From positions 901,788 to 965,787 of the forward strand of contig NZ_LMGU01000001.1 in NCBI RefSeq assembly GCF_001427525.1: a stretch of 64,000 bases of DNA, in the 5' to 3' direction. A model generated the notes under the pieces. It was not told the origin of the DNA. It worked only from the letters and a program-made list of their open reading frames with translations, and ran no database searches. The translations under genes and the position numbers were made by a program. Position 1 is the stretch's first letter. Every line of letters begins with the position of its first letter. Shown here piece after piece: positions 1 to 64,000 of this stretch. Origin of the DNA: Microbacterium sp. Root61. GTDB lineage: Bacteria > Actinomycetota > Actinomycetes > Actinomycetales > Microbacteriaceae.

Positions 1-1205
1 AAGTAGAACGGCCCGTTCTGTCCGTTCTGCTGACCGTTGCCGTCCTCCGTGTCACCCGTGTCGGGTGCCGCCGACGAGGCGATCTGGATGGAGCGGTTCA
101 GGGCGCTGACGATGCCGGTGGTGACCGTGTTGGACAGTCCCAGCGGCGCGCCGACGGCGATCGTCTGGTCGCCCACGTTGAGCTTGCTGGAGTCGGCGAA
201 CTCGATCGGCGTCAGGCCGGAGGCGTCCTTCAGCTTGATGACGGCGAGGTCGTAGGTCGGGTCGGTGCCGATGATCTCCGCGTCGTAGACACGTCCGTCG
301 GAGGTGGTCACCCGGATGGACGCGTCCGCGGCGGCGCCGTCCAACGTCACCACGTGCGTGTTGGTCACGATGTAGCCGTCGTCGGTCAGGATGACACCCG
401 ACCCGGTTCCGCCGGTGCTGCCGTTGGAGGCCTCGATGGTCACGACGCTCGGGAGCACCTTGGCCGCGATCGCGGTCGTGTTGGTGACCGAGTCGGTGTT
501 GTTGACTGTGATGGTCGAGGGCCCCGCGGCGGGGCCGGAGGCCGAGTTGCTCCACAGGTTGACGCCGGCGTAGGCGCCACCGAGACCGGCGGCACCGCCC
601 ACGAGTGCGGCGGCGACGATCAGTCCGACCACGGCTCCGGCACCGGACTTCTTCTTCGGTGTCGCGGGGGCCTCAGTGGTCACCGACCCGGTGAGCGGCT
701 GCGTGGGCTGGGTCTGGCCCTGCGGACCCATGCCGAAGGCCGAGCCGGTCGCGTACTGCTGAGCGCCGGGCTGCGCGGGGTAGCCCGCGGGCTGCTGGCC
801 GGCGTAGCCACCGTGCTGGCCGGCGTAGCCGGGGTGCTGCGGCCGCGGAGCGCCGTACTGCGGGGCCTGGGGGCCACCGTTGTACGCCGGGTACTGCGGC
901 TGGGCCTGCAGGGGCTGACCAGGCTGCGCCTGGGGCTGACCGGGCTGTGCCTGGCCGGTGGGCGCGGTCTGCGCGGCCTGCCAGCCCGCGGGGGCGACGG
1001 GAGCCTGCGGCGGCACCGGCGGCGGGGTCTGCTGAACCGGTGCGCTGGGGGCGACCGGCTCCGGTGCGGGCGCGGGGGTGGTCTCGGGGGACGCCTCAGC
1101 CGCGGCGGCGGCGGGCGTGGCGTTCTGGACCTCGGATGCCGATTCGGCCTCCGGGGCGGATGCGGCAGTCACGTCGTCGGGACGGTTGCCCTGGATGTCG
1201 CTCAT
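1..1205 (-). CDS. HtrA/DegP-type serine protease, partial (3' end beyond window)
   Basis: Membrane-anchored S1C trypsin-like protease for envelope protein quality control, cut by the left edge so that only about 401 N-terminal residues are present. Residues 1-180 are a disordered, probably cytoplasmic segment rich in Pro, Gln, Ala and Gly. One membrane segment follows (about 185-212), then the protease fold with the catalytic His in TNTHVV (about 283) and Asp in YDLAVIKL (about 318). The catalytic Ser and any PDZ domain would lie outside. The ATG at 1205 has AGGAG 6-10 bases upstream. It diverges from the aminotransferase. The long low-complexity N-terminus is typical of actinobacterial HtrA/PepD proteins. 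The family call is firm; the paralogue is not determinable. Confidence 0.9.
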   Translation of the reverse strand, partial: MSDIQGNRPDDVTAASAPEAESASEVQNATPAAAAAEASPETTPAPAPEPVAPSAPVQQTPPPVPPQAPVAPAGWQAAQTAPTGQAQPGQPQAQPGQPLQAQPQYPAYNGGPQAPQYGAPRPQHPGYAGQHGGYAGQQPAGYPAQPGAQQYATGSAFGMGPQGQTQPTQPLTGSVTTEAPATPKKKSGAGAVVGLIVAAALVGGAAGLGGAYAGVNLWSNSASGPAAGPSTITVNNTDSVTNTTAIAAKVLPSVVTIEASNGSTGGTGSGVILTDDGYIVTNTHVVTLDGAAADASIRVTTSDGRVYDAEIIGTDPTYDLAVIKLKDASGLTPIEFADSSKLNVGDQTIAVGAPLGLSNTVTTGIVSALNRSIQIASSAAPDTGDTEDGNGQQNGQNGPFY

Positions 1206-1292
1206 GTGATGCTCCTCTCTGCCTTGCGATCAACAGACTGCCAACCGATTCTGTGCGTTTCATATGGCGCGAATGGGACTCACCTATGCGAG

Positions 1293-1298
1293 TAGCGT
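1293..1298 (+). promoter_or_regulatory. -10 hexamer TAGCGT, leaderless start of the aminotransferase
   Basis: TAGCGT lies 7 bases before the ATG at 1306 and there is no Shine-Dalgarno sequence, so transcription probably begins at the start codon. No clear -35 is visible. Confidence 0.45.
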
Positions 1299-1305
1299 GA
1301 ACAGG

Positions 1306-2505
1306 ATGCGAGAGATTCCCGGAGCCTGGCGCCGCACCCTGGCCGGCGCCGGCCTGATGGCCGACGACGGTACGACCCGCCCCACCATCTTCGCGGAGAT
1401 GAGCGCATTGGCGGCCGAAACCGGTGCAATCAACCTCGGGCAGGGCTTCCCCGACGAGGACGGCCCCGCGGCGGTGCTCGAAGCGGCGCGTGAAGCGATC
1501 TCCGCCGGAGCCAACCAGTATCCGCCGGGACGCGGCCTCCCGGATCTGCGTGAAGCGATCTCGGAGCACCAGACGCGTTTCTACGGGCTGCATCCCGATC
1601 CTGACACGGAGGTCCTGGTCACCGCCGGCGCGACCGAGGGGCTCGCCGCTGCCCTGCTCGCCCTCATCGATGGTCCCGACGACGAGGTCGTCGTGTTCGA
1701 GCCGTACTACGACTCGTACGCCGCCTGTGTCGCGCTGGCCGGCGGACGTCTGGTGACGGTGCCGCTGCAGTGGCCGGACTTCCAGCCCGACCTCGACGAG
1801 CTCCGCGGCGCGGTCAACGATCGCACCCGCGTCATCCTGGTCAACGATCCGCACAACCCGACCGGCGCAGTCTTCAGCGCCGAGGTGCGCGCGGAGGTCG
1901 TGCGTCTCGCCGAGGAGCACGACGCCATCATCGTCACCGACGAGGTCTACGAGCACCTCGCCTTCGACGGCCCGCACGTGCCGATCGCGACGCTGCCCGG
2001 AGCGTGGGAGCGCACGTTGACGCTCTCCTCCGGCGGCAAGACGTTCTCCACGACCGGCTGGAAGATCGGCTGGGCGACCGGTCCCGCCCCGCTCGTGGAC
2101 GCGGTGCTGGCGGTCAAGCAGTTCCTCACCTACGTGAACGGGGCGCCGTTCCAGCCCGCGACGGCCGTCGGGCTGCGCCTGCCCGACGAGTTCTTCCGGG
2201 GCATCGCCGACACCCTTCGCGCCAAGCGCGATCTGCTCGGCGACGGGCTGCTCCGCGCCGGTTTCGAGGTCTCCACGCCTGCGGGCACCTACTTCACGGT
2301 GGCGGATGCCGCGGCCCTGGGCGCCGAGGACGCCGATGCCTTCTGCCGCGAGCTCCCCGTCCGCGCGGGCGTGGTCGCGATCCCGCTCACCGCGTTCGTC
2401 ACGCCGGAGCACCGCGCGCGCTATCGCACGCTGGTGCGGTTCGCGGCGTGCAAGCGGGTCGACGTGATCGAGGATGCCGCATCCCGTCTCTCCGCACTCC
2501 GGTGA
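1306..2505 (+). CDS. class I/II PLP-dependent aminotransferase
   Basis: Fold-type I aminotransferase of the DapC/kynurenine-glutamine-methionine transaminase (YbdL-like) group, 399 residues from ATG 1306. Visible family marks: INLGQGFPDEDGP near the N-terminus, NDPHNPTG, the PLP-contacting Asp/Tyr in VTDEVYEHL, and the Schiff-base Lys in SSGGKTFSTTGWKIGW. An in-frame ATG at 1264 would add 14 residues, but the TAGCGT hexamer just before 1306 favours the shorter form. It converges with a nitrilase-family hydrolase 12 bases away; transaminase plus omega-amidase pairs act in the glutaminase II route, so that is a candidate role (inference). A separate, better dapC lies at 49.4-50.5 kb, so this gene need not serve lysine synthesis. 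Confidence 0.85.
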   Translation: MREIPGAWRRTLAGAGLMADDGTTRPTIFAEMSALAAETGAINLGQGFPDEDGPAAVLEAAREAISAGANQYPPGRGLPDLREAISEHQTRFYGLHPDPDTEVLVTAGATEGLAAALLALIDGPDDEVVVFEPYYDSYAACVALAGGRLVTVPLQWPDFQPDLDELRGAVNDRTRVILVNDPHNPTGAVFSAEVRAEVVRLAEEHDAIIVTDEVYEHLAFDGPHVPIATLPGAWERTLTLSSGGKTFSTTGWKIGWATGPAPLVDAVLAVKQFLTYVNGAPFQPATAVGLRLPDEFFRGIADTLRAKRDLLGDGLLRAGFEVSTPAGTYFTVADAAALGAEDADAFCRELPVRAGVVAIPLTAFVTPEHRARYRTLVRFAACKRVDVIEDAASRLSALR

Positions 2506-2517
2506 GCGCGGCGCCAC

Positions 2518-3315
2518 TCAGCCGCGCGGCATTACCCCGAACCGCCGCAGCCGCAGCGACGGATTGACCCGCCGCACGCGCTGCACGGCTTCGGCATCGA
2601 GGTGCGCGACGGCGACATCGGTGGCCGTACCGATCGTCGCGATCGCCACTCCCTGAGGATCCACGACCATGGAGTGCCCGACGCCGAGCGGCGGCGGGTG
2701 ATCGGCGCCGGCGACGTACACCGTGTTCTCGATCGCCCGCGCGTGCAGCAGCGTGCGCCAGTGGTCCTCCTTGAGGGGACCCCGGACCCATTCGGCGGCG
2801 ACGAGGATCGCATCCACCTCGGCATCGGCGAGCAGCCGGGCGACTTCGGGGAACCGCAGGTCGTAACACGTCATCAGCCCGAACCGGAGACCGTCCACCT
2901 CGAACGTCTCAGGCGCGGAGATCTCACCGGGTTCGATCCAGTCCGACTCGCGCTGGCCGAACGCGTCGTAGAGGTGGAGCTTGCGATAGCGGGCCCGCAC
3001 TCCCCCGGCATCCACTGCCACCACCGTGTTGCGCACGCGGTGACCGTCGCCACCGCGTTCCAGGAGTCCCGCGACGATCGTGACGTCGTGCTGCCCGGCA
3101 AGGACGGTGAGGGCAGTGACGAACGGGCCGTCGATGGCCTCGGCATGTGCGGCGAGAGTCTCGTCGAATGGATCGATGAAGTAGCTGGAGTACTCCGGGA
3201 ACAGCACGACCCGGGCGCCGCGCTCCACCGCCTTGGTCACCAGCTCGCCGACGACGCGGAGGTTGACGGCCGTGTCGGCCGCGGGGGCGAACTGGGCGAC
3301 GGCGAGGACGGTCAT
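2518..3315 (-). CDS. carbon-nitrogen hydrolase (nitrilase superfamily, omega-amidase-like)
   Basis: Cytoplasmic amidase of 265 residues with the nitrilase triad: Glu in LFPEYSS (about 43), Lys in YRKLHLYD (about 116) and Cys in MTCYDLRFPE (about 150). Length and motifs fit the Nit/omega-amidase branch, which cleaves alpha-keto acid amides or small amides; the substrate cannot be read from sequence. The ATG at 3315 is preceded by GGGAG and overlaps the stop of the upstream membrane protein gene as ATGA, so translation is probably coupled. It is tail-to-tail with the aminotransferase. Confidence 0.88.
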   Translation of the reverse strand: MTVLAVAQFAPAADTAVNLRVVGELVTKAVERGARVVLFPEYSSYFIDPFDETLAAHAEAIDGPFVTALTVLAGQHDVTIVAGLLERGGDGHRVRNTVVAVDAGGVRARYRKLHLYDAFGQRESDWIEPGEISAPETFEVDGLRFGLMTCYDLRFPEVARLLADAEVDAILVAAEWVRGPLKEDHWRTLLHARAIENTVYVAGADHPPPLGVGHSMVVDPQGVAIATIGTATDVAVAHLDAEAVQRVRRVNPSLRLRRFGVMPRG

Positions 3316-3827
3316 GGTTGCTCCCGAAAGGAATGGTGCGCCCGGATGATCGCGGGCACGATCAGCCACAACACGATGATGAGCGCCGCCAGAATGCCGA
3401 CGACGATCCAGGATGCCCCGACATCCAGCACGATGTCGAAGACGAAGGCCACGACGCCGACGATCAGGGCTGCGACCGTGACGAGGGCGATCACCAGCGC
3501 CGCATGCCCGTACGCGACCACCTGCGGTTTTGCCCGCCGACGAAAGAGCACACGGTGCAGGGCGACCGGTGCCAGGGCGATGATGGCGCTCAGCGCGGCG
3601 AGCACCACAAGCGCCAGGTAGAACGTGCGCTGACCCGCGTCCAGCTCGGCGAACGCCGGCTGGAACGCCAGGGCCAGCAGGAAGCCGGTCAGGATCTGCG
3701 TGCCGGTCTGCAGGACCCGCAGCTCCTGCAGAACCTCGTTCCAGTTGCGGTCGGCACGTTCGATCTCGGTCTCGTCGCGCCCGTCGACACGGTCGTCCCC
3801 AGGGTCGGAGTCGCGTCGTGAGGCCAT
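3312..3827 (-). CDS. DUF6328-family four-helix membrane protein
   Basis: Small integral membrane protein of 171 residues. A charged N-terminus (about 1-45) leads into the conserved stretch NWNEVLQELRVLQTGTQI, then four hydrophobic helices. This matches the DUF6328 pattern common in actinobacteria; no biochemical function is known. The start chosen is the ATG at 3827, preceded by GAGGATGAGGGC. Its TGA overlaps the ATG of the hydrolase, giving a two-gene unit. Confidence 0.75.
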   Translation of the reverse strand: MASRRDSDPGDDRVDGRDETEIERADRNWNEVLQELRVLQTGTQILTGFLLALAFQPAFAELDAGQRTFYLALVVLAALSAIIALAPVALHRVLFRRRAKPQVVAYGHAALVIALVTVAALIVGVVAFVFDIVLDVGASWIVVGILAALIIVLWLIVPAIIRAHHSFREQP

Positions 3828-3892
3828 GCCCTCATCCTCGCCCCCGCGCGATACCCGCGGCAAGCCGGGCGCACCGGCCGAGTACCGCGCCC

Positions 3893-3906
3893 CGAGACTG
3901 CAACGG
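3893..3906 (+). repeat. 14-mer shared with the palindromic repeat near 62.8 kb
   Basis: The 14 bases CGAGACTGCAACGG are identical to the left end of the palindromic element at 62804. Here they border the first initiator-tRNA repeat unit. They may be a half-element or chance. Confidence 0.4.
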
Positions 3907-3918
3907 TTCATACGACAC

Positions 3919-3958
3919 AAATGAAGAAGCCCCCAGCAAGCCGGGGGCTTCTTCATTT
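3919..3958 (-). terminator. terminator of the first initiator tRNA gene
   Basis: The left arm at 3919-3934 pairs with 3943-3958, with CCCCC/GGGGG at the apex and a T-rich flank. It lies directly 3' of the tRNA on the minus strand and is nearly symmetric, so it may also stop plus-strand transcription. Confidence 0.8.
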
Positions 3959-3961
3959 TCG

Positions 3962-4035
3962 TTGCGGGGACAGGATTTGAACCTGCGACCTCTGGGTTAT
4001 GAGCCCAGCGAGCTACCGAGCTGCTCCACCCCGCG
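3962..4035 (-). tRNA. tRNA-fMet (CAT), initiator, copy 1
   Basis: A 74-base cloverleaf with anticodon CAT. Two initiator hallmarks are visible: the unpaired C1-A72 at the acceptor end (5' CGCGGGG against CCCCGCA plus discriminator A) and the three G-C pairs of the anticodon stem (GGG/CCC). No CCA is encoded. It is identical in sequence to the copy at 4303-4376. Confidence 0.95.
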
Positions 4036-4046
4036 TCACGTTCATC

Positions 4047-4052
4047 AGTTTA
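4047..4052 (-). promoter_or_regulatory. -10 hexamer TAAACT for tRNA-fMet copy 1
   Basis: TAAACT lies 11 bases upstream of the tRNA 5' end. A TTCGGG about 17 bases further upstream is a weak -35 candidate. Confidence 0.45.
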
Positions 4053-4094
4053 CCCGATCTCCGGCATGCCCCGAACCAGACCTGAGCGACCCCG

Positions 4095-4162
4095 ACGACA
4101 CAAAGGAGAAGGCCCCCAGCAAGCTGGGGGCCTTCTTCTTTTCGTTGCGGGGACAGGATTTG
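4095..4162. repeat. tandem repeat unit 2, eroded: terminator plus 3' fragment of tRNA-fMet
   Basis: This unit retains the ACGACACAAA lead-in, the terminator hairpin and only the last 18 bases of the tRNA (4145-4162, acceptor 3' strand and start of the T stem). From 4163 the sequence is unrelated. It reads as a tRNA copy that lost its body and cannot encode a tRNA. Confidence 0.8.
4106..4142 (-). terminator. orphan terminator hairpin in the eroded tRNA unit
   Basis: GAAGGCCCCCAGC at 4108-4120 pairs perfectly with 4123-4135 and is followed by TTCTTTT on the plus strand. It is almost the same hairpin as in units 1 and 3. It now lies downstream of the second tRNA with no intact tRNA directly attached. 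Confidence 0.65.
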
Positions 4163-4174
4163 GCCACGCCGCCA

Positions 4175-4203
4175 CTCTGCTCGCGGCTGCGCCGCGGGCA
4201 GAG
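4175..4203. other. hairpin in the sequence replacing the lost tRNA body
   Basis: CTCTGCTCGCGGC at 4175-4187 pairs with 4191-4203 around a TGC loop, with one G-T wobble. No T run follows. It lies in the 4163-4237 stretch that is absent from the intact units; function unknown. Confidence 0.4.
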
Positions 4204-4260
4204 CCTCGGGCGGCGCGGGACCCCCTGAAGCAGGTTCACTGCAACGGTTCCTACGACACA

Positions 4261-4300
4261 AAGAAGAAGGCCCCCAGCAAGCTGGGGGCCTTCTTCTTTT
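4261..4300 (-). terminator. terminator of the second initiator tRNA gene
   Basis: AAGAAGAAGGCCCCCAGC at 4261-4278 pairs perfectly with 4281-4298. It is placed immediately 3' of the tRNA on the minus strand. Confidence 0.8.
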
Positions 4301-4302
4301 CG

Positions 4303-4376
4303 TTGCGGGGACAGGATTTGAACCTGCGACCTCTGGGTTATGAGCCCAGCGAGCTACCGAGCTGCTCCACCCCGCG
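4303..4376 (-). tRNA. tRNA-fMet (CAT), initiator, copy 2
   Basis: Identical in all 74 bases to copy 1 at 3962-4035, with the same C1-A72 mismatch, GGG/CCC anticodon stem and no encoded CCA. Each copy has its own -10 and terminator, so the two are probably separate transcription units. Confidence 0.95.
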
Positions 4377-4387
4377 TCACGAGTAAT

Positions 4388-4393
4388 AATCTA
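4388..4393 (-). promoter_or_regulatory. extended -10 TAGATT for tRNA-fMet copy 2
   Basis: TGG-TAGATT on the minus strand is an extended -10 placed 11 bases before the mature tRNA 5' end. It is a better match than the element of copy 1. Confidence 0.5.
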
Positions 4394-4439
4394 CCACGGG
4401 TTCACCGCCCCGTTGGCCGGGCGAGCCCCTCTGAGGCCC

Positions 4440-4919
4440 TCACTCCGGGTCTATCGCCGCACTGACTTCGCTCATGAAACGCGCGATGACCTGGAGTTCA
4501 TCTTCACGGTAGTTCTCTGCAACCCCGCGCATCGCGGCCAGAGTAGCTCCGAAATTCTTGAAGAACTCGCGACGGGAGACGTCGGTGAGCACGACGATGC
4601 GCGACCGCTTGTCGCGGGGGTGAGCCTGCCGCTGAACGTGACCGGATTCGGAGAGTCGATCGAGGAGCTTCGTGGTCGATGCCGTTGATATTCGCAGGTG
4701 GCGCGCGACATCATGAGGACTGACGTCCTGTCCGCGCTGTTCACGCATGATCAGCATGCGCAAGGCGGCGAGATCGGTGGAGTTCATCTCCATGTCCCCC
4801 TTCATGCCGCTGTGCATACGATCCATGGCATCGCTGAAGGCGCGAATGGCTTGGAGGACGCGCATGACTTCCGCATCACGTGGCGTCTGCGGTTGCCATC
4901 GCTCCGATGTCGTGGTCAC
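4440..4919 (-). CDS. MarR-family regulator, probable regulator of the carotenoid operon
   Basis: Winged-helix MarR protein of 159 residues: N-terminal dimerisation helix (about 10-50), a DNA-binding region with LRISTASTTKLLDRL as recognition helix, and the wing containing HPRDKRSRIVVLT, a family signature. It starts at GTG 4919. It diverges from the crt operon with 56 bases between start codons. This is the same arrangement as CrtR of Corynebacterium glutamicum, a MarR repressor reported to respond to geranylgeranyl-PP; the functional equivalence is inference. A TATTAC hexamer at 4938-4943 on the minus strand is its likely -10, so one operator in the shared gap could control both directions. 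Confidence 0.88.
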   Translation of the reverse strand: MTTTSERWQPQTPRDAEVMRVLQAIRAFSDAMDRMHSGMKGDMEMNSTDLAALRMLIMREQRGQDVSPHDVARHLRISTASTTKLLDRLSESGHVQRQAHPRDKRSRIVVLTDVSRREFFKNFGATLAAMRGVAENYREDELQVIARFMSEVSAAIDPE

Positions 4920-4957
4920 GGGCCTTCTTCCGTCATGTAATATCGTCCCACGAGATC

Positions 4958-4972
4958 GCTAGCTAAACTAGC
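4958..4972. promoter_or_regulatory. candidate MarR operator GCTAG-N5-CTAGC over the crt promoter
   Basis: Inverted repeat GCTAG/CTAGC with a 5-base centre, lying in the short gap between the divergent MarR gene and idi. It covers the TAAACT -10 of the crt operon, so binding would block RNA polymerase. No protein-binding data; inferred from position and symmetry. Confidence 0.55.
4964..4969 (+). promoter_or_regulatory. -10 hexamer TAAACT of the crt operon
   Basis: TAAACT lies 6 bases before the ATG at 4976, the spacing expected of a leaderless transcript. An alternative extended -10, TG-TAATAT at 4938-4943, would give a short leader. Confidence 0.5.
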
Positions 4973-4975
4973 AAT

Positions 4976-5539
4976 ATGGAGGAAGCTTTGAGCGACACGG
5001 ATCTGGTCGTCCTCCTCGACGACGAGGGAAGAGAGATCGGCACCGCGCCGAAGAGCAGTGTCCACGGTACCGACACGGCGCTGCATCTCGCATTCTCGTG
5101 CCACGTCGTCAACGACGACGGGGAGGTTCTGGTGACCCGCCGCGCCCTCGGCAAGAAGACGTGGCCCGGGGTCTGGAGCAACTCCTTCTGCGGCCATCCA
5201 CGCCCCGCCGAGCCCGTGCTCCAAGCCGTGCAGCGACGTGCGGACTACGAACTGGGAATATCCCTCACTCGGATAGAGCTCGCGCTGCCACTGTTCCGCT
5301 ACCGCGCCACCGACGCGAGCGGGATCGTCGAGCACGAGATCTGCCCCGTCTACACGGCGCGCGCCGACACCGAGCCGGTGCTGAACCCGCTCGAGGTGAT
5401 CGACGCGCGGTGGGTGCACCCCGGCGCCCTGGCCGCCGCGCTGCGCGCGACGCCCTGGGCCTTCAGCCCCTGGCTCGTCCTCCAAGCTTCGCAACTCCAC
5501 CTGTTCGACACCTCCCTCGAAACCCACCGATCGCCATGA
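4976..5539 (+). CDS. idi: isopentenyl-diphosphate delta-isomerase, type I
   Basis: Nudix-fold isomerase interconverting IPP and DMAPP in the cytoplasm, first gene of the carotenoid operon. Family marks: the metal-binding region LHLAFSCHVVNDDG, active-site Cys in NSFCGHPRP (about 72) and the Glu in EHEICPVYTA. Length 187 residues is normal. Two starts compete: ATG 4976, placed exactly for leaderless initiation, and TTG 4988, which has GGAGG at 4978-4982 five bases upstream. The TGA overlaps the crtE ATG. Having idi inside the crt operon ties precursor balance to pigment synthesis. Confidence 0.93.
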   Translation: MEEALSDTDLVVLLDDEGREIGTAPKSSVHGTDTALHLAFSCHVVNDDGEVLVTRRALGKKTWPGVWSNSFCGHPRPAEPVLQAVQRRADYELGISLTRIELALPLFRYRATDASGIVEHEICPVYTARADTEPVLNPLEVIDARWVHPGALAAALRATPWAFSPWLVLQASQLHLFDTSLETHRSP

Positions 5540-6603
5540 TCGCCCCGACGGTGGAGAGCATCGTGCGAGACGAGATCGACGCCAGCGTGGATGAGGCGAT
5601 TGCCCGCATCCGCCGCCGATGTGAGCCGCTCGGCCCGGGCGCAGCGGCGCTCGCAGAGGCGATCGCGCGGGCGACGGCCGGCGGCAAACGATTCCGCCCC
5701 GCACTGGTCGTCGCCGCGTTCGACGCGTTCGGCGGAGACCGGGAGCGCGCGCCTGCGTTGTACCCGGTGGCAGCCGCGTTCGAGTTGCTGCACACCGCGT
5801 TCGTCGTGCACGACGACGTCATCGACCACGACACGGTCCGCCGCGGCGTACCGAACGTCGCCGGAGAATTCCGTGCCCGCGCTCGCCTGCAGGGCGCACT
5901 GGAGGCGGGCGAGACGCAACTCGGAGACGCCGCCGCGATCCTCGCCGGGGATCTGCTCGTGCACGAAGCCGAGCGCATGTTCGCCGTCGCTCCGGTCGAT
6001 CCGTGGATGCGGCCGGCTCTTCTGGACCTGCTTGATGATGCGGTGTTCACTTCTGTCGCAGGAGAGCTCGCCGATGTCGAGAACTCGATCTCCGCCGAGT
6101 GCGCCACCTCAGAAGCGACCCTGAGTGCCGCTCGGGACAAGACCGCCGTGTACTCGTTCGCGGCGCCGTTGCGCGCGGGAGCCGTCCTCGCGAACGCCCC
6201 GGCAGACTCGATGCCGGTGCTGCAGCGGATCGGCGAGAGGATCGGGCTCGCCTTCCAACTCGTCGACGATCTTGTCGGCGCGTTCGGAACCCGCATCGAG
6301 GCGGGGCGCGAGGAAGGCGCGGATCTGCGAGAAGCCAAGCGCACTCCCCTGGTCGCACTCGCACGGGAGACTGCCGAGTGGGCTCGGGTCAGCGAGGCAC
6401 TCGCGTTGGCCCATACCGGTCCGATCGCCGTCCGCGAGGCACAGCAGTTGCTCGATCGCAGTGGCGCCCGAGATCAGCTGCGCCTGCTCATCGAGGACAC
6501 CCTTTCGCAGGCGGATGCCGACGCCGAGGCATCCGATCTCCCCCTTGCCGTCCGCGACCTGTTGCACTCGCTCACCGCTACGCTCCCGGAGCGTATTCCA
6601 TGA
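5536..6603 (+). CDS. crtE: geranylgeranyl diphosphate synthase
   Basis: Trans-isoprenyl diphosphate synthase, 355 residues, extending DMAPP with IPP to GGPP. GGKRFRPAL is the conserved IPP-binding segment (about 49-57); HDDVIDHD holds the first Asp-rich motif (about 92-99) and LVDDLVGAFG the second (about 255). The ATG at 5536 overlaps the idi stop and its own TGA overlaps the crtB ATG. In an operon with crtB, GGPP for C40 phytoene is the likely product, although chain length is set by residues I have not modelled. No signal peptide. Confidence 0.92.
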   Translation: MIAPTVESIVRDEIDASVDEAIARIRRRCEPLGPGAAALAEAIARATAGGKRFRPALVVAAFDAFGGDRERAPALYPVAAAFELLHTAFVVHDDVIDHDTVRRGVPNVAGEFRARARLQGALEAGETQLGDAAAILAGDLLVHEAERMFAVAPVDPWMRPALLDLLDDAVFTSVAGELADVENSISAECATSEATLSAARDKTAVYSFAAPLRAGAVLANAPADSMPVLQRIGERIGLAFQLVDDLVGAFGTRIEAGREEGADLREAKRTPLVALARETAEWARVSEALALAHTGPIAVREAQQLLDRSGARDQLRLLIEDTLSQADADAEASDLPLAVRDLLHSLTATLPERIP

Positions 6604-7499
6604 GTGACACACCGACCGGTCTGGCGTTGTACAACAAGACGGCGCAGGATGCCGCGGCCGCAGTGATCGCCGCGTATTCGACGTCGTTCGCCCTCGCCTG
6701 CCGGCTCCTGGGGCGGCGTGTGCGCCCCCATGTGCGCAACATCTACGCACTCGTGCGGGTCGCTGACGAGATCGTCGACGGGCCGGCATCGGATGCCGGA
6801 CTCGATGCGGCATCCGAGCGGAAGGTCCTCGACGAGTTGGAGAATGACGTGCTCGCCGCCATCGACAGCGGTTTCAGCGCCAACCTCGTGGTGCATGCGT
6901 TCGCTGTGTCCGCCCGTGAGTGCGGCATCGGTGCTGATCTCGTGAACCCGTTCTTCTCCTCGATGCGGACCGACACCCTCCGGACGGAGCACGACACGGC
7001 ATCCCACAATGCCTACGTGTACGGCTCCGCGGAGGTTGTCGGCCTGATGTGCCTCCAGGCGTTCGTCAATGCCGGCAGGTCGCACCCGGTCGCGCCGGAT
7101 GCGACCCTGGCGGACGGTGCCCGGCGTCTGGGGGCCGCATTCCAGGAGGTGAATTTTCTCCGGGACGAACAGGACGACCGAGCGCGCCTCGGTCGCGACT
7201 ATCTCGACCTCGCCGCGCAGCCCGAGGCGCGCCTCGCGGTGATCGACCGCATCGACGCCGACCTGGCGGCCGCCGCGGCAGCGATCCCACTGCTGCCCGC
7301 CGACTGTCGCCGGGCTGTCACGGCGGCCCATGATCTGTTCGCCGAGCTCTCTCGACGTCTGCGGCGCACCTCAACGGATGGAGCTCGCGTTCGCGTGCCC
7401 GACCACCTGAAGCTCCTCCTGGCGGCACGCGCGTGGGCGGGCTTCGCTCCCACTCGCACGGACGGCCCCGAACCCGCCCGCTCGGAGGTCGTGTCATGA
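6600..7499 (+). CDS. crtB: phytoene synthase
   Basis: Squalene/phytoene synthase fold, 299 residues, condensing two GGPP into 15-cis-phytoene. The conserved YSTSFALACRLL (about 21-32) and both Asp-rich substrate motifs are present: VRVADEIVDG (about 50) and FLRDEQDDRARLGRDYLD (about 180-195). The ATG at 6600 overlaps the crtE stop, and the TGA overlaps crtI. Peripheral membrane association is expected for the family. Confidence 0.94.
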   Translation: MSDTPTGLALYNKTAQDAAAAVIAAYSTSFALACRLLGRRVRPHVRNIYALVRVADEIVDGPASDAGLDAASERKVLDELENDVLAAIDSGFSANLVVHAFAVSARECGIGADLVNPFFSSMRTDTLRTEHDTASHNAYVYGSAEVVGLMCLQAFVNAGRSHPVAPDATLADGARRLGAAFQEVNFLRDEQDDRARLGRDYLDLAAQPEARLAVIDRIDADLAAAAAAIPLLPADCRRAVTAAHDLFAELSRRLRRTSTDGARVRVPDHLKLLLAARAWAGFAPTRTDGPEPARSEVVS

Positions 7500-9052
7500 C
7501 ACGGAACACCGTGGTGATCGGTGGCGGGATCGCCGGTCTGGCGACGGCTGCGCTCCTCGCCGACGACGGTCACCGCGTGACGCTGCTGGAGGCCCGCGAC
7601 GACCTCGGCGGTCGAGCCGGCGTGTGGGAGAGCAAAGGGTTCCGTTTCGACACAGGCCCGAGCTGGTACCTGATGCCGGAGGTGTTCGAGCACTACTTCC
7701 GCCTCCTCGGGACCACCGCAGAGCGTGAACTCGACCTCGTCCCGCTCACACCGGCATACCGTGTCTTCACCGAGACGGAGGGTGCACAGCATCCGCTCGA
7801 CGTCGTGTCGGGACGGGATGCCGCGACTGCCATGTTCGAATCGGTCGAACCCGGTGCGGGTGCGCGGCTGAACGCGTACCTCGATTCGGCCGCCGATGCG
7901 TACACGCTCTCCGTGACGCGGTTCCTGTACGACACCTACGCCACCACCGCGGGCCTCCGCGATCCCCAGCTGCTGCGAAGGCTCCCCCGGCTCGCTCCGC
8001 TGCTGACCCGCTCTCTCGCCTCCCACGTCGATCGTCGATTCACCGACCAGCGCCTCCGGCAGATCCTGCAATACCCGGCGGTCTTCCTCGGAGGCTCCCC
8101 CTACGAGGTCCCGAGCCTGTACCACCTGATGAGTCACCTCGATCTCGACCAAGGCGTGCTGTATCCGCAGGGAGGATTCACGACGATCATCTCCGCGATC
8201 GAGCGACTCGCGCGGTCACGCGATGTGTCGATCCGCACCGGTACCGAAGTGGTCGAGATCCTGACGGCCGGTGCCGCCGCCGTCGGAGTGCGACTCGCGG
8301 ACGGTGAGGTCGTCCCCGCCGATGTCGTCGTGTCCACGGCCGATCTGCATCACACCGAGACGACCCTGCTCCCCACCGAACTGCAGACCTACCCGGAATC
8401 GTGGTGGCGCAAGAAGAAGCCGAGTCCGGGCGCGCTGCTGCTCATGCTCGGCGTACGCGGCGACCTCCCCCAGCTCGCCCACCACTCACTGCTGTTCGTG
8501 CAGGACTGGCGCGGCAACTTCACGAAGATCTTCGGCGCGAACACGAGCATCCCCGACCCCGCATCGATCTATGTCTGCAGGCCGAGCGCGACCGATCCCG
8601 AAGCGGCACCAGCCGGCCACGAGAATCTCTTCGTACTCGTCCCCGTGCCTGCCGACCCCTCCATCGGGCGCGGCGGAATCGACGGTGCGGGCGATCCCGC
8701 CGTGGAAGCGGCCGCCGACCGCGTCATCCAGCAGATCGCCGACTGGTGTGGCGCCCCCGACCTCGCCGACCGCATCGTCGTACGTCGCACGGTGGCGCCC
8801 GGCGACTTCGCCACCGACCTTCACTCGTGGCGGGGCAATGCCCTGGGTCTGGCGCACACCCTCGATCAGAGCGCCATGTTCCGCCCGCGGAATGAGTCGA
8901 AGCGGGTCGAAGGCCTGTACTACGCCGGTGCCTCGACGCTGCCGGGTGTCGGTCTCCCGATGTGCTTGATCTCGGCAGAGCTCGTGCTCAAGCGCACGCG
9001 CGCCGACCGCACGAGCCGACCGCTCCCGACCCCGACCGGCGCGAGGCTGTAG
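7496..9052 (+). CDS. crtI: phytoene desaturase (lycopene-forming)
   Basis: FAD-dependent CrtI-type desaturase/isomerase of 518 residues, converting phytoene to lycopene at the membrane. The N-terminal dinucleotide-binding motif is VVIGGGIAGLATAALL followed by LLEARDDLGGRAG; the C-terminal carotenoid oxidoreductase signature is YYAGASTLPGVGLPMCLIS. The ATG at 7496 overlaps crtB by ATGA. It ends in TAG one base before the GTG of crtYe. Confidence 0.95.
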   Translation: MTRNTVVIGGGIAGLATAALLADDGHRVTLLEARDDLGGRAGVWESKGFRFDTGPSWYLMPEVFEHYFRLLGTTAERELDLVPLTPAYRVFTETEGAQHPLDVVSGRDAATAMFESVEPGAGARLNAYLDSAADAYTLSVTRFLYDTYATTAGLRDPQLLRRLPRLAPLLTRSLASHVDRRFTDQRLRQILQYPAVFLGGSPYEVPSLYHLMSHLDLDQGVLYPQGGFTTIISAIERLARSRDVSIRTGTEVVEILTAGAAAVGVRLADGEVVPADVVVSTADLHHTETTLLPTELQTYPESWWRKKKPSPGALLLMLGVRGDLPQLAHHSLLFVQDWRGNFTKIFGANTSIPDPASIYVCRPSATDPEAAPAGHENLFVLVPVPADPSIGRGGIDGAGDPAVEAAADRVIQQIADWCGAPDLADRIVVRRTVAPGDFATDLHSWRGNALGLAHTLDQSAMFRPRNESKRVEGLYYAGASTLPGVGLPMCLISAELVLKRTRADRTSRPLPTPTGARL

Positions 9053-9053
9053 C

Positions 9054-9404
9054 GTGCCGGGGCTTTATCTGATCGCCATCCTGGTCAGCGCTGCGGGAGT
9101 CGCAGCCCTCGACGCGCGCTTCCGGCTGGCGGCGTGGACCTCGCCCGGGCGCACCGCCGCGGCTGTGGGCATCGGAACGGCCTTCTTCCTGGTCTGGGAC
9201 GCCGTCGGGATCGCTGCGGGGGTATTCGTCAAGGGCGACAGTCCGCTCATGGTCGGGATCGACCTCGCTCCGCAGCTTCCGATCGAGGAGCCGTTCTTCC
9301 TGGCCTTCCTGTGCTACCTGGGCCTCGTCGCCTGGTCGGGTGCGCTGCGGATCCTTCCCGGGCGACCGGCCTCCCGCGTTGACCGCACAGACGGTGCGGC
9401 ATGA
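9054..9404 (+). CDS. crtYe: C50 carotenoid cyclase subunit (lycopene cyclase domain), first half
   Basis: Membrane protein of 116 residues with three hydrophobic segments and the lycopene-cyclase-domain motif PQLPIEEPFFLAF. It is one half of the heterodimeric cyclase that closes the ionone rings of the C50 chain. It starts at GTG 9054, one base after crtI, and overlaps crtYf by ATGA. The gene order crtI-Ye-Yf-Eb is that of Corynebacterium glutamicum, where the product is the epsilon-ring carotenoid decaprenoxanthin. Ring type cannot be read from sequence alone; gamma or beta cyclases of the same family are possible. Confidence 0.88.
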   Translation: MPGLYLIAILVSAAGVAALDARFRLAAWTSPGRTAAAVGIGTAFFLVWDAVGIAAGVFVKGDSPLMVGIDLAPQLPIEEPFFLAFLCYLGLVAWSGALRILPGRPASRVDRTDGAA

Positions 9405-9739
9405 CTTACACCCTGATCGTGCTTCCGTTCGTCGCCGTGACTGCCATCGTGGTGGTCGCGACGGTGCGTCGCCCGCAGTTCGGACCTCGGATGGCGGCAT
9501 CCGCGATCGCTGCCGCGTTGCTGGTGCTGCTCACCGCGGTCTTCGACAACCTCATGATCGCGGCCGGGCTGTTCACCTACCCGCCCGAGCACCTGAGCGG
9601 ACTGCGCATCGGCCTCGCACCGCTCGAGGACTTTTCGTACCCGCTGTGTGCGGCCTTCCTCGTCCCCGCAGCGTTCACCCTGATGAGTCGCCGCGCCTCC
9701 GTCGACGCGGCATCCGCTCGGAACGGGAGCGACGGATGA
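9401..9739 (+). CDS. crtYf: C50 carotenoid cyclase subunit (lycopene cyclase domain), second half
   Basis: Partner half-cyclase of 112 residues with three hydrophobic segments; its conserved motif APLEDFSYPL corresponds to PIEEPFF of the first half. The two halves act as a heterodimer. The ATG at 9401 overlaps crtYe and the stop overlaps crtEb, which should keep the stoichiometry tight. Confidence 0.88.
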   Translation: MTYTLIVLPFVAVTAIVVVATVRRPQFGPRMAASAIAAALLVLLTAVFDNLMIAAGLFTYPPEHLSGLRIGLAPLEDFSYPLCAAFLVPAAFTLMSRRASVDAASARNGSDG

Positions 9740-10632
9740 GCGCCCCGGCCGAACGTCTGCACGCCTCCACTGCACTGCGGGAGCTGCTCGTCGCGTCGAG
9801 ACCCGTCAGCTGGATCAACACCGCATACCCCTTCGCCGCTGCCTATCTGATGACGACGCGAGAGATCGACGTCGTCCTCATCGTGGGGACCCTCTTCTTC
9901 CTCGTCCCCTACAACCTGGCGATGTACGGCATCAACGACGTCTTCGACTATGAGTCGGACATGCGAAACCCGCGAAAGGGCGGCGCACACGGCGCCGTTC
10001 TGGATCGGCGACTGCACACGATCACGCTCTGGGCCGCGGGCATCCTCTGCATCCCCTTCGTGGTCTTCCTGGTCATCGTCGGGTCCGCCCTCTCCTGGCT
10101 GATCCTGGCGGTGAGCCTCTTCTTCGTCGTGTTCTACTCGGCACCACCGCTGCGCCTGAAAGAGGTTCCGTTCGCGGACTCCCTCACCAGCAGCATCCAT
10201 TTCTTCTCCCCCGCCGTATACGGTCTGGTGCTGGCCGGAGCCGTGTGGACGTGGCAGCTCGCCGCGGTCATCGTCGCGTTCGCCCTGTGGGGCATCGCGT
10301 CGCACGCCTTCGGCGCAGTGCAGGATGTCGCCGCCGATCGCGCAGCCGACATCTCGTCGATCGCCACCGCTATGGGCGCGCGCTGGACCGTATGGTTCGC
10401 TTTGATCGGCTACACGGCGGCGGGAGCAGTGATGTTGGCGACCGCATGGCCGGGCCCCCTCGCGGCGCTTCTTGCCGTGCCGTATCTCCTCGTGGTGTGG
10501 CCTTTCCGCGGAGTGACCGATGACACCGCGATCACCGCCACCCGCGGCTGGCGTCGATTCCTCTGGATCAATCAGCTGACGGGGTTCGGAGTCACTCTGC
10601 TGCTCATCGGCTACTGGCTGCGCACCGAGTGA
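9736..10632 (+). CDS. crtEb: lycopene elongase (UbiA-family prenyltransferase)
   Basis: Integral membrane prenyltransferase of 298 residues that adds two C5 units to lycopene, giving C50 flavuxanthin-type intermediates. UbiA Asp-rich motifs are YGINDVFDYESDMRNPRKGG (about 72-91) and GAVQDVAADRAADISS (second site). About seven to eight hydrophobic helices. It is the last gene of the operon, overlapping crtYf by ATGA, with a terminator 6 bases after the stop. Confidence 0.92.
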   Translation: MSAPAERLHASTALRELLVASRPVSWINTAYPFAAAYLMTTREIDVVLIVGTLFFLVPYNLAMYGINDVFDYESDMRNPRKGGAHGAVLDRRLHTITLWAAGILCIPFVVFLVIVGSALSWLILAVSLFFVVFYSAPPLRLKEVPFADSLTSSIHFFSPAVYGLVLAGAVWTWQLAAVIVAFALWGIASHAFGAVQDVAADRAADISSIATAMGARWTVWFALIGYTAAGAVMLATAWPGPLAALLAVPYLLVVWPFRGVTDDTAITATRGWRRFLWINQLTGFGVTLLLIGYWLRTE

Positions 10633-10637
10633 ACGGA

Positions 10638-10675
10638 AGAAGACCCCGCCGCCCTTTCGGGCCGCGGGGTCTTCT
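10638..10675. terminator. bidirectional terminator between crtEb and the UPF0182 gene
   Basis: A 17-base stem (10638-10654 with 10659-10675, one mismatch) around a TTTC loop lies between the convergent stops at 10632 and 10687. GGGGTCTTCT closes the plus-strand side. Confidence 0.85.
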
Positions 10676-10686
10676 CACGTGCGGTG

Positions 10687-13602
10687 TCAGCCGCCGAGCG
10701 CGATGAGCTTCTCGACCGCGGCGGTCAGGCGGGCGTCTGCCTCACCGTATGCGGCCCAATCGCCGGCCTGCAGTGCCGTCTGACGCTCCAGCATGGCCGT
10801 CGACGCCTCCTGCAGTGCTGCCTGGTAGGCGTCGGTGGGCGGCTCGGGCGTCGGCGCAGGCGTTTCACCCGGCGTCGGCGTGGGCTGCGGAGTCGGGGTC
10901 TCGCCCGGCTGCACGTCCTCATCGCCGGCGTTGGCGCCGGAGTCGCCGCCGAACAGCGAGTTCAGCGCCTCGTTCAGGGTGTCCTCGAACGCGACCTGCG
11001 ACCCGAAGGCCACGAGCACCTTCTGCAGCTTCGGCAGCTGCGTGCCGCTGGAGGCCTGCACGAACACCGGCTGCACGTACAGGAAGCCGCCACCGACGGG
11101 CAGGGTCAGCAGGTTGCCGTTGAGCACCGCCGACTGCCCCTGCTTCAGCAGGTTGATCTGAGCGGAGATCGTCGGATCGGAGTTGAACGTGTTCTGCACC
11201 TGGCCGGGACCGGGGATCGTCGTATCGGCGTCTATCACCAGCATCCGGAGCTTGCCGTACCCGGCGCCCTTCTTGCCGTCCTCCGCACCGGCGTTCGAGT
11301 CCACCGCGAGGTAGCCCATCAGCACGTTGCGCGAGTTCGTGCCCTGCGCCTGCGGGATGAACGAGGTGAACATCGAGTACGACGGCGCGGTCTGGCCGGG
11401 CATCTGCATCGTCAGGTAGTACGGCGGCTGCAGACGGTTCTCGTTCTGCGGGTCGTCCGGGGTCGCCCACACGTTGTCGCGCTGGAAGAACGACTGCGCG
11501 TCATCGACGTGGTAGACCCCGAGCATGGCCCGCTGCACCTTGAACAGGTCGGTCGGGTAGCGCACGTGGCTCATCAGGTCGGCCGACATGTCGCTGATCG
11601 GCTTGAGCGTGGAGGGGTAGACCTTCTGCCACGTCTGCAGCACCGGGTCCTTCTCGTCCCACGCGTACAGCGTCACGCTGCCGTCGTACGCATCCACCGT
11701 CGCCTTGACCGAGTTGCGGATGTAGTTGATGTTGTCCAGCGCGAAGCGCGGGGCCGTGTTGTTGGCGTCGGCGATCGACTGCGCGAGACCCGCCGTCGTC
11801 GAGTACGGGTACGTCGCGCTGGTCGTGTAGCCGTCCACGATCCAGACGATCTTGCCGTCCACAACGCTCGGGTACGGGTCGCTGTCCAGCGTGAGGTACG
11901 GCGCCGCCTTCTGCACGCGGGTCTTCGGGTCGCGGTCGTAGAGGATCTGCGACTTCTCGTTGACGTAGTCCGAGAACAGGATCTGCTCGGACTGGAACTT
12001 GAGCGCGTAGATGAGGCGGTTGAAGACGCCGCCGATGCTCGGTCCGCCGTCGCCCGTGAAGGTCGTCTTGGTCTCATTCGCGCCCTCCGTGCCACCCTTA
12101 CCCGACGGGTAGTCGAGCTCGATCGGAGCGGTCGTCTTCGGCGCACCGACGATGGAGTACGCGGGCGAGTCCTCGCCGAAGTACACGCGAGGCTCGAAGT
12201 CGGACTCCGAGAGGAAGCCGTTGGCCGGGATGCCGCTCTCGATGAAGACCGGGTCGCCGTCGGCGGTGCGCTCGTTGCCCTTGGCCACGACCAGTCCATA
12301 GCCGTGGGTGTAGACCAAAGCCGTGTTCTGCCACGAGGTGTTCTGGCCGACGTTGTTCACGTTCAGTTCGCGCACCGAGACGATGGTGTCCTGCGACTCG
12401 CCGTTGATCTCGTAACGGTCCACGTCCAGCGGATCCTGGAACTGGTAGTACGGGCGATACTGCTCGAGCTGCGCGACGGTCGGGTTGATGATCGACGGGT
12501 CCATGATGCGGATGGATGCCGTCGTCTGGGCATCCGATCGCAGCTGGCCGGGCTCGACATCCGTGACCGCCTTGTAGTCGCTCTTATCGAGGTCATCGAT
12601 CCCGTAGGCGGCCTGCGTCATGTCGATGTTGCGCTGGTAGTACTCCTTCTCCAGCGCCAGCTGGTTCGGGACCACCTGGAAGGTCCTGACCACCCACGGG
12701 TAGCCCACCCCCAGCACCAGGGCCGAGACGACGAGCAGCGCCGTCGCGATGAGCGGGAAGCGCCAGCGGCCGATGACCGCCGTCACGAAGAAGAGGAGTG
12801 CGACGAACACGGCGACGATCGCGAGGATCGTCTGACCGGGGATCGTGGCGTGCGTCTCGGTGTATCCGGGACCGGTGATGCGCCCCAGCCCACCCGGCTC
12901 GGTCATCGTGCGGTAGCGGTCCAGCCAGAGGCTCGCGGCCTGCACGAGCAGGTAGAGGCCGGCGATGACGGCCAGCTGGATGCGGGCGGCCTTGGAGATG
13001 CGCAGCTCGCGCTGACCGATCCGCACAGAGCCGTACAGGTACGCCACCAGTGCGGTCACGAGCAGGCAGATCAGCAGGACGGCCGAGACGAACCCGACCA
13101 GCGCCGTGTAGAACGGCATGGCGAACAGGTAGAAGCCCGTGTCCAGCCCGAACTCCGGGTCCTTCACGGAGGTGGCGACGCCGTTGAACCACATCCACGT
13201 GGTCTGCCACTGCGCCGAGGCCGCGAAGCCGGCGAAGAAGCCGAAGAAGATCGGGATGCCCCACATCGCCAGGCGACGCAGCGGCTCGACGACCTCCTGG
13301 TAGCGGTCCAGCTGCGAGCTGAGGCGCGCATACACCGGGCGGAGCCGGTACGCGAGCTGGATCGAGAGCCACAGCGGCACGGCCATGCCGAGGAACCCGA
13401 CGACGAACATCACGACCCGGGCCACCCATTGGGTCACCAGCACCGACTCGAATCCGAGCTGATCGAACCACAGCCAGTCCGAGTAGAGGTTGGCGAAGAC
13501 GAAGAAGGCCACGACGAGCGCGGCGATGATCGCGAGGGAGATCGCGATGATTCTTCGAGAACGATTCGGTGTGGCCGGGTTGGGCGCGGGGGTCGAGGTC
13601 AC
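10687..13602 (-). CDS. UPF0182 family membrane protein
   Basis: Large actinobacterial membrane protein of 971 residues. About seven hydrophobic helices occupy residues 15-300 and a large, probably extracytoplasmic domain follows (about 310-880). The C-terminus has a low-complexity Pro/Thr stretch (PGETPTPQPTPTPGETPAPT) before a short charged helix. No enzymatic motif is recognised and no function is established for the family. Start at GTG 13602; a TAGGAT hexamer six bases upstream suggests a leaderless mRNA. Together with the PDZ/Lon-like and DUF2342 genes it forms a neighbourhood matching M. tuberculosis Rv3193c-Rv3195. Confidence 0.9.
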   Translation of the reverse strand: MTSTPAPNPATPNRSRRIIAISLAIIAALVVAFFVFANLYSDWLWFDQLGFESVLVTQWVARVVMFVVGFLGMAVPLWLSIQLAYRLRPVYARLSSQLDRYQEVVEPLRRLAMWGIPIFFGFFAGFAASAQWQTTWMWFNGVATSVKDPEFGLDTGFYLFAMPFYTALVGFVSAVLLICLLVTALVAYLYGSVRIGQRELRISKAARIQLAVIAGLYLLVQAASLWLDRYRTMTEPGGLGRITGPGYTETHATIPGQTILAIVAVFVALLFFVTAVIGRWRFPLIATALLVVSALVLGVGYPWVVRTFQVVPNQLALEKEYYQRNIDMTQAAYGIDDLDKSDYKAVTDVEPGQLRSDAQTTASIRIMDPSIINPTVAQLEQYRPYYQFQDPLDVDRYEINGESQDTIVSVRELNVNNVGQNTSWQNTALVYTHGYGLVVAKGNERTADGDPVFIESGIPANGFLSESDFEPRVYFGEDSPAYSIVGAPKTTAPIELDYPSGKGGTEGANETKTTFTGDGGPSIGGVFNRLIYALKFQSEQILFSDYVNEKSQILYDRDPKTRVQKAAPYLTLDSDPYPSVVDGKIVWIVDGYTTSATYPYSTTAGLAQSIADANNTAPRFALDNINYIRNSVKATVDAYDGSVTLYAWDEKDPVLQTWQKVYPSTLKPISDMSADLMSHVRYPTDLFKVQRAMLGVYHVDDAQSFFQRDNVWATPDDPQNENRLQPPYYLTMQMPGQTAPSYSMFTSFIPQAQGTNSRNVLMGYLAVDSNAGAEDGKKGAGYGKLRMLVIDADTTIPGPGQVQNTFNSDPTISAQINLLKQGQSAVLNGNLLTLPVGGGFLYVQPVFVQASSGTQLPKLQKVLVAFGSQVAFEDTLNEALNSLFGGDSGANAGDEDVQPGETPTPQPTPTPGETPAPTPEPPTDAYQAALQEASTAMLERQTALQAGDWAAYGEADARLTAAVEKLIALGG

Positions 13603-13608
13603 CGTTTC

Positions 13609-13614
13609 ATCCTA
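13609..13614 (-). promoter_or_regulatory. -10 hexamer TAGGAT of the UPF0182 gene
   Basis: TAGGAT is six bases before GTG 13602, fitting a leaderless start. Confidence 0.45.
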
Positions 13615-13685
13615 GGCGCGCTCCCGTCGACCCGTACCTAGCGGGACGGCCGCGCGGCACAGTCCGGGGGTTCTCCCAGGAAGCG

Positions 13686-14810
13686 TCAGTTCGCCGTGCA
13701 GGTGGGCAGCGCATCCAGTCCGTCGCCCGAGCTGATCGCCTCGAGCGCCGTCAGGGAGTCCTCGAGCGTCGCGACGGCGAACACGCGCAGCCCCTCGGGC
13801 ACATGTCCGACGACCTCGTCGCAGTTGGCGGCCGGGGCCAGGAACCAGTCGGCGTTCGCGCCGACCGCGCCCCACATCTTCTGGCGGATGCCGCCGATGG
13901 GGCCGACGGTGCCGTCCGCGGTGATCGTGCCCGTGCCCGCGACGTTCTCGCCGCCGTTGAGGGAGCCCGGGGTGAGCGTGTCGATGATGCCGAGTGCGAA
14001 CATCATGCCCGCGCTCGGACCGCCGACGTTGTTGAGCTGGATGGTCACGTCGATCGGGAACTCGTAGTCGGTCAGCAAGGTGACCCCGACCAGCCACACC
14101 TTCTCGCCGTTCGCCTCGGAGAGCGTCGGCGTGATCGTGACCGTCTGATCCTTGCCGTCGCGCTCGATCGTGAGCTCGACCGGGGCGCCCTCGCCGGCGT
14201 TGACGATCTTGCGCAAAGCCGCGGCATCCGCCACCGGCTGCCCATCGGCGGCGAGGATGACATCGCCCTCTTCGAGGATGCCCTCCGCCGCCGAACCGTC
14301 GACGAACGAATACACGGTGGGCAACGGGGTGATGTCGTAGCCGAGCTCGGTCAACGCGGCAGCAGTGGCCTCTTTCTGCGAGTCGACCATCATCGCGGCG
14401 CTCTCCTCGTTGCGCTGCTCGGAACTCTGCCCCGCGGGGAAGACGGCATCGATCGGCAGTACCGCGCGGGACGGGTCGAACCACGCCATCGCCAGCTCGA
14501 ACCACGAGGGGGTCCGCTCGCGATTGCCCACGACCTGCACGGTCAGCAGATCCAGCGTGCCGTCGGTCGGGAAGGTCTCGGCGCCCTCGACCGAGATGAG
14601 GGGCACCTCAGTGCCGTCCGCCGCCTGCGCCTCGCCCAGGGTGTCGTACACCGGTCCGGGCTGCTGGATCACGTAGGACGTCGGAAGGAAAGTGAGCACC
14701 AGGAGCACCACCAGTGCGACGACCAGCGCCCACACTCCCGCCACGGTCGCGCGGCTCGCCCGCTTCCGCGGAGCCGGCACGATCGTCACGTTCTCGTCGA
14801 ACAGCGCCAC
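13686..14810 (-). CDS. PDZ domain plus Lon-like (S16) serine peptidase, YlbL family
   Basis: Membrane-anchored peptidase of 374 residues facing outward. One N-terminal membrane helix (VAGVWALVVALVVLLVLTFL, about 23-42), a PDZ domain around VDGSAAEGILEEGDVILAAD, then a Lon-type proteolytic domain with catalytic Ser in GGPSAGMMFALGI and Lys in GPIGGIRQKMWGA. It lacks the Lon AAA+ domain, as usual for YlbL proteins. GTG 14810 is chosen because AAAGG stands a few bases upstream. It lies downstream of the DUF2342 promoter region, facing away, and next to the UPF0182 gene. Confidence 0.88.
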   Translation of the reverse strand: MALFDENVTIVPAPRKRASRATVAGVWALVVALVVLLVLTFLPTSYVIQQPGPVYDTLGEAQAADGTEVPLISVEGAETFPTDGTLDLLTVQVVGNRERTPSWFELAMAWFDPSRAVLPIDAVFPAGQSSEQRNEESAAMMVDSQKEATAAALTELGYDITPLPTVYSFVDGSAAEGILEEGDVILAADGQPVADAAALRKIVNAGEGAPVELTIERDGKDQTVTITPTLSEANGEKVWLVGVTLLTDYEFPIDVTIQLNNVGGPSAGMMFALGIIDTLTPGSLNGGENVAGTGTITADGTVGPIGGIRQKMWGAVGANADWFLAPAANCDEVVGHVPEGLRVFAVATLEDSLTALEAISSGDGLDALPTCTAN

Positions 14811-14937
14811 TGGGGACCTTTCTCTGCCTGGTCGTTCGCGACCGGCGTAAGCATGAGGAGGTCTCTGCCGGGTGGTGCGATGATCCGTGCGACTAGCGTA
14901 GAGCGCAAGGTGATGACCCGGCTGAAAGGCGGCTGAA

Positions 14938-16353
14938 GTGCCAGACGAAGACCGCAGCCCGGAAGAAGAATTCCAGGAGCTGATGCGCCAGCTGTTCGGC
15001 GGTGCCGCAGGCGCCGACGGCCAGGTCGACCCCGAGCAGCTCGCGCGCTTGTCGGGGATGGAGATCGACCCCGCCATGATGCAGGCCGTGATGCGGCAGC
15101 TGCAGGGCGCCTTCACGGGCGCCGGCAACGACCCGGGCGGAGTGTCGTGGGACATGGCCAAGCGCCAGGCCCTGCACATCGCCAACCAGGACGGCCTGGG
15201 CGTCACCGACGGCCAGCGCACGGACCTGGATCAGGCGTTCGCCCTCGCCGCACTGTGGCTGGGCGAAGCCACGACGATCTCCGACCTCGCGACCCCGCCC
15301 CGCACGCTCACGCGCGGCGGCTGGGTCGAGGAAACCCTGCCGGTCTGGCAGGAGCTCGCCGAGCCCGTCGCCACCAGCATCGCGGACGCGCTGACGGCGA
15401 CCCTGAGCGAGCAGGCCCCCGAGGAGATGCAGGGGCTGATCGAGGGTGCCGGACGCCTCATGCGCACGGTCGGCGGCTCGCTGTTCGCCTCCCAGCTCGG
15501 CCAGGTCATCGGACGCCTCTCGACCGAGGTGGTCAGCGGTGGCGACGTCGGCATCCCGGTGATGCCCTCCGGCGAAGCGGCCATCCTCCCCCAGAACTTC
15601 GCCGACTTCGGGCGCGATCTCGAGGTCCCGGCCGACCAACTGGCGCTGTACATCGCGACGCGGGAGCTCGCCCACGCGCGGCTGTTCCGGCACGCGCGCT
15701 GGCTGCGCCTGCACGTGATGTCGCAGGTGACCGACTTCGCCCGAGGCATCCACGTCGACACGGAGGCCCTCGAGGAGCTCGCGTCGCGCTTCGACCCGTC
15801 CGAGCCCGAAGAGCTGCGACGCGCACTCGAGAGCGGCGCGCTGATCCCGGCGCGTTCGGAGGCGCAGGACGCCGCGCTCGCGCGCATGGAGAACGTGCTG
15901 GCGATGATCGAGGGCTGGGTCGAGGTCGTGACCGAGGCCGCCACGTCGCGTCTGCCCTCGACGGACCGCATCTCCGAGGCGGTGCGGCGCCGTCGCGCCG
16001 TCGGTGGACCGGCGGAGCAGGCGCTCAAGTCGCTCCTCGGGCTGGAGCTGCGGCCCCGCCGCATGCGCGAGGCCGCCGCGATGTGGCGTGCCGTGACGGA
16101 TGCCGTGGGCATCGCCGCGCGCGACGCACTGTGGGACTACCCAGATCTCATGCCGAGCCCCGAGGACATCGACGATCCGGCGGCGCTGATCGCGCGGCTG
16201 GAGGCCCGGGCCCGCGGTGAAGAGCCGGTGCAGGACGAGTTCGATGCCGCGCTCGAGGCGCTGCTGGCCGGCGAGGACGGATCCGCCCCCGACGCGCCGA
16301 CCGCTTCCGATGACGACTCCGACACCGACCCGGAGGATCCACGCCCGGTGTGA
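14938..16353 (+). CDS. DUF2342 zinc-metalloprotease-like protein
   Basis: Protein of 471 residues of the actinobacterial DUF2342 family, often annotated as a zinc-dependent metalloprotease. The region expected to carry HExxH reads TRELAHARLFRHARWLR (about 242-258), with Arg where the first His would be, so catalytic activity is uncertain. The N-terminus is acidic (PEEEFQELMRQLFGG) and the C-terminus is an Asp-rich tail. GTG 14938 is preceded by AAAGG. It diverges from the PDZ/Lon gene and is followed by the cyclodehydratase-like gene, an order matching Rv3195-Rv3196. Confidence 0.82.
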   Translation: MPDEDRSPEEEFQELMRQLFGGAAGADGQVDPEQLARLSGMEIDPAMMQAVMRQLQGAFTGAGNDPGGVSWDMAKRQALHIANQDGLGVTDGQRTDLDQAFALAALWLGEATTISDLATPPRTLTRGGWVEETLPVWQELAEPVATSIADALTATLSEQAPEEMQGLIEGAGRLMRTVGGSLFASQLGQVIGRLSTEVVSGGDVGIPVMPSGEAAILPQNFADFGRDLEVPADQLALYIATRELAHARLFRHARWLRLHVMSQVTDFARGIHVDTEALEELASRFDPSEPEELRRALESGALIPARSEAQDAALARMENVLAMIEGWVEVVTEAATSRLPSTDRISEAVRRRRAVGGPAEQALKSLLGLELRPRRMREAAAMWRAVTDAVGIAARDALWDYPDLMPSPEDIDDPAALIARLEARARGEEPVQDEFDAALEALLAGEDGSAPDAPTASDDDSDTDPEDPRPV

Positions 16354-16458
16354 CCGCTGACGCTCCGTCCGCTCCTCCCCAGGTGGGGGTGAGCGGCGGA
16401 AGCGAGCTCCTGTTGTGGAGAACGGTTCGAGGCCCCGACATTCCCGCACAATCGGGAC

Positions 16459-17328
16459 ATGCTCCGATTGGATCCCGCCCACCCACCCGTCTGGAGCAGC
16501 GACACGCGGCTGCAGTTCGGCGTGGACGCGGTGCTCGTCCTGGACGATCCGCTGCCCTGGCAGGAACGCCTCGTCCATGCGCTGCAGCGCGGCGTCCTGG
16601 ATCCGTCGTTCCCGGCCGTGGCGGCCGAAGCTGGCGCGCCACCAGCCGCTGTGGATGATTTCCTCGCGCAGCTGCGGCCCGCGCTGCTGCAGTCCGGTCG
16701 CGCCGTCGCGTATCCCGTGTCGCTCCACGTCGCCGACGGGTTCTCCGCCGCAGACGCCGCAGCCTTCGTCACCGCGTTCGAGGCATCCGGTCATTGCGTC
16801 GTCACGTCCCGCTGGTTCGGCACGTACGACGAGCTGGACGCGCTCGAACCCGTCGTGCTCCTCCTCGGCGGCCACGTCATCGAACCCGGCCGGGCCGCGG
16901 CCCTGTCGAGCCGCGACATCGTGCATCTCCCGGTCGTGTTCACGGCCGACCGGGCCGAGATCGGCCCTCTCATCTCACCGGGAGACGGGCCGTGCCTCTC
17001 CTGCGTCGAGGCGCACCGCCGCGACGACGACCCCGCCTGGCCGCGGATCGCCGCCCAGCTGATCGGTCTGCGGAGCCCGCAGATCGGCGCCGCCGTGATC
17101 GGCGAGGCCGGGCTGATCGCCGCGCGACTCGTCAGCGACCCGGATCGGCCCCGCGCGATCGGTCGCTCACTGCTGATCCACGACGATTCGCTGCCGCGGA
17201 AATGGCGCTCGCATCGCCCGCACGCAGAGTGCCGTTGCCGATCTCTCGCACGAACCGGGACGGACCACGCTCCCGGTTCCCCACCCCTCGCGACCACGAC
17301 AGCGAGAGAGTCCGACCGGCACGGGTGA
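16459..17328 (+). CDS. cyclodehydratase/ThiF-like (TOMM leader-binding) family protein
   Basis: Protein of 289 residues resembling the N-terminal half of ocin-ThiF-like cyclodehydratase partners. Two Cys pairs, PCLSCVEAHRR (about 176-186) and ECRCRS (about 257-262), look like the structural zinc site of E1-like folds; the ATP-binding GxGxxG of ThiF is not evident. No precursor peptide or YcaO gene is nearby, so RiPP modification is not supported here. The start at ATG 16459 follows CACAAT by six bases with no Shine-Dalgarno. Its last 197 bases overlap uvrD2 on the other strand. Confidence 0.6.
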   Translation: MLRLDPAHPPVWSSDTRLQFGVDAVLVLDDPLPWQERLVHALQRGVLDPSFPAVAAEAGAPPAAVDDFLAQLRPALLQSGRAVAYPVSLHVADGFSAADAAAFVTAFEASGHCVVTSRWFGTYDELDALEPVVLLLGGHVIEPGRAAALSSRDIVHLPVVFTADRAEIGPLISPGDGPCLSCVEAHRRDDDPAWPRIAAQLIGLRSPQIGAAVIGEAGLIAARLVSDPDRPRAIGRSLLIHDDSLPRKWRSHRPHAECRCRSLARTGTDHAPGSPPLATTTARESDRHG

Positions 17329-18904
17329 TGCCGACGTAGGCCAGCCGGCGCTCCTCGTCGATGTCCTCGAAGGTGGTGGCGTAGGAGATCGGCAGCAGTC
17401 CCTCGGCGAAGCCCACCAGATGCACGTGATCCCACTCGAGGCCCTTGGCCGCGTGCAGCGTGGCCAGGGTCACCGTGCGCATGGCCGGTTCGTCCTGCGA
17501 CTTGGCCCGGGCCATCAGGTCATCGGCGAAGACGCGCAGCGTCACCTCGGCCGGCGCCTCCTCCGCCAGGCGCAGCAGCGCCGAGCGCGCCTCCCAGGCG
17601 TCACGAAGAGCGCCGCCGGCGGGCGGCGGCTCGTCGGTCAGGCCGAGCGAGCGCAGCACGTCGCGCACGGTGTCGACGAGACCGCCGTTCAGAGGGGCGA
17701 CGGCCGCGCCGCGCAGCGCCATGACGGCCTGACGGACCTCGGGGACATCGAAGAACCGCTTGCCGCCGAGAACGGATGCCGCGATTCCCAGGTCCGCGAG
17801 GGCACGCACCACCTCGGGAGACTGGGAGTGAGCACGGTAGAGCACCGCGATGCGGCGGGGGTCTGTGCCCGAGTGGATGCGGGCGGCGATGGCGGCGGCC
17901 ACGCCCCGCGCCTCCGACTCATCGTTGTCGTACGCGGTGACCGTGGGAAGCGGCAGGTCTTCGCGACGACCGCGGGTCTCCGCCGGGTGCAGCTCCAGGG
18001 CGCCGGGCCGATCGCGCATCAGGGCGTTGGCCGCGGCCAGGATCGGGGCATCCGATCGGTAGTTGGTCTCCAGGCGCACGACGTGGGTGTCGTCATGCCG
18101 GTGCTCGAACTCCAGCAGGAACCGTGCGTCGGCGCCGGCGAACGAGTACACGGTCTGGCTCGCGTCGCCGACGACGCACAGGTCGCGCCGGTCGCCGAGC
18201 CACAGTTCCAGCATTCGGTGCTGCAGCGGCGAGACGTCCTGGAACTCGTCGACGGTGAAGTGCCGGTACTGCTCCCACACGGCCTGGGCGATGCGGGGTT
18301 CGGCCTCGAGCATTCCCGCACAGGCCAGCAGGACGTCTTCGAAGTCGAGCTGCCGCCGTTCATCCTTGAGCTTCTCGTACGCCTTCTGCAGGTCGACGAC
18401 GCGGGACACGTCGAAGCGTCCCACGCCGTTGGGCCGCGCGGCGGCGTAGGCATCTACGCTGCGCATCGTGACCTTGCGCCACTCGATCTCGCTGGCGATG
18501 TCGCGCAGCGTGGCCTTGTCGGGGGCCATGCCGAGGCCGTCCGCCGCGTGCGCCAGCATCCGCACCTTGTTGTCGATGATGCTGGGCGCAGAGTCGCCGG
18601 CGACCGTCGGCCAGAAGTAGTTGAGCTGGGCGAGCGCGGCCGCGTGGAACGTGCGTGCCGCAACTCCTTCGACCCCGAGCGCGCGCAGCCGACCGCGCAT
18701 CTCGCCCGCGGCCTTGGCCGTGAAGGTCACCGCCATCACACGACCTGGAGAGTAGGCGCCGGTGTCCACGCCGTGCGCGATGCGGTGCGTGATCACCCGG
18801 GTCTTGCCGGTTCCCGCGCCGGCCAGTACGAGCACGGGGCCACGCAGCGTCTGCACCGCCTCGAGCTGGCGCTCGTCGAGGCCGCGGAGTGCTCCCTCGC
18901 TCAT
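17132..18904 (-). CDS. uvrD2: SF1A DNA helicase UvrD2
   Basis: ATP-dependent 3'-5' helicase of 590 residues. Walker A is VLVLAGAGTGKTRVITHRI (about 28-46), Walker B FTVDEFQDVSPLQ, motif III VVGDASQTVYSFAGAD, motif V TLATLHAAKGLEW and motif VI RLAYVGITRA. It is shorter than the roughly 700-residue mycobacterial UvrD2 and shows neither the tetracysteine element nor an HRDC domain, so it is a short form. ATG 18904 overlaps the nudC stop as ATGA. The neighbour nudC and the reverse-facing DUF2342 pair match the M. tuberculosis order. Confidence 0.9.
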   Translation of the reverse strand: MSEGALRGLDERQLEAVQTLRGPVLVLAGAGTGKTRVITHRIAHGVDTGAYSPGRVMAVTFTAKAAGEMRGRLRALGVEGVAARTFHAAALAQLNYFWPTVAGDSAPSIIDNKVRMLAHAADGLGMAPDKATLRDIASEIEWRKVTMRSVDAYAAARPNGVGRFDVSRVVDLQKAYEKLKDERRQLDFEDVLLACAGMLEAEPRIAQAVWEQYRHFTVDEFQDVSPLQHRMLELWLGDRRDLCVVGDASQTVYSFAGADARFLLEFEHRHDDTHVVRLETNYRSDAPILAAANALMRDRPGALELHPAETRGRREDLPLPTVTAYDNDESEARGVAAAIAARIHSGTDPRRIAVLYRAHSQSPEVVRALADLGIAASVLGGKRFFDVPEVRQAVMALRGAAVAPLNGGLVDTVRDVLRSLGLTDEPPPAGGALRDAWEARSALLRLAEEAPAEVTLRVFADDLMARAKSQDEPAMRTVTLATLHAAKGLEWDHVHLVGFAEGLLPISYATTFEDIDEERRLAYVGITRAGRTLSLSWSRGVGNRERGPSRFVREIGNGTLRAGDASAISAAANRRGSAVSDRSRGADPGR

Positions 18905-19815
18905 GCCGTCCCCGCGTGCCATTCGACGATCAGGCGTCGCGCGATCGACGACGATCCCGGCAGGATGATGTCGCTCTTGCCGGCCAGCGCCGCGCCGATC
19001 TCGGTGCGGTGGAACCAGCGCACCGCGACGATCTCCTCGCCGTCGGGTCGGGCCGCGGCGTCGTCGGCGGCCGTCGCATGGAAGCCCAGCATGAGCGACC
19101 GAGGATACGGCCAGGCCTGCGAGCCGCGGTAGCGCAGGTCGACGAGCTCCACACCGGCTTCCTCTCGCACTTCGCGGATGACGGCGGCCTCCAGCGACTC
19201 ACCGGCCTCGGCGAATCCGGCGAAGCAGGAGAATCGGTCAGCACCCCACAGGGCGTTCGAGCCGAGGAGCAGGCGGTCGGGATCACGCGCGCTGGTGACC
19301 GCCACAATGGCCGCGGGGTCGGTGCGCGGAAAGTGCTCGCGTCCGCACGAGGGGCAGTGTCGCGACCAGCCGGCCAGCCGCAGTTCGGTGCGCGCGCCGC
19401 AGGCCGGACAGAACGGGGCGTCCAGCAGCCAGCGGCCGAGACTCAGTCCCTCGATGAACGTCGCGGCGTCGAAGGCGGACAGCTCGCCGCCGATCGTCCG
19501 CAGCGCCCCCCAGCCGGCAGGAGCGGCGACGGGCTCCTCGGCGTCGCGCGGGAACACCGCTGCCAGGATGGCCGCACCGTCGGGCGCGCGTCCGAGGAAG
19601 GCCCACTCCGCGTCGGCGGCGACCTCCGCGGGAGCAACGAAATGCAGTGCGGCCTCGTCCGAGAGCGGTGCGGCGTCGCCGTGCACGACGAGGACGCGGC
19701 TCGAGGCATCCGCACGCAGCGTTTCGAGGAGCCCCTCGACGGTGCGCTCGTCTGCCGCGCGATCGATGTCGGCGCGCGGCGAAGCGAGTGGTTTCGGGCT
19801 GTCGGGCGCCGTCAT
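18901..19815 (-). CDS. nudC: NAD(H) pyrophosphatase NudC
   Basis: Nudix hydrolase of 304 residues cleaving NADH to NMNH and AMP; family members also remove NAD caps from RNA. Zinc ribbon CPACG...CPSCG (about 136-156), Nudix box GFAEAGESLEAAVIREVREE (about 205-224) with REVREEAGV, and the family signature SQAWPYPRSLM. ATG 19815 has GAGAGGTC upstream. It is the first gene of a two-gene unit with uvrD2 (4-base overlap). Confidence 0.93.
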   Translation of the reverse strand: MTAPDSPKPLASPRADIDRAADERTVEGLLETLRADASSRVLVVHGDAAPLSDEAALHFVAPAEVAADAEWAFLGRAPDGAAILAAVFPRDAEEPVAAPAGWGALRTIGGELSAFDAATFIEGLSLGRWLLDAPFCPACGARTELRLAGWSRHCPSCGREHFPRTDPAAIVAVTSARDPDRLLLGSNALWGADRFSCFAGFAEAGESLEAAVIREVREEAGVELVDLRYRGSQAWPYPRSLMLGFHATAADDAAARPDGEEIVAVRWFHRTEIGAALAGKSDIILPGSSSIARRLIVEWHAGTA

Positions 19816-19881
19816 CGCGGACCTCTCTTGCGTTGGGCGACAAACCGGGCGTGGCGCGAAGGCACACGGGCGTACCCGACC

Positions 19882-19887
19882 TAACCT
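19882..19887 (+). promoter_or_regulatory. -10 hexamer TAACCT, leaderless start
   Basis: TAACCT is six bases before ATG 19894 with no Shine-Dalgarno sequence. Confidence 0.4.
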
Positions 19888-19893
19888 GGGCTC

Positions 19894-21285
19894 ATGGCAC
19901 GCTCTCCCCTCACTCTAGCCGCGTCCGTGACATCGGCTCTGCCGAGGGTCGGGGTCGTCGGGGTCGGTGTGCTGACCGAGGGCATCTCCGGTCGGTACGA
20001 CTCCGCGGTGGCCCAGCTCGACGACGGTCGACAGGTGGTCGTGCGGGTTCCCGCGGACCCCTCCGTCGACCAGGAACTGGCCGCCGAGGTGCGCGCACTG
20101 CGCGCCCTCACACCCGGCGTCCGCGGGCTGCTGCCGTTCCGCGCGCCCGAGCTGCTCGGCGAGACCGGCCTCGGGAAGTCCCGGGCCGTCGTGGTCGACT
20201 TCCTCCCCGGCTACCGTGTCGACGCCGCCCATCTGCCTCCCGGTCGCGGTGCCGCGACCTCGGTCGGCGAGGCACTGGCCGCGCTGCACGCACTCCCCCT
20301 CTCGATCGTCCGCACCGAGGGCCTGCCCGTGCGCACGCCGCAGCAGGTGCGCGACGACGTCGTCCGACTCCTCGATCGCGCCGAGGCCACGCGCCGGGTG
20401 CCCGAAGAGCTCCTGGTCCGCTGGCATCGCGCCGTCGCCGCCGACACTCTGTGGCGGTTCGAGTCCGCGGTGGTGCTCGGTGGAGCGGGCGCGGCATCGT
20501 TCGTCTTCGAAGACGTCGACGACGCACCGACGGTGACCGGCGTCCTCGAATGGCACGGGCTGGCCGTGGGCGATCCCGCGACCGACTTGCAGTGGCTCGC
20601 GTCGGCCCCCACGGCGGCCGACGACGTGTACGGCGCATACGCCGAGCACAGCAACCGCGCCCCGGACGCGCTGGTGCGCGAACGCGCACGCCTGTACGCC
20701 GAGCTCGAGTTCGCCAAGTGGCTCGTGCACGGCCACGATGCCGGCGACGCCGACATCGTCGACGATGCGATCGGCCTGCTCACCGCGCTCGCGCAGGGGC
20801 TGCAGGGCGACGATCTGCTCACCGAGGGCGGCCTCGACGTGGATGACGCCATCGCGCTGCTCGACCGCGTGCCCGATGCTCCGGCCGCCGCCATCGACAC
20901 GTCGATGCAGACCGACGCGTACGACCCCGCACTGCTCTCGCTCTTCCTCGCCGCGGAGTATGCCGAGGAGCCTGCCAAGGACGAGACCCCGCCGGCCCGC
21001 ACAGCCGACCACACCGATCTGTTCGCGCAGGCGGAGTCGGCCGAGCCGACTGAGGTCGCCGAACCCCCGGCGCCCGCGGCGCACGCCGAAACTCCGGACC
21101 CCGCCCCCGCCCCCGCGTTCGCGTCCGACGATGTCTCGACCGCGCCGATCGACATCTCCGCCGTGATCGAGGAGTCCGCCCGCGAGTCGTTCTCCCGCGA
21201 CACCGCGCCCGACGATGACGATCAGGCCGCGGCGGACCGTTCCGCCGAAGCCGCCTTGCGCCGCTGGACCGGCGCCGGGCAGTAG
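19894..21285 (+). CDS. aminoglycoside/macrolide phosphotransferase-fold protein, probable pseudokinase
   Basis: Protein of 463 residues: an APH-like kinase fold (about 15-310) and a long acidic, Ala/Pro/Glu-rich disordered tail (about 350-463). The N-lobe with RQVVVRVPAD, the helix with EVRALRAL and the C-lobe VGDPATDLQWLA are recognisable. The catalytic loop expected as HGDxxxxN reads VVLGGAGAASFVFE, and the metal-binding IDW is LEW. Both catalytic Asp residues therefore appear to be missing. It probably binds rather than phosphorylates, or has diverged completely (inference). It is convergent with adnB. Confidence 0.75.
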   Translation: MARSPLTLAASVTSALPRVGVVGVGVLTEGISGRYDSAVAQLDDGRQVVVRVPADPSVDQELAAEVRALRALTPGVRGLLPFRAPELLGETGLGKSRAVVVDFLPGYRVDAAHLPPGRGAATSVGEALAALHALPLSIVRTEGLPVRTPQQVRDDVVRLLDRAEATRRVPEELLVRWHRAVAADTLWRFESAVVLGGAGAASFVFEDVDDAPTVTGVLEWHGLAVGDPATDLQWLASAPTAADDVYGAYAEHSNRAPDALVRERARLYAELEFAKWLVHGHDAGDADIVDDAIGLLTALAQGLQGDDLLTEGGLDVDDAIALLDRVPDAPAAAIDTSMQTDAYDPALLSLFLAAEYAEEPAKDETPPARTADHTDLFAQAESAEPTEVAEPPAPAAHAETPDPAPAPAFASDDVSTAPIDISAVIEESARESFSRDTAPDDDDQAAADRSAEAALRRWTGAGQ

Positions 21286-21346
21286 GACTCCCGGCGCACG
21301 GCGCACGGCGGACGCCGGACGCCGGCGCCGGCGCCGGCGGCAGCCT
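21286..21346. other. GC-only repetitive spacer between convergent genes
   Basis: The gap contains short iterations of CGGCGCA, GACGCCG and GCCGGC. It can fold strongly and could act as a terminator for both sides, but no T run is present. Confidence 0.4.
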
Positions 21347-24300
21347 TCAGCCGCGCAGCACCAGGTCGTGACCGACGTAGTACAGCGCGACGTCGATCTC
21401 GTCCATCGGCACGCCGTGCTTCACGTGATAGGCGCGACGGTACAGCTCGAGCTGCAGCATCCGCTCGTCCTTCTCCCGCGCATCGGCGGGCGGGCGGCCG
21501 GTCTTCCAGTCGACGATCTCGATGCGATCGTCGCGATCCGTGCGCCGGTACACGGCGTCGAGCTTGCAGATGACGACGTGGGGTTCGCCGTCGAGCCCCT
21601 CATAGGCGAAGTCGATCTCGGTCTCCACCTCGATCGGCTGCAGCGTCGCCCACTCCGACCGCTCGAACAGCGCCTGCAGGCGCGCGAGCTCGGCGGCGTC
21701 CTGCGGGCCACCGAGCGCATCCGCGAGCTCTTCATCGCTCTCCCACAGGGCGTCATCCAGTGAGGCGCCCGCGCCCACGGTCCCGGAGCGCGCCTCGACC
21801 CAGGCGTGGAAGAGCGTGCCCAGGCGGGTCTGGCGGAACGGCCGCTCGGGCAGCGGTCGGGCGATCCGCGCGACGGTTCCGGAGTAGTCGGTGACGAACT
21901 CCTTGTAGCGGGACGCCGGAATCCGCGTCGGAGCCTTGCCGCCGGTGGGCGCGCGGCGAGCCTCCCTCTCCGCAAGAAGCAGCCGCAGGTCGGGTTCGGG
22001 GTCCGCACGGTCGGCGCCGAGCGCGGCGCGCACGATCTCGGCCGCCTCCTGCACGCGGGGACGACGCGCGCCGAGGGGGTCGATGGGCCATTCGAGGGTG
22101 CGCCGCTCCCCCAGGTACGGGTTCTCGCCGGGGTCGTCCACCGGCAGTTCGACCTGCAGCGCCGCCGCCATCTCCTCCAGGAAGGGACTTCGGTCGCGGG
22201 GCTTCTTCGTGCCGGACCAGCTCGACCCGGTCAGCAGCAGGTGGTCACGGGCGCGGGTGACGGCGACATAGGCGAGCCGTCGGTCCTCCGCCAGCTGCCG
22301 CGCACGATTCGCGGCGACGAAGTCCTCGATCGCCTGCTTCAGATCCTGCTGCGTCGGAGAGTCGCGTGCCTCCCACGCGAGCACGGGCAGCCACGGCGCA
22401 TCGCCGCGGAAGGCGTACGGCAGCACGCCGAAGCCGAGCCAGCCCTTCGTGTCGCGCGGAGCACTGGGCAGCTCGTCCTTCACCAGTCGCACCACCGCGA
22501 CGGCGTCCCACTCCAGCCCCTTCGACCCGTGGATCGTCAGCAGCTGCACGACGTCGTCCTCGGGCGGCTCGGTGCGCGGCGCGAATTCGTCGAGCTGCTC
22601 GGCATGTTCGAGCCACGCGAGCAGGCTCGTCAGCGAGCCGGTCTCGTCCGCCGCGAGGAACGCGTGCAGCTCGTCGACGAAGGCGCGCAGCTGTGCCGAC
22701 GCGATCCGTGCCGGACCCCGGGCCTCGTTGGCCGCGAGCTCGATGTCGAGCCGCAGCTCGAGCTCGACCAAGCGCACCAGGTCGGGGATCGGCATCCCCA
22801 CCGCGTGCCGCAGTCCCGCGAACACCGCAGCGGCCTCGCGCAGCCGTTCGCGCGCGCCAGGGGTGAATTCGGCGAGCCAGCCGTGGTCGGCGGGATGCCG
22901 CAGCACGAAGTCGAGCGCGTCCACCAGGGATCCGTCGTCCTCCCCCGCGCCGGCGCGGATCTGCTCGGCGACCTCGGGGGCGAGCGGCTGCAGCGCCGCG
23001 TCGTGGCGGGAGATGCGGCGCGCGAGCTGCGCCAGGACGCGCAGGTCGGCGAGGCCGATCGACCATCGCGGTCCGGCCAGGAGCCGGATGAGCGCCGAGC
23101 CGGCGGCCGGGTCGCTGATGACACGGAGCGCCGCGACCACGTCGACGACCTCGGGCGTGGACAGCAGTCCGCCGAGGCCCAGGATGCGATGCGGGATGCC
23201 GCGACGCCCGAGTGCGTCGCCGAAGCGGACCATGTGCTTCTTGCTGCGGAACAGGATCGCCCCGGTCGTCGGGCGCCCCTCCGCCGCACGACCCGCGCGG
23301 ACGCCGGCGAACCACTCCGCGACCCGATCGGCCTCGGTGTCGAGGTCGCTGTCGAAGAGGAGCTGCACGTCGCCGTCGGGCGCGCCCGGTCGTGGCCGGA
23401 GCTCTTCGACGGTCACGGGCGAGCTGACCGCGAGCGGCGCGAGCACGGCGTTGGCCGCGGCCAGGACGTCGGCGCTGTTGCGCCAGCTGGTCAGCAGCGA
23501 GAAGTTCAGGCACCTGCCGGTCGGTGAGAAGGCTGCGGCGAATCCGCCGAGGTTGCCGGCGCTCGCGCCGCGCCACCCGTAGATCGCCTGGTGCGGGTCG
23601 CCGACGGCCATGACCGCGGTGCCGCCGAACAGTGCGGAGAGCAGCCCGGTCTGGACGACCGAAGTGTCCTGGTACTCGTCCAGGAGCACCACCCGGTAGC
23701 GCTGACGCAGCTCCTCGGCCACCGAGGCGTGGCTCTGCACGATCTGCACCGCGCCGGCGACCTGGTCGGAGAAGTCCAGCACGCCCAGTCGCCGCTTCTG
23801 GTCGGCGTACGCCCGCGCGAGGCCGGCCAGCAGCGACAGCGCCGCGACCTTGTCGCTCGCTTCGGCGACGTCGGCGTAGACGACGGTGGCCTTGCGGGTG
23901 GACGGTCGTTCCAGCACGTCGGCGAATCGCTCGGGGAACGCCTCCAGCTCCTCCATCGGGACGAGGTTGTCGACGCCGTCGCGGGCGATGCGCAGCGCGC
24001 CGTCGATGATGGTGCGCACGGCCTCGCCGCGCAGTTCGAGTCGGGGGTCGTCGGAGGCGAAGACCACCCTCCGCATCAGCAGCCACGCCGCGGATTCGGA
24101 CAGGATGGCGGCCTCGGCGTCCCAGCCGATCCGCACCGCATGCTCGCGCACGATGCCGTCCGCGAACGCGTTGTAGGTCGAGACGGTGGGGCGGTGCAGG
24201 AGCGAATCGTCGTCGGCGGATGCCGCATCCGGATCCGCCACGGACTCCCTCGCGTGCTGGGCCGCCAGCTCGGCCAGCGCCGCGTGGCGTCCCGCATCCC

Positions 24301-24688
24301 GCTGTGCACCGCCCTCGCGCTCCAGCACGCCGAAGACTTCGAGCTTCCCATCCGCCCACAGTGCGGGAAGCGCGGGGAGCAGCCCGCGCCGTTCGAACTC
24401 GGCCAGGCGCGCGAGCCGGCGCTGGATGCGTTCGGCGAGCTCTCCCGCGGCCTTGCGGGTGAACGTGAGGCCGAGCACCTCGTCGCGCCGCACGATGCCG
24501 TTCGCGACGAGCCAGACGACGCGCGCGGCCATCGTCTCGGTCTTGCCGCTGCCTGCTCCGGCCACCACGAGTGCCGGCTCCAACGGCGCCTCGATGACCG
24601 CCGTCTGCTCGACGGTGGGCGGGAACTGGCCGAGCGCGGCGGCGATGACGGCGGCCGACAGCGGGGCGGCCGGAGTGGGTGCGGTCAC
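21347..24688 (-). CDS. adnB: AdnB helicase-nuclease subunit
   Basis: Motor subunit of the actinobacterial double-strand-break resection machine AdnAB, 1113 residues (about 1100 in mycobacteria). Intact UvrD-type motor: Walker A LVVAGAGSGKTETMAARV (about 42-59), Walker B VVLLDEYQDTSV, motif III AVGDPHQAIYGWRGA, motif V TIHGSKGLEWDAV and motif VI RLAYVAVTRARDHLLL. The C-terminal RecB-like nuclease domain keeps His in GTLFHAWVE, Asp in CKLDAVY, EIVDWKTGR and the QLELYRRAY helix. GTG 24688 overlaps the adnA stop (GTGA), so it is co-translated with its partner. Confidence 0.92.
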   Translation of the reverse strand: MTAPTPAAPLSAAVIAAALGQFPPTVEQTAVIEAPLEPALVVAGAGSGKTETMAARVVWLVANGIVRRDEVLGLTFTRKAAGELAERIQRRLARLAEFERRGLLPALPALWADGKLEVFGVLEREGGAQRDAGRHAALAELAAQHARESVADPDAASADDDSLLHRPTVSTYNAFADGIVREHAVRIGWDAEAAILSESAAWLLMRRVVFASDDPRLELRGEAVRTIIDGALRIARDGVDNLVPMEELEAFPERFADVLERPSTRKATVVYADVAEASDKVAALSLLAGLARAYADQKRRLGVLDFSDQVAGAVQIVQSHASVAEELRQRYRVVLLDEYQDTSVVQTGLLSALFGGTAVMAVGDPHQAIYGWRGASAGNLGGFAAAFSPTGRCLNFSLLTSWRNSADVLAAANAVLAPLAVSSPVTVEELRPRPGAPDGDVQLLFDSDLDTEADRVAEWFAGVRAGRAAEGRPTTGAILFRSKKHMVRFGDALGRRGIPHRILGLGGLLSTPEVVDVVAALRVISDPAAGSALIRLLAGPRWSIGLADLRVLAQLARRISRHDAALQPLAPEVAEQIRAGAGEDDGSLVDALDFVLRHPADHGWLAEFTPGARERLREAAAVFAGLRHAVGMPIPDLVRLVELELRLDIELAANEARGPARIASAQLRAFVDELHAFLAADETGSLTSLLAWLEHAEQLDEFAPRTEPPEDDVVQLLTIHGSKGLEWDAVAVVRLVKDELPSAPRDTKGWLGFGVLPYAFRGDAPWLPVLAWEARDSPTQQDLKQAIEDFVAANRARQLAEDRRLAYVAVTRARDHLLLTGSSWSGTKKPRDRSPFLEEMAAALQVELPVDDPGENPYLGERRTLEWPIDPLGARRPRVQEAAEIVRAALGADRADPEPDLRLLLAEREARRAPTGGKAPTRIPASRYKEFVTDYSGTVARIARPLPERPFRQTRLGTLFHAWVEARSGTVGAGASLDDALWESDEELADALGGPQDAAELARLQALFERSEWATLQPIEVETEIDFAYEGLDGEPHVVICKLDAVYRRTDRDDRIEIVDWKTGRPPADAREKDERMLQLELYRRAYHVKHGVPMDEIDVALYYVGHDLVLRG

Positions 24689-27600
24689 GACGCGCTCACC
24701 GCCGAGATGGTGTGGATGCGGCACAGTCCGTACGAGTGCTCGTCACGGCAGTGCTCCTCGTACGGTGCGCTGAAGTGGTCGCCGCGCATCACCACGACGG
24801 CATCGCTGATGCGGCCGAGGAACGCATCGCGGCGTTCGTCGTCGAACGGCGGCTGGCGCGGTGTCACATAGTCCGCCCGTGCCGCCGTGGGTCGCAGTAC
24901 GAGCAGCGCGGCTCCGCCCGGCTTGTGCCCGGCGGCTTCGGGGATGGCGCCGGACTCGAAGGCGAGCTGGTACGCCGCGAGCTGCGGGTTGTCCAGCACC
25001 TTCGCGTCGGTCTGCGGTTCGCGCTTGCCCGTCTTCAGATCGACGATCACGACGGTGTCATCCGGCATCAGCTCCACGCGGTCGATGTAGCCCGACAGGA
25101 TCACGCCGTGCTCGTAGGTGTCGGCATCATCGACCGGGATCGCCACCTCGAAGTGGGGCTCGGCGCCGATCAGCACCCCGCCCGCGGCTTCGAAGCGGCG
25201 CAGGTAGAGATGGAGTCGCCGCACCAGGTCGCGGGCCCGCGTCTGCTCGGCGCGATCGCGCCAGTCGGCTTCGAACGAGAGCTCGCCCCAGCGCGCCATC
25301 ACGGCGTTCCAGATGCTCTCTTCGTCCTGGCCCTCGGCGTGCTCGAGCGCGGCGTGGATGATGGTGCCGATCCCGGCCGTCGTTCCGCCCGGGTCGCCGC
25401 CGAGATCGCCGATCACCCAGTTCAGCTGGCATTCCTCCAGCGCGTGCAGCCGCGACGGCGAGACGCGCACGTCCTCCTTGGCGAGGTCGCGCAGCGGGGC
25501 GGTCGAGGTCGGGGCCGCCACGCCGTACCACTGCATCGGCGCGGCGCCCGCGACCGCGGCATCCGCCAGCAGCGCGAGCTGACCGGCGGCGCGCTCGCGC
25601 GCCCGTGGGGCCGCATACGGGTCGGTGAGGGCGCGCCGGTGCAGCGCGACCAGTCCTCGGAGGGACAGCGGATGCTCCATCGCACGCGTCGCGCCCTGCG
25701 GCGTCGGCAGGAACTCGAACAACACGCTCGGTCCGGTGTCGTCATCGTCTACGGCCGTGACGATCAGCCGGGAGCGGCTGCGCGAGACCGCACGGGCGAA
25801 CAGGCGCAACTCATCGTGCATGGCGGCGCGACGGCGGTCCAGGATGCCGGGGGCGGCGGCATCGACGCGGGTCGCGGCATCCGCGAGTCGCCACGTGTCC
25901 AACAGCCCGCCGCGCAGCCTGGTGTTGGGCCACACGCCCTCCTGCACCCCCGCAACGACGACCGTGTCGAACTCGGTGCCGAGGGCGCCGGCCGGAGTCA
26001 GGAGACGCACGGACTGCTCCGGCGGGGGCGCCGCGAGGCGGTCTTCGGCGACATCGCTGTCGAGGATGCCGCGGACGAACACCCGCGGGTCGGCATCGGG
26101 ACCCCGCTCGACGAACCTCTTCGCCGCCTCGAACAGCGCCACGACGGCATCGAGATCCCGCCCCGCCTGCTCGGCGAGCGGCCCGGTTCCTCGCGCCGCT
26201 TCGGCCCAGGGCTTCTCCAGGCGGCTCTGCTCCCATGCCGTCCAGAGCAGCTCGTGCGCCGACCCGCCGCCGTCGAACTCGGTGCGCAGCGCGGCCAGGG
26301 TGCGGGCGGTGCGAGCCGCGCGCCGGGCCTCGCGCGTGTCGACGAGGTCGAACTCGAGCGGTTGGGTCATGGCCGACGCGAGCAGTTCCCGCCCGGCGCG
26401 CTCCCCGCCCGCGGCCAGCTCGGTGTGGCGCAGGGCGGTGCGCAGACGACGGACGTCGATCGCGTCGAGCCCGCCGACGGTACCCAGCAGCACGTCGGTG
26501 AGTTCGTCCGACGTCCAGGTCGCGGCATCCCGCGTCGCGATCTCCACCAGGCGCAGCAGATCGCGCACCGGGCGGAGCATGCCGAGCGCGCGCCCCGGGC
26601 CGCTCGCCCGAGCGGGTACCTCCCGCGCAGTCAGCTCGGCCTCCAGCGCGGCGACCTGCCGGGTGTCGTGCGCGATGACCGCGCACTGCGCCCAGGGCAC
26701 GCCGTCGTGCACGTGTCGTTCGCGCAGGAGCCGCGCGATCGCGTCGAACTCCTCGGAGGCCGAGCGCAGCGCGAACGCCTGCACGGACTCGTCCGGCGCG
26801 GATCCCGTCGGTGCGGCGCGGTGCGCGACCACGCCGACCGCGCCGATGCGCTGCGTCACCTCGCGCAGGAGGTCGGTCTGCACCGGGGTGCCGCGGTGCC
26901 CCGTCGGGAGCACTGAGATCGCGCCGAGCGACCCGGCGAGCCGGGCGAAGTTCTCCGGCATGGCGCCGCGGAAGGCGCCCGAACCCACGTCGGGATCGCC
27001 GAACGCCAACACTGCAACGCCCCGCGCGCGGCAGGCCTCGACCAGCTCGACACCGCCCAGGGTGAGCTCCTGCGCGTCGTCGATCAGGAGCACGCGGACT
27101 CTGCCGAACGCGCCCAGCACCGGAGTGGGACCTGCCGGTGCGACCCGCAGGATGCCGACCGCCTCGCGGACGAGACCCGCCGCGTCGCGGTGCGCACCGC
27201 GCATGTCGGCCCGCACCCGGAGGTACTCGGTGTAGAACGAGGCGAGCGAGATCCAGGCCGGCAGAGTGTGAGCCTCGCCCAGCGCGCGCAGCTGCGCCGG
27301 CTCGATGCCGAGCGTCGCGCACTCGGCGAGGAAGGTGCGCACATCGGTGCGGAACCCGCGCGTGCCGCGGATCGCAGGACCGAGCCACTCCGGCCAGCGG
27401 CTCGGCGCGTGCCCCTCGTCCTCGGCATCCCCGTCGAGCAGGTCCTGGATGATCTGGTCTTCGTCGCCACCGGTGAGCAGTTGCGGCGGCTCGTTGCCGG
27501 CGTGCACTTCGGCGCCCCGCACGATCTGGAAGGCGAATGAGGCCACCGACCGCGCCAGAGCCCCGGACGTGGCACGCCCCACGGCGAGGGCGAGCCGGTC

Positions 27601-27846
27601 GCGCAGGACGGTCGCCGTCTGCCGGGACGGGGTCAGCACGAGGATCGCGTCGGGGTCGATCCCGGCGGCCACCAGCGCCGCGACCCGTGCCACCAGCGTC
27701 GTGGTCTTGCCACTGCCGGGTGCGCCGACGACGACACCGGATGCCGCGGCCGGCAGCGCGACGACGGCCTGCTGCGCGGCATCCGATCGGTGCTCCGTGG
27801 GCGCCTCGACCGCGCGCGCCGAGACGGCTGCTCCCCGATCAGTCAT
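24685..27846 (-). CDS. adnA: AdnA helicase-nuclease subunit
   Basis: Partner of AdnB, 1053 residues, close to the mycobacterial length of 1055. Walker A GVVVGAPGSGKTTTLVARVA is intact. The Walker B position reads LLIDDAQELTL instead of DExQ, and the motif VI region reads LFARAVSRSRSRLIV, both unlike an active SF1A motor. The nuclease domain looks complete: His in GTIIHAALEH, Asp in SGYIDRVEL, VIVDLKTGK and QLAAYQLAF. This agrees with reports that mycobacterial AdnB powers translocation while both subunits carry nuclease sites. The ATG at 27846, seven bases after TAGCGT, is preferred over upstream ATGs at 27867 and 27877. Confidence 0.92.
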   Translation of the reverse strand: MTDRGAAVSARAVEAPTEHRSDAAQQAVVALPAAASGVVVGAPGSGKTTTLVARVAALVAAGIDPDAILVLTPSRQTATVLRDRLALAVGRATSGALARSVASFAFQIVRGAEVHAGNEPPQLLTGGDEDQIIQDLLDGDAEDEGHAPSRWPEWLGPAIRGTRGFRTDVRTFLAECATLGIEPAQLRALGEAHTLPAWISLASFYTEYLRVRADMRGAHRDAAGLVREAVGILRVAPAGPTPVLGAFGRVRVLLIDDAQELTLGGVELVEACRARGVAVLAFGDPDVGSGAFRGAMPENFARLAGSLGAISVLPTGHRGTPVQTDLLREVTQRIGAVGVVAHRAAPTGSAPDESVQAFALRSASEEFDAIARLLRERHVHDGVPWAQCAVIAHDTRQVAALEAELTAREVPARASGPGRALGMLRPVRDLLRLVEIATRDAATWTSDELTDVLLGTVGGLDAIDVRRLRTALRHTELAAGGERAGRELLASAMTQPLEFDLVDTREARRAARTARTLAALRTEFDGGGSAHELLWTAWEQSRLEKPWAEAARGTGPLAEQAGRDLDAVVALFEAAKRFVERGPDADPRVFVRGILDSDVAEDRLAAPPPEQSVRLLTPAGALGTEFDTVVVAGVQEGVWPNTRLRGGLLDTWRLADAATRVDAAAPGILDRRRAAMHDELRLFARAVSRSRSRLIVTAVDDDDTGPSVLFEFLPTPQGATRAMEHPLSLRGLVALHRRALTDPYAAPRARERAAGQLALLADAAVAGAAPMQWYGVAAPTSTAPLRDLAKEDVRVSPSRLHALEECQLNWVIGDLGGDPGGTTAGIGTIIHAALEHAEGQDEESIWNAVMARWGELSFEADWRDRAEQTRARDLVRRLHLYLRRFEAAGGVLIGAEPHFEVAIPVDDADTYEHGVILSGYIDRVELMPDDTVVIVDLKTGKREPQTDAKVLDNPQLAAYQLAFESGAIPEAAGHKPGGAALLVLRPTAARADYVTPRQPPFDDERRDAFLGRISDAVVVMRGDHFSAPYEEHCRDEHSYGLCRIHTISAVSAS

Positions 27847-27853
27847 GCCCGCC

Positions 27854-27859
27854 ACGCTA
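27854..27859 (-). promoter_or_regulatory. -10 hexamer TAGCGT of adnAB
   Basis: TAGCGT is seven bases before ATG 27846; this spacing selects that start among several in-frame ATGs. Confidence 0.45.
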
Positions 27860-28000
27860 TCGTCCATGGCCGACATGGGCCGTTCGCCGAGAGCGTGCAG
27901 CAAGCGGCCTGCGCCGTTCCCGGTGTGTCGTAGAGTTGCCATGCGCCGGGGAGATCCGGGCCACCCGGGACCAACCCGGAGGCAGAAAGGCAGTGACACC

Positions 28001-28225
28001 GTGGAGATCCGCATCGGCATCGCGAACACGGGCCGCGAGCTCAGCTTCGAGACCAACGACCCGTCCGACGACGTGAAGAAGTCCGTCGCCGCCGCGCTGG
28101 ACGCCGCAGCCACCCACGTGTCGTTCACCGACAACAAGGGCAACGCGTACATCGTCCCCACTGCGGGCCTCGCCTACATCGAGTTCGGGACCGAAGAGTC
28201 CCGCCGCATCGGCTTCGTCGCCTGA
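28001..28225 (+). CDS. DUF3107 family small protein
   Basis: Cytoplasmic protein of 74 residues matching the actinobacterial DUF3107 family (TB9.4/Rv3208A type). The conserved opening is VEIRIGIANTGRELSFET, with a central amphipathic helix VKKSVAAALDAA and an ending EFGTEESRRIGFVA. Function unknown. Start GTG 28001, with GAAAGG ten bases upstream; a TAGAGT hexamer at 27931-27936 is a possible -10. The small membrane protein gene begins three bases after its stop. Confidence 0.85.
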   Translation: MEIRIGIANTGRELSFETNDPSDDVKKSVAAALDAAATHVSFTDNKGNAYIVPTAGLAYIEFGTEESRRIGFVA

Positions 28226-28228
28226 CCC

Positions 28229-28519
28229 ATGCAGATCCTGCTCGCGTTCATCGTGGGAGCCGTCTTCGGCATCGCCGCGCACTACCTCGCACCGGGGCGT
28301 GAGACGCGCGGAGTCGCGCTGGCCCCGATGATCGGTGCCTTCGTGGGCGGCCTGGTCTGGCTCATCTTCACGTGGGCCGGTGTCGGCATCGACAACCCCT
28401 GGATCTGGATCGTCTCGTTCGCCGTGCCGTTCGTGGTCGTCTACCCCATCGTCAGCATGCTGGCGCGGGTACGCACGGCGCACGACGAGCGCGAGCGCGT
28501 GCGCCTCAAGATCGCCTGA
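28229..28519 (+). CDS. small membrane protein, function unknown
   Basis: 96 residues with three hydrophobic segments (about 3-20, 30-50, 57-78) and a basic C-terminal tail (RTAHDERERVRLKI) that should be cytoplasmic. It follows the DUF3107 gene by three bases, so the two are probably co-transcribed. I do not recognise a named family. Confidence 0.75.
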   Translation: MQILLAFIVGAVFGIAAHYLAPGRETRGVALAPMIGAFVGGLVWLIFTWAGVGIDNPWIWIVSFAVPFVVVYPIVSMLARVRTAHDERERVRLKIA

Positions 28520-28536
28520 AGACGGATGCCGCGGCC

Positions 28537-29250
28537 TCAGGCCGCGAGCCCCATGGCGTCCATGCGCCGTGAGTGAGCGGCCATCAATTCGGTGAAGACC
28601 GGTTCGACCTTCTTCTCCTCCGCCGCGCCGAGCGTCGTCGGACGCAGCGCGGCGCGCGCGATCAGGAGGGTGTCGCCGACGAGCCGACGCCCCCACAGTG
28701 CGAGCAGCGACCGCCACTCCTCATCACTGGCGATGCTCTCGCCGATGATGTCGATGATGGCGTCGCGGTCGTCATCCGCCTGCAGGATGATCGCGACGCG
28801 ACGGCCCGTGTCGGCGTAGCTCGCAGACAGCGCCAGATAGAAGTCGTCCAGCATCCCGGCCGTGATGTGCACCGAGAGCATCGTCTCCTGCGGCCGCACC
28901 CCGTGCGTGGCGCGGCGGAACGCGTCCAGCGGCTCGCGGAACGGCAGCATCAGCGTCGTGGGGTCATCGCCCCGCTCACGGATGAGGGCGACCAGTTCTT
29001 CGTGCTTGGTCAGTGCAGCCCCGGCGGCTCGCGACAGCGACTCCTTCTGCCCGAGCTCCGGCGTGGAGGCGATCAGCTCGCTGAGCGTCTCGAAGAATCC
29101 GAGCTGCAGGTAGGCGGCCTGACCCAGGAAGGTGTCGATCTCGGGGGCGAGCTCTTCGAAGTCGACGCGGGTGGCGTCGCCGAGGTCTCCTCGAGACTTG
29201 AGGTGCAGCACCCGATCCTCGGGTCGCCGCTGCCAGAACCACTTCACCAC
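28537..29250 (-). CDS. ferritin-like fold protein (Rv3210c type)
   Basis: All-helical protein of about 237 residues resembling the ferritin-like, tRNA-hydroxylase-related proteins that neighbour RNA helicase rhlE in actinobacteria. Residues EELAPEIDTFLGQAAYLQL and TKHEELVALIRERG lie in helices that could hold metal ligands, but I cannot confirm a full di-iron set. GTG codons at 29256, 29250 and 29247 compete; 29250 is chosen because TAGGCT lies six bases upstream. It diverges from the helicase gene. Confidence 0.7.
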   Translation of the reverse strand: MVKWFWQRRPEDRVLHLKSRGDLGDATRVDFEELAPEIDTFLGQAAYLQLGFFETLSELIASTPELGQKESLSRAAGAALTKHEELVALIRERGDDPTTLMLPFREPLDAFRRATHGVRPQETMLSVHITAGMLDDFYLALSASYADTGRRVAIILQADDDRDAIIDIIGESIASDEEWRSLLALWGRRLVGDTLLIARAALRPTTLGAAEEKKVEPVFTELMAAHSRRMDAMGLAA

Positions 29251-29256
29251 GGGCAC

Positions 29257-29262
29257 AGCCTA
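29257..29262 (-). promoter_or_regulatory. -10 hexamer TAGGCT, leaderless start of the ferritin-like gene
   Basis: TAGGCT is six bases before GTG 29250, which resolves a choice between three adjacent GTG codons. Confidence 0.45.
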
Positions 29263-29426
29263 GTCGGACCACGATGAGCGGGCGGCGCGGCGCCGGGGAG
29301 CGCTCAGGCCGGTTCCGGTATCGTTGAAGCGTCCCGGCATCGGATCGGGCCCCCGCGCCTGTGGCTGAGTGAAGGGCGTGGACCTCTCACCCCCGGCGGC
29401 ACCTCACCGCCAGACAGGCTCATATC

Positions 29427-30926
29427 GTGACGACCTTCGCCGAACTCGGCGTCGATCAGGACATCGTGGATGTCCTCGCAAGCAAGGGCATCGTGGATGC
29501 CTTCCCCATCCAGGAGCAGACGATCCCCCTCGGCCTTCCCGGCCAGGACATCATCGGCCAGGCCAAGACGGGTACCGGAAAGACCTTCGGCTTCGGCATC
29601 CCCGTGGTGCAGCGTCTCGGTCTCAACCCCGAGCACGGCGTCAAGGCCCTGATCGTGGTTCCGACCCGCGAGCTGTGCGTGCAGGTCTATGAAGACATCG
29701 ACATGCTCACCTCCGGTCGCAGCACCAGCGTCGTGGCGATCTACGGCGGCAAGGCCTACGAGGGTCAGATCGACCAGCTCAAGGCCGGCGCCCAGATCGT
29801 CGTCGGCACCCCCGGGCGCCTCATCGACCTGAACAACCAGCGTCTGCTCGACCTCTCGAACGCGACCGAGGTCGTACTCGACGAGGCCGACAAGATGCTC
29901 GACCTCGGATTCCTCCCCGACATCGAGAAGATCTTCCAGAAGGTGCCGGCGATCCGCCACACCCAGCTGTTCTCGGCGACGATGCCCGGCCCGATCGTGG
30001 CGATGGCGCGTCGGTTCATGACCAACCCGATCCACATCCGGGCGACCGACCCCGATGAGGGCCTCACACAGGCCAACATCAAGCACGTCGTCTACCGCGC
30101 GCACTCGCTCGACAAGGACGAGGTCATCGCCCGCATCCTGCAGGCCGAGGGTCGCGGCAAGACCGTGATCTTCACGCGCACGAAGCGTGCTGCCCAGCGT
30201 CTGTCCGACGAGCTCGGCGACCGCGGCTTCAACACCGCCTCCGTGCACGGCGACATGAGCCAGGAGGCGCGCGAGCGCTCGATGGCCGCGTTCAAGGCCG
30301 GCAAGAAGGACGTGCTCATCGCGACCGACGTCGCCGCCCGCGGCATCGACGTCGACGATGTCACCCACGTGATCAACCACACGATCCCGGACGACGAGAA
30401 GACCTACCTGCACCGCGCCGGTCGTACCGGCCGGGCCGGCAAGACCGGCATCGCGGTGACCTTCGTGGACTGGGACGACCTGCACAAGTGGGCGCTCATC
30501 AACCGCGCCCTCGAGTTCGGTCAGCCCGAGCCCACCGAGACGTACTCGTCGAGCCCGCACCTGTACACCGACCTCGACATCCCCGCCGGCACCAAGGGAC
30601 GTCTCACGACGGCTCCGAAGGCGCAGCCCAAGACGACGGATGCCCCGCGCACCGACCGCTCGGACCGCTCGGAGCGTGAAGGCGGCACCGGCCGTCGTCG
30701 TCGCCGCGGCGGTTCTTCGGAGGGCGCGGCGACCGCGACGGCCGAGCGCACCACCGCGCCTGCGGCTCCCGAGGTTCCGACGGAACACGGTGCACACGAT
30801 GCGGCCGATGGTGCCGGCACCCACGACGGCGGCGGCAACGAGCACCACGACGGCAACGCGGCACCGCGTCGTCGTCGGCGTCGCCGCGCCCCCCGCACGG
30901 GCGGTGCACCGGCCGGCGCAGCGTAA
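29427..30926 (+). CDS. DEAD-box RNA helicase (RhlE/DeaD-like)
   Basis: ATP-dependent RNA helicase of 499 residues for RNA unwinding or decay. Q motif FPIQEQTIPLGL, Walker A AKTGTGKTFGF (about 47-57), PTRELCVQV, DEAD box VVLDEADKMLDLG, SAT at FSATMPG, and HRAGRTGRAGK. After the core (about 385) comes a basic Arg-rich and Ala/Thr/Glu/His-rich tail ending RRRRRRAPRTGGAPAGAA, typical of RNA-binding tails in this group. Start GTG 29427; the upstream Shine-Dalgarno is weak (AGG, 11 bases away), so the start is less certain. Confidence 0.92.
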   Translation: MTTFAELGVDQDIVDVLASKGIVDAFPIQEQTIPLGLPGQDIIGQAKTGTGKTFGFGIPVVQRLGLNPEHGVKALIVVPTRELCVQVYEDIDMLTSGRSTSVVAIYGGKAYEGQIDQLKAGAQIVVGTPGRLIDLNNQRLLDLSNATEVVLDEADKMLDLGFLPDIEKIFQKVPAIRHTQLFSATMPGPIVAMARRFMTNPIHIRATDPDEGLTQANIKHVVYRAHSLDKDEVIARILQAEGRGKTVIFTRTKRAAQRLSDELGDRGFNTASVHGDMSQEARERSMAAFKAGKKDVLIATDVAARGIDVDDVTHVINHTIPDDEKTYLHRAGRTGRAGKTGIAVTFVDWDDLHKWALINRALEFGQPEPTETYSSSPHLYTDLDIPAGTKGRLTTAPKAQPKTTDAPRTDRSDRSEREGGTGRRRRRGGSSEGAATATAERTTAPAAPEVPTEHGAHDAADGAGTHDGGGNEHHDGNAAPRRRRRRRAPRTGGAPAGAA

Positions 30927-30937
30927 ACCAGACGATC

Positions 30938-30977
30938 AGGCGGTCGCGGTGTCTTCGGACATCGCGGCCGCCTTTCT
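30938..30977 (+). terminator. terminator of the DEAD-box helicase gene
   Basis: A 16-base stem (30938-30953 with 30958-30973, two G-U pairs) closed by a TTCG tetraloop and followed by TTTC, 11 bases after the stop codon. Confidence 0.85.
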
Positions 30978-31128
30978 CGTGCCCGGGAGCCTTATGTGCA
31001 GTCCGATGGTCGGCTACGACACGTCATATACGCGAAACGAAATGTTCCGTGACTGATGGTTCCTGTGGGTCTAGTGTGAATGTGGACGACACCGTCGCCA
31101 TCTCACAGTTCTTTCGAAAGGCACTATC

Positions 31129-31566
31129 GTGCGACTTGCTGAAGCGGTCAACACCGCCTATGAATACCAGGGCTTCTGGGGATCCTTCTGGGACATCATC
31201 TGGTGGTTCCTGTGGATCTTCGTCTTCGTCACCTACCTCTTCGTGCTGTTCGCCATCATCGGCGACCTGTTCCGCGACCACAAGCTGAACGGCTGGTGGA
31301 AGGCCGTCTGGATCATCTTCCTTCTGTTCCTGCCCTTCCTGACCGCGCTGGTGTACCTCATCGCCCGCGGCAGGGGCATGGCGGAGCGCAGCCAGGCGCA
31401 GGCCAAGCAGCTGGAGGCGGCACAGGCCGCGTACATCCAGTCGGTCGCCAACGGCGCAGCGGGCGGCAGCCCGGCCGACGAGATCGCCAAGGCCAAGGGT
31501 CTGCTCGACTCGGGCACGATCACGCAGGCCGAGTACGACGCCATCAAGGCGAAGGCGCTCAGCTGA
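31129..31566 (+). CDS. membrane protein with PLDc_N-like helices and C-terminal SHOCT domain
   Basis: 145 residues: two membrane helices (about 22-45 and 57-80) separated by a short charged loop (GDLFRDHKLNGWWKAVW), the PLDc_N pattern, then a linker rich in Gln and Ala and a SHOCT motif (ADEIAKAKGLLDSGTITQAE) near the C-terminus. Such proteins are small membrane oligomerisation modules of unknown function. GTG 31129 has GAAAGG upstream. Single-gene unit with its own terminator. Confidence 0.82.
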   Translation: MRLAEAVNTAYEYQGFWGSFWDIIWWFLWIFVFVTYLFVLFAIIGDLFRDHKLNGWWKAVWIIFLLFLPFLTALVYLIARGRGMAERSQAQAKQLEAAQAAYIQSVANGAAGGSPADEIAKAKGLLDSGTITQAEYDAIKAKALS

Positions 31567-31584
31567 TCGGATTGCTCTTCGGAG

Positions 31585-31616
31585 AAGCCCCGCTCCTCAC
31601 GGAGTGGGGCTTTTCT
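31585..31616 (+). terminator. terminator of the SHOCT-domain gene
   Basis: AAGCCCCGCTCC at 31585-31596 pairs with 31601-31612 (one G-U), followed by TTTTCT; it may also serve the convergent PHP gene. Confidence 0.85.
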
Positions 31617-31625
31617 GCGCCCGGG

Positions 31626-32489
31626 CTATGGGTACACCGGCGCGCTGCCGGTGCCGCGATCGATGATGCGGGCGACCATGCCGTCCGACGTCGTGTTCTC
31701 CCCCGGCAAGTTCGGCTTGCCGAGGCCGTGATAGTCGCTGGACCCCGTCACGATGAGGTCCCGCTCGTCGCAGAGCCGCTGCAGGGTCGAGATGCCGTCC
31801 TGCAGGTTCTCGCGATGACCGAGTTCGAACCCGGCGAGACCGGCATCCAGCATCCGTTCCATCAACGGCGTCGGCAGCAAACCTGCTCGACCGGCCGGGT
31901 GCGCGATGATCGCCACTCCCCCGGCGCCGGTGATCAGCTCGACCGCCGTGACCGGGTCGGGCGCGAACAGGGCGATGTAATAGTCGCCGTTCGGGCTCAG
32001 GATGCTGGAGAAAGCCTCGGCGCGGTCGCGCACGTGCCCCTTGGCGATGAGCGCATCGGCGATGTGCGGGCGTCCGACAGTGGCGCCGTCGGAGGTCTGG
32101 GCGACGATGTCTGCCCATTCGAGGTCGTAGTCGCGCGAGATGCGATCCGCCATCGTTCGCGCCCGATCCATCCGCGAGGAGCGGATGCGATCGGTCATGG
32201 CCCGCAGCGCAGGGTCGTCGGGATCGATGAGGTATGCCAGGACGTGCACGCTGCGCCACTGGTGCTTGGCGGACAGCTCCATCCCGGGGAGGAACGTCAC
32301 GCCCAGGGATGACGCGGCCTCGGCCGCCTCGGCCCACCCCGAGGTCGTGTCGTGATCGGTCAGCGCCGCGGTCCGCAGTCCGTACCGGTGGGCGGCGGCC
32401 ATCACCTGTGCAGGAGACTCGGTGCCGTCCGAGTGCACCGAGTGCATATGCAGGTCGCTCGGGCCGTGGAATCGAGGCGATGACTGCAT
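31626..32489 (-). CDS. PHP-domain phosphoesterase (RNase AM/TrpH-like)
   Basis: Cytoplasmic metal-dependent hydrolase of 287 residues. PHP metal-ligand motifs: DLHMHSVHSDGT (about 12-23), LTDHDTTSGW, GMELSA, IAHPAGR and SSDYHGLGK. The family includes 5'-3' exonucleases and nucleoside bisphosphate phosphatases; which applies is unknown. Adjacent ATGs at 32492 and 32489; TACGCT lies six bases before the second, so 32489 is preferred. It diverges from the EEP-family gene. Confidence 0.87.
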   Translation of the reverse strand: MQSSPRFHGPSDLHMHSVHSDGTESPAQVMAAAHRYGLRTAALTDHDTTSGWAEAAEAASSLGVTFLPGMELSAKHQWRSVHVLAYLIDPDDPALRAMTDRIRSSRMDRARTMADRISRDYDLEWADIVAQTSDGATVGRPHIADALIAKGHVRDRAEAFSSILSPNGDYYIALFAPDPVTAVELITGAGGVAIIAHPAGRAGLLPTPLMERMLDAGLAGFELGHRENLQDGISTLQRLCDERDLIVTGSSDYHGLGKPNLPGENTTSDGMVARIIDRGTGSAPVYP

Positions 32490-32495
32490 CATCCG

Positions 32496-32501
32496 AGCGT
32501 A
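32496..32501 (-). promoter_or_regulatory. -10 hexamer TACGCT of the PHP gene
   Basis: TACGCT is six bases before ATG 32489, consistent with a leaderless start. Confidence 0.4.
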
Positions 32502-32576
32502 CCGCGATGGGCCGATCCGACCGGTGGAATCGGCGATGCGTGCCGCGGCATCCGTGGATTTCTCAGACTGCTCGCA

Positions 32577-32582
32577 TAGAGT
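32577..32582 (+). promoter_or_regulatory. -10 hexamer TAGAGT of the EEP-family gene
   Basis: TAGAGT is seven bases before GTG 32590 with no Shine-Dalgarno sequence; it supports this start over upstream in-frame ATGs. Confidence 0.45.
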
Positions 32583-32589
32583 CGCGGAC

Positions 32590-33609
32590 GTGTTGCGCCT
32601 GCTCGGTATCCTCGTCACCGTCCTTTGCGCGATCGCGGCCGCTATCCTGACCTGGCCGCAGTTCTTCCGCCTGGAGCGCACCTTCCCGATCGCCCAGATC
32701 GTCTCCTTCCGCGGATTCCTCGCCGCCGCGTTCGCCATCGCGTTCGTGCTGCTGCTCCTCCTGGCGATCGCGCGACCGATCCGCGGGCTCGCTCTGTCGC
32801 TCGCCCTCGTGACCCTCATCGCCGGCGTCGCCAACGGCGCGATCCTGCTGAGCCGCGGCATCGGCACCGACGCGCTCCCCGAGAAAGGCCCGGACAGCAT
32901 CCGCGTCATGACGTGGAACACGGCCGGATCGGCGACCTCCCCCGAGACCGTCGCGCAGATCGCCGTGGCGATGGATGCCGACATCGTGACGCTGCCGGAG
33001 ACCACGATCGAGACCGGCGAACAGGTGGCGCTCGCGATGCGCGATCTCGGGCACAGGATGTGGGCACATCATGCCGAGTACGGCACCGACGGATGGGATG
33101 CGCGCTCCACGACGCTGTTGATCTCCCCCGACCTCGGCGACTACGCCGTCATCGATTCCTCGACCGACGGTACGAGCAACACCTCGACGGTGCCCAGCGC
33201 GGTCGCGATGCCCACGAGCGGGGACGGCCCCATCGTGGTCGCGGCGCACGCCGTCGCGCCTCGCCAGGCGTACATGCAGCACTGGCGCGACGACCTGCAG
33301 TGGCTGGCCGACCAGTGCGTGGATCCCAACGTCATCATGGCCGGCGACTTCAACGCGACGATCGACCACATGGGCGGTCTCGGCATGGACGGCGGCACGC
33401 TCGGCCGCTGCCACGACGCTGCGGCCGACACCGGGAACGGCGGAGTGGGCACCTGGTCGACCGAGTTCCCCGCAGTGATGGGCGCCCCGATCGACCACGT
33501 GATGGCCTCGAGCCACTGGAAGCCGACCGGGTCGGTCGTGCTGCGCTCCATGGATGGCTCCGGCAGCGACCATCGACCCCTCGTCGTCCAGCTCGAACCG
33601 GTGCCCTGA
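32590..33609 (+). CDS. membrane-anchored endonuclease/exonuclease/phosphatase family protein
   Basis: 339 residues: three N-terminal hydrophobic helices (about 3-22, 35-58, 66-87) followed by an EEP catalytic domain probably outside the membrane. Catalytic features include VMTWNTAGS (Asn), ADIVTLPETTIE (metal-binding Glu), IMAGDFNAT (Asp-Asn) and GSGSDHRPLVV (Asp-His). The substrate may be nucleic acid, phospholipid or another phosphodiester. GTG 32590 is chosen from the leaderless -10 spacing. Confidence 0.85.
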   Translation: MLRLLGILVTVLCAIAAAILTWPQFFRLERTFPIAQIVSFRGFLAAAFAIAFVLLLLLAIARPIRGLALSLALVTLIAGVANGAILLSRGIGTDALPEKGPDSIRVMTWNTAGSATSPETVAQIAVAMDADIVTLPETTIETGEQVALAMRDLGHRMWAHHAEYGTDGWDARSTTLLISPDLGDYAVIDSSTDGTSNTSTVPSAVAMPTSGDGPIVVAAHAVAPRQAYMQHWRDDLQWLADQCVDPNVIMAGDFNATIDHMGGLGMDGGTLGRCHDAAADTGNGGVGTWSTEFPAVMGAPIDHVMASSHWKPTGSVVLRSMDGSGSDHRPLVVQLEPVP

Positions 33610-33634
33610 CCCTCCACTCTCAGCACCCCGCGTG

Positions 33635-33640
33635 TAAGAC
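33635..33640 (+). promoter_or_regulatory. -10-like TAAGAC before pepP
   Basis: TG-TAAGAC lies seven bases before ATG 33648; the last position deviates from TAnnnT. No Shine-Dalgarno sequence is seen. Confidence 0.35.
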
Positions 33641-33647
33641 TTGACGC

Positions 33648-35078
33648 ATGAGCGAGACAGGGCAGAGCACCACACCCGCAGCCGAGGAGCAGGCACCGCC
33701 TGCGGAGGCGAACGCGACCACGAATCGGCGCCAGCCGTTCCCGCAGGGGTTCCTCGACACGATCTCGACGGGATGGGCCGAGCGGCCCGAGTCCACCCCG
33801 CCGCAGCGCGAGCAGGCGGCCTACGCGGCGCGGCGCCGTGCCGCGGTGTCGGCGGCGTTCCCCGGGCAACGCCTGGTCGTCCCGGCGGGCGATGCCAAGG
33901 TGCGCAGCAACGACACCGACTACCCGTTCCGCGCGCACAGCGCCTTCGCCCACCTGACCGGGTGGGAGAACGACGCCGAACCCGGATCGGTCCTCGTCTT
34001 CGAGCCGAGCGACGCCGGCCACGACGTCACACTGTACTTCCGTGAGCGCGCAGACCGCACCACCGCGGAGTTCTACAGCGACGCGTCGATCGGCGAGTTC
34101 TGGATCGGCCCGCGCCCCGCGCTCGGCGGCGTCGAGGCCGACCTGGGTCTCGCAACACAGCACGTCGATGCCTTCGAGGCGCGCGACGCCGACCTCGTCG
34201 TGGACGTCGATGAGGACCTCACGCGTTTCGTGTCGGAGCTGCGCCTGATCAAGGACGAGTACGAGATCGCGCAGATGACGCTCGCCGTCGACGTCACCGC
34301 CCGCGGCTTCGACGACATCGTCGCCGAACTGCCCCGCATCGTCGCGCACCCGCGCGGCGAGCGGATCGTCGAGGGCGTATTCCACCTGCGCGCACGCAGC
34401 GACGGCAACTGGGAGGGCTACGACACCATCGCGGCGTCCGGCCCGCACGCGTGCTACCTGCACTGGACCCGCAACGACGGGGCCGTGGTCCCGGGCGACC
34501 TGATCCTCGTCGACGCCGGCGTGGAAGTCGACAGCCTCTACACCGCCGACATCACGCGCACCATCCCGGTGAGCGGCACCTTCACGCCGACGCAGCGGAT
34601 GGTCTACGAGACCGTGCGCGAAGCGGCGGATGCGGCCTTCGCGGCTGCCCGCCCCGGCGTCAAGTTCCGCTCGGTCCACGACGCGGCCATGCAGGTCATC
34701 GCCGCGCGCGTCGCCGAGTGGGGCCTGCTGCCGGTCACCGCCGCAGAGGCGCTGGATGCCGACACCGGCGGCCAGCACCGTCGCTACATGGTGCACGGCA
34801 CGAGCCATCACTTGGGCATCGACGTGCACGACTGCGCGCAGGCCCGCCGCGAGATGTACTACGACGGCGAACTGGCACCCGGCATGGTGTTCACGATCGA
34901 GCCGGGTCTGTACTTCCAGATCGACGACGAGACCGTTCCGGCGGAGTTCCGCGGCATCGGCGTGCGCATCGAGGACGACATCCTGATGACCGCCGACGGC
35001 CCGGTGAACCTCTCGGCCGCGATCCCGCGGACCGCGGACGACGTCGAGGCCTGGGTGGCACGCGGGCTCACGCGGTGA
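33648..35078 (+). CDS. pepP: Xaa-Pro aminopeptidase (M24B)
   Basis: Cytoplasmic metallo-aminopeptidase of 476 residues removing N-terminal residues before proline. N-terminal AMP_N domain (about 45-200), then a pita-bread domain with all five metal ligands in order: LVDAGVE and YTADITRTI (Asp), HGTSHHLGIDVHD (His), VFTIEPGLYF and GVRIEDDIL (Glu). A disordered 30-residue start precedes the fold. Its TGA overlaps the GTG of the gamma-glutamyltransferase gene, so the two are coupled. Confidence 0.93.
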   Translation: MSETGQSTTPAAEEQAPPAEANATTNRRQPFPQGFLDTISTGWAERPESTPPQREQAAYAARRRAAVSAAFPGQRLVVPAGDAKVRSNDTDYPFRAHSAFAHLTGWENDAEPGSVLVFEPSDAGHDVTLYFRERADRTTAEFYSDASIGEFWIGPRPALGGVEADLGLATQHVDAFEARDADLVVDVDEDLTRFVSELRLIKDEYEIAQMTLAVDVTARGFDDIVAELPRIVAHPRGERIVEGVFHLRARSDGNWEGYDTIAASGPHACYLHWTRNDGAVVPGDLILVDAGVEVDSLYTADITRTIPVSGTFTPTQRMVYETVREAADAAFAAARPGVKFRSVHDAAMQVIAARVAEWGLLPVTAAEALDADTGGQHRRYMVHGTSHHLGIDVHDCAQARREMYYDGELAPGMVFTIEPGLYFQIDDETVPAEFRGIGVRIEDDILMTADGPVNLSAAIPRTADDVEAWVARGLTR

Positions 35079-36868
35079 GTTTCACGCCGCCCGCGTCCTT
35101 CACCTCGCGGCCCACCTTGCAGGGCACCTTCGGGATGGCGGCATCCACCCATTGGCTCGCCACCGCCAGCGCTCAAGCCGTGCTCGAGCGCGGCGGCAAC
35201 GCGTTCGATGCGGCCACGGCGGGCGCATTCGTGCTGCACGTCGTCGAACCGCACCTCAACGGCCCCGGCGGCGACCTCGTCGGCATCTTCGCCACGGCGG
35301 AGGCCCCCGGCACCCCCGTCGTGCTGATGGGTCAGGGCCCGGCACCCGCCGGCGCGACGATCGAGCACTTCCGCGGCGAGGGGCTCGACCTCGTGCCCGG
35401 CGCGGGCGGCCTCGCGGCGGCGATCCCCGGCGCGGTCGACGCCTGGCTCACGCTGCTGCGCGACCACGGCACGTGGGAGCTCGCCGACGTGCTCGGCTTC
35501 GCCATCGGCTACGCCCGGGACGGCCATCCGCAGCTCCCCCAGGTCGCCGCGACGATCGGACGCGTCGCCGCCCTGTTCGCGGAGCACTGGCCCTCCTCCG
35601 CCGCCCTGTGGATGCCGGAGGGCGTCGTTCCGGCAGCCGGCACCCTCGTGTGCAATCCCGCCTACGCGGCCGTCCTGGAGGCGCTCATCGCCGCGGGCGA
35701 GGGTGCCGGCGACCGAGCGGCACGCATCGACGCAGCCCGTCGCGAATGGAGCCACGGCCTCGTCGCCCGGGAGGCATCGGCCTTCCTGGCCACGCCGCAC
35801 CGCCACTCCAGCGGCACCGATCACGCCGGAGTCATCACGCCGGAGGACTTCGCGTCCTTCTCGGCCGGCTACGAGACGCCGGTGACGGCGGACTTCCGCG
35901 GGCACACGATCGCCAAGGCCGGCGCATGGACGCAGGGTCCGGCGCTGCTGCAGACGCTGCGGATCCTCGACGGGTACGCCGACGACGAGCTCGACCCGTC
36001 GACCGAGGGCGGCGCGCACGTCGTCCTCGAGGCGATCAAGCTCGCCCTGGCCGATCGCGACGCCTACTACGGCGACGCCGACGTGCCGCTGGACGCGCTG
36101 CTCGCCGACGGGTACGCCCGACAACGGCGGGCGCAGATCACTCCTGCCGCGTCCACGGAGTGGCGGCCCGGGCAGTTGCCCGGGCGCACCCCGTTCGCCC
36201 CGCGGCTGCGCGAAGACGACGGAACGGATGCCGATCTCAGCGCCGTCGGTGAGCCCACGGTCGCGGCATCCGGTCAGACTCGCGGCGACACGTGCCACAT
36301 CGACGTCGTCGACCGCTGGGGCAACATCATCGCCGTCACGCCCTCTGGCGGCTGGCTGCAGTCCTCCCCCACGATTCCCGCGCTCGGGTTCTGCCTGGGC
36401 ACGCGCCTGCAGATGACGTGGCTCGACGCCGCGGCTCCCTCCGCGCTGCGCCCCGGACTCCGCCCGCGCACTACGCTCACCCCGACCCTGGTCCTCAAGG
36501 ACGGTCGCGCCGTCATCGCGATGGGCACGCCCGGCGGCGACCAGCAGGACCAGTGGCAGGTGCCCGCCCTGCTGCGCATGCTCGTCGGCGGCTACACGCC
36601 GCAGCAGGCGATCGACGCACCGGGTTTCCACTCCACGGCGCGCATCGACTCGTTCTGGCCGCGCACGTGGCAGCCGGCCGGCGCCGTCGTGGAGGACCGG
36701 CTCGGCGACGAGGTCATCGCCGGACTCGAGCGGCGCGGACACGTCGTCGCACGCGCGGGAGTGTGGAGCCTGGGCCGGCTTTCGGCCGTCGGCATCGACC
36801 GGGAGCGCGGTGTGCTGTGGGCCGCCGCGAATCCGCGCGGAGCACAGGGCTACGCCGCCGGACGCTGA
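35075..36868 (+). CDS. ggt: gamma-glutamyltransferase family protein
   Basis: Ntn-hydrolase of 597 residues that transfers or hydrolyses gamma-glutamyl groups after self-cleavage. The nucleophile region reads RGDTCHIDVVDRWGNIIAVT, where the Thr before Cys should become the N-terminus of the small subunit. The usual second Thr (TTH) is Cys here. PSGGW and the C-terminal MGTPGGDQQDQWQV are family regions. No signal peptide is visible, so it appears cytoplasmic, unlike periplasmic E. coli GGT. GTG 35075 overlaps pepP by four bases, which suggests joint peptide degradation. Confidence 0.88.
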   Translation: MSFTPPASFTSRPTLQGTFGMAASTHWLATASAQAVLERGGNAFDAATAGAFVLHVVEPHLNGPGGDLVGIFATAEAPGTPVVLMGQGPAPAGATIEHFRGEGLDLVPGAGGLAAAIPGAVDAWLTLLRDHGTWELADVLGFAIGYARDGHPQLPQVAATIGRVAALFAEHWPSSAALWMPEGVVPAAGTLVCNPAYAAVLEALIAAGEGAGDRAARIDAARREWSHGLVAREASAFLATPHRHSSGTDHAGVITPEDFASFSAGYETPVTADFRGHTIAKAGAWTQGPALLQTLRILDGYADDELDPSTEGGAHVVLEAIKLALADRDAYYGDADVPLDALLADGYARQRRAQITPAASTEWRPGQLPGRTPFAPRLREDDGTDADLSAVGEPTVAASGQTRGDTCHIDVVDRWGNIIAVTPSGGWLQSSPTIPALGFCLGTRLQMTWLDAAAPSALRPGLRPRTTLTPTLVLKDGRAVIAMGTPGGDQQDQWQVPALLRMLVGGYTPQQAIDAPGFHSTARIDSFWPRTWQPAGAVVEDRLGDEVIAGLERRGHVVARAGVWSLGRLSAVGIDRERGVLWAAANPRGAQGYAAGR

Positions 36869-37000
36869 GCCGCCGCGCACGGCGGGGATGCAGCATCCGC
36901 ACGGCGTCCTCGTGCACAGCTTCGGGGCTACGCCGCGACATGCCGCCCCGCGATGACCTCGGCCCGGCGTATCGCCGGCCGGCCCCGAACTTGTGCCGCG

Positions 37001-37687
37001 CTAGGCCTCCGAGCGAGCGCGGATGAATTCGGCGACCAACGGAGCGAGGTCGGCGCCGATCTCGTCCGCGGGGCGCTTGCGGCCCTTCACCTCGAACGAG
37101 TGCGCAGCGTCCTCGATCCACTCGAGGGTGGCGTCCTGGCAGGAGGCGACGGCCTCCAGCAGCTGCTCGTGCGGGTCGATGAACGGATCGCGCGTGCCCT
37201 CGATGAACAGCTGCGGACCGGCCACATCGGGAAGATGCGCCACGCGCGGCTTGCTGGGATCCCCCGGCGGATGCAGCGGATAGCCGAGGTAGATCAGGCC
37301 GGCGGGCGCGATCGCGCCCTCGGCCGCGGCCATCGACGCCATCCGTCCGCCGTAGGACTTGCCCGAGGCCCACAGCGCGTCGTCCGGCGCGCGTGCGGCC
37401 GTCCACTCTGACACCGCAGCCCACGTGCGCACCGCGTGCGCGGGCGGTCCCGGCATCCGTCTGCCCGTCTCGATGTGCGGGAAGTTGAAGCGCAGCGTCG
37501 CGAAGCCCTGCGCGCGCAGGCCGCGGGCGAAGCCGACGTAGAACGGATGCGCGTAGCCGGCACCGGCACCGTGGGCAATGGCGACGGTGACGGATGCGGC
37601 GTCCGGGCGGCCGTACGCCGCGGAGACCTCGACCGGCCCGGCGGGCAGCGCGACGGAGATGCGCTCGAGCGTCTCGTCTGCGTCCAT
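37001..37687 (-). CDS. alpha/beta hydrolase (KANL3/Tex30-like)
   Basis: Small alpha/beta hydrolase of 228 residues. Oxyanion region VAIAHGAGAGYAHPF, nucleophile elbow ASGKSYGGRMAS (about 110), acid in FIEGTRDPFIDP and His in DAAHSFEVKG: a complete triad. Substrate unknown. ATG 37687 lies 4 bases after the stop of the general-stress-type gene, so the two form an operon. The 36869-37000 gap holds no gene or hairpin I can support. Confidence 0.85.
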   Translation of the reverse strand: MDADETLERISVALPAGPVEVSAAYGRPDAASVTVAIAHGAGAGYAHPFYVGFARGLRAQGFATLRFNFPHIETGRRMPGPPAHAVRTWAAVSEWTAARAPDDALWASGKSYGGRMASMAAAEGAIAPAGLIYLGYPLHPPGDPSKPRVAHLPDVAGPQLFIEGTRDPFIDPHEQLLEAVASCQDATLEWIEDAAHSFEVKGRKRPADEIGADLAPLVAEFIRARSEA

Positions 37688-37691
37688 CGGG

Positions 37692-38381
37692 TCAGGCGGG
37701 GCGGTCGGACTCGTCCGGCGTCTCCGCAGGGCTCGACGCATCGCCGGACGGCGCCTCGGTCGGCGCGTCGTCAGTGGGGACGACACGTTCGCCATAGCGC
37801 GGCGGCTCATGGACGGCCGGGTCCGCGGGAGCGGGCGTGGGCGTGGTCGTGGTCGGACGCGCCAGCGGCGCCGCGACGACGGGCGCCGGGGCGGCGGGAC
37901 TCTCGGCGACGGCGTTCGGGCCGAGGATCTGCCGGGCGCGGTGCACGCTGGTGTCGGCCACGGTGACCTCGTAGTAGTCGGCGACGACCTGCATCACCGA
38001 GGCGAAGTCACGACGGCGTCGCACGAACGAGTACGTCACCAGGCTCAGGAGCATGCCGATCGCGATGCCGACGAACAGCACCCCCACGAACACGGGGATC
38101 GAGACCGCCGGCGACCCCAGAACGAAGATCGCGGAGAAGAAGAGTCCGAGCAGCAGACCGTTGATCGCGCCGGAGCGTGCCGCGGTCGCGTAGCCGAGGC
38201 GGCCCGTCACGCGCTCGATCGAGCGCAGCCCCTGCCCGACGATGGCGATGTCGCGCGCCGGAACCTCGCCCGCGATGAGGGCCGAGACCGCCTTCTGCGC
38301 GGATTCGTACTTGCTGAAGCTGGCCACCGTGGGACCGACGATCTCTCGGCCCGGTGGGAGCCGTCCGCCCATCATGCTCAT
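37692..38381 (-). CDS. general stress protein 17M-like domain membrane protein
   Basis: 229 residues. The YflT/17M-like segment (about 16-60) contains VASFSKYESAQKAVSALI and VPARDIAIVGQGLR; two membrane helices follow (about 68-87 and 92-118), then a disordered Pro/Thr/Ala tail (about 150-229). The glycine-rich helix AARSGAINGLLLGLFFSA recalls small membrane stress proteins. ATG 38381 has GGGGAC upstream. First gene of a unit with the alpha/beta hydrolase. Role in stress is inferred from the domain only. Confidence 0.75.
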   Translation of the reverse strand: MSMMGGRLPPGREIVGPTVASFSKYESAQKAVSALIAGEVPARDIAIVGQGLRSIERVTGRLGYATAARSGAINGLLLGLFFSAIFVLGSPAVSIPVFVGVLFVGIAIGMLLSLVTYSFVRRRRDFASVMQVVADYYEVTVADTSVHRARQILGPNAVAESPAAPAPVVAAPLARPTTTTPTPAPADPAVHEPPRYGERVVPTDDAPTEAPSGDASSPAETPDESDRPA

Positions 38382-38460
38382 GTCCCCATCTTCGCATGCG
38401 TCGCCGACGCGGACCTGTGGACTCGGCGTCATGCCCCGGTGGGATCGTCGGAGGTCGCAC

Positions 38461-38466
38461 TACGCT
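38461..38466 (+). promoter_or_regulatory. -10 hexamer TACGCT before the MgtE-N/CBS gene
   Basis: TACGCT is six bases before GTG 38473; the spacer itself is GGAGAA, so leaderless and Shine-Dalgarno initiation are both possible. Confidence 0.4.
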
Positions 38467-38472
38467 GGAGAA

Positions 38473-39774
38473 GTGAGCACGCAGAGGGTTTTCGTCGCAC
38501 GCCTGGCCGGCTGCGCGGTCTTCGACCCCGCTGGCGACCGACTCGGCAAGGTCCGGGACGTCGTCGTCGTGTATCGAAAAGACGACCCTCCCCGTGTCGT
38601 CGGCCTCGTGGTGGAGATCCCCGGCCGCCGCCACGTGTTCGTCTCGATCGGTCGAGTCACCTCGATCGAGACCGGCCAGGTCATCACGACCGGCCTCATC
38701 AACGTGCGGCGCTTCCAGGAGCGCGGCGGCGAGGTCCGTGTCATGGCGGAGCTGCTCGGACGCAAGGTCTATCTGAACGACGGCAGCGGTCGCGCGGTCA
38801 TCGAGGATGTCGCCATCGAGCGTAATCGCCTCGGTGAGTGGGACATCGGCCAGCTCTTCCTGCGGCGCCCGAAGACGAGCGCCTCGCCCTTCGCGAAGGG
38901 CCCCACCACGTTCGCGAACTGGACCGAGATCCGCGAGGAGCAGGTCCCCGGCGAGGCGCAGTCCGCCGAGCAGCTCGTGGCCAGCTACTCCGAGCTCAAG
39001 GCCGCCGACCTCGCCAACACCCTTCTCGACCTTCCAGAGGATCGCCTCATCGAGGTCGCCGAAGAACTCACCGACGACCGGCTCGCCGACGCGCTCGAGG
39101 AGATGCCCGAAGGCGATCAGGTGCACATCCTCGAGGCCCTCGGCGACGAGCGCGCCGCCGACATCCTCGACGCGATGGAGCCCGACGACGCGGCGGACCT
39201 GCTCGGTCAGTTGCCGGAAGCGCGGCTGGAAGAGCTCCTGGACCTGATGGAGCCCGAAGAGGCCGACGACGTCCGCGCGCTGCTGCAGTACGGCCCCGAC
39301 ACCGCGGGTGGTCTGATGACGCCCGAGCCCATCGTGCTGTCCGCCGACGCGACGGTGGCCGAGGCGCTGGCGCTCATCCGCCGCCACGAGCTGCACCCTG
39401 CGCTCGCGGCCGCCGTCTTCGTGACGCTCCCGCCGTACGAGACGCCGACCGGTCGCCTGCTGGGAACGGTGCATTTCCAACGGATGCTGCGCTATCCCCC
39501 GCACGAGCGTCTGGGCGCGATCATCGACGACACGCTCGACCCGGTACCCGCGCAGTCCTCCGCCGCGGGAGTCGCGCGTATGCTCGCCAGCTACAACCTC
39601 GTGTCGCTCCCGGTCGTCGACCAGGCGCACCGCCTCGTCGGCGCGGTCAGCGTCGACGATGTGCTGGACTACCTGCTGCCCGAGGACTGGCGTTCGCACG
39701 ACGGTGACGACGACGCCCCGAAGGCGCCGGCATCCGTTCCGACGACCACCGCAAGCATCCCGAGGCGGCGATGA
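38473..39774 (+). CDS. soluble MgtE N-domain/CBS/PRC-barrel-like protein without channel domain
   Basis: 433 residues: a PRC-barrel-like start (about 1-100, FVARLAGCAVFDPAGDRLGK), an MgtE-N superhelix with repeated acidic motifs (EELTDDRLADALEEMPEGDQ, then DAMEPDDAADLLGQLPEARL), and a CBS pair (about 280-405). The membrane channel of MgtE is absent; no hydrophobic helices follow, so this is a sensor-like protein, not a transporter. GTG 38473. The stop overlaps the ATG of the DUF1003 gene, so the two may act together. Confidence 0.85.
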   Translation: MSTQRVFVARLAGCAVFDPAGDRLGKVRDVVVVYRKDDPPRVVGLVVEIPGRRHVFVSIGRVTSIETGQVITTGLINVRRFQERGGEVRVMAELLGRKVYLNDGSGRAVIEDVAIERNRLGEWDIGQLFLRRPKTSASPFAKGPTTFANWTEIREEQVPGEAQSAEQLVASYSELKAADLANTLLDLPEDRLIEVAEELTDDRLADALEEMPEGDQVHILEALGDERAADILDAMEPDDAADLLGQLPEARLEELLDLMEPEEADDVRALLQYGPDTAGGLMTPEPIVLSADATVAEALALIRRHELHPALAAAVFVTLPPYETPTGRLLGTVHFQRMLRYPPHERLGAIIDDTLDPVPAQSSAAGVARMLASYNLVSLPVVDQAHRLVGAVSVDDVLDYLLPEDWRSHDGDDDAPKAPASVPTTTASIPRRR

Positions 39775-40292
39775 TGGCGCGGTCTCCTCGCCGCTCGTCG
39801 CTGGACGCGCCTCTCGGGCGCTCCGGACTCCTCGGGCGCAACCCGCAGGGATCGAGCGACAGCTTCGGGCGATTCTCGGAGGCGTTCGCCCGCGCGATGG
39901 GCACCTCCGGGTTCCTCATCGGGATGACGATCTTCGTCACGGTGTGGCTGCTGTGGAACTCGCTCATGCCGGTCGAGCTGCAGTTCGACCCGAAAGCGAC
40001 GAACTTCACCCTGCTGACGCTCATCCTGTCGCTGCAGGCGTCCTACGCGGCACCGCTCATCCTGCTCGCGCAGAACCGTCAGGACGACCGCGACCGCGTG
40101 CAGATCGAGCAGGACCGCCAGCGCGCCGAGCGCAACCTGGCCGACACCGAGTACCTCGCGCGGGAGATCGTGGCGCTGCGCATGGCCGTCGCCGACTTCC
40201 AGGGCGAGATCATGACCAAGGACGTGCTGCGCGCCGAACTGCGATCGATGCTCGAGAAGCTCGACGACCGCGGCGAGCGGGAAGGCCGATGA
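39771..40292 (+). CDS. DUF1003 membrane protein
   Basis: 173 residues. An N-terminal soluble segment contains FGRFSEAFARAMGTSGFL; two membrane helices (about 45-64 and 80-100) bracket the conserved FDPKATNFTLLTLILSLQAS, the DUF1003 signature. A charged coiled-coil (QDDRDRVQIEQDRQRAERN) follows. Function unknown. ATG 39771 overlaps the previous stop (an adjacent ATG at 39774 is possible), and the stop overlaps mrp, making a three-gene coupled unit. Confidence 0.87.
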   Translation: MMARSPRRSSLDAPLGRSGLLGRNPQGSSDSFGRFSEAFARAMGTSGFLIGMTIFVTVWLLWNSLMPVELQFDPKATNFTLLTLILSLQASYAAPLILLAQNRQDDRDRVQIEQDRQRAERNLADTEYLAREIVALRMAVADFQGEIMTKDVLRAELRSMLEKLDDRGEREGR

Positions 40293-41446
40293 CCGCCGAC
40301 GACCTCGTCGATGCCGTCCGCCGCAGTGTGGGCGCCGTCGTCGACCCCGAACTTCGCCGCCCCATCTCCGACCTCGACATGGTCCGCGACATCGCCGTCG
40401 ACGACGGGATCGCCCACGTCGGCATCGTGCTGACGATCGTCGGATGCCCCGCCGCTGCGCGCATCGAATCCGACGTGCGCTCGGCTGCGGCATCCGTTCC
40501 CGGCGTCACGGGCGTCGACCTCACGATCGGCGTGATGACTCCCGACGAGCGGCGTGGTCTCACCGAGCGACTGCGCGGCGGACGCGCGGCGCGGGAGATG
40601 CCGTTCGGCCCCGAGTCGCTGACCCGTGTGATCGCCGTCACCAGCGGCAAGGGCGGTGTCGGCAAGTCCACCGTCACGGCGAACCTCGCGGTGGCACTGG
40701 CCCGACGCGGACTCGCCGTCGGACTCATCGATGCCGATGTGCACGGGTTCTCCATCCCTGGGCTGCTCGGGTTGACCGGTCCGGACGGCGCGGCGCCCGC
40801 GCCGACCCGCATCGACGACCTCATGCTGCCGGCGGTCGCGTACGGCGTGAAGACCATTTCGATCGGCATGTTCCTGCGGCGCGGCAACGACGACGGCCCC
40901 CTCGGCGCCGTCGCCTGGCGCGGACCGATGCTGCACCGGACGGTGCAGCAGTTCCTCACCGACGTGTACTTCGGCGACCTCGACGTGCTGCTCATCGACA
41001 TGCCGCCCGGCACCGGCGACGTCGCGATCTCGGTGGGGCAGTTCCTGCCGCACGCCGAGGTGCTGGTCGTCACGACGCCGCAGAGCGCGGCGGCCGATGT
41101 GGCCGTCCGCAGCGGTCTGGTCGCCCGTCAGACCGGTCAGCGGGTGATCGGCGTCGTGGAGAACATGGCCGCCCTCACACTGCCGGACGGCACCCAGCTG
41201 GAGCTGTTCGGCTCCGGCGGCGGAGCGGCCGTCGCGGCCGCCCTGTCCACGGACGGCAACGAGGTGCGCGTGCGGGCGTCGATCCCGCTCAGCGTCGCCC
41301 TGCGTGCGGACAGCGATGCCGGAGCACCGGTGGTCGCGACGCACCCCGACGATCCCGCAGCGGTCGCGATCGAGCAGCTTGCGGCGAGCCTCGTCGCCGA
41401 ACCGCGGGGCCTGGCCGGACGGCCGCTCCCGTTCACACCGCGCTGA
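40289..41446 (+). CDS. mrp: Mrp/ApbC-family Fe-S cluster carrier ATPase
   Basis: 385 residues: an N-terminal DUF59/MIP18 domain (about 1-90), then a ParA-like P-loop ATPase with deviant Walker A AVTSGKGGVGKSTVTANL (about 114-131), LIDADVHGFS and LLIDMPPGTGD. The CxxC used for cluster binding in Mrp/Nbp35 is missing; the matching region is VVENMAALTLPDGTQLELF with no Cys. The only nearby Cys is in TIVGCPAAAR of the DUF59 domain. Fe-S transfer by the usual site is therefore questionable. ATG 40289 overlaps the DUF1003 stop. Confidence 0.9.
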   Translation: MTADDLVDAVRRSVGAVVDPELRRPISDLDMVRDIAVDDGIAHVGIVLTIVGCPAAARIESDVRSAAASVPGVTGVDLTIGVMTPDERRGLTERLRGGRAAREMPFGPESLTRVIAVTSGKGGVGKSTVTANLAVALARRGLAVGLIDADVHGFSIPGLLGLTGPDGAAPAPTRIDDLMLPAVAYGVKTISIGMFLRRGNDDGPLGAVAWRGPMLHRTVQQFLTDVYFGDLDVLLIDMPPGTGDVAISVGQFLPHAEVLVVTTPQSAAADVAVRSGLVARQTGQRVIGVVENMAALTLPDGTQLELFGSGGGAAVAAALSTDGNEVRVRASIPLSVALRADSDAGAPVVATHPDDPAAVAIEQLAASLVAEPRGLAGRPLPFTPR

Positions 41447-41478
41447 GCCGGACGGCAGTCGCTGCGGTCAGCCCGAGC

Positions 41479-41880
41479 TCAGGTGGCTTCGGTGTCGAAC
41501 GGCGTCCCGCTGCCGGCCGAGCCATCCGCTCGCACGACCACGCCGGGAGGCGCCGCAGCGGCCGCGCTGAGCGGCTTGACGGCGGCGGCGGCGATGCCCG
41601 CAGCCCGCACGGTCGGGACGGGCGCGTCATCCAGCAGCGCCTCGCGGATGATGCGACGCGGGTCGTACTGACGGGGATCCAGCTTGCGCCAGTCGACGTC
41701 GTCGAAATCCTCGCCCATCTCGTCCTTGACGCGCGTGCGGGCGCCCTTCAGGAACTCCCGTGCCCGCTGCGTCCAGTGCGCCAATCCCTCGGCGTAGCGC
41801 GGCAGGCGCTCAGGACCGATCACGACTGCGGCGATCACGGCGATCACAAGCAGCTTCTCGAACGTCAGCCCCAGAACCAT
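41479..41880 (-). CDS. tatB: twin-arginine translocase subunit TatB
   Basis: 133 residues: short N-terminus, one membrane helix (KLLVIAVIAAVVIGPERLP, about 9-27) with the conserved GPERLP hinge, an amphipathic helix (YAEGLAHWTQRAREFLKGAR) and a disordered Ala/Pro tail. GPERLP followed by a long amphipathic helix favours TatB over TatA. Exports folded proteins with TatA/TatC, which are not in this window. Start ATG 41880 with TAATCT six bases upstream. It is convergent with mrp. Confidence 0.88.
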   Translation of the reverse strand: MVLGLTFEKLLVIAVIAAVVIGPERLPRYAEGLAHWTQRAREFLKGARTRVKDEMGEDFDDVDWRKLDPRQYDPRRIIREALLDDAPVPTVRAAGIAAAAVKPLSAAAAAPPGVVVRADGSAGSGTPFDTEAT

Positions 41881-41886
41881 GCATCC

Positions 41887-41892
41887 AGATTA
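41887..41892 (-). promoter_or_regulatory. -10 hexamer TAATCT of tatB
   Basis: TAATCT is six bases before ATG 41880 and there is no Shine-Dalgarno sequence: a clean leaderless arrangement. Confidence 0.5.
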
Positions 41893-41953
41893 CCGCCGCG
41901 CCTGTGCGATCGGCGCCCCCCGCCCGCGTAGTCTGAGAGCGGAGGAGCGACAC

Positions 41954-42592
41954 ATGGGCGATCAGGACGCGAACTATCGGTTCGCCGCAGAGGCGACGGT
42001 CGAGCCCGAGCACATCGCCCGCGCTCGTGCGCACGCCATGGAGCTGGGTGCGAACCCGATCAGTGCACCCGTGGGGGCGCAGATCGCGGTGCTGTCGGCG
42101 GCATCCCAAGCGCTGAACATCGTCGAGATCGGCACCGGCGCGGGAGTCTCCGGACTCTGGCTGCTGCACGGCTCGCCCCGCGCGACGCTCACCACCATCG
42201 ACAACGAGCCCGAGCACCTCAACGCGGCGCGGCAGGCGTTCGCCGAGGCGAAGGTGCCACCGGCACGGGCGCGCTTCATCGCGGGCAGGGCCTTCGACGT
42301 CCTCCCCCGCATGAACGAGGCGTCTTACGACATCGTCCTGGTCGACGCCGATCCGGAGGGCGTGATCGAGTACGTCGAGCACGGCCTGCGCCTGGTGCGC
42401 GCCGGCGGCACCGTCCTCGTGCCGCGCGTGATGGGTGCCGGCGCGGTCGCCGATCCCGTCCGACGCGATGCGGTCACCACGGCATACCGGTCGCTGATCC
42501 AGGAGACGCAGTCCTCCCCCGCCGTCATCGGCGCGCTGTCGATCGTCGGCGAAGGCCTGCTGCAGCTCACCACTCTCCAGTCGACGGTCTGA
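41954..42592 (+). CDS. SAM-dependent O-methyltransferase
   Basis: Class I methyltransferase of 212 residues of the catechol/caffeoyl-CoA O-methyltransferase type (MTH family, like Rv1220c). Motif I is VEIGTGAGVSGLWLL (about 56-70), TTIDNEPEHL binds SAM, and YDIVLVDADPEG is the metal/acidic motif. The acceptor is unknown. ATG 41954 has the strong GGAGGAG upstream. It shares the region with tatB and mrp, as in mycobacteria. Confidence 0.86.
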   Translation: MGDQDANYRFAAEATVEPEHIARARAHAMELGANPISAPVGAQIAVLSAASQALNIVEIGTGAGVSGLWLLHGSPRATLTTIDNEPEHLNAARQAFAEAKVPPARARFIAGRAFDVLPRMNEASYDIVLVDADPEGVIEYVEHGLRLVRAGGTVLVPRVMGAGAVADPVRRDAVTTAYRSLIQETQSSPAVIGALSIVGEGLLQLTTLQSTV

Positions 42593-42609
42593 TTCCCGAC
42601 GGAAACGCA

Positions 42610-42639
42610 GAAGCGGCCGATCCGAGGATCGGCCGCTTC
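42610..42639. terminator. bidirectional terminator after the O-methyltransferase
   Basis: GAAGCGGCCGATCC at 42610-42623 pairs perfectly with 42626-42639, between convergent genes ending at 42592 and 42655. Confidence 0.75.
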
Positions 42640-42654
42640 AGTGTCATCGAGAGG

Positions 42655-42828
42655 TCAGGCGGGGGCGACGACCCCACCGAGCACTTCGTAAAGCTCCTTG
42701 GCCTCAGCATCGTTCACGGACACGACGAGGCGTCCGCCGCCTTCGAGAGGAACACGAACGACAATGAGGCGTCCCTCCTTCACGGCCTCCATCGGCCCGT
42801 CTCCGGTTCTCGGCTTCATGGCTGCCAT
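42655..42828 (-). CDS. DUF3117 small conserved protein
   Basis: 57-residue protein that reads MAAMKPRTGDGPMEAVKEGR at its start and ends KELYEVLGGVVAPA. It matches the actinobacterial DUF3117 family, which is strongly conserved and without known function. ATG 42828 is supported by AAAGGGAG six bases upstream. It stands alone between a terminator and the membrane protein gene; the short length is normal for the family. Confidence 0.88.
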   Translation of the reverse strand: MAAMKPRTGDGPMEAVKEGRLIVVRVPLEGGGRLVVSVNDAEAKELYEVLGGVVAPA

Positions 42829-42921
42829 CGTGGCTCCCTTTCGTGGTAGGTATGCACAAACAGTTTATCCTGCGGCCGGGACACGGGATAATCGGCCGCA
42901 CCCGGAATGTTCAATCCGTGA

Positions 42922-44148
42922 TCAGGGAATCTGCCAGAACGTATTCCCGAGGGCGTACACGTTGTAGATCCACCACCACTGCCCGAGCAGGCACAGCCCG
43001 AGCACGGCCACGCGCCAGACCCGGGATCTCGGCATCGCCACCGCCCCCCACAGCGGTGAGATCGGCAGCATGAGCCGGAAGATGCTCGACTGCGGGAAGA
43101 ACACCGCGAGGATGTACACGAGGTAGCTCGCCGTCCACAGACGCAGCTCGACGCCGAGGCGCTTGACGTGCGGCTCGAAGAGCAGGACGGCCGCGAGTCC
43201 GAGAACGGATGCCGCGAACACGACATACCCGACGACGGGGCCGACGCCCCACGTGCCGAACCAGAAGCCCACCGCCTGGAGGAACCCGTCGAAGGGCAGG
43301 AAGGCGTCGTGACTTCCCACGATCCAATTGCGGCGCCAGGACAGCTCCGTCGCCAGATACGCGCCGGAGTCGCCCGTGACGATGCCCGCGATCACCTGCC
43401 AGGAGAAGCCGACGACCACGGCGAGCAGTCCGAGGGCGACGATGTGCACGATCTCGCGCACCGGGAGCGCCTCGCGGCGACGCGAGAACCAGCGCCAGAT
43501 GCCGAACAGCCCGAGGAACAGGGCGAACGCCAGCACACCCGGGCGGGTGAATCCCATCAGCGGGATGAGGAGGTACAGCCAGCCGTACCGTCGCTGCATC
43601 ACCATCCAGAGCGACAGGTAGAGCCAGAGCAGGAACAGCGACTCGGCGTATCCGACCTGGAACATCGCCGCGAGCGGGCCCGCCGCGAAGAACAGCACCG
43701 CCCAGAGCGCGGTGGAATCATCGGTGCGCGGTCGCAGCATCCGGTACAGCACGAGGCACGACAGGTAGCCCGCGACGAGCGAGATCACCACGGCGCCGGC
43801 ACCCCATGAGCCGAGCAGCATCCCGAGCGCGGCGGACAGGTACGCGTAGATGGGCATGAACGCCCATTGGTTCTCCGCCACGAGGCCGGAGTCGGTCAAC
43901 GGAAGCGTGTCCGGGTAGCCGTGGACCGCCGTGAACCAGTACCACTGCGCGTCCCAGCCGAGCATGAGGTCGGCGATGGTGGCGCCGTCGCCGAAGCGCG
44001 ATCCGACGCCGGACAACTCGGCCGCGATCAGCAGGAAGACGGTGGTGACCAGGCGAGCAGCCAGATACAGGATGCCGATGCGCACGGCGATGGGCAACGA
44101 CCGCCATGCCCCGCGGGAGGGGGCGACGCTCAGAGCGCCGTCAGCCAC
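42922..44148 (-). CDS. GT-C/PIG-V-like mannosyltransferase family membrane protein
   Basis: 408 residues with about nine to ten hydrophobic helices. The first extracytoplasmic loop contains GWDAQWYWFTAVHGYPD, an Asp in the position typical of GT-C/PIG-V enzymes that use polyprenyl-phosphate sugars. The likely role is adding a mannose to a cell-envelope glycolipid or glycoprotein, but the substrate is inference. GTG 44148 lies inside the 3' end of dapE (19-base overlap), so it is in the dapE transcript. Confidence 0.7.
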   Translation of the reverse strand: MADGALSVAPSRGAWRSLPIAVRIGILYLAARLVTTVFLLIAAELSGVGSRFGDGATIADLMLGWDAQWYWFTAVHGYPDTLPLTDSGLVAENQWAFMPIYAYLSAALGMLLGSWGAGAVVISLVAGYLSCLVLYRMLRPRTDDSTALWAVLFFAAGPLAAMFQVGYAESLFLLWLYLSLWMVMQRRYGWLYLLIPLMGFTRPGVLAFALFLGLFGIWRWFSRRREALPVREIVHIVALGLLAVVVGFSWQVIAGIVTGDSGAYLATELSWRRNWIVGSHDAFLPFDGFLQAVGFWFGTWGVGPVVGYVVFAASVLGLAAVLLFEPHVKRLGVELRLWTASYLVYILAVFFPQSSIFRLMLPISPLWGAVAMPRSRVWRVAVLGLCLLGQWWWIYNVYALGNTFWQIP

Positions 44149-45206
44149 GATCGGAGTCCGCGCTCGACATCCACGATCTGCGCGTGCGGCACGCGCTCCT
44201 GGTCGTGGTGGGCGAGCTGGGGGTCACCGGGGCCGTAGTTGACCGCGGGAACCCCGAGCGCGGAGAAGCGCGCGACATCGGTCCAGCCGTACTTGGGGCG
44301 CGGTTCGGCACCGACGGCGGCGACGAACTCCTGCGCGAGCGGCGCGTCGAGCCCCGGCCGTGCACCGTCGGCGAGGTCGACCACCTCGACCTCGAACCCC
44401 TCGAACACCTCGCGCACGTACTGCGCGGCCTGTTCCGCGCTCGTGCTGGGCGCGAAGCGGTAGTTGACCTCGACCTCGCACAGGTCGGGGATGACGTTGC
44501 CGGCGATCCCGCCGCGGATGCGCACGGCGTTCAGTCCCTCGCGGTAGACGAGTCCCTCCACCGCCACCTCCTGCGGCACATAGTCCGCCAGACGCGCCAG
44601 GATGGGCGCTGCGTGGTGGATGGCGTTCTCGCCCACCCACGCGCGGGCACTGTGCGCCCGGACGCCGTGCGTGCGCACGAGAGCCCGCAGGTTGCCGTTG
44701 CAGCCGCCTTCGACCTGGCCGTTGGACGGCTCTCCGAGGATCGCGAAGTCGCCGGCGAACAGGTCCGGGCGCGTGCGCGCCAGCCGTGTCAGTCCGTTCA
44801 GGTCGGCGTCGACCTCTTCGTGGTCGTACCACATCCAGGTGATGTCGACGCGGGGATCGGTCAGCTCTGCCGCGAGCTTCAGCTGCACGGCGACACCGGC
44901 CTTCATGTCGACGGTACCGCGGCCCCATACGAACGGCTCGCCATCGATCTCGATGTCGCGCGTCGGCAGGTTGTCGTTGATCGGCACCGTGTCGATGTGA
45001 CCGGCGATCACGACGCGCTGGGCGCGGCCCAGCTGCGTGCGGGCGACCATGGTGTCGCCGTCGCGGTAGAAGTCCAGGTGCGGAAGGTCGCGCACGGCGG
45101 CCTCGATCGCATCGGCGAGGGTCTGCTCGTCACCGGAGACACTCGGGATGTCGCAGATCGCCCGCGTGAGATCGATGGAACTGGCGGAGAGATCGAGCTG
45201 CGGCAT
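44130..45206 (-). CDS. dapE: succinyl-diaminopimelate desuccinylase
   Basis: M20-family zinc hydrolase of 358 residues, cleaving N-succinyl-LL-diaminopimelate in the succinylase branch of lysine/peptidoglycan synthesis. Metal-site motifs: GHIDTVPI, WGRGTVDMKAG, MWYDHEEVDAD and ILGEPSNGQVEGGCNG; late His in QLAHHDQERV. ATG 45206 has both CGGAGG and a TAGACT hexamer immediately upstream. It diverges from dapD, its pathway partner. Confidence 0.94.
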   Translation of the reverse strand: MPQLDLSASSIDLTRAICDIPSVSGDEQTLADAIEAAVRDLPHLDFYRDGDTMVARTQLGRAQRVVIAGHIDTVPINDNLPTRDIEIDGEPFVWGRGTVDMKAGVAVQLKLAAELTDPRVDITWMWYDHEEVDADLNGLTRLARTRPDLFAGDFAILGEPSNGQVEGGCNGNLRALVRTHGVRAHSARAWVGENAIHHAAPILARLADYVPQEVAVEGLVYREGLNAVRIRGGIAGNVIPDLCEVEVNYRFAPSTSAEQAAQYVREVFEGFEVEVVDLADGARPGLDAPLAQEFVAAVGAEPRPKYGWTDVARFSALGVPAVNYGPGDPQLAHHDQERVPHAQIVDVERGLRSWLTAL

Positions 45207-45212
45207 CCTCCG

Positions 45213-45218
45213 AGTCTA
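45213..45218 (-). promoter_or_regulatory. -10 hexamer TAGACT of dapE
   Basis: TAGACT is six bases before ATG 45206. It lies in the 52-base divergent dapE-dapD gap. Confidence 0.45.
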
Positions 45219-45246
45219 TCGAGCACCGGCTTCGGCGCCGGTTCGC

Positions 45247-45252
45247 TAGCGT
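45247..45252 (+). promoter_or_regulatory. -10 hexamer TAGCGT of dapD
   Basis: TAGCGT is six bases before ATG 45259 with no Shine-Dalgarno sequence, so dapD looks leaderless. Confidence 0.45.
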
Positions 45253-45258
45253 TGAGTC

Positions 45259-46230
45259 ATGAGCGATGAACGATGGGTCTGGGGCGTCGGCCTCGCGACG
45301 GTGTGCGACGAGTCCGGATCGGCCCCCGGGACGGTGCTGGACACGTGGTTCCCCGAGCCCCTGTCCGGCCGACTGCCGCTGGGCTATGACCCGGCGATGC
45401 CGCCCGCCCCGCTGGAGCAGCTCGCCGTGCCCGACACACGCCGGGCCGTGACGGTCGAGACGGTCGCCATCGAGATCGACCTGGCCGCCGCGCCGACCTC
45501 CACCTCGGATGCCTACCTGCGCTTGCACGCCCTGTCGCACCGCCTGGCGGCCCCCAACGAGGTCAGCCTCGACGGAATCTTCGGCTTCCTGCCCAATGTC
45601 GCGTGGACCAACGCCGGGCCGATGCATCCCGATGACTACACGCGTCTGCGTCCGTTCCTGCAGCGCGACGGCATCCAGGTGCAGGGGCTCGACAAGTTCC
45701 CGCGTCTGCTGGACTACGTGACGCCCGTCGGCGTGCGCATCGCCGATGCCTCCCGCGTGCGCCTGGGCGCGTACCTCTCCCCCGGCACGACCGTCATGCA
45801 CGAGGGCTTCGTCAACTTCAACGCCGGCACCCTCGGCGCCTCGATGGTCGAAGGCCGCATCTCGCAGGGCGTCACCGTCGGCGACGGCAGCGACATCGGC
45901 GGCGGCGCCTCCATCATGGGCACGCTCTCCGGCGGCGGCACGCACCGCGTGTCGGTCGGGGCCCGAACACTGCTCGGCGCCAATGCCGGGATCGGGATCT
46001 CGCTCGGCGACGACTGCGTCGTGGAGGCGGGCCTGTACGTCACCGCAGGGTCGAAGATCGTGCTCGCAGACGGCCCGGCCCTGCACGACGGCTCGCGTCC
46101 GACCGTCAAGGGGTCAGAGCTGTCCGGTCGTGACGGCATCCTGTTCCGTCGCAACTCGCTCACCGGCGCGGTCGAGGCAGTCCAGCGCGCCGGCGTCGGC
46201 GTCACGCTCAACGAGGCGCTGCACGCGTAG
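45259..46230 (+). CDS. dapD: tetrahydrodipicolinate N-succinyltransferase
   Basis: 323-residue trimeric left-handed beta-helix enzyme adding succinyl to tetrahydrodipicolinate from succinyl-CoA. Hexapeptide repeats run through [40 protein letters not shown] and [20 protein letters not shown]. The N-terminal domain (about 1-145) is the longer actinobacterial type. It diverges from dapE; dapC is at 49.4-50.5 kb, so three succinylase-pathway genes are in one region. Confidence 0.94.
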
Positions 46231-46260
46231 GATCACCGCAAACGCGAGGAGGCGGCATCC

Positions 46261-47091
46261 GTGACGAAGCGCATGCGCAAGAGGCTCTACGAATCCGAGT
46301 TGAAGGAACTGCAGGCGCGTCTCGTCGACATGCAGGCCTGGGTCCAGCAGACCGGCGCGCGCATCGTGGTGATCTTCGAGGGCCGGGATGCCGCGGGCAA
46401 GGGGTCGACCATCAAGCGCGTGTCGGAGTACCTGAACCCGCGGGTCACTCGGGTGGTGGCGCTGCCGACGCCCAGTGAGCGCGACAAGACCCGGTGGTAC
46501 TTCCAGCGTTACGTGCCGCATCTCCCCGCGGCCGGCGAGATCGTCCTGATGGACCGCTCCTGGTACAACCGGGCGGGTGTCGAGCACGTGATGGGCTACT
46601 GCACGAACGAGCAGTACCACCGGTTCCTGCACCAGGCGCCGATCTTCGAACGGATGCTCGTCGAAGACGGCATCATCCTGCTGAAGTACTGGTTCAGTGT
46701 CTCGGATGTCGAGCAGGAGGCCCGGTTCCGCTCCCGCGCGGAGGATCCGATGCGGCGCTGGAAGCTCAGCCCGAACGATGTGCTGTCGATCACCAGATGG
46801 GAGGACTACTCGCGCGCGAAGGACACGATGTTCGTGCACACCGACATTCCGGAAGCGCCCTGGTTCGAGGTGGACAGCGACGACAAGCGTCGCAGCCGCA
46901 TCAACATGATTGCGCACCTGCTCTCCCAGGTGCCGTACGAGCTCGTGGAGCGCACGGATATCCAGGTTCCCCCGCGTCCCGAGTCGGGAGGCTATGTGCG
47001 GCCTCCACGGGACTGGACGACGCACGTCCCCGACCACGCCGCCGAAGTCGAAGCGCGTCACGCCGCTCTCAGATCGGCAGAGCACGGCTGA
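46261..47091 (+). CDS. ppk2: polyphosphate kinase 2 family protein
   Basis: 276-residue PPK2 enzyme transferring phosphate between polyphosphate and nucleotides. Walker A is FEGRDAAGKGSTIKR (about 38-52), the lid/Walker B region is LMDRSWYNRAGVEHVMGYC, and the region RSRAEDPMRRWKLSPND is typical. Whether it is class I (NDP) or II/III (NMP/NDP) cannot be decided by eye. GTG 46261; 30 bases follow the dapD stop, so co-transcription is possible. It is convergent with ddaH. Confidence 0.92.
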   Translation: MTKRMRKRLYESELKELQARLVDMQAWVQQTGARIVVIFEGRDAAGKGSTIKRVSEYLNPRVTRVVALPTPSERDKTRWYFQRYVPHLPAAGEIVLMDRSWYNRAGVEHVMGYCTNEQYHRFLHQAPIFERMLVEDGIILLKYWFSVSDVEQEARFRSRAEDPMRRWKLSPNDVLSITRWEDYSRAKDTMFVHTDIPEAPWFEVDSDDKRRSRINMIAHLLSQVPYELVERTDIQVPPRPESGGYVRPPRDWTTHVPDHAAEVEARHAALRSAEHG

Positions 47092-47104
47092 GAAATGCCC
47101 GACG

Positions 47105-47866
47105 TCAGTCGCGGATGCGCACCGACAGGCAGGTGACGCAGCCTTCGAGCTTCTCGAACTCGGTCACCTCGGCCGTCACGACCTCGAGCCCGCGATCGCG
47201 GTAGAGCGCCGCGGTCGCGGGTGCATCGGCGGACATCAGCACCGTCCCCGCATCGAGCACGACCACGGCGGTGCCGTGCTCCTCGGGGATGCCGAGGAAC
47301 CGTCCGAATGCCTCGGGGTCGTCTACGAGGGGCGCGAACCCGACGACCGTGCCGTCCGGCAGCGCGGTCACGCCGGACTTCAGATGCAGCACTCTCGTCA
47401 CCGGCACCTCGACGACCGTCCATCCACGCGGGCCGAGCGCCGCGCGCAGCTGCGCGATCCCGGCGGCATTCGTACGCGAAGAGGCACCCACATAGACCTT
47501 GCGGTCGACCTTCAGCACATCGCCGCCATCGAGGGTTCCGGGCGCCTCGATCGCGGTCGTCTCGAGCCCGGATGCCGCGACTGCCGCGGCGACCGAGGCG
47601 GCCTCTCCGCGCCGGGATTCGGCACCGGCACGACACAGCACCGCCAGGTCGCCGAAGACGACGACCGCGTCCTCGACGAAGACACCGTCGGGCTGGTCAT
47701 CGACGGGGTCGACCTCGATGATCTGCCAGCCGCGCGTGCGATAGACCTCGATGTACGCGTCCCACTGCCGGCGCGCGAGCGCCGGATCGACCGGTACCCG
47801 GTCGAGGTGCGTCAGCTCGCCGTCCGCGAGATGCGGTGAGGGGCGACGGACCAGGAGCCGCGGCAT
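47105..47866 (-). CDS. dimethylarginine dimethylaminohydrolase (DDAH) family protein
   Basis: 253-residue amidinotransferase-fold hydrolase. Substrate/acid motifs FVEDAVVVF and GTLDGGDVL, catalytic His in VTRVLHLKSGV (about 160) and nucleophile Cys near the C-terminus in LEGCVTCLSVRI. Family members hydrolyse methylarginines to citrulline and dimethylamine; related proteins are arginine deiminase-like, so the substrate is not certain. ATG 47866 is 4 bases after the gltA stop, which places it in the gltA transcript. Confidence 0.85.
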   Translation of the reverse strand: MPRLLVRRPSPHLADGELTHLDRVPVDPALARRQWDAYIEVYRTRGWQIIEVDPVDDQPDGVFVEDAVVVFGDLAVLCRAGAESRRGEAASVAAAVAASGLETTAIEAPGTLDGGDVLKVDRKVYVGASSRTNAAGIAQLRAALGPRGWTVVEVPVTRVLHLKSGVTALPDGTVVGFAPLVDDPEAFGRFLGIPEEHGTAVVVLDAGTVLMSADAPATAALYRDRGLEVVTAEVTEFEKLEGCVTCLSVRIRD

Positions 47867-47870
47867 CCGA

Positions 47871-49166
47871 TCAGATTCCGGGGTAGTTCCGCTCCGCGGC
47901 GCCGACGTACAGCTGCTGCGGGCGGCCGATCTTGGTCTGCGGGTCGGACTGCATCTCGCGCCAGTGCGCGAGCCAGCCGGGAAGGCGGCCGATCGCGAAC
48001 AGCACGGTGAACATGCGGGTCGGGAAGCCCATCGCCTTGTAGATGACTCCCGTGTAGAAGTCGACGTTGGGGTACAGCCGGCGCTCGCGGAAGTAGTCGT
48101 CGCTGAGCGCGATCTCCTCGAGCTCCTTGGCGAGGTCCAGCAGCGGGTCGCTCACGCCGAGGGCGGACAGCACCTCGTCCGCCGATTCCTTGACGAGCTT
48201 GGCCCGCGGGTCGTAGTTCTTGTAGACGCGGTGGCCGAAGCCCATGAGCTTGACCCCGTCTTCCTTGTTCTTGACCCGCTCGACGAAGCGTTGCACGCTC
48301 TCGCCGGACTCGCGGATGCGGGCGAGCATGTCGAGGACGGCCTCGTTGGCGCCGCCGTGCAGCGGGCCATATAGGGCGTTGATGCCCGCGGATATCGAGG
48401 AGAACTGGTTGGCGCCGGTGGAGCCGACCAGTCGCACCGTGGAGGTGGAGGCGTTCTGCTCGTGGTCTTCGTGCAGGATGAGCAGACGCTCGAGGGCACG
48501 GGACATGACCGGGTCGACTTCGTACCGCTCGGACAGGACGCCGAAGTTGAGCTTGAGGAAGTTGTCAACGAAGCTCAGCGAGTTGTCGGGGTACAGGAAG
48601 GCCTGACCGACGCTCTTCTTGTGCGCGTAGGCCGCGATCACGGGGAGCTTGGCGAGCATGCGGATCGTGTTGAGCTCGACGTGCTCGGGGTTGTGCGGGT
48701 CGGACTGGTTCTCGTAGTACGTGGAGAGCGCCGACACCGCCGAGGAGATCACCGACATCGGGTGGGCGGTGTGGGGCAGCGCGGAGAAGAAGCGCTTGAG
48801 GTCCTCGTGCAGCAGCGTGTGGTGGCGGATGCGCTCGTCGAACTCGCCGAGCTCGTCGGCCGTCGGCAGCTCGCCGTAGATGAGCAGCCAGGCGACCTCG
48901 AGGTAGGTGCTGTTCTGCGCCAGCTGCTCGATCGGATAGCCGCGGTACCGCAGGATGCCCTGGTCGCCGTCGATGAACGTGACCGCCGACCGCGTCGCTG
49001 CGGTGTTCACGAAGCCGTAGTCCAGCGTCGTGTGTCCGGTCTGTCGCGTGAAGGTCGAGATGTCCATGCTCGGCGCCCCATCGGTGCCGCGCAGCAACGG
49101 GAATTCGGCCGTCTTGTCACCGATGGTGAGGGTGGCTTTTTCCTGCTGGATGTCCGCGTCGCTCAC
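47871..49166 (-). CDS. gltA: citrate synthase
   Basis: 431-residue citrate synthase of the long bacterial type, condensing acetyl-CoA and oxaloacetate at entry to the TCA cycle. Catalytic His regions: MSVISSAVSAL, GPLHGGANEAVL and the signature GFGHRVYKNYDPRA. GTG 49166 is strongly supported by AGGAGG four to five bases upstream. A TAGGCT hexamer at 49286-49291 on the minus strand would give a leader of roughly 110 bases. Confidence 0.95.
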   Translation of the reverse strand: MSDADIQQEKATLTIGDKTAEFPLLRGTDGAPSMDISTFTRQTGHTTLDYGFVNTAATRSAVTFIDGDQGILRYRGYPIEQLAQNSTYLEVAWLLIYGELPTADELGEFDERIRHHTLLHEDLKRFFSALPHTAHPMSVISSAVSALSTYYENQSDPHNPEHVELNTIRMLAKLPVIAAYAHKKSVGQAFLYPDNSLSFVDNFLKLNFGVLSERYEVDPVMSRALERLLILHEDHEQNASTSTVRLVGSTGANQFSSISAGINALYGPLHGGANEAVLDMLARIRESGESVQRFVERVKNKEDGVKLMGFGHRVYKNYDPRAKLVKESADEVLSALGVSDPLLDLAKELEEIALSDDYFRERRLYPNVDFYTGVIYKAMGFPTRMFTVLFAIGRLPGWLAHWREMQSDPQTKIGRPQQLYVGAAERNYPGI

Positions 49167-49381
49167 GGCGCCTCCTTGCGATTTCTGGTCGGTTCGGGGT
49201 GTCGTCGGTCCAGCGGACAACCCCATGGAGGTGCGGTCCGAGTGCCGGTACGGAGGTCGGAGATACCGCACCGCCGCGTCCCTACAGCCTAGTGGGCGGG
49301 CAGGCCTACTGCCGCACCAGCCAAACGCCTGGGGATTCCACTGGAGGAATCCTCCTGTTCTCCCGCGCCGGCAGCATCCCG
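49167..49381. other. intergenic region between gltA and dapC
   Basis: 215 bases with no gene. It holds the candidate gltA -10 (TAGGCT, 49286-49291, minus) and a small perfect hairpin GGATTCC/GGAATCC at 49333-49352 with a 6-base loop, downstream of dapC. The hairpin is a weak terminator candidate at best. Confidence 0.5.
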
Positions 49382-50497
49382 TCAGACGCGCGGAAGCTCG
49401 GCCAGTCGTGCGGCGGCCGCGGCAATGCGCTCGTCGGTCGCGGTGAGCGAGAGACGGATGTGCTGCGGGTAGTGCTCGCCGTAGAAATGACCGGGTCCGG
49501 CGAGGATTCCGACGCTCGCGAGACGGTCGATGCTCTCCCACGCGTCACGGCCCTCGGTCGCCCACAGGTACAGACCGGCTTCACTGTGATCGATGCGGAA
49601 GCCTGCGGCCTCCACCGCCGGCTTGAGCACGGCGCGCCTGGCCCGGTAGAGCTCCTTCTGCGCCGCGACGTGCGCGTCGTCACCGAGCGCGACGATCATC
49701 GCAGACTGCACCGGCGCGGGGGGCATCAGCCCCAGGTGCTTGCGCGCGGTCAGCAGACGCTCCACGAGTGCCGGATCGCCGGCGAGGAACGCCGCACGGT
49801 AGCCGGCCAGGTTCGACTGCTTGCTCAGCGAGTACACCGACAGGATGCCGCGCACGTCGCCGGCGGTCACCCGCGGGTCCAGCACGCTGGGCACGGGCTC
49901 GTCCGCCCACACGCCGTCCCAGCCGAGCTCGGCGTAGCACTCGTCCGAGACGAGAATCGCCCCGAGTTCGCGCGCGCGGGCGACCGCGGCGGCCAAGGCT
50001 GCAGCATCCAGCACCCTGCCGTCAGGGTTCCCGGGAGAGTTCAGCCAGATCAGCGCGGTGCCCGCCGGCCATTCGGCGGGGTCATCGCTCGCGAACGGCG
50101 TCGCACCGACGAGACGGGCGCCCACTTCGTACGTGGGGTACGCGGCACGCGGGTGCACGACGATGCCTCCCGCGCCGAGATCGAGCAGCAGCGGCAGCAG
50201 GGCGACGAGCTCCTTGGAGCCGATCGTCGGAAGCACATGCGCGGGGGTCAGGTCGGGCACACCGCGACGTCGCGCGTACCAGTCGACGATGGCTTCCCGG
50301 AGCGCGGGCGTGCCCACGGTCTGCGGGTAGGCGTGCGCATCGGTCGCTGCCGCGAGGGCGTCGGCCACGACGCGCGGCGTCGGATCGACGGGCGAGCCGA
50401 TGGACAGATCGACGATGCCGTCGGGGTGGGAGCGCGCCCGGGCCGCGTACGGCGCGACGGCATCCCACGGGTAATCGGCGAGGTCGGAGACACCCAT
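49382..50497 (-). CDS. dapC: succinyldiaminopimelate transaminase
   Basis: 371-residue PLP aminotransferase for the succinylase pathway between dapD and dapE. Marks: VDLSIGSPVDPTP, LNSPGNPDGRVL, SDECYAELGW and the PLP Lys in SVYSLSKQSNLAGYR. The ferredoxin-dapC order is the same as fdxC-Rv1178 in M. tuberculosis. ATG 50497 follows the ferredoxin stop by 10 bases, so the two are probably one transcript. Confidence 0.9.
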   Translation of the reverse strand: MGVSDLADYPWDAVAPYAARARSHPDGIVDLSIGSPVDPTPRVVADALAAATDAHAYPQTVGTPALREAIVDWYARRRGVPDLTPAHVLPTIGSKELVALLPLLLDLGAGGIVVHPRAAYPTYEVGARLVGATPFASDDPAEWPAGTALIWLNSPGNPDGRVLDAAALAAAVARARELGAILVSDECYAELGWDGVWADEPVPSVLDPRVTAGDVRGILSVYSLSKQSNLAGYRAAFLAGDPALVERLLTARKHLGLMPPAPVQSAMIVALGDDAHVAAQKELYRARRAVLKPAVEAAGFRIDHSEAGLYLWATEGRDAWESIDRLASVGILAGPGHFYGEHYPQHIRLSLTATDERIAAAAARLAELPRV

Positions 50498-50507
50498 CCC
50501 GCGGCGC

Positions 50508-50900
50508 CTACGGTGCCTGCGGCGGGAGCGCCGAGATGATCGGGTGGTCCTTGTGGATCACGCCGACCTTGGCGGCTCCGCCCGGGGATCCCACGTCGTC
50601 GAAGAACTCGACGTTGGCCTTGTAGTAGTCCGAGCCGACCTTGGCGGCTCCGCCCGGGGATCCCACGTCGTCGAAGAACTCGACGTTGGCCTTGTAGTAG
50701 TCCGACCACTCTTCAGGCAGGTCGTCCTCGTAATAGATCGCCTCGACCGGGCAGACCGGCTCACACGCACCGCAGTCGACGCATTCGTCCGGGTGGATGT
50801 AGAGCGACCGGTCGCCTTCATAGATGCAGTCGACCGGACACTCGTCGATGCAGGCACGGTCTTTCACATCCACGCACGGAAGCGCGATCACATACGTCAC
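50508..50900 (-). CDS. fdxA: 7Fe-type ferredoxin with an exact 24-residue internal duplication
   Basis: 130-residue FdxA/FdxC-type ferredoxin. Cluster ligands: CIDECPVDCIYEG (first three Cys) and ECVDCGACEPVCPVEA (4Fe-4S and shared Cys). Normal members have about 106 residues; here a 24-residue block, beginning SDYYKANVEFF and ending in the GGAAKVG part, occurs twice in tandem after the clusters (about 66-113). The clusters are intact, so electron transfer should be kept. Start GTG 50900, leaderless by TAGACT. It is followed by dapC. Confidence 0.92.
   Translation of the reverse strand: MTYVIALPCVDVKDRACIDECPVDCIYEGDRSLYIHPDECVDCGACEPVCPVEAIYYEDDLPEEWSDYYKANVEFFDDVGSPGGAAKVGSDYYKANVEFFDDVGSPGGAAKVGVIHKDHPIISALPPQAP
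50562..50633. repeat. tandem 72-bp repeat in fdxA, copy 1
   Basis: 72 bases from GCCGACCTTGG to TAGTAGTCCGA, identical to and directly abutting the copy at 50634-50705. The length is 24 codons, so the frame is preserved. Confidence 0.9.
50634..50705. repeat. tandem 72-bp repeat in fdxA, copy 2
   Basis: Second identical copy, adjacent to the first. No base difference is visible between the two, which points to a recent event or a sequence-assembly artefact. Confidence 0.9.
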
Positions 50901-50907
50901 ACGAACA

Positions 50908-50913
50908 AGTCTA
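50908..50913 (-). promoter_or_regulatory. -10 hexamer TAGACT of fdxA
   Basis: TAGACT is seven bases before GTG 50900 with no Shine-Dalgarno sequence. Confidence 0.5.
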
Positions 50914-51318
50914 GTTCGCTTGGGGACGCTGGTTCTCCGACAGAGCGCGCATACGGGACAGGTCCGGCCACGACACCACGATCGCGACCAGGATCGGCAC
51001 GGCGATCGTCCAGACCACGCCCGGGCTGAAGGCTCCGTCCGCCGCCTGCGGAACGATGACCGACCCGCCGGGACCCCGGCCCGAGAAGACCATGGTCGCC
51101 AACATCATGCCGAGGCCCGTGGCGAGGGCGGCCCAGCGGTCGCCGGTGAGCAGCCGCACCGCCGCGAGCAGCGCACCACTGCCGATGATCGCCAGCACGA
51201 GCCCGAGCGGGAACCAACCCCACATGAAGCTCTGCGCGATGGTGCCGGCCAAGCCGTAGACGGCGCCGACGAGGAGCGCGATGACCCACGTGCCGACACG
51301 GGACCAGGAGAATGTCAC
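50911..51318 (-). CDS. four-helix actinobacterial membrane protein
   Basis: 135 residues with four hydrophobic helices (about 10-30, 37-55, 65-82, 98-118). Charged residues are limited to the ends and no catalytic motif is visible. It resembles small proteins annotated DUF6113 in this family, with moderate confidence. GTG 51318 has TAGACT six bases upstream. Its 3' end reaches the fdxA -10, so the two genes are tightly packed but separately promoted. Confidence 0.7.
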   Translation of the reverse strand: MTFSWSRVGTWVIALLVGAVYGLAGTIAQSFMWGWFPLGLVLAIIGSGALLAAVRLLTGDRWAALATGLGMMLATMVFSGRGPGGSVIVPQAADGAFSPGVVWTIAVPILVAIVVSWPDLSRMRALSENQRPQAN

Positions 51319-51324
51319 CGCACC

Positions 51325-51330
51325 AGTCTA
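51325..51330 (-). promoter_or_regulatory. -10 hexamer TAGACT of the four-helix membrane protein
   Basis: TAGACT is six bases before GTG 51318, the same hexamer and spacing type as before fdxA. Confidence 0.45.
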
Positions 51331-51352
51331 GATCGCGAACCTGGGGCAGTGC

Positions 51353-51667
51353 TCAGGCCGCCCAGCCCCACAGCCGCAGCAGGCCCGCCACGAGGGCCGC
51401 CGCGACCACGACCACCAGGAACGGTGCCCGCAGCATCAGCAGTCCCGCCGCCACGAGCAGCGCCGGGATGCGCGCGTCCACGACGATCGCCTGACCGACT
51501 CCGAGCGCCTGCACGGCGACCAGGGCCGCCAGCAGGGCGACCGTCAGCAGGTCCGCGATGCGCGCGGGTCGCGGCGCCTCGAGCACGCGCGGCGGCACGA
51601 GGTAGCCCAGCGTCTTCAGGGCGACGCAGATGATGGATGCCACGAGCACCGCTGTCCACAGCGTCAT
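51353..51667 (-). CDS. azlD: AzlD-family membrane protein (branched-chain amino acid exporter, small subunit)
   Basis: 104 residues with three to four hydrophobic helices; RVLEAPRPARIADLLTVAL near residue 30 is the conserved AzlD stretch. Works with AzlC as a BrnFE-type exporter of branched-chain amino acids and methionine. ATG 51667 overlaps the azlC stop (ATGA). Confidence 0.85.
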   Translation of the reverse strand: MTLWTAVLVASIICVALKTLGYLVPPRVLEAPRPARIADLLTVALLAALVAVQALGVGQAIVVDARIPALLVAAGLLMLRAPFLVVVVAAALVAGLLRLWGWAA

Positions 51668-52404
51668 GGCAGCCCCTCCCGTTCGGGCACGTCGTCGGGC
51701 TCCCCCGACGGCGCGGTGTCGCGGCCCAGCCAGTTGAACCACCCCACGACGATCGCGACGACCGCCGCCACCAGCACGGGCAGCCCGGGCATCAGCACGG
51801 GCGTGAGGACGACAGCGACCACGGCCGCCGCTGCAGCCACGGCGATCGCCTGCCGCTGCTTCAGACGAGGCCACAGCAGCGCGAGGAAGGCCGCGGCGGC
51901 CGCGGCATCCAATCCATACGCCCGAGGGTCGCCCAGCACATCGCCCAGCAGCGCACCGGCCAGCGTCGAGAGATTCCACCCGACGTAGATCCCGATGCCG
52001 GTCACCCAGAAGCCGATCAGCCGGGCTCGCCGGGTCTCCTGCGCGAGCGACACGGCCGTGGACTCGTCGATCGTGAACAGCGCGGCGGCGGCGCGACGCC
52101 ATCCGCCGGCGCCGATCACCGGCGACATCCGCATGCCGTAGGCGATGTTGCGCACGCCCAGCAGCGATGCGGACGCGATCGCCGCCGGGGCGGCCGCCAG
52201 TCCCCCGGCCCCGATCACACCGACGAAGGCGAACTGCGACCCGCCGGTGAACATGAACAGGCTCAGCACGCAGGTCTGCCAGACATCCAGCCCCGCCGCG
52301 ACCGACAGCGCGCCGAAGGAGATCCCGTAGGCACTGGTGGCCAGCGCCACGCCCATGCCGTCGCGCCACGCGCGACGTGCGTGCGGGTCGGATGCGGTGC
52401 TCAC
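51664..52404 (-). CDS. azlC: AzlC-family membrane protein (branched-chain amino acid exporter, large subunit)
   Basis: 246 residues with six to seven hydrophobic helices. Family marks: MFTGGSQFAFVGVIGAGG, ASLLGVRNIAYGM and FTIDESTAVSLAQE. GTG 52404 has TAGGCT seven bases upstream. It pairs with azlD by a 4-base overlap. Substrate is inferred from the BrnF/AzlC family. Confidence 0.88.
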   Translation of the reverse strand: MSTASDPHARRAWRDGMGVALATSAYGISFGALSVAAGLDVWQTCVLSLFMFTGGSQFAFVGVIGAGGLAAAPAAIASASLLGVRNIAYGMRMSPVIGAGGWRRAAAALFTIDESTAVSLAQETRRARLIGFWVTGIGIYVGWNLSTLAGALLGDVLGDPRAYGLDAAAAAAFLALLWPRLKQRQAIAVAAAAAVVAVVLTPVLMPGLPVLVAAVVAIVVGWFNWLGRDTAPSGEPDDVPEREGLP

Positions 52405-52411
52405 CCGGACG

Positions 52412-52417
52412 AGCCTA
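52412..52417 (-). promoter_or_regulatory. -10 hexamer TAGGCT of azlCD
   Basis: TAGGCT is seven bases before GTG 52404; no Shine-Dalgarno sequence is seen. Confidence 0.45.
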
Positions 52418-52447
52418 GCGAGCGCCCTCCGTCGACGGCGAACGCAG

Positions 52448-52492
52448 AAACGCCGCTGCCGTCCCGCACAGGGCGGGACGGCAGCGGCGTTT
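52448..52492 (-). terminator. terminator of typA
   Basis: A perfect 20-base stem (52448-52467 with 52473-52492) around a 5-base loop, 13 bases beyond the typA stop, with TTT at the end on both strands. Confidence 0.85.
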
Positions 52493-52505
52493 CAGCTCAG
52501 CCGAC

Positions 52506-54419
52506 TCAGGACGAGGCGTCCTGACGCTTGAGGCGCGCGGTGGCGCGGGCACGCTCGGAGGCGGCAAGGTTCACCTTGCGGATGCGCACGACCTCGGGGG
52601 TGACCTCGACGCACTCGTCGTCGCGGGCGAACTCGAGGCTCTCCTCGAGCGTCAGCACGCGCGGCGGGGTCATCGACTCGAACGTGTCGGAGCTGGCCGC
52701 ACGCATGTTCGTGAGCTTCTTCTCCTTGGTGATGTTCACGTCCATGTCGTCGGCGCGCGAGTTCTCGCCGATGACCATTCCCTCGTACACCTCCTGCGTG
52801 GGCTGCACGAAGAACGACATCCGCTCCTGGAGCGCGATCATCGCGAACGGCGTGACGACACCCATGCGGTCGGCGACGATAGAGCCGTTCTGACGGGTCG
52901 AGATGTGTCCCGCCCAGGGCTCGTAGCCGTGCGAGATCGCGTTCGCGATGCCGGTGCCGCGGGTCGTGGTGAGGAACTCGGTGCGGAAGCCGATCAGGCC
53001 GCGCGAGGGGACGACGAACTCCATGCGCACCCAGCCGGTGCCGTGGTTCGACATGCCCTCCATGCGGCCCTTGCGGGCAGCGAGCAGCTGCGTGATCGCG
53101 CCGAGGTACTCCTCGGGGGCGTCGATCGTGAGGTGCTCGAACGGCTCGTGCGTCTTGCCGTCGATCTGCTTGGTGACCACCTGCGGCTTGCCGACGGTCA
53201 GCTCGAAGCCTTCGCGGCGCATGTTCTCCACGAGAATGGCGAGAGCCAGCTCACCGCGGCCCTGCACCTCCCACGCATCCGGACGCCCGATGTCGACGAC
53301 CTTGAGCGAGACGTTACCGATGAGCTCGCGGTCGAGGCGGTCCTTGACCATGCGGGCGGTGAGCTTGTGTCCCTTGACCTTGCCCATCAGCGGCGAGGTG
53401 TTGGTGCCGATCGTCATCGAGATGGCCGGGTCGTCGACGTGGATCTGCGGCAGCGGACGCACGTCGTCGGGGTCGGCGATCGTCTCACCGATCGTGATGT
53501 CGTCGAAGCCGGCGATGGCGACGATGTCACCGGGGCCGGCGCTCTCGGCCGGGTAGCGCTCCAGGGCGCGGGTCTTCAGCAGCTCGGTGATACGCGCGTT
53601 GCTGGTAGTGCCGTCGGCACGCACCCACGCCACGGTCTGGCCCTTCTTCAGCGTGCCGTTGAAGACGCGAAGCAGTGCGAGGCGGCCGAGGAACGGGCTG
53701 GAGTCGAGGTTGGTGACCCAGGCCTGCAGCGGTGCCTCGTCGTCGTAGGACGGCGCGGGCACGTGCTGGAGGATCGCCTCGAACAGCGGCTCGAGGTCGT
53801 CGTTGTCGGGCAGGCTGCCGTTCTCGGGGCGGTTGCGCGACGCAGCGCCGGCGCGACCGCTGGCGTAGACGACCGGCACGTCGAGCAGCGCGTCGACATC
53901 GAGGTCCGGGACGTCATCGACCAGGTCGGACGCGAGGCCGAGCAGCAGATCGTGCGCTTCCTCTTCGACCTCGGGGATGCGCGCGTCGGGACGGTCGGTC
54001 TTGTTGACCAGCAGGATGACGGGAAGCTTGGCCTCCAGCGCCTTGCGCAGCACGAAGCGGGTCTGCGGCAGCGGGCCCTCGCTCGCGTCCACGAGCAGGA
54101 CGACGCCGTCGACCATGGACAGGCCGCGCTCGACCTCGCCGCCGAAGTCCGCGTGACCCGGCGTGTCGATCACGTTGATCGTGACGGGGCCGTCGGTGGC
54201 GTGCAGACCCTTGTACGTGATCGCCGTGTTCTTGGCGAGGATCGTGATGCCCTTTTCACGCTCGAGGTCGTTCGAGTCCATCGCGCGCTCTTCCATGTGC
54301 TCGTGAGAGCCGAAAGAGCCGGTCTGCCTCAGCATCGCGTCGACAAGTGTCGTCTTGCCGTGGTCGACGTGCGCGACGATCGCAACATTTCGCAGGTCGG
54401 GCCGGAGGGCGTGCGCCAT
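52506..54419 (-). CDS. typA: translational GTPase TypA/BipA
   Basis: 637-residue ribosome-associated GTPase for late 50S assembly and stress adaptation. G1 [15 protein letters not shown] (about 16-30), G3 [15 protein letters not shown]4 [14 protein letters not shown]-like domains II, III and V follow, and the C-terminal TypA-specific domain ends [20 protein letters not shown] with a basic tail. ATG 54419 has AAGGA upstream. Length matches the family. Confidence 0.95.
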
Positions 54420-54514
54420 GAGAGTCCTTGAAAGATCGGGGTGATGCCCGGAGTCGGGCGGTCCATTCTAGCCGACTCGACCTGACCGACTTCTGACCGC
54501 CCCTCCATAACGAC

Positions 54515-54550
54515 GAAGAAGAGCGGATGCCGGGGCATCCGCTCTTCTTC
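54515..54550 (-). terminator. terminator downstream of the peptide ABC ATPase gene
   Basis: GAAGAAGAGCGGATGCC at 54515-54531 pairs perfectly with 54534-54550, 19 bases beyond the stop at 54569. Confidence 0.85.
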
Positions 54551-54568
54551 TCATTCACGCGATTCGCG

Positions 54569-56353
54569 TCAGGCTGCGTCGCCGCCTCGGGCCTGTGCCT
54601 CGGCCGCTTCGGCCTCGAGCAGAGCGGCACGCGCCTCGCGACGCACCCGCTGTTCGGCTGGGTCGGGGATCGGCACGGCGGCGATGAGGCGCTGCGTGTA
54701 CGCCTCCTTCGGCGCGCGCAGGATCTGACCGGTGGCACCCTGTTCGACGATGTGACCGTGGTGCATCACGATGATGCGGTCGGCCAGCGTGTCGACGACC
54801 GCGAGGTCGTGACTGATGAACAGGCACGCGAACCCGAGGTCGCGCTGCAGGCGCTTGAGCAGTTCGAGCACCGTCGCCTGCACCGACACGTCGAGCGCCG
54901 AGGTGGGCTCGTCGGCGATGAGCAGCTTGGGCTCGAGCGCGAGGGCGCGTGCGATGCCGACACGCTGCTTCTGACCGCCGGAGAGCTCGTGCGGATACCG
55001 ACTGCGGTACGCCCTCGGCAGCTCCACGGCATCCAGGAGCTCCTGGACGCGCTTGTCGAGCGCACGGCCCTTCGCCTCGCCGGCCAGCAGCAGCGGCTCG
55101 CCGATGGACTGGCCGATCGGCAGACGGGGGTTCAGCGAGGACGACGGGTCCTGGAACACGATGCCGACGTCCTTGTGCACCTTGTGCAGCAGACGACGGT
55201 CGGCCTGGGAGATGTCGTGGCCGACGACGGACGCCTTGCCCTCCGCGATCGGCAGGAGACCGATGGCCGCACGGCCGACGGTCGTCTTGCCCGAGCCGGA
55301 CTCGCCGACCAGGCCGGTGACTTCGCCCTGGTAGATCGTGAAGTTGGCGTGCTCGACGGCGCGGAACGCCGGGACGCGCCCCTTCTTGGGGTAGTCGATC
55401 GCAACGTCCTCGAACTGGAGCACGGGCACCAGTCCGGAGCGACGCTCGGCATCCTCGACCGCGGCGACCTCCGCCAGACGGATCGAGCTCGTGTCACCGC
55501 TGAGGGCCGCAGTCGTGTCGATCCGTTCCCCGCCGACCTCGCCGATGCGCGGCACGGCCGCAAGCAGCTGCTTCGTGTAGGCGTGCTGCGGAGCGGCGAA
55601 GACGCCCTCGACGGTGCCGCGCTCGACGATCTCGCCCTGACGCATCACGACGATGTCATCGGCGAGGTCGGCGACCACGCCCATGTCGTGCGTGATCAGG
55701 AGGATCGCCGAGTCGAGGCGGTGGCGCAGGTCGCGCATCAGGTCGAGGATCTCGGCCTGCACGGTCACATCCAGCGCCGTGGTCGGCTCATCCGCGATCA
55801 GCAGCCACGGGTCGCACGAGATCGACTGCGCGATCATGGCGCGCTGACGCTGACCGCCGGACAGCTGGTGCGGGTACGAGTTGAACGCCTTCAGCGGATC
55901 CGGCAGCTCGACGAGATCGAGCAGCTCGAGCGCCCTGGCCTTGGCCTGGCTGGGTGTCATGCCGAAGTGGATGCGCAGCGTCTCGATGATCTGGAAGCCG
56001 ACCGTGTAGACGGGGTTGAGCGCCGTCATCGGCTCCTGGAAGATCACCGCGATCTCACTGCCGCGCACGCGGCGCAGCTCGTCGGGCTTGAGTCCGAGGA
56101 TCTCGCGACCGGCGAGCTTGACACTCCCCCGCACGCGGGCGTTCTTGGGGAGCAGGCCGAGCAGCGCCATCGAGCTGGCGCTCTTGCCCGAGCCGGACTC
56201 GCCCACGATCGCGAGGGCCTTGCCGCCCTCGACGGAGTACTGCAGCTTCTTGGCGGCGGGCACCCAGAAGTTGTCCACGGCGAAGTCGACCGACAGGTCG
56301 TTCACCTCGAGTAGGGGTCCGTTGTAGCCGTCGCGGCCGCGCAGCTGGTTCAT
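54569..56353 (-). CDS. peptide ABC transporter, fused two-domain ATP-binding protein
   Basis: 594 residues holding two complete NBDs in one chain, equivalent to OppD plus OppF. First: Walker A VGESGSGKSASSM and signature QLSGGQRQRAMIAQ. Second: Walker A VGESGSGKTTVGR and signature ELSGGQKQRVGIARAL; each has LIADEPTTALD or LIADEPTSALD. Energises uptake by the permeases at 57-59.7 kb. ATG 56353 has AGGAA upstream. It is separated from the permease genes by a PH-domain gene on the opposite strand. Confidence 0.93.
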   Translation of the reverse strand: MNQLRGRDGYNGPLLEVNDLSVDFAVDNFWVPAAKKLQYSVEGGKALAIVGESGSGKSASSMALLGLLPKNARVRGSVKLAGREILGLKPDELRRVRGSEIAVIFQEPMTALNPVYTVGFQIIETLRIHFGMTPSQAKARALELLDLVELPDPLKAFNSYPHQLSGGQRQRAMIAQSISCDPWLLIADEPTTALDVTVQAEILDLMRDLRHRLDSAILLITHDMGVVADLADDIVVMRQGEIVERGTVEGVFAAPQHAYTKQLLAAVPRIGEVGGERIDTTAALSGDTSSIRLAEVAAVEDAERRSGLVPVLQFEDVAIDYPKKGRVPAFRAVEHANFTIYQGEVTGLVGESGSGKTTVGRAAIGLLPIAEGKASVVGHDISQADRRLLHKVHKDVGIVFQDPSSSLNPRLPIGQSIGEPLLLAGEAKGRALDKRVQELLDAVELPRAYRSRYPHELSGGQKQRVGIARALALEPKLLIADEPTSALDVSVQATVLELLKRLQRDLGFACLFISHDLAVVDTLADRIIVMHHGHIVEQGATGQILRAPKEAYTQRLIAAVPIPDPAEQRVRREARAALLEAEAAEAQARGGDAA

Positions 56354-56391
56354 CGGTCGTTCCTGACGTCGTGCACTGGAAGAATGGGAAA

Positions 56392-57003
56392 ATGAGCGAC
56401 TACCCGGCTATCACGCTGCATTCGCGGTTCAACCGCATCATGGCGATCGCGCTGTGGGTGGTGGCTGCACTGATGGTGATCGGCGGCATGACCAGCGGTG
56501 ACCTGCGCCTGGCGTGGGTGTACCCCGCCGCTCTGCTGGTGGCCTTCTTCGCCTGGGCGGGCCTGTGGCGTCCCTACGTGCGCGTCGATGACTCCGGCGT
56601 GACCCTGCAGAACGTGACGCATCGCGTCGAGATCCCGTGGTCCGCCCTCATTCACGTCGACACGCGGTACGCGCTGACCCTCTACACGCCCGGACAGAAG
56701 TTCGCCGCGTGGGCAGCTCCTGCCCCCGGAATCTTGTCGTCCTCGCTCGCGGGCCGCAGCGCCGCGAATCGCGAGGCCCGCGCGACGGGCTCGGCCCTTC
56801 GGCCCGGCGACCTGCTGGGCACCGAGTCGGGCAACGCCGCCACGGTGGTCCGCGAACAGTGGCAGGCGCGCGTCGAACGCGGCGGTGTCGACGCCGGCAG
56901 TGCCGACGCCGTCCCCGTGTCGCGCCACTGGGACCTGCCCGTAGCCGCCGCGTCCGTGGCGCTGATCATCGCGACCGGCTGGCTGCTGGCTACGAACGGC
57001 TGA
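56392..57003 (+). CDS. PH-domain membrane protein (bPH-like)
   Basis: 203 residues: two N-terminal membrane helices (about 17-37 and 43-60), a bacterial PH-like domain (about 65-105, containing RPYVRVDDSGVTLQNVTHRV) and a C-terminal membrane helix (about 180-198). Function unknown. ATG 56392 has GGAAGAATGGGAAA upstream. It is the only plus-strand gene in the 54.5-61.7 kb block and lies 14 bases from the permease stop and 38 bases from the ATPase start. Confidence 0.8.
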   Translation: MSDYPAITLHSRFNRIMAIALWVVAALMVIGGMTSGDLRLAWVYPAALLVAFFAWAGLWRPYVRVDDSGVTLQNVTHRVEIPWSALIHVDTRYALTLYTPGQKFAAWAAPAPGILSSSLAGRSAANREARATGSALRPGDLLGTESGNAATVVREQWQARVERGGVDAGSADAVPVSRHWDLPVAAASVALIIATGWLLATNG

Positions 57004-57017
57004 CCGCACCACGGGAG

Positions 57018-58181
57018 TCATCGGTTCGGCTCCGCGCTGTCTTCCTTCGGGTCCTGGCTCGAGATGCCGACCTCTGTGGCGTACCCGGATGACGTCATGA
57101 TGGCGCCCTCGGGAACGTCCGACACGGTGCCGTCCACCGAGACGACGGTGGCATCCTCGGGGAGATCCTTCACGCGACGGAAGACGATGCGCTTCTGCCG
57201 CGGATCGAACGCATCGCGCAGCCCGTCACCGACGAAGTTGACCAGCAGCGACAGGATCACGATGAACGCGGCGGGCCACCAGAACAGCCACGGCCGCGTC
57301 TGGAACGCGGACTCGTTCTGGCTGATCAGCAGACCCAGCGACACCTCGGGCGACTTCACGCCGTAGCCGAGGAACGACAGCGAAGTCTCCAGGATGATGG
57401 CCGCGGCGATCAGCAGCGTGGTCGAGACGATCACGACACCCATGGCGTTGGGCAGGATGTGCTTGAAGATGATGCGCATGTCGGATGCACCGGCCACGCG
57501 CGCCGCTTCGACGAACTCCCGCTCGCGCAGGCTGAGGAACTCGGCACGCACCAGACGGGCGATGCCCGTCCACGCGACGAAGCCGAGGAAGATCGCCAGC
57601 AGCACCGGTCCGAGTCCACCGACCGCGACACCGACGACGGCGCCGATGACGATGATCGGGATGACGATGACGATGTCGGTCATGCGCATCAGGACCGCGT
57701 CGACCCACCCGCGGTAGTACCCGGAGATGGCGCCGACCACCACGCCGATGAAGGCGGCGATGAGGCCGATGATGAACATGATGTACGCCGAGTTGACCAG
57801 TCCGCGCATCGTCATGGCGAAGTAGTCCTTGCCGACGTTGTTCTGGCCGAACGGGTGGTCGCCCCACTGGATGCCCGGGCCGCCGAGGAACTCGGGGATG
57901 ATCGACAGCGTCGGTGCACCGCCGTTGACCGGCGGCATGAGCTGCGTGTAGTTGTACTTCCACCAGCCGGGCAGACCGAAGACGCCCGTCGCGGAGGCCG
58001 CGAAGCCGACCACGAAGATGAAGAGCACGATGCTGACCAGCGCCGGCTTGTGCGACAGGAACCGGCGCAGGATCAGGCGACCCTGGCTGACGCCACGGTC
58101 CTCTGCGGTCAGGACGGCGCCGCCCTCTGCGGCGGGCGCGCCCGGGGACTCGAAACTGGGATCGATGGGGATGGTCATCAC
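57018..58181 (-). CDS. peptide ABC transporter permease (OppC/DppC type)
   Basis: 387 residues: a cytoplasmic N-terminus (about 1-45), six hydrophobic helices, and the permease EAA-like loop SLREREFVEAARVAGASDMR. An extended loop after the first helix (about 70-120) is typical of OppC. The C-terminus is a long charged tail (about 325-387). GTG 58181, with an adjacent ATG, overlaps the stop of the OppB-type gene. Confidence 0.9.
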   Translation of the reverse strand: MMTIPIDPSFESPGAPAAEGGAVLTAEDRGVSQGRLILRRFLSHKPALVSIVLFIFVVGFAASATGVFGLPGWWKYNYTQLMPPVNGGAPTLSIIPEFLGGPGIQWGDHPFGQNNVGKDYFAMTMRGLVNSAYIMFIIGLIAAFIGVVVGAISGYYRGWVDAVLMRMTDIVIVIPIIVIGAVVGVAVGGLGPVLLAIFLGFVAWTGIARLVRAEFLSLREREFVEAARVAGASDMRIIFKHILPNAMGVVIVSTTLLIAAAIILETSLSFLGYGVKSPEVSLGLLISQNESAFQTRPWLFWWPAAFIVILSLLVNFVGDGLRDAFDPRQKRIVFRRVKDLPEDATVVSVDGTVSDVPEGAIMTSSGYATEVGISSQDPKEDSAEPNR

Positions 58182-59713
58182 TTGGCCCTCACTCGCGGGT
58201 CGAGCGCCGAGTAGGCGAGATCCGCGATGAAGTTGAAGGTGATGGCGAAGATCGCGATAACGATGAAGTACGCCATAACCGGGTTCGGGTCACCGGCCTG
58301 GAGGCCCGTGTTGAAGAGTGCGCCCATACCGGAGAACGCGAAGATGCGCTCCGTGATGATCGCGCCACCGATGAGGCCACCGACGTCGGCGGCCACGATC
58401 GTGGTGATCGGGATGAGCGAGTTGCGGAACGCGTGGCGCACGACGACCGTGCGCTCAGGCAGACCCTTGGCGCGCGCGGTGCGGATGTAGTCCTGGTTGA
58501 GCACCTCGAGCATGCCGCCACGCGCGTAGCGCGTGTACCCGGCGAACGAGATGAGCATCAGGCTGATCGTCGGCAGCAACAGGTGCGTGAACGTGTCGAT
58601 CCCCTGGATCCAGAAGTCGCCCTGCAGGTTCGGCGTCTGCGATCCCACGGTGGCGATCGGACGACCGTTGACCCGGGGGTTCGTCAGGTACGCGTTCCAG
58701 TTGCGCATGAACTGATCGAGGATGATCACGCCCATGCCCAGAAGGCCGGTGAGTGCACCGATCCGCATGGCCTGGCCCTTGTCGTGCTCACCGAGCAGCC
58801 AGCCGGCGAGCAGGCCGACGCCCAGTGCGAGGACGAACAGCAGGAACAGTCCCCAGCCGTTGAATGCCGGCAGGAACGGCTGCAGCGCGAAGTACGCGAC
58901 CACCAGGACGATGGCCACCGCACCGGCCGTGCGCCACGCGAAGCGCGCCCGCGTTCCGGCGATCAGCAGCACCATTCCGGCGCCGAACGCGATGATCAGC
59001 AGCGGCGAGAGGATCGGTCCGAGCGACGGGTTCAGGAACCACGACGTGACGGACATCAGGTACATCATCAGTCCGGTGACGATGACGGATGCCGCGAAGA
59101 CGGTCAGGCGACGCTGCCTGTTGCCACCTATCACGGCTTGCCAGAACAGACCCGCCACCAACGACACGACGATGATCACGGCCCACGAGAACACAGGGTC
59201 TCGGAGCCAGTCGTTGAACCCGATGGCGACGAACACCTTGAGCAGGACGCCCATGAGGAACGACGGCAGCGAGTAGAGGAAGAAGCTCGCGAACGTGAAC
59301 GTGTAGTCCACGGCGCTGTACTGGCGCAGGGCCGACACGATGCCGACCGTGATGCCGAGGACGATCGCGAGGACGGTCGCGGCGGTGACCAGCTGCAGGG
59401 TCGAGCCGACGGCGCGGGCGAGGAGCACCTGCACGGACTGGTTCTGGATGGTGACACCGAGGTCGCAACCGGCGAACGGGACGACGCACCGTGCGGCACC
59501 GCCGAGCCAGTTGAGCCATCGGAGAATGATGGGTTGGTCAAGGTGGAGCCACTGGATCCGCTGGAGGATCAGCTGCTCTTTGTTCGGACTGCTCGAGGCG
59601 TACAGATCCTGGAGCGGGTCACGCGACCACGCTACGAGGACGTACATGAGCAACGACGCCGCGATCAGGATGAGGATCGAAACCCCGATGCGCCGAAGGA
59701 CATAGCTAAGCAC
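58178..59713 (-). CDS. peptide ABC transporter permease (OppB/DppB type), long form
   Basis: 511 residues against about 310 for E. coli OppB. The standard start MLSYVLRRIGVSILILIAAS and the C-terminal EAA loop EVLNQDYIRTARAKGLPERT are present. Between them lie extra hydrophobic helices and loops (about 175-350), as in other actinobacterial OppB proteins. GTG 59713 has AAGGGG upstream. It is 161 bases from the binding-protein gene, with a hairpin in the gap. Confidence 0.9.
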   Translation of the reverse strand: MLSYVLRRIGVSILILIAASLLMYVLVAWSRDPLQDLYASSSPNKEQLILQRIQWLHLDQPIILRWLNWLGGAARCVVPFAGCDLGVTIQNQSVQVLLARAVGSTLQLVTAATVLAIVLGITVGIVSALRQYSAVDYTFTFASFFLYSLPSFLMGVLLKVFVAIGFNDWLRDPVFSWAVIIVVSLVAGLFWQAVIGGNRQRRLTVFAASVIVTGLMMYLMSVTSWFLNPSLGPILSPLLIIAFGAGMVLLIAGTRARFAWRTAGAVAIVLVVAYFALQPFLPAFNGWGLFLLFVLALGVGLLAGWLLGEHDKGQAMRIGALTGLLGMGVIILDQFMRNWNAYLTNPRVNGRPIATVGSQTPNLQGDFWIQGIDTFTHLLLPTISLMLISFAGYTRYARGGMLEVLNQDYIRTARAKGLPERTVVVRHAFRNSLIPITTIVAADVGGLIGGAIITERIFAFSGMGALFNTGLQAGDPNPVMAYFIVIAIFAITFNFIADLAYSALDPRVRAK

Positions 59714-59807
59714 TGGGTTGCCCCTTCATGGACAAACGATACCAGGCAGGGCGCTGCATCCGTCGGATCACGAGGAGGCGCTCTGCAAGGCGTGAGGACT
59801 GGCACGC

Positions 59808-59846
59808 GTATGGGGCGCCGGGAGTGTTTTTCCCGACGCCCCATAC
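59808..59846 (-). other. intercistronic hairpin between binding protein and permease genes
   Basis: GTATGGGGCG at 59808-59817 pairs with CGCCCCATAC at 59837-59846, and an inner CGGGA/TCCCG pair extends the stem across one mismatch. No T run follows on the transcribed strand. Such hairpins often protect the 3' end of the abundant binding-protein mRNA; that role is inference. Confidence 0.6.
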
Positions 59847-59874
59847 GGGGTCTATACGTCAGACGCGGTCGAAA

Positions 59875-61662
59875 CTACTTCGACTCGGTGCCCTCAGCAG
59901 TCCACTCCCAGAAGTTCCACACCGGGCCGGTCTGGTTCGCCATGAAGGTGACGCCCTTGACGCGGTCGGTGTGAGCCTCGAGACCGGGGCTCTGGAACAG
60001 CGGCAGGCCGTAGAAGTTCTCGAAGAGAAGCTTGTCAACCTGCATGCTGGCCGTCTCGACGTCAGCCGGGTCGGTCATGACCTGGATGTCGTTGGCGAGC
60101 TGGTCGATCTCCGGCACGTTGACGCCGTTGTAGTTTCCGCCACCGAAGGAGGCGAAGATCTGCGGGATCGATGCGTTGCCGACACCGGGCGAGATCCAAC
60201 CGAAGATGGACACGTCGTAGATGTCGCTGCCGAGCTGTGCGCCCCAGTCCTCACGGCCGATGTCCTCGACCACGAAGCCGGCTTCCTGAGCCGTTGCCTG
60301 GATGGCCTCGAACGCCGCGACGCGGTTCGGGTTGTTGATGTTGTACAGGATGCGGACGGTCGGGGTCTTGCCGGCGAGGAGCGTCTTGGCGCCCTCGACG
60401 TCGACGTCTGCGTAGGCGTCGGACCCGTTGGTCTTGATGGTCTCCGCGTACGGTGCCGTCTGCGACGTCACGTAGATCTGCGAGTTGAGCACCTCGGCGT
60501 CGGGGTTGACCGGCTTGATGACGGTGTCCACGATCTGCTGACGCGGGATGACCTTCATGAAGGCCTCACGCACGGTCGGGTCGGCGAACTCGCCCTTGAA
60601 CGAGATGTCGACGTGGTCGTACGCGAGCTGCGGACCCGAGAGGATCTGGATGCCCGAGAGGCCCTCGAGGAGGGTCAGCGTGTCGCCACCGGCCTGCGGG
60701 TTGATGATGTCGACCTCACCGTTCTGGAGGGCCGTCACCTGCGCCTGCGAGTCACCGACGAAGCGGAAGACCAGCGTGGAGAACGCGGGGTTGTGGTCAC
60801 CGGTGTACTCCGGGTTCGCCTCGAGCGTCATCGACTGCGTGGGCTCCCACGACTTGACGATGAACGGGCCGTTGGAGAGGTACAGCGACGGGTCGTCCGG
60901 GAGGGACGTCACGTCGAAGCCCGTGTTCCAGAAGTCCGCAGCGGCCTTGATGGTCGCGTTGGGCTCGGCGGGAGCGTCGGCGTCACCCTTGGGGGTGGTC
61001 GTGATGGCCTTCACCAGTTCGTCCACCGTGACGCCGGCCTTGTCGGCGACGACGTGGATCGGCTGGTCGAGCAGCCACACGAGGTTCCAGTCCACGAAGG
61101 GGGTTTCGTAGACGAGCGTCAGGGACTTCTTGTCGTCCGAGACCTCGGGGACGTCGGTGTCGTTCACACCGACGGTCGAGCCGGCGATCGTGAAGTACTG
61201 GGTGCCTGCGGTGACTTCGCCGTCGTCGTTGAACGTCGCGTCATCGAAGTAGCCCGAGGCGATCGCCCAGCCGAGCAGAAGGTCGTCGGTGGTGATGGCT
61301 TCGCCATCGGACCACTTCAGTCCGTCGTTGAGGGTGTACTTGACGGTGAGCGGGTCGTCAGAGACCTTCTCCATCTTTCCGAAGCCCTCGTTGGGGACGA
61401 CCTCCATCTTGTCGTTGATGTACGCGAACGTGTCGTGGGTCGCGTAGTTGACCTTGGAGTTGATGTCGAGGTTGCCCTGCGGCGTGTTCGGGTTGAAGCT
61501 CGAGAGCTCGTTCGTCTCGGCGAGGCTAACCTGCGTGTCGACGACGGGCTGCGTGGTGTTGCCACCACCGCCGGGGCTGGTGCAGGCCGCGAGGGCGACG
61601 GCGGTGACGCCGACTCCTGCTGCTACTGCGAGGGCGCGTACGCGCCAGGTCTTTGCAGACAC
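59875..61662 (-). CDS. oligopeptide ABC transporter substrate-binding lipoprotein
   Basis: 595-residue SBP_bac_5 (OppA/DppA) protein. A lipoprotein signal peptide with lipobox ALAACTSPG (Cys about 27) precedes a low-complexity Gly/Thr linker. Family marks include SDGEAITTDDLLLGWAIASG and the late FENFYGLPLFQS. Start GTG 61662 has AGGAGG seven bases upstream. First gene of the peptide importer cluster; the long spacer and hairpin afterwards suggest it is expressed more than the permeases. Confidence 0.92.
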   Translation of the reverse strand: MSAKTWRVRALAVAAGVGVTAVALAACTSPGGGGNTTQPVVDTQVSLAETNELSSFNPNTPQGNLDINSKVNYATHDTFAYINDKMEVVPNEGFGKMEKVSDDPLTVKYTLNDGLKWSDGEAITTDDLLLGWAIASGYFDDATFNDDGEVTAGTQYFTIAGSTVGVNDTDVPEVSDDKKSLTLVYETPFVDWNLVWLLDQPIHVVADKAGVTVDELVKAITTTPKGDADAPAEPNATIKAAADFWNTGFDVTSLPDDPSLYLSNGPFIVKSWEPTQSMTLEANPEYTGDHNPAFSTLVFRFVGDSQAQVTALQNGEVDIINPQAGGDTLTLLEGLSGIQILSGPQLAYDHVDISFKGEFADPTVREAFMKVIPRQQIVDTVIKPVNPDAEVLNSQIYVTSQTAPYAETIKTNGSDAYADVDVEGAKTLLAGKTPTVRILYNINNPNRVAAFEAIQATAQEAGFVVEDIGREDWGAQLGSDIYDVSIFGWISPGVGNASIPQIFASFGGGNYNGVNVPEIDQLANDIQVMTDPADVETASMQVDKLLFENFYGLPLFQSPGLEAHTDRVKGVTFMANQTGPVWNFWEWTAEGTESK

Positions 61663-61734
61663 TGTGTTTCCTCCTGTGCAAGGGATGAATGCGGCACGCC
61701 GAACCCAGGGGTACGTCGTGTCGCGGATATCGAA

Positions 61735-61763
61735 ACCCTAAGTAAATGCTTAGCGATGGTCAA
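61735..61763 (-). promoter_or_regulatory. sigma-70-type promoter of the peptide importer
   Basis: On the minus strand TTGACC (61763-61758) and TAGGGT (61740-61735) are separated by exactly 17 bases. This is the best -35/-10 pair I found in the window. It gives a leader of about 70 bases for the binding-protein gene. Confidence 0.65.
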
Positions 61764-61809
61764 AACCTCGGGCCAAAACGTTACATACCCTTAACTCAAC
61801 CGTGCCTTG

Positions 61810-62727
61810 ATGTGGCAATCTGACAAGGTGTCCCGGCCAGAATCCCGTTTCCCTAGGAGGGAACCCACGGACCCCGTCGCGCTCGCGCCGTACGACCGCC
61901 GTCGGCTGACGTGGGAGGTCGCCCTCGTGCTCGCCGTGACGGTCGGCAGATCAGCGCTGTACTCGGTCCTGTCGCTGATCCGCTCCTCGCTCCGGGCGCT
62001 CGAAGAGGGCAAGAACCTCAGCGATCAGTCGACCTCGCTCAACCCGGCACGGGACACGCTGGCCCTCTGGGACATCCTGTATCAGCTGCTCGACGTGTTC
62101 TTCGCACTGGCCGCAGTGGCGCTGGTCGTGTACCTGCTGTGGGAGCCCGGCAACAACGCGCTCCGCCGCATCGGGCTGGACTTCCGGCATTTCGGCGGCG
62201 ACCTCGGTCGCGGCATCCTGCTCGCCGCCGTCATCGGCATTCCCGGCCTGGGACTCTACGTCGTCGGCCGGATGCTGGGCGTGACGCTGAACGTGAGCGC
62301 GTCGCCGCTGGATGCCGCGTGGTGGGCGGTGCCGTTGCTCGTGCTGTCGGCTGTGCGCGCCGGGCTGGTCGAAGAGGTCATCTTCATCGGCTACCTGTTC
62401 GACCGGCTGCGCCGCTTCGGCTGGTCCTGGTGGGCGATCATCCTCTCGACCGCCGCGCTGCGCGGCGCCTACCACGCGTACCAGGGCATCGGTGCGATCG
62501 TCGGCAACTTCGTCATGGGCGTCGTCTTCGGCTGGTGCTACAAACGCTGGGGCCGCGTCATGCCGCTCGTGATCGCCCACACCCTCCTGGACGTCGTCGC
62601 CTTCGTCGGCTATCCCATCGCCGCCGCCCTGTGGCCCGGCGTGTTCGGCCCGGCGCCGGTGCCCTCGGGGCCTGTGTCGCCGGGGCCGTCTGGGTCGCCG
62701 GGGCCTTCGGGGTCGCCTACGCCCTGA
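61810..62727 (+). CDS. CPBP-family intramembrane metalloprotease
   Basis: About 305 residues with seven to eight hydrophobic helices. The Abi/CAAX motifs are RAGLVEEVIFIGYLFDRLRR (EE pair about 194), RGAYHAYQG (His) and LVIAHTLLD (His). The usual EExxxR reads EEVIFI with Ile in place of Arg. The C-terminus is a Pro/Gly/Ser repeat tail. Candidate starts are TTG 61807, ATG 61810 and GTG 61828; ATG 61810 is used. Roles in this family include prenyl-protein or bacteriocin-immunity processing; none is supported here. Confidence 0.8.
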   Translation: MWQSDKVSRPESRFPRREPTDPVALAPYDRRRLTWEVALVLAVTVGRSALYSVLSLIRSSLRALEEGKNLSDQSTSLNPARDTLALWDILYQLLDVFFALAAVALVVYLLWEPGNNALRRIGLDFRHFGGDLGRGILLAAVIGIPGLGLYVVGRMLGVTLNVSASPLDAAWWAVPLLVLSAVRAGLVEEVIFIGYLFDRLRRFGWSWWAIILSTAALRGAYHAYQGIGAIVGNFVMGVVFGWCYKRWGRVMPLVIAHTLLDVVAFVGYPIAAALWPGVFGPAPVPSGPVSPGPSGSPGPSGSPTP

Positions 62728-62803
62728 GTGGCGGGTGGGGTCGGGGTCGCCGGGGCCTTGGTTTGCGGAGCGCGTTGGGTCGCGGCATCCGCTCCACCGG
62801 CAC

Positions 62804-62870
62804 CGAGACTGCAACGGAGCGTCGAGACTGCGGGAAACAGCCACAGTCTCGACGTACGGTTGCAGTCTCG
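62804..62870. repeat. palindromic repeat element, copy 1 (intact)
   Basis: Nested inverted repeat: outer 12-base arms CGAGACTGCAAC/GTTGCAGTCTCG are perfect, and inner arms GTCGAGACTG/CAGTCTCGAC (62821-62830 with 62844-62853) are perfect. The whole element can fold into one long interrupted hairpin. It shares about 69 aligned bases with copy 2. Confidence 0.8.
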
Positions 62871-62976
62871 CGGATCTGGGCGCCGGCAGGACCGGGTGGG
62901 GCGGGGTGGCAAGGTCAGGTGGCCGAACGCGTGGGCGGCGCCGGCACCCTTGGCCGCCGCATCCGTTCCTCACCGC

Positions 62977-63043
62977 TGAGACTGCACCGGGACGTCGAGA
63001 CTCCGGGAAATAGCCACAGTCTCGACGTACGGTTGCCGTCTCG
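62977..63043. repeat. palindromic repeat element, copy 2 (degenerate)
   Basis: Same layout as copy 1 at a distance of 173 bases. The central segment CCACAGTCTCGACGTACGG is identical; the outer arms have three mismatches, so this copy has decayed. Confidence 0.8.
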
Positions 63044-63223
63044 CGTGCTGCGCGGTCTCGCGGACCGCAGCGTGGCCTCGCGTGCGCAGACGGGGCTTGG
63101 CAAGGCGCGACGCAGAGTACGCGCCGACCAGCGATTCCTGCACAGGGGCACCACCCCGGGCGGCTCTCCACGAACGCACGGAGTACACGCGTTCGCACGG
63201 CGCGAGGTCGGCACGGTCGACAT

Positions 63224-64000
63224 ATGACGCTGAGCATCGATCCGAGTCCTGCCCCACAGATCGGGGTCGCGTGTCCCGTCGCCTTGATTCGCTCCTGCGA
63301 CGTCGCGCATGCCGATCGGCGGATTGCGAACGGTGAGCTCGTGAGGGTTCGGCGTGGCGTGCTCGCGCCCGCGCAGCAGTGGGCGAAGCTCAAGCCGTGG
63401 GAGCGGTATGTCGCCCGTATCCACGCGGTCGTTCTGCTGCGTCCCGGCGTGGTCATGTGCGGCGAGTCCGCCGCCGTGGTCCTCGGTTTGCCGATCTTCG
63501 GCGAACCGGCCGATGTGCATGTGCTCGACACACCAACGGCGACCGCTCGCCTGCACGGAGGCATCCGGGTGCACACGACGCATGCAGACCGTGCGATCGT
63601 CCAGGTCGGCGGAATCCTCGCCACCTCGATGATCGACACGGTGATCGATGTTGCCCGCTCGCGCCACGGCGCAGTCGGATTGGCCGTGGCGGATGCCGCG
63701 CTCCGCGCTGACCCGGATCTCAGCGTCGAAACCTTCGTGGCCGCCAACGAGTCCCGGGCGAGCATTCGCGGTCGACGCGTGGCGAGGTGGGCACTCCATC
63801 GGGCGACGGCTTTGGCGGAGACACCCCTCGAGTCGGTCAGCCGCGCCGCGATCGAATGGCTCGGATTCGAGGATCCGACGCTGCAGGTGGCGTTTCGCAC
63901 GGGTGGTGCTCTCGACCGCAGCGACATGTGGTGGGAGAAGGCTCGGGTGATCGGCGAGGCCGATGGCGATATCAAGTACGACGGCTCTCTGCAGCCGTCC
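63224..64000 (+). CDS. AbiEi-antitoxin/DUF559-like protein, partial (3' end beyond window)
   Basis: Open from ATG 63224 to the right edge (259 codons, no stop). The first part (CGESAAVVLGLPIFGEPADV, about 84-103) resembles proteins annotated as type IV toxin-antitoxin AbiEi family; the last visible part DRSDMWWEKARVIGEADGDI and KYDG recalls the (D/E)xDG...K core of DUF559/Vsr-like nuclease folds. No partner toxin is visible in the window. The start lacks a Shine-Dalgarno sequence; the family call is tentative. Confidence 0.55.
   Translation, partial: MTLSIDPSPAPQIGVACPVALIRSCDVAHADRRIANGELVRVRRGVLAPAQQWAKLKPWERYVARIHAVVLLRPGVVMCGESAAVVLGLPIFGEPADVHVLDTPTATARLHGGIRVHTTHADRAIVQVGGILATSMIDTVIDVARSRHGAVGLAVADAALRADPDLSVETFVAANESRASIRGRRVARWALHRATALAETPLESVSRAAIEWLGFEDPTLQVAFRTGGALDRSDMWWEKARVIGEADGDIKYDGSLQPS

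Follow-up and report, generated by a model that had tools for sequence, protein, structure and literature searches.

Among the closest described systems are the actinobacterial FdxA/FdxC proteins, represented by the M. tuberculosis ferredoxins (PMC6208970); the gene studied here resembles them in matching the family profile NF045480 and in having dapC adjoining. The gene lies in a window, by which we mean the whole 64,000-nucleotide stretch of Microbacterium sp. Root61 DNA that was analysed, and scores 206.7 bits against the NF045480 (FdxA_Actino) profile (cut-off 125). The next gene downstream is dapC (Table 1), an adjacency that marks the ferredoxin gene as the dapC-linked locus; a scan for promoters and terminators around the ferredoxin gene found none. 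The solved structure closest to the product by sequence is 2v2k_A, titled 'FERREDOXIN', which we take to be M. smegmatis FdxA. The translation contains Cys9, Cys17, Cys21, Cys40, Cys43, Cys46 and Cys50, presumably the [3Fe-4S] and [4Fe-4S] ligands as in Azotobacter FdI, together with an eighth cysteine, Cys25. The initial annotation had described an exact, abutting, in-frame 72-bp duplication within this gene, and sequence comparison confirms both the base-for-base identity of the two copies and the reading frame: the unit is in frame with the minus-strand ORF, whose translation shows SDYYKANVEFFDDVGSPGGAAKVG twice. The Fe-S ligands are left intact by the duplication. With 130 residues as assembled, the product departs from the length of about 106 residues for FdxA_Actino, and the excess equals the 72-bp unit, which is judged here to be false. 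We regard it as close to certain that the duplication is an assembly artefact and not a real feature; the product of the true gene is most likely a standard 7Fe ferredoxin of 106 residues.

Chance does not account for the duplication, as judged from its Tandem Repeats Finder result (period 72, 2.0 copies, 100% match and a score of 288, which tops the window's 15 rows, the runner-up having 76) and from its being the sole exact abutting duplication with a unit longer than 36 bp in 1.6 Mb of its own genome searched at lags of 20–1499 bp. Four further exact abutting duplications in the same sample have units of 27–36 bp. Presence in the assembly is nevertheless not presence in the organism. The whole genome has exactly three copies of the 72-bp unit, two in the window gene and one in a second ferredoxin gene. 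Elsewhere in the window, the minus strand carries two tRNA-Met (CAT) genes (3961–4035 and 4302–4376) inside an exact 85-bp direct repeat with a lag of 341 bp, which is ordinary.

Table 1. Features of the window ferredoxin locus, the second ferredoxin locus (L002) and the single-N positions of the same assembly (G000; contigs C1 and C2).
Feature	Position	Strand	Remarks
7Fe ferredoxin gene (FdxA_Actino/FdxC-type), dapC-linked, 130 residues as assembled	50508..50900	-	NF045480
dapC (succinyldiaminopimelate transaminase), next downstream gene	49382..50497	-	TIGR03539 DapC_actino, 560 bits, cut-off 355.65
72-bp unit, first copy in gene order	50634..50705	-	Identical to 50562-50633
72-bp unit, second copy in gene order	50562..50633	-	Identical to 50634-50705
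5' arm, 99-bp exact match to second ferredoxin gene (L002 1669-1767)	50634..50732	-	Ends at junction
3' arm, 99-bp exact match to second ferredoxin gene (L002 1696-1794)	50535..50633	-	Starts at junction
Second ferredoxin gene and N scar	L002 1501-1970 = G000:C1:2168746-2169215		
Exact 99-bp copies on either side of an N	C1:777787		
N between 99-bp copies, 1 mismatch	C1:2983712		
N between exact 95-bp copies	C2:29776		
Single-N positions outside the ferredoxin locus	C1:776322, 777787, 2329185, 2329404, 2983712; C2:29776, 83767, 273009		

The second ferredoxin gene of this genome (4.02 Mb in two contigs) is located at G000:C1:2168746. Its product is 100% identical to residues 1–89 of the window ferredoxin and scores 192.6 bits against NF045480, above the cut-off of 125. 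For the product encoded upstream the top match is the NADPH-ferredoxin reductase FprA (1lqt, 279.8 bits), and the gene downstream is thioredoxin-reductase-like, with 95.3 bits, under the family cut-off of 343.45. This locus carries an assembly scar: 3' of the ferredoxin stop codon there is a single N (C1:2169115), after which the sequence re-enters the ferredoxin gene, leaving an unmerged overlap of 173 bp with one mismatch across the N. A third ferredoxin relative, at C1:2302615, is distant (48% identity).

The exact stretch common to the two ferredoxin genes measures 126 bp with the unit counted once, and the 72-bp unit is exactly centred in it (27 + 72 + 27). Two 99-bp arms of unaltered window sequence, each matching the second gene, meet at the duplication junction between 50633 and 50634; arithmetically, two 99-bp runs into a 126-bp repeat overlap by 2 × 99 − 126 = 72 bp. 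This geometry would follow if the assembler had failed to resolve the 126-bp repeat common to the two genes, so that contigs from either side extended into it by 99 bp. Assembly on a de Bruijn graph of k = 99 would give such a run-in, as would greedy extension of 100-bp reads. At the window locus two contig ends would then have been abutted with their 72-bp overlap unmerged, producing a seamless exact tandem duplication, and the corresponding join at the partner locus would be the one seen there, with its N and unmerged second piece. This second piece opens at base 28 of the 126-bp repeat, its start being one base off that of the window unit and of the expected 99-bp arm. Some details count against an artefact: the piece has 98 repeat bases rather than 99, unless the N stands for the absent base; no N or other mark is present at the window junction; and an artefact explains a unit length that is a multiple of three only by chance (1 in 3).

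Scars were surveyed in four 400-kb blocks (1.6 Mb of the 4.02 Mb), which contain 12 single-base N positions. Only four of these, including that beside the second ferredoxin gene, show a clean suffix/prefix overlap (95–173 bp; Table 1), and two of the four overlaps are not 99 bp, which again counts against an artefact. At two further positions, C1:776322 (131 bp) and C2:273009 (102 bp), a long exact repeat adjoins or spans the N and gives no clean overlap, and the remaining six have neither an overlap nor a long repeat, three of them (C2:666, 669 and 675) lying inside a local tandem array. Exact repeats of at least 99 bp cover 1372 bases of the sampled 1.6 Mb, a count that misses repeats with a partner outside the sample. 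Nine of their ten intervals fall within 60 bases of an N; these nine are not independent, since several owe their existence to the scars. The remaining interval is the window duplication. The genes at C1:777787, C1:2983712 and C2:29776, where the duplicated flanks are 95–99 bp long, may also carry false duplications.

The repeat was sought in related ferredoxin loci, which may include some species twice. None of the 130 loci read in a recount repeats the 72-bp segment (131 were fetched from other genomes), nor does L032, which was outside the recount and was read separately. Microbacterium accounts for the best named match and for 35 of the 80 loci listed. The family norm of about 106 residues given in the initial annotation holds well, with 127 of the 130 loci encoding 105–110 residues; the exceptions are L156 (genome G012; 89 residues, a deletion), L047 (116 residues, a short insert) and L094 (133 residues, a C-terminal extension). 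Among the 120 protein matches listed of 7998, a repeated motif is present in one (P0001), in which two complete ferredoxins are fused head to tail. A short insert, EISTGSI..., precedes GSPGG in both the Microbacterium sp. BR1 ferredoxin (L047 2001–2336) and the FprA-linked gene of G012 (L157 1571–1891), and is perhaps a lineage feature.

The two ferredoxin genes of G012 (L156 1501–1770 and L157) present a possible mirror case. They carry different in-frame deletions that start at the same codon position, right after CGACEP, and the final cluster cysteine is missing from both products. The exact tract common to the two genes is 99 bp long and stops at the start of the deletion. The probable cause of these deletions is an assembly error in the opposite direction.

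A genuine and very recent in-frame 72-bp chromosomal duplication, which would yield a ferredoxin of 130 residues whose C-terminal segment, beyond the cluster ligands, is present twice, agrees with the exact copies, the open frame, the junction without an N and the intact Fe-S ligands. Such an event would have had to fall by chance at the exact centre of the stretch shared with the paralogue, with arms of 99 bp on both sides, a length that recurs as the overlap at two further assembly scars; moreover, the junction is without microhomology and the related loci (0/130) lack the repeat. We consider a genuine duplication of this kind very improbable.

The other explanation that needs to be weighed involves exchange between the two genes, for which we compared the 11 genomes with both a dapC-linked and an FprA-linked ferredoxin gene (among L001–L035 and L156–L177). 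Within a genome, the longest exact tract common to both genes ranges from 35 to 249 bp. It reaches at least 99 bp in seven of the 11 genomes, a count that includes the window genome and G012, both with 99 bp as assembled; without these two suspect genomes the count is five of nine. Between genomes, no tract of at least 99 bp was found in 349 pairs, the longest being 83 bp, and when the genes were paired at random among the genomes the observed mean tract was reached in none of 10 000 trials. The two genes are 87.6–98.5% identical over the first 267 bp in all pairs except that of G012, which carries deletions (65.5%), and the 100-bp flanks before and after the genes are 21–42% identical without gaps in the 11 pairs. 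In a DNA tree of 49 genes with G012 omitted, the two genes are sister tips in six of ten pairs; the non-sister pairs are those of G005, G006, G014 and G028. The pair of the window genome is sister with a support of 100/100, within an otherwise dapC-linked group. Shuffling the labels on the tree gave values as low for dapC in 120 of 500 shuffles and for fpr in 293 of 500, i.e. without clustering beyond chance, which is consistent with mixing by conversion and is not proof of it. Single-contig genomes G032 and G034 have tracts of 249 and 168 bp, respectively; since each is one contig, the long shared tracts are not solely an effect of draft assembly.

These results suggest recurrent gene conversion as the best reading of the within-genome tracts, which might alternatively come from repeated replacement by new copies. 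It is likely that the dapC-linked and FprA-linked 7Fe ferredoxin genes have been homogenised repeatedly by within-genome conversion in the genus, so that electron carriers of unlinked operons evolve in concert; the literature searched contains nothing linking ferredoxin in Microbacterium to gene conversion. The DNA common to both ferredoxin genes also sets the assembly trap.

A genuine exchange between the two genes, by gene conversion or unequal recombination, could have left a tandem repeat at the converted tract, in keeping with the probable conversion between these loci in the genus and with the position of the unit inside the tract common to both genes. Such an event would predict neither the two arms of exactly 99 bp, nor the N and the unmerged sequence at the partner gene, nor similar scars elsewhere, and we hold it to be more remote still than a simple chromosomal duplication. 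Microhomology-driven slippage is rejected on the absence of any homologous base on either side of the junction; a CCGACC pair near both ends of the unit has a spacing of 67 bp and would yield a 67-bp, out-of-frame duplication; and an ancient origin, for which the initial annotation had proposed a comparison with related strains, is rejected on the undiverged copies and the lack of the repeat in every related locus read.

The preferred explanation is thus an unmerged join, on the strength of the exact 99/99-bp geometry, the other 99-bp scars and the N scar at the partner gene. The junction lies in sequence repeated elsewhere, the arms are of fixed length, other joins in the assembly are unmerged and the related loci read lack the repeat. 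Between the very recent event and the assembly error that the initial annotation had offered, it is the error that is strongly supported; the altered partner docking and repeat instability that it had also raised are left without support, because the duplication itself is judged to be false.

Recognizing the artefact averts a false claim of a recently duplicated ferredoxin. A short in-frame false duplication without an N looks like a normal gene, and similar cases can be approached with a simple test, which asks whether a second gene contains the same sequence and whether both arms have the same fixed length, seen again at other scars of the assembly.

Compared with the actinobacterial FdxA/FdxC proteins in the accessible part of PMC6208970, the window gene differs solely by the doubled 24-residue segment, judged here to be false. 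Among the precedents for such errors, the portion of PMC5771137 available reports a correlation between the fragmentation of bacterial draft genomes and repeats at least as long as the reads, and the misassembly of some repeats. For vertebrates, false gene gains arise from false duplications, and these stem mainly from divergent haplotypes, according to the sections of PMC9516828 at hand. Relative to the misassemblies described in these parts of the two papers, the false copy in the window is confined to a single gene, measures just 72 bp and does not interrupt the frame, and its size is given by 2 × 99 minus the length of the repeat.
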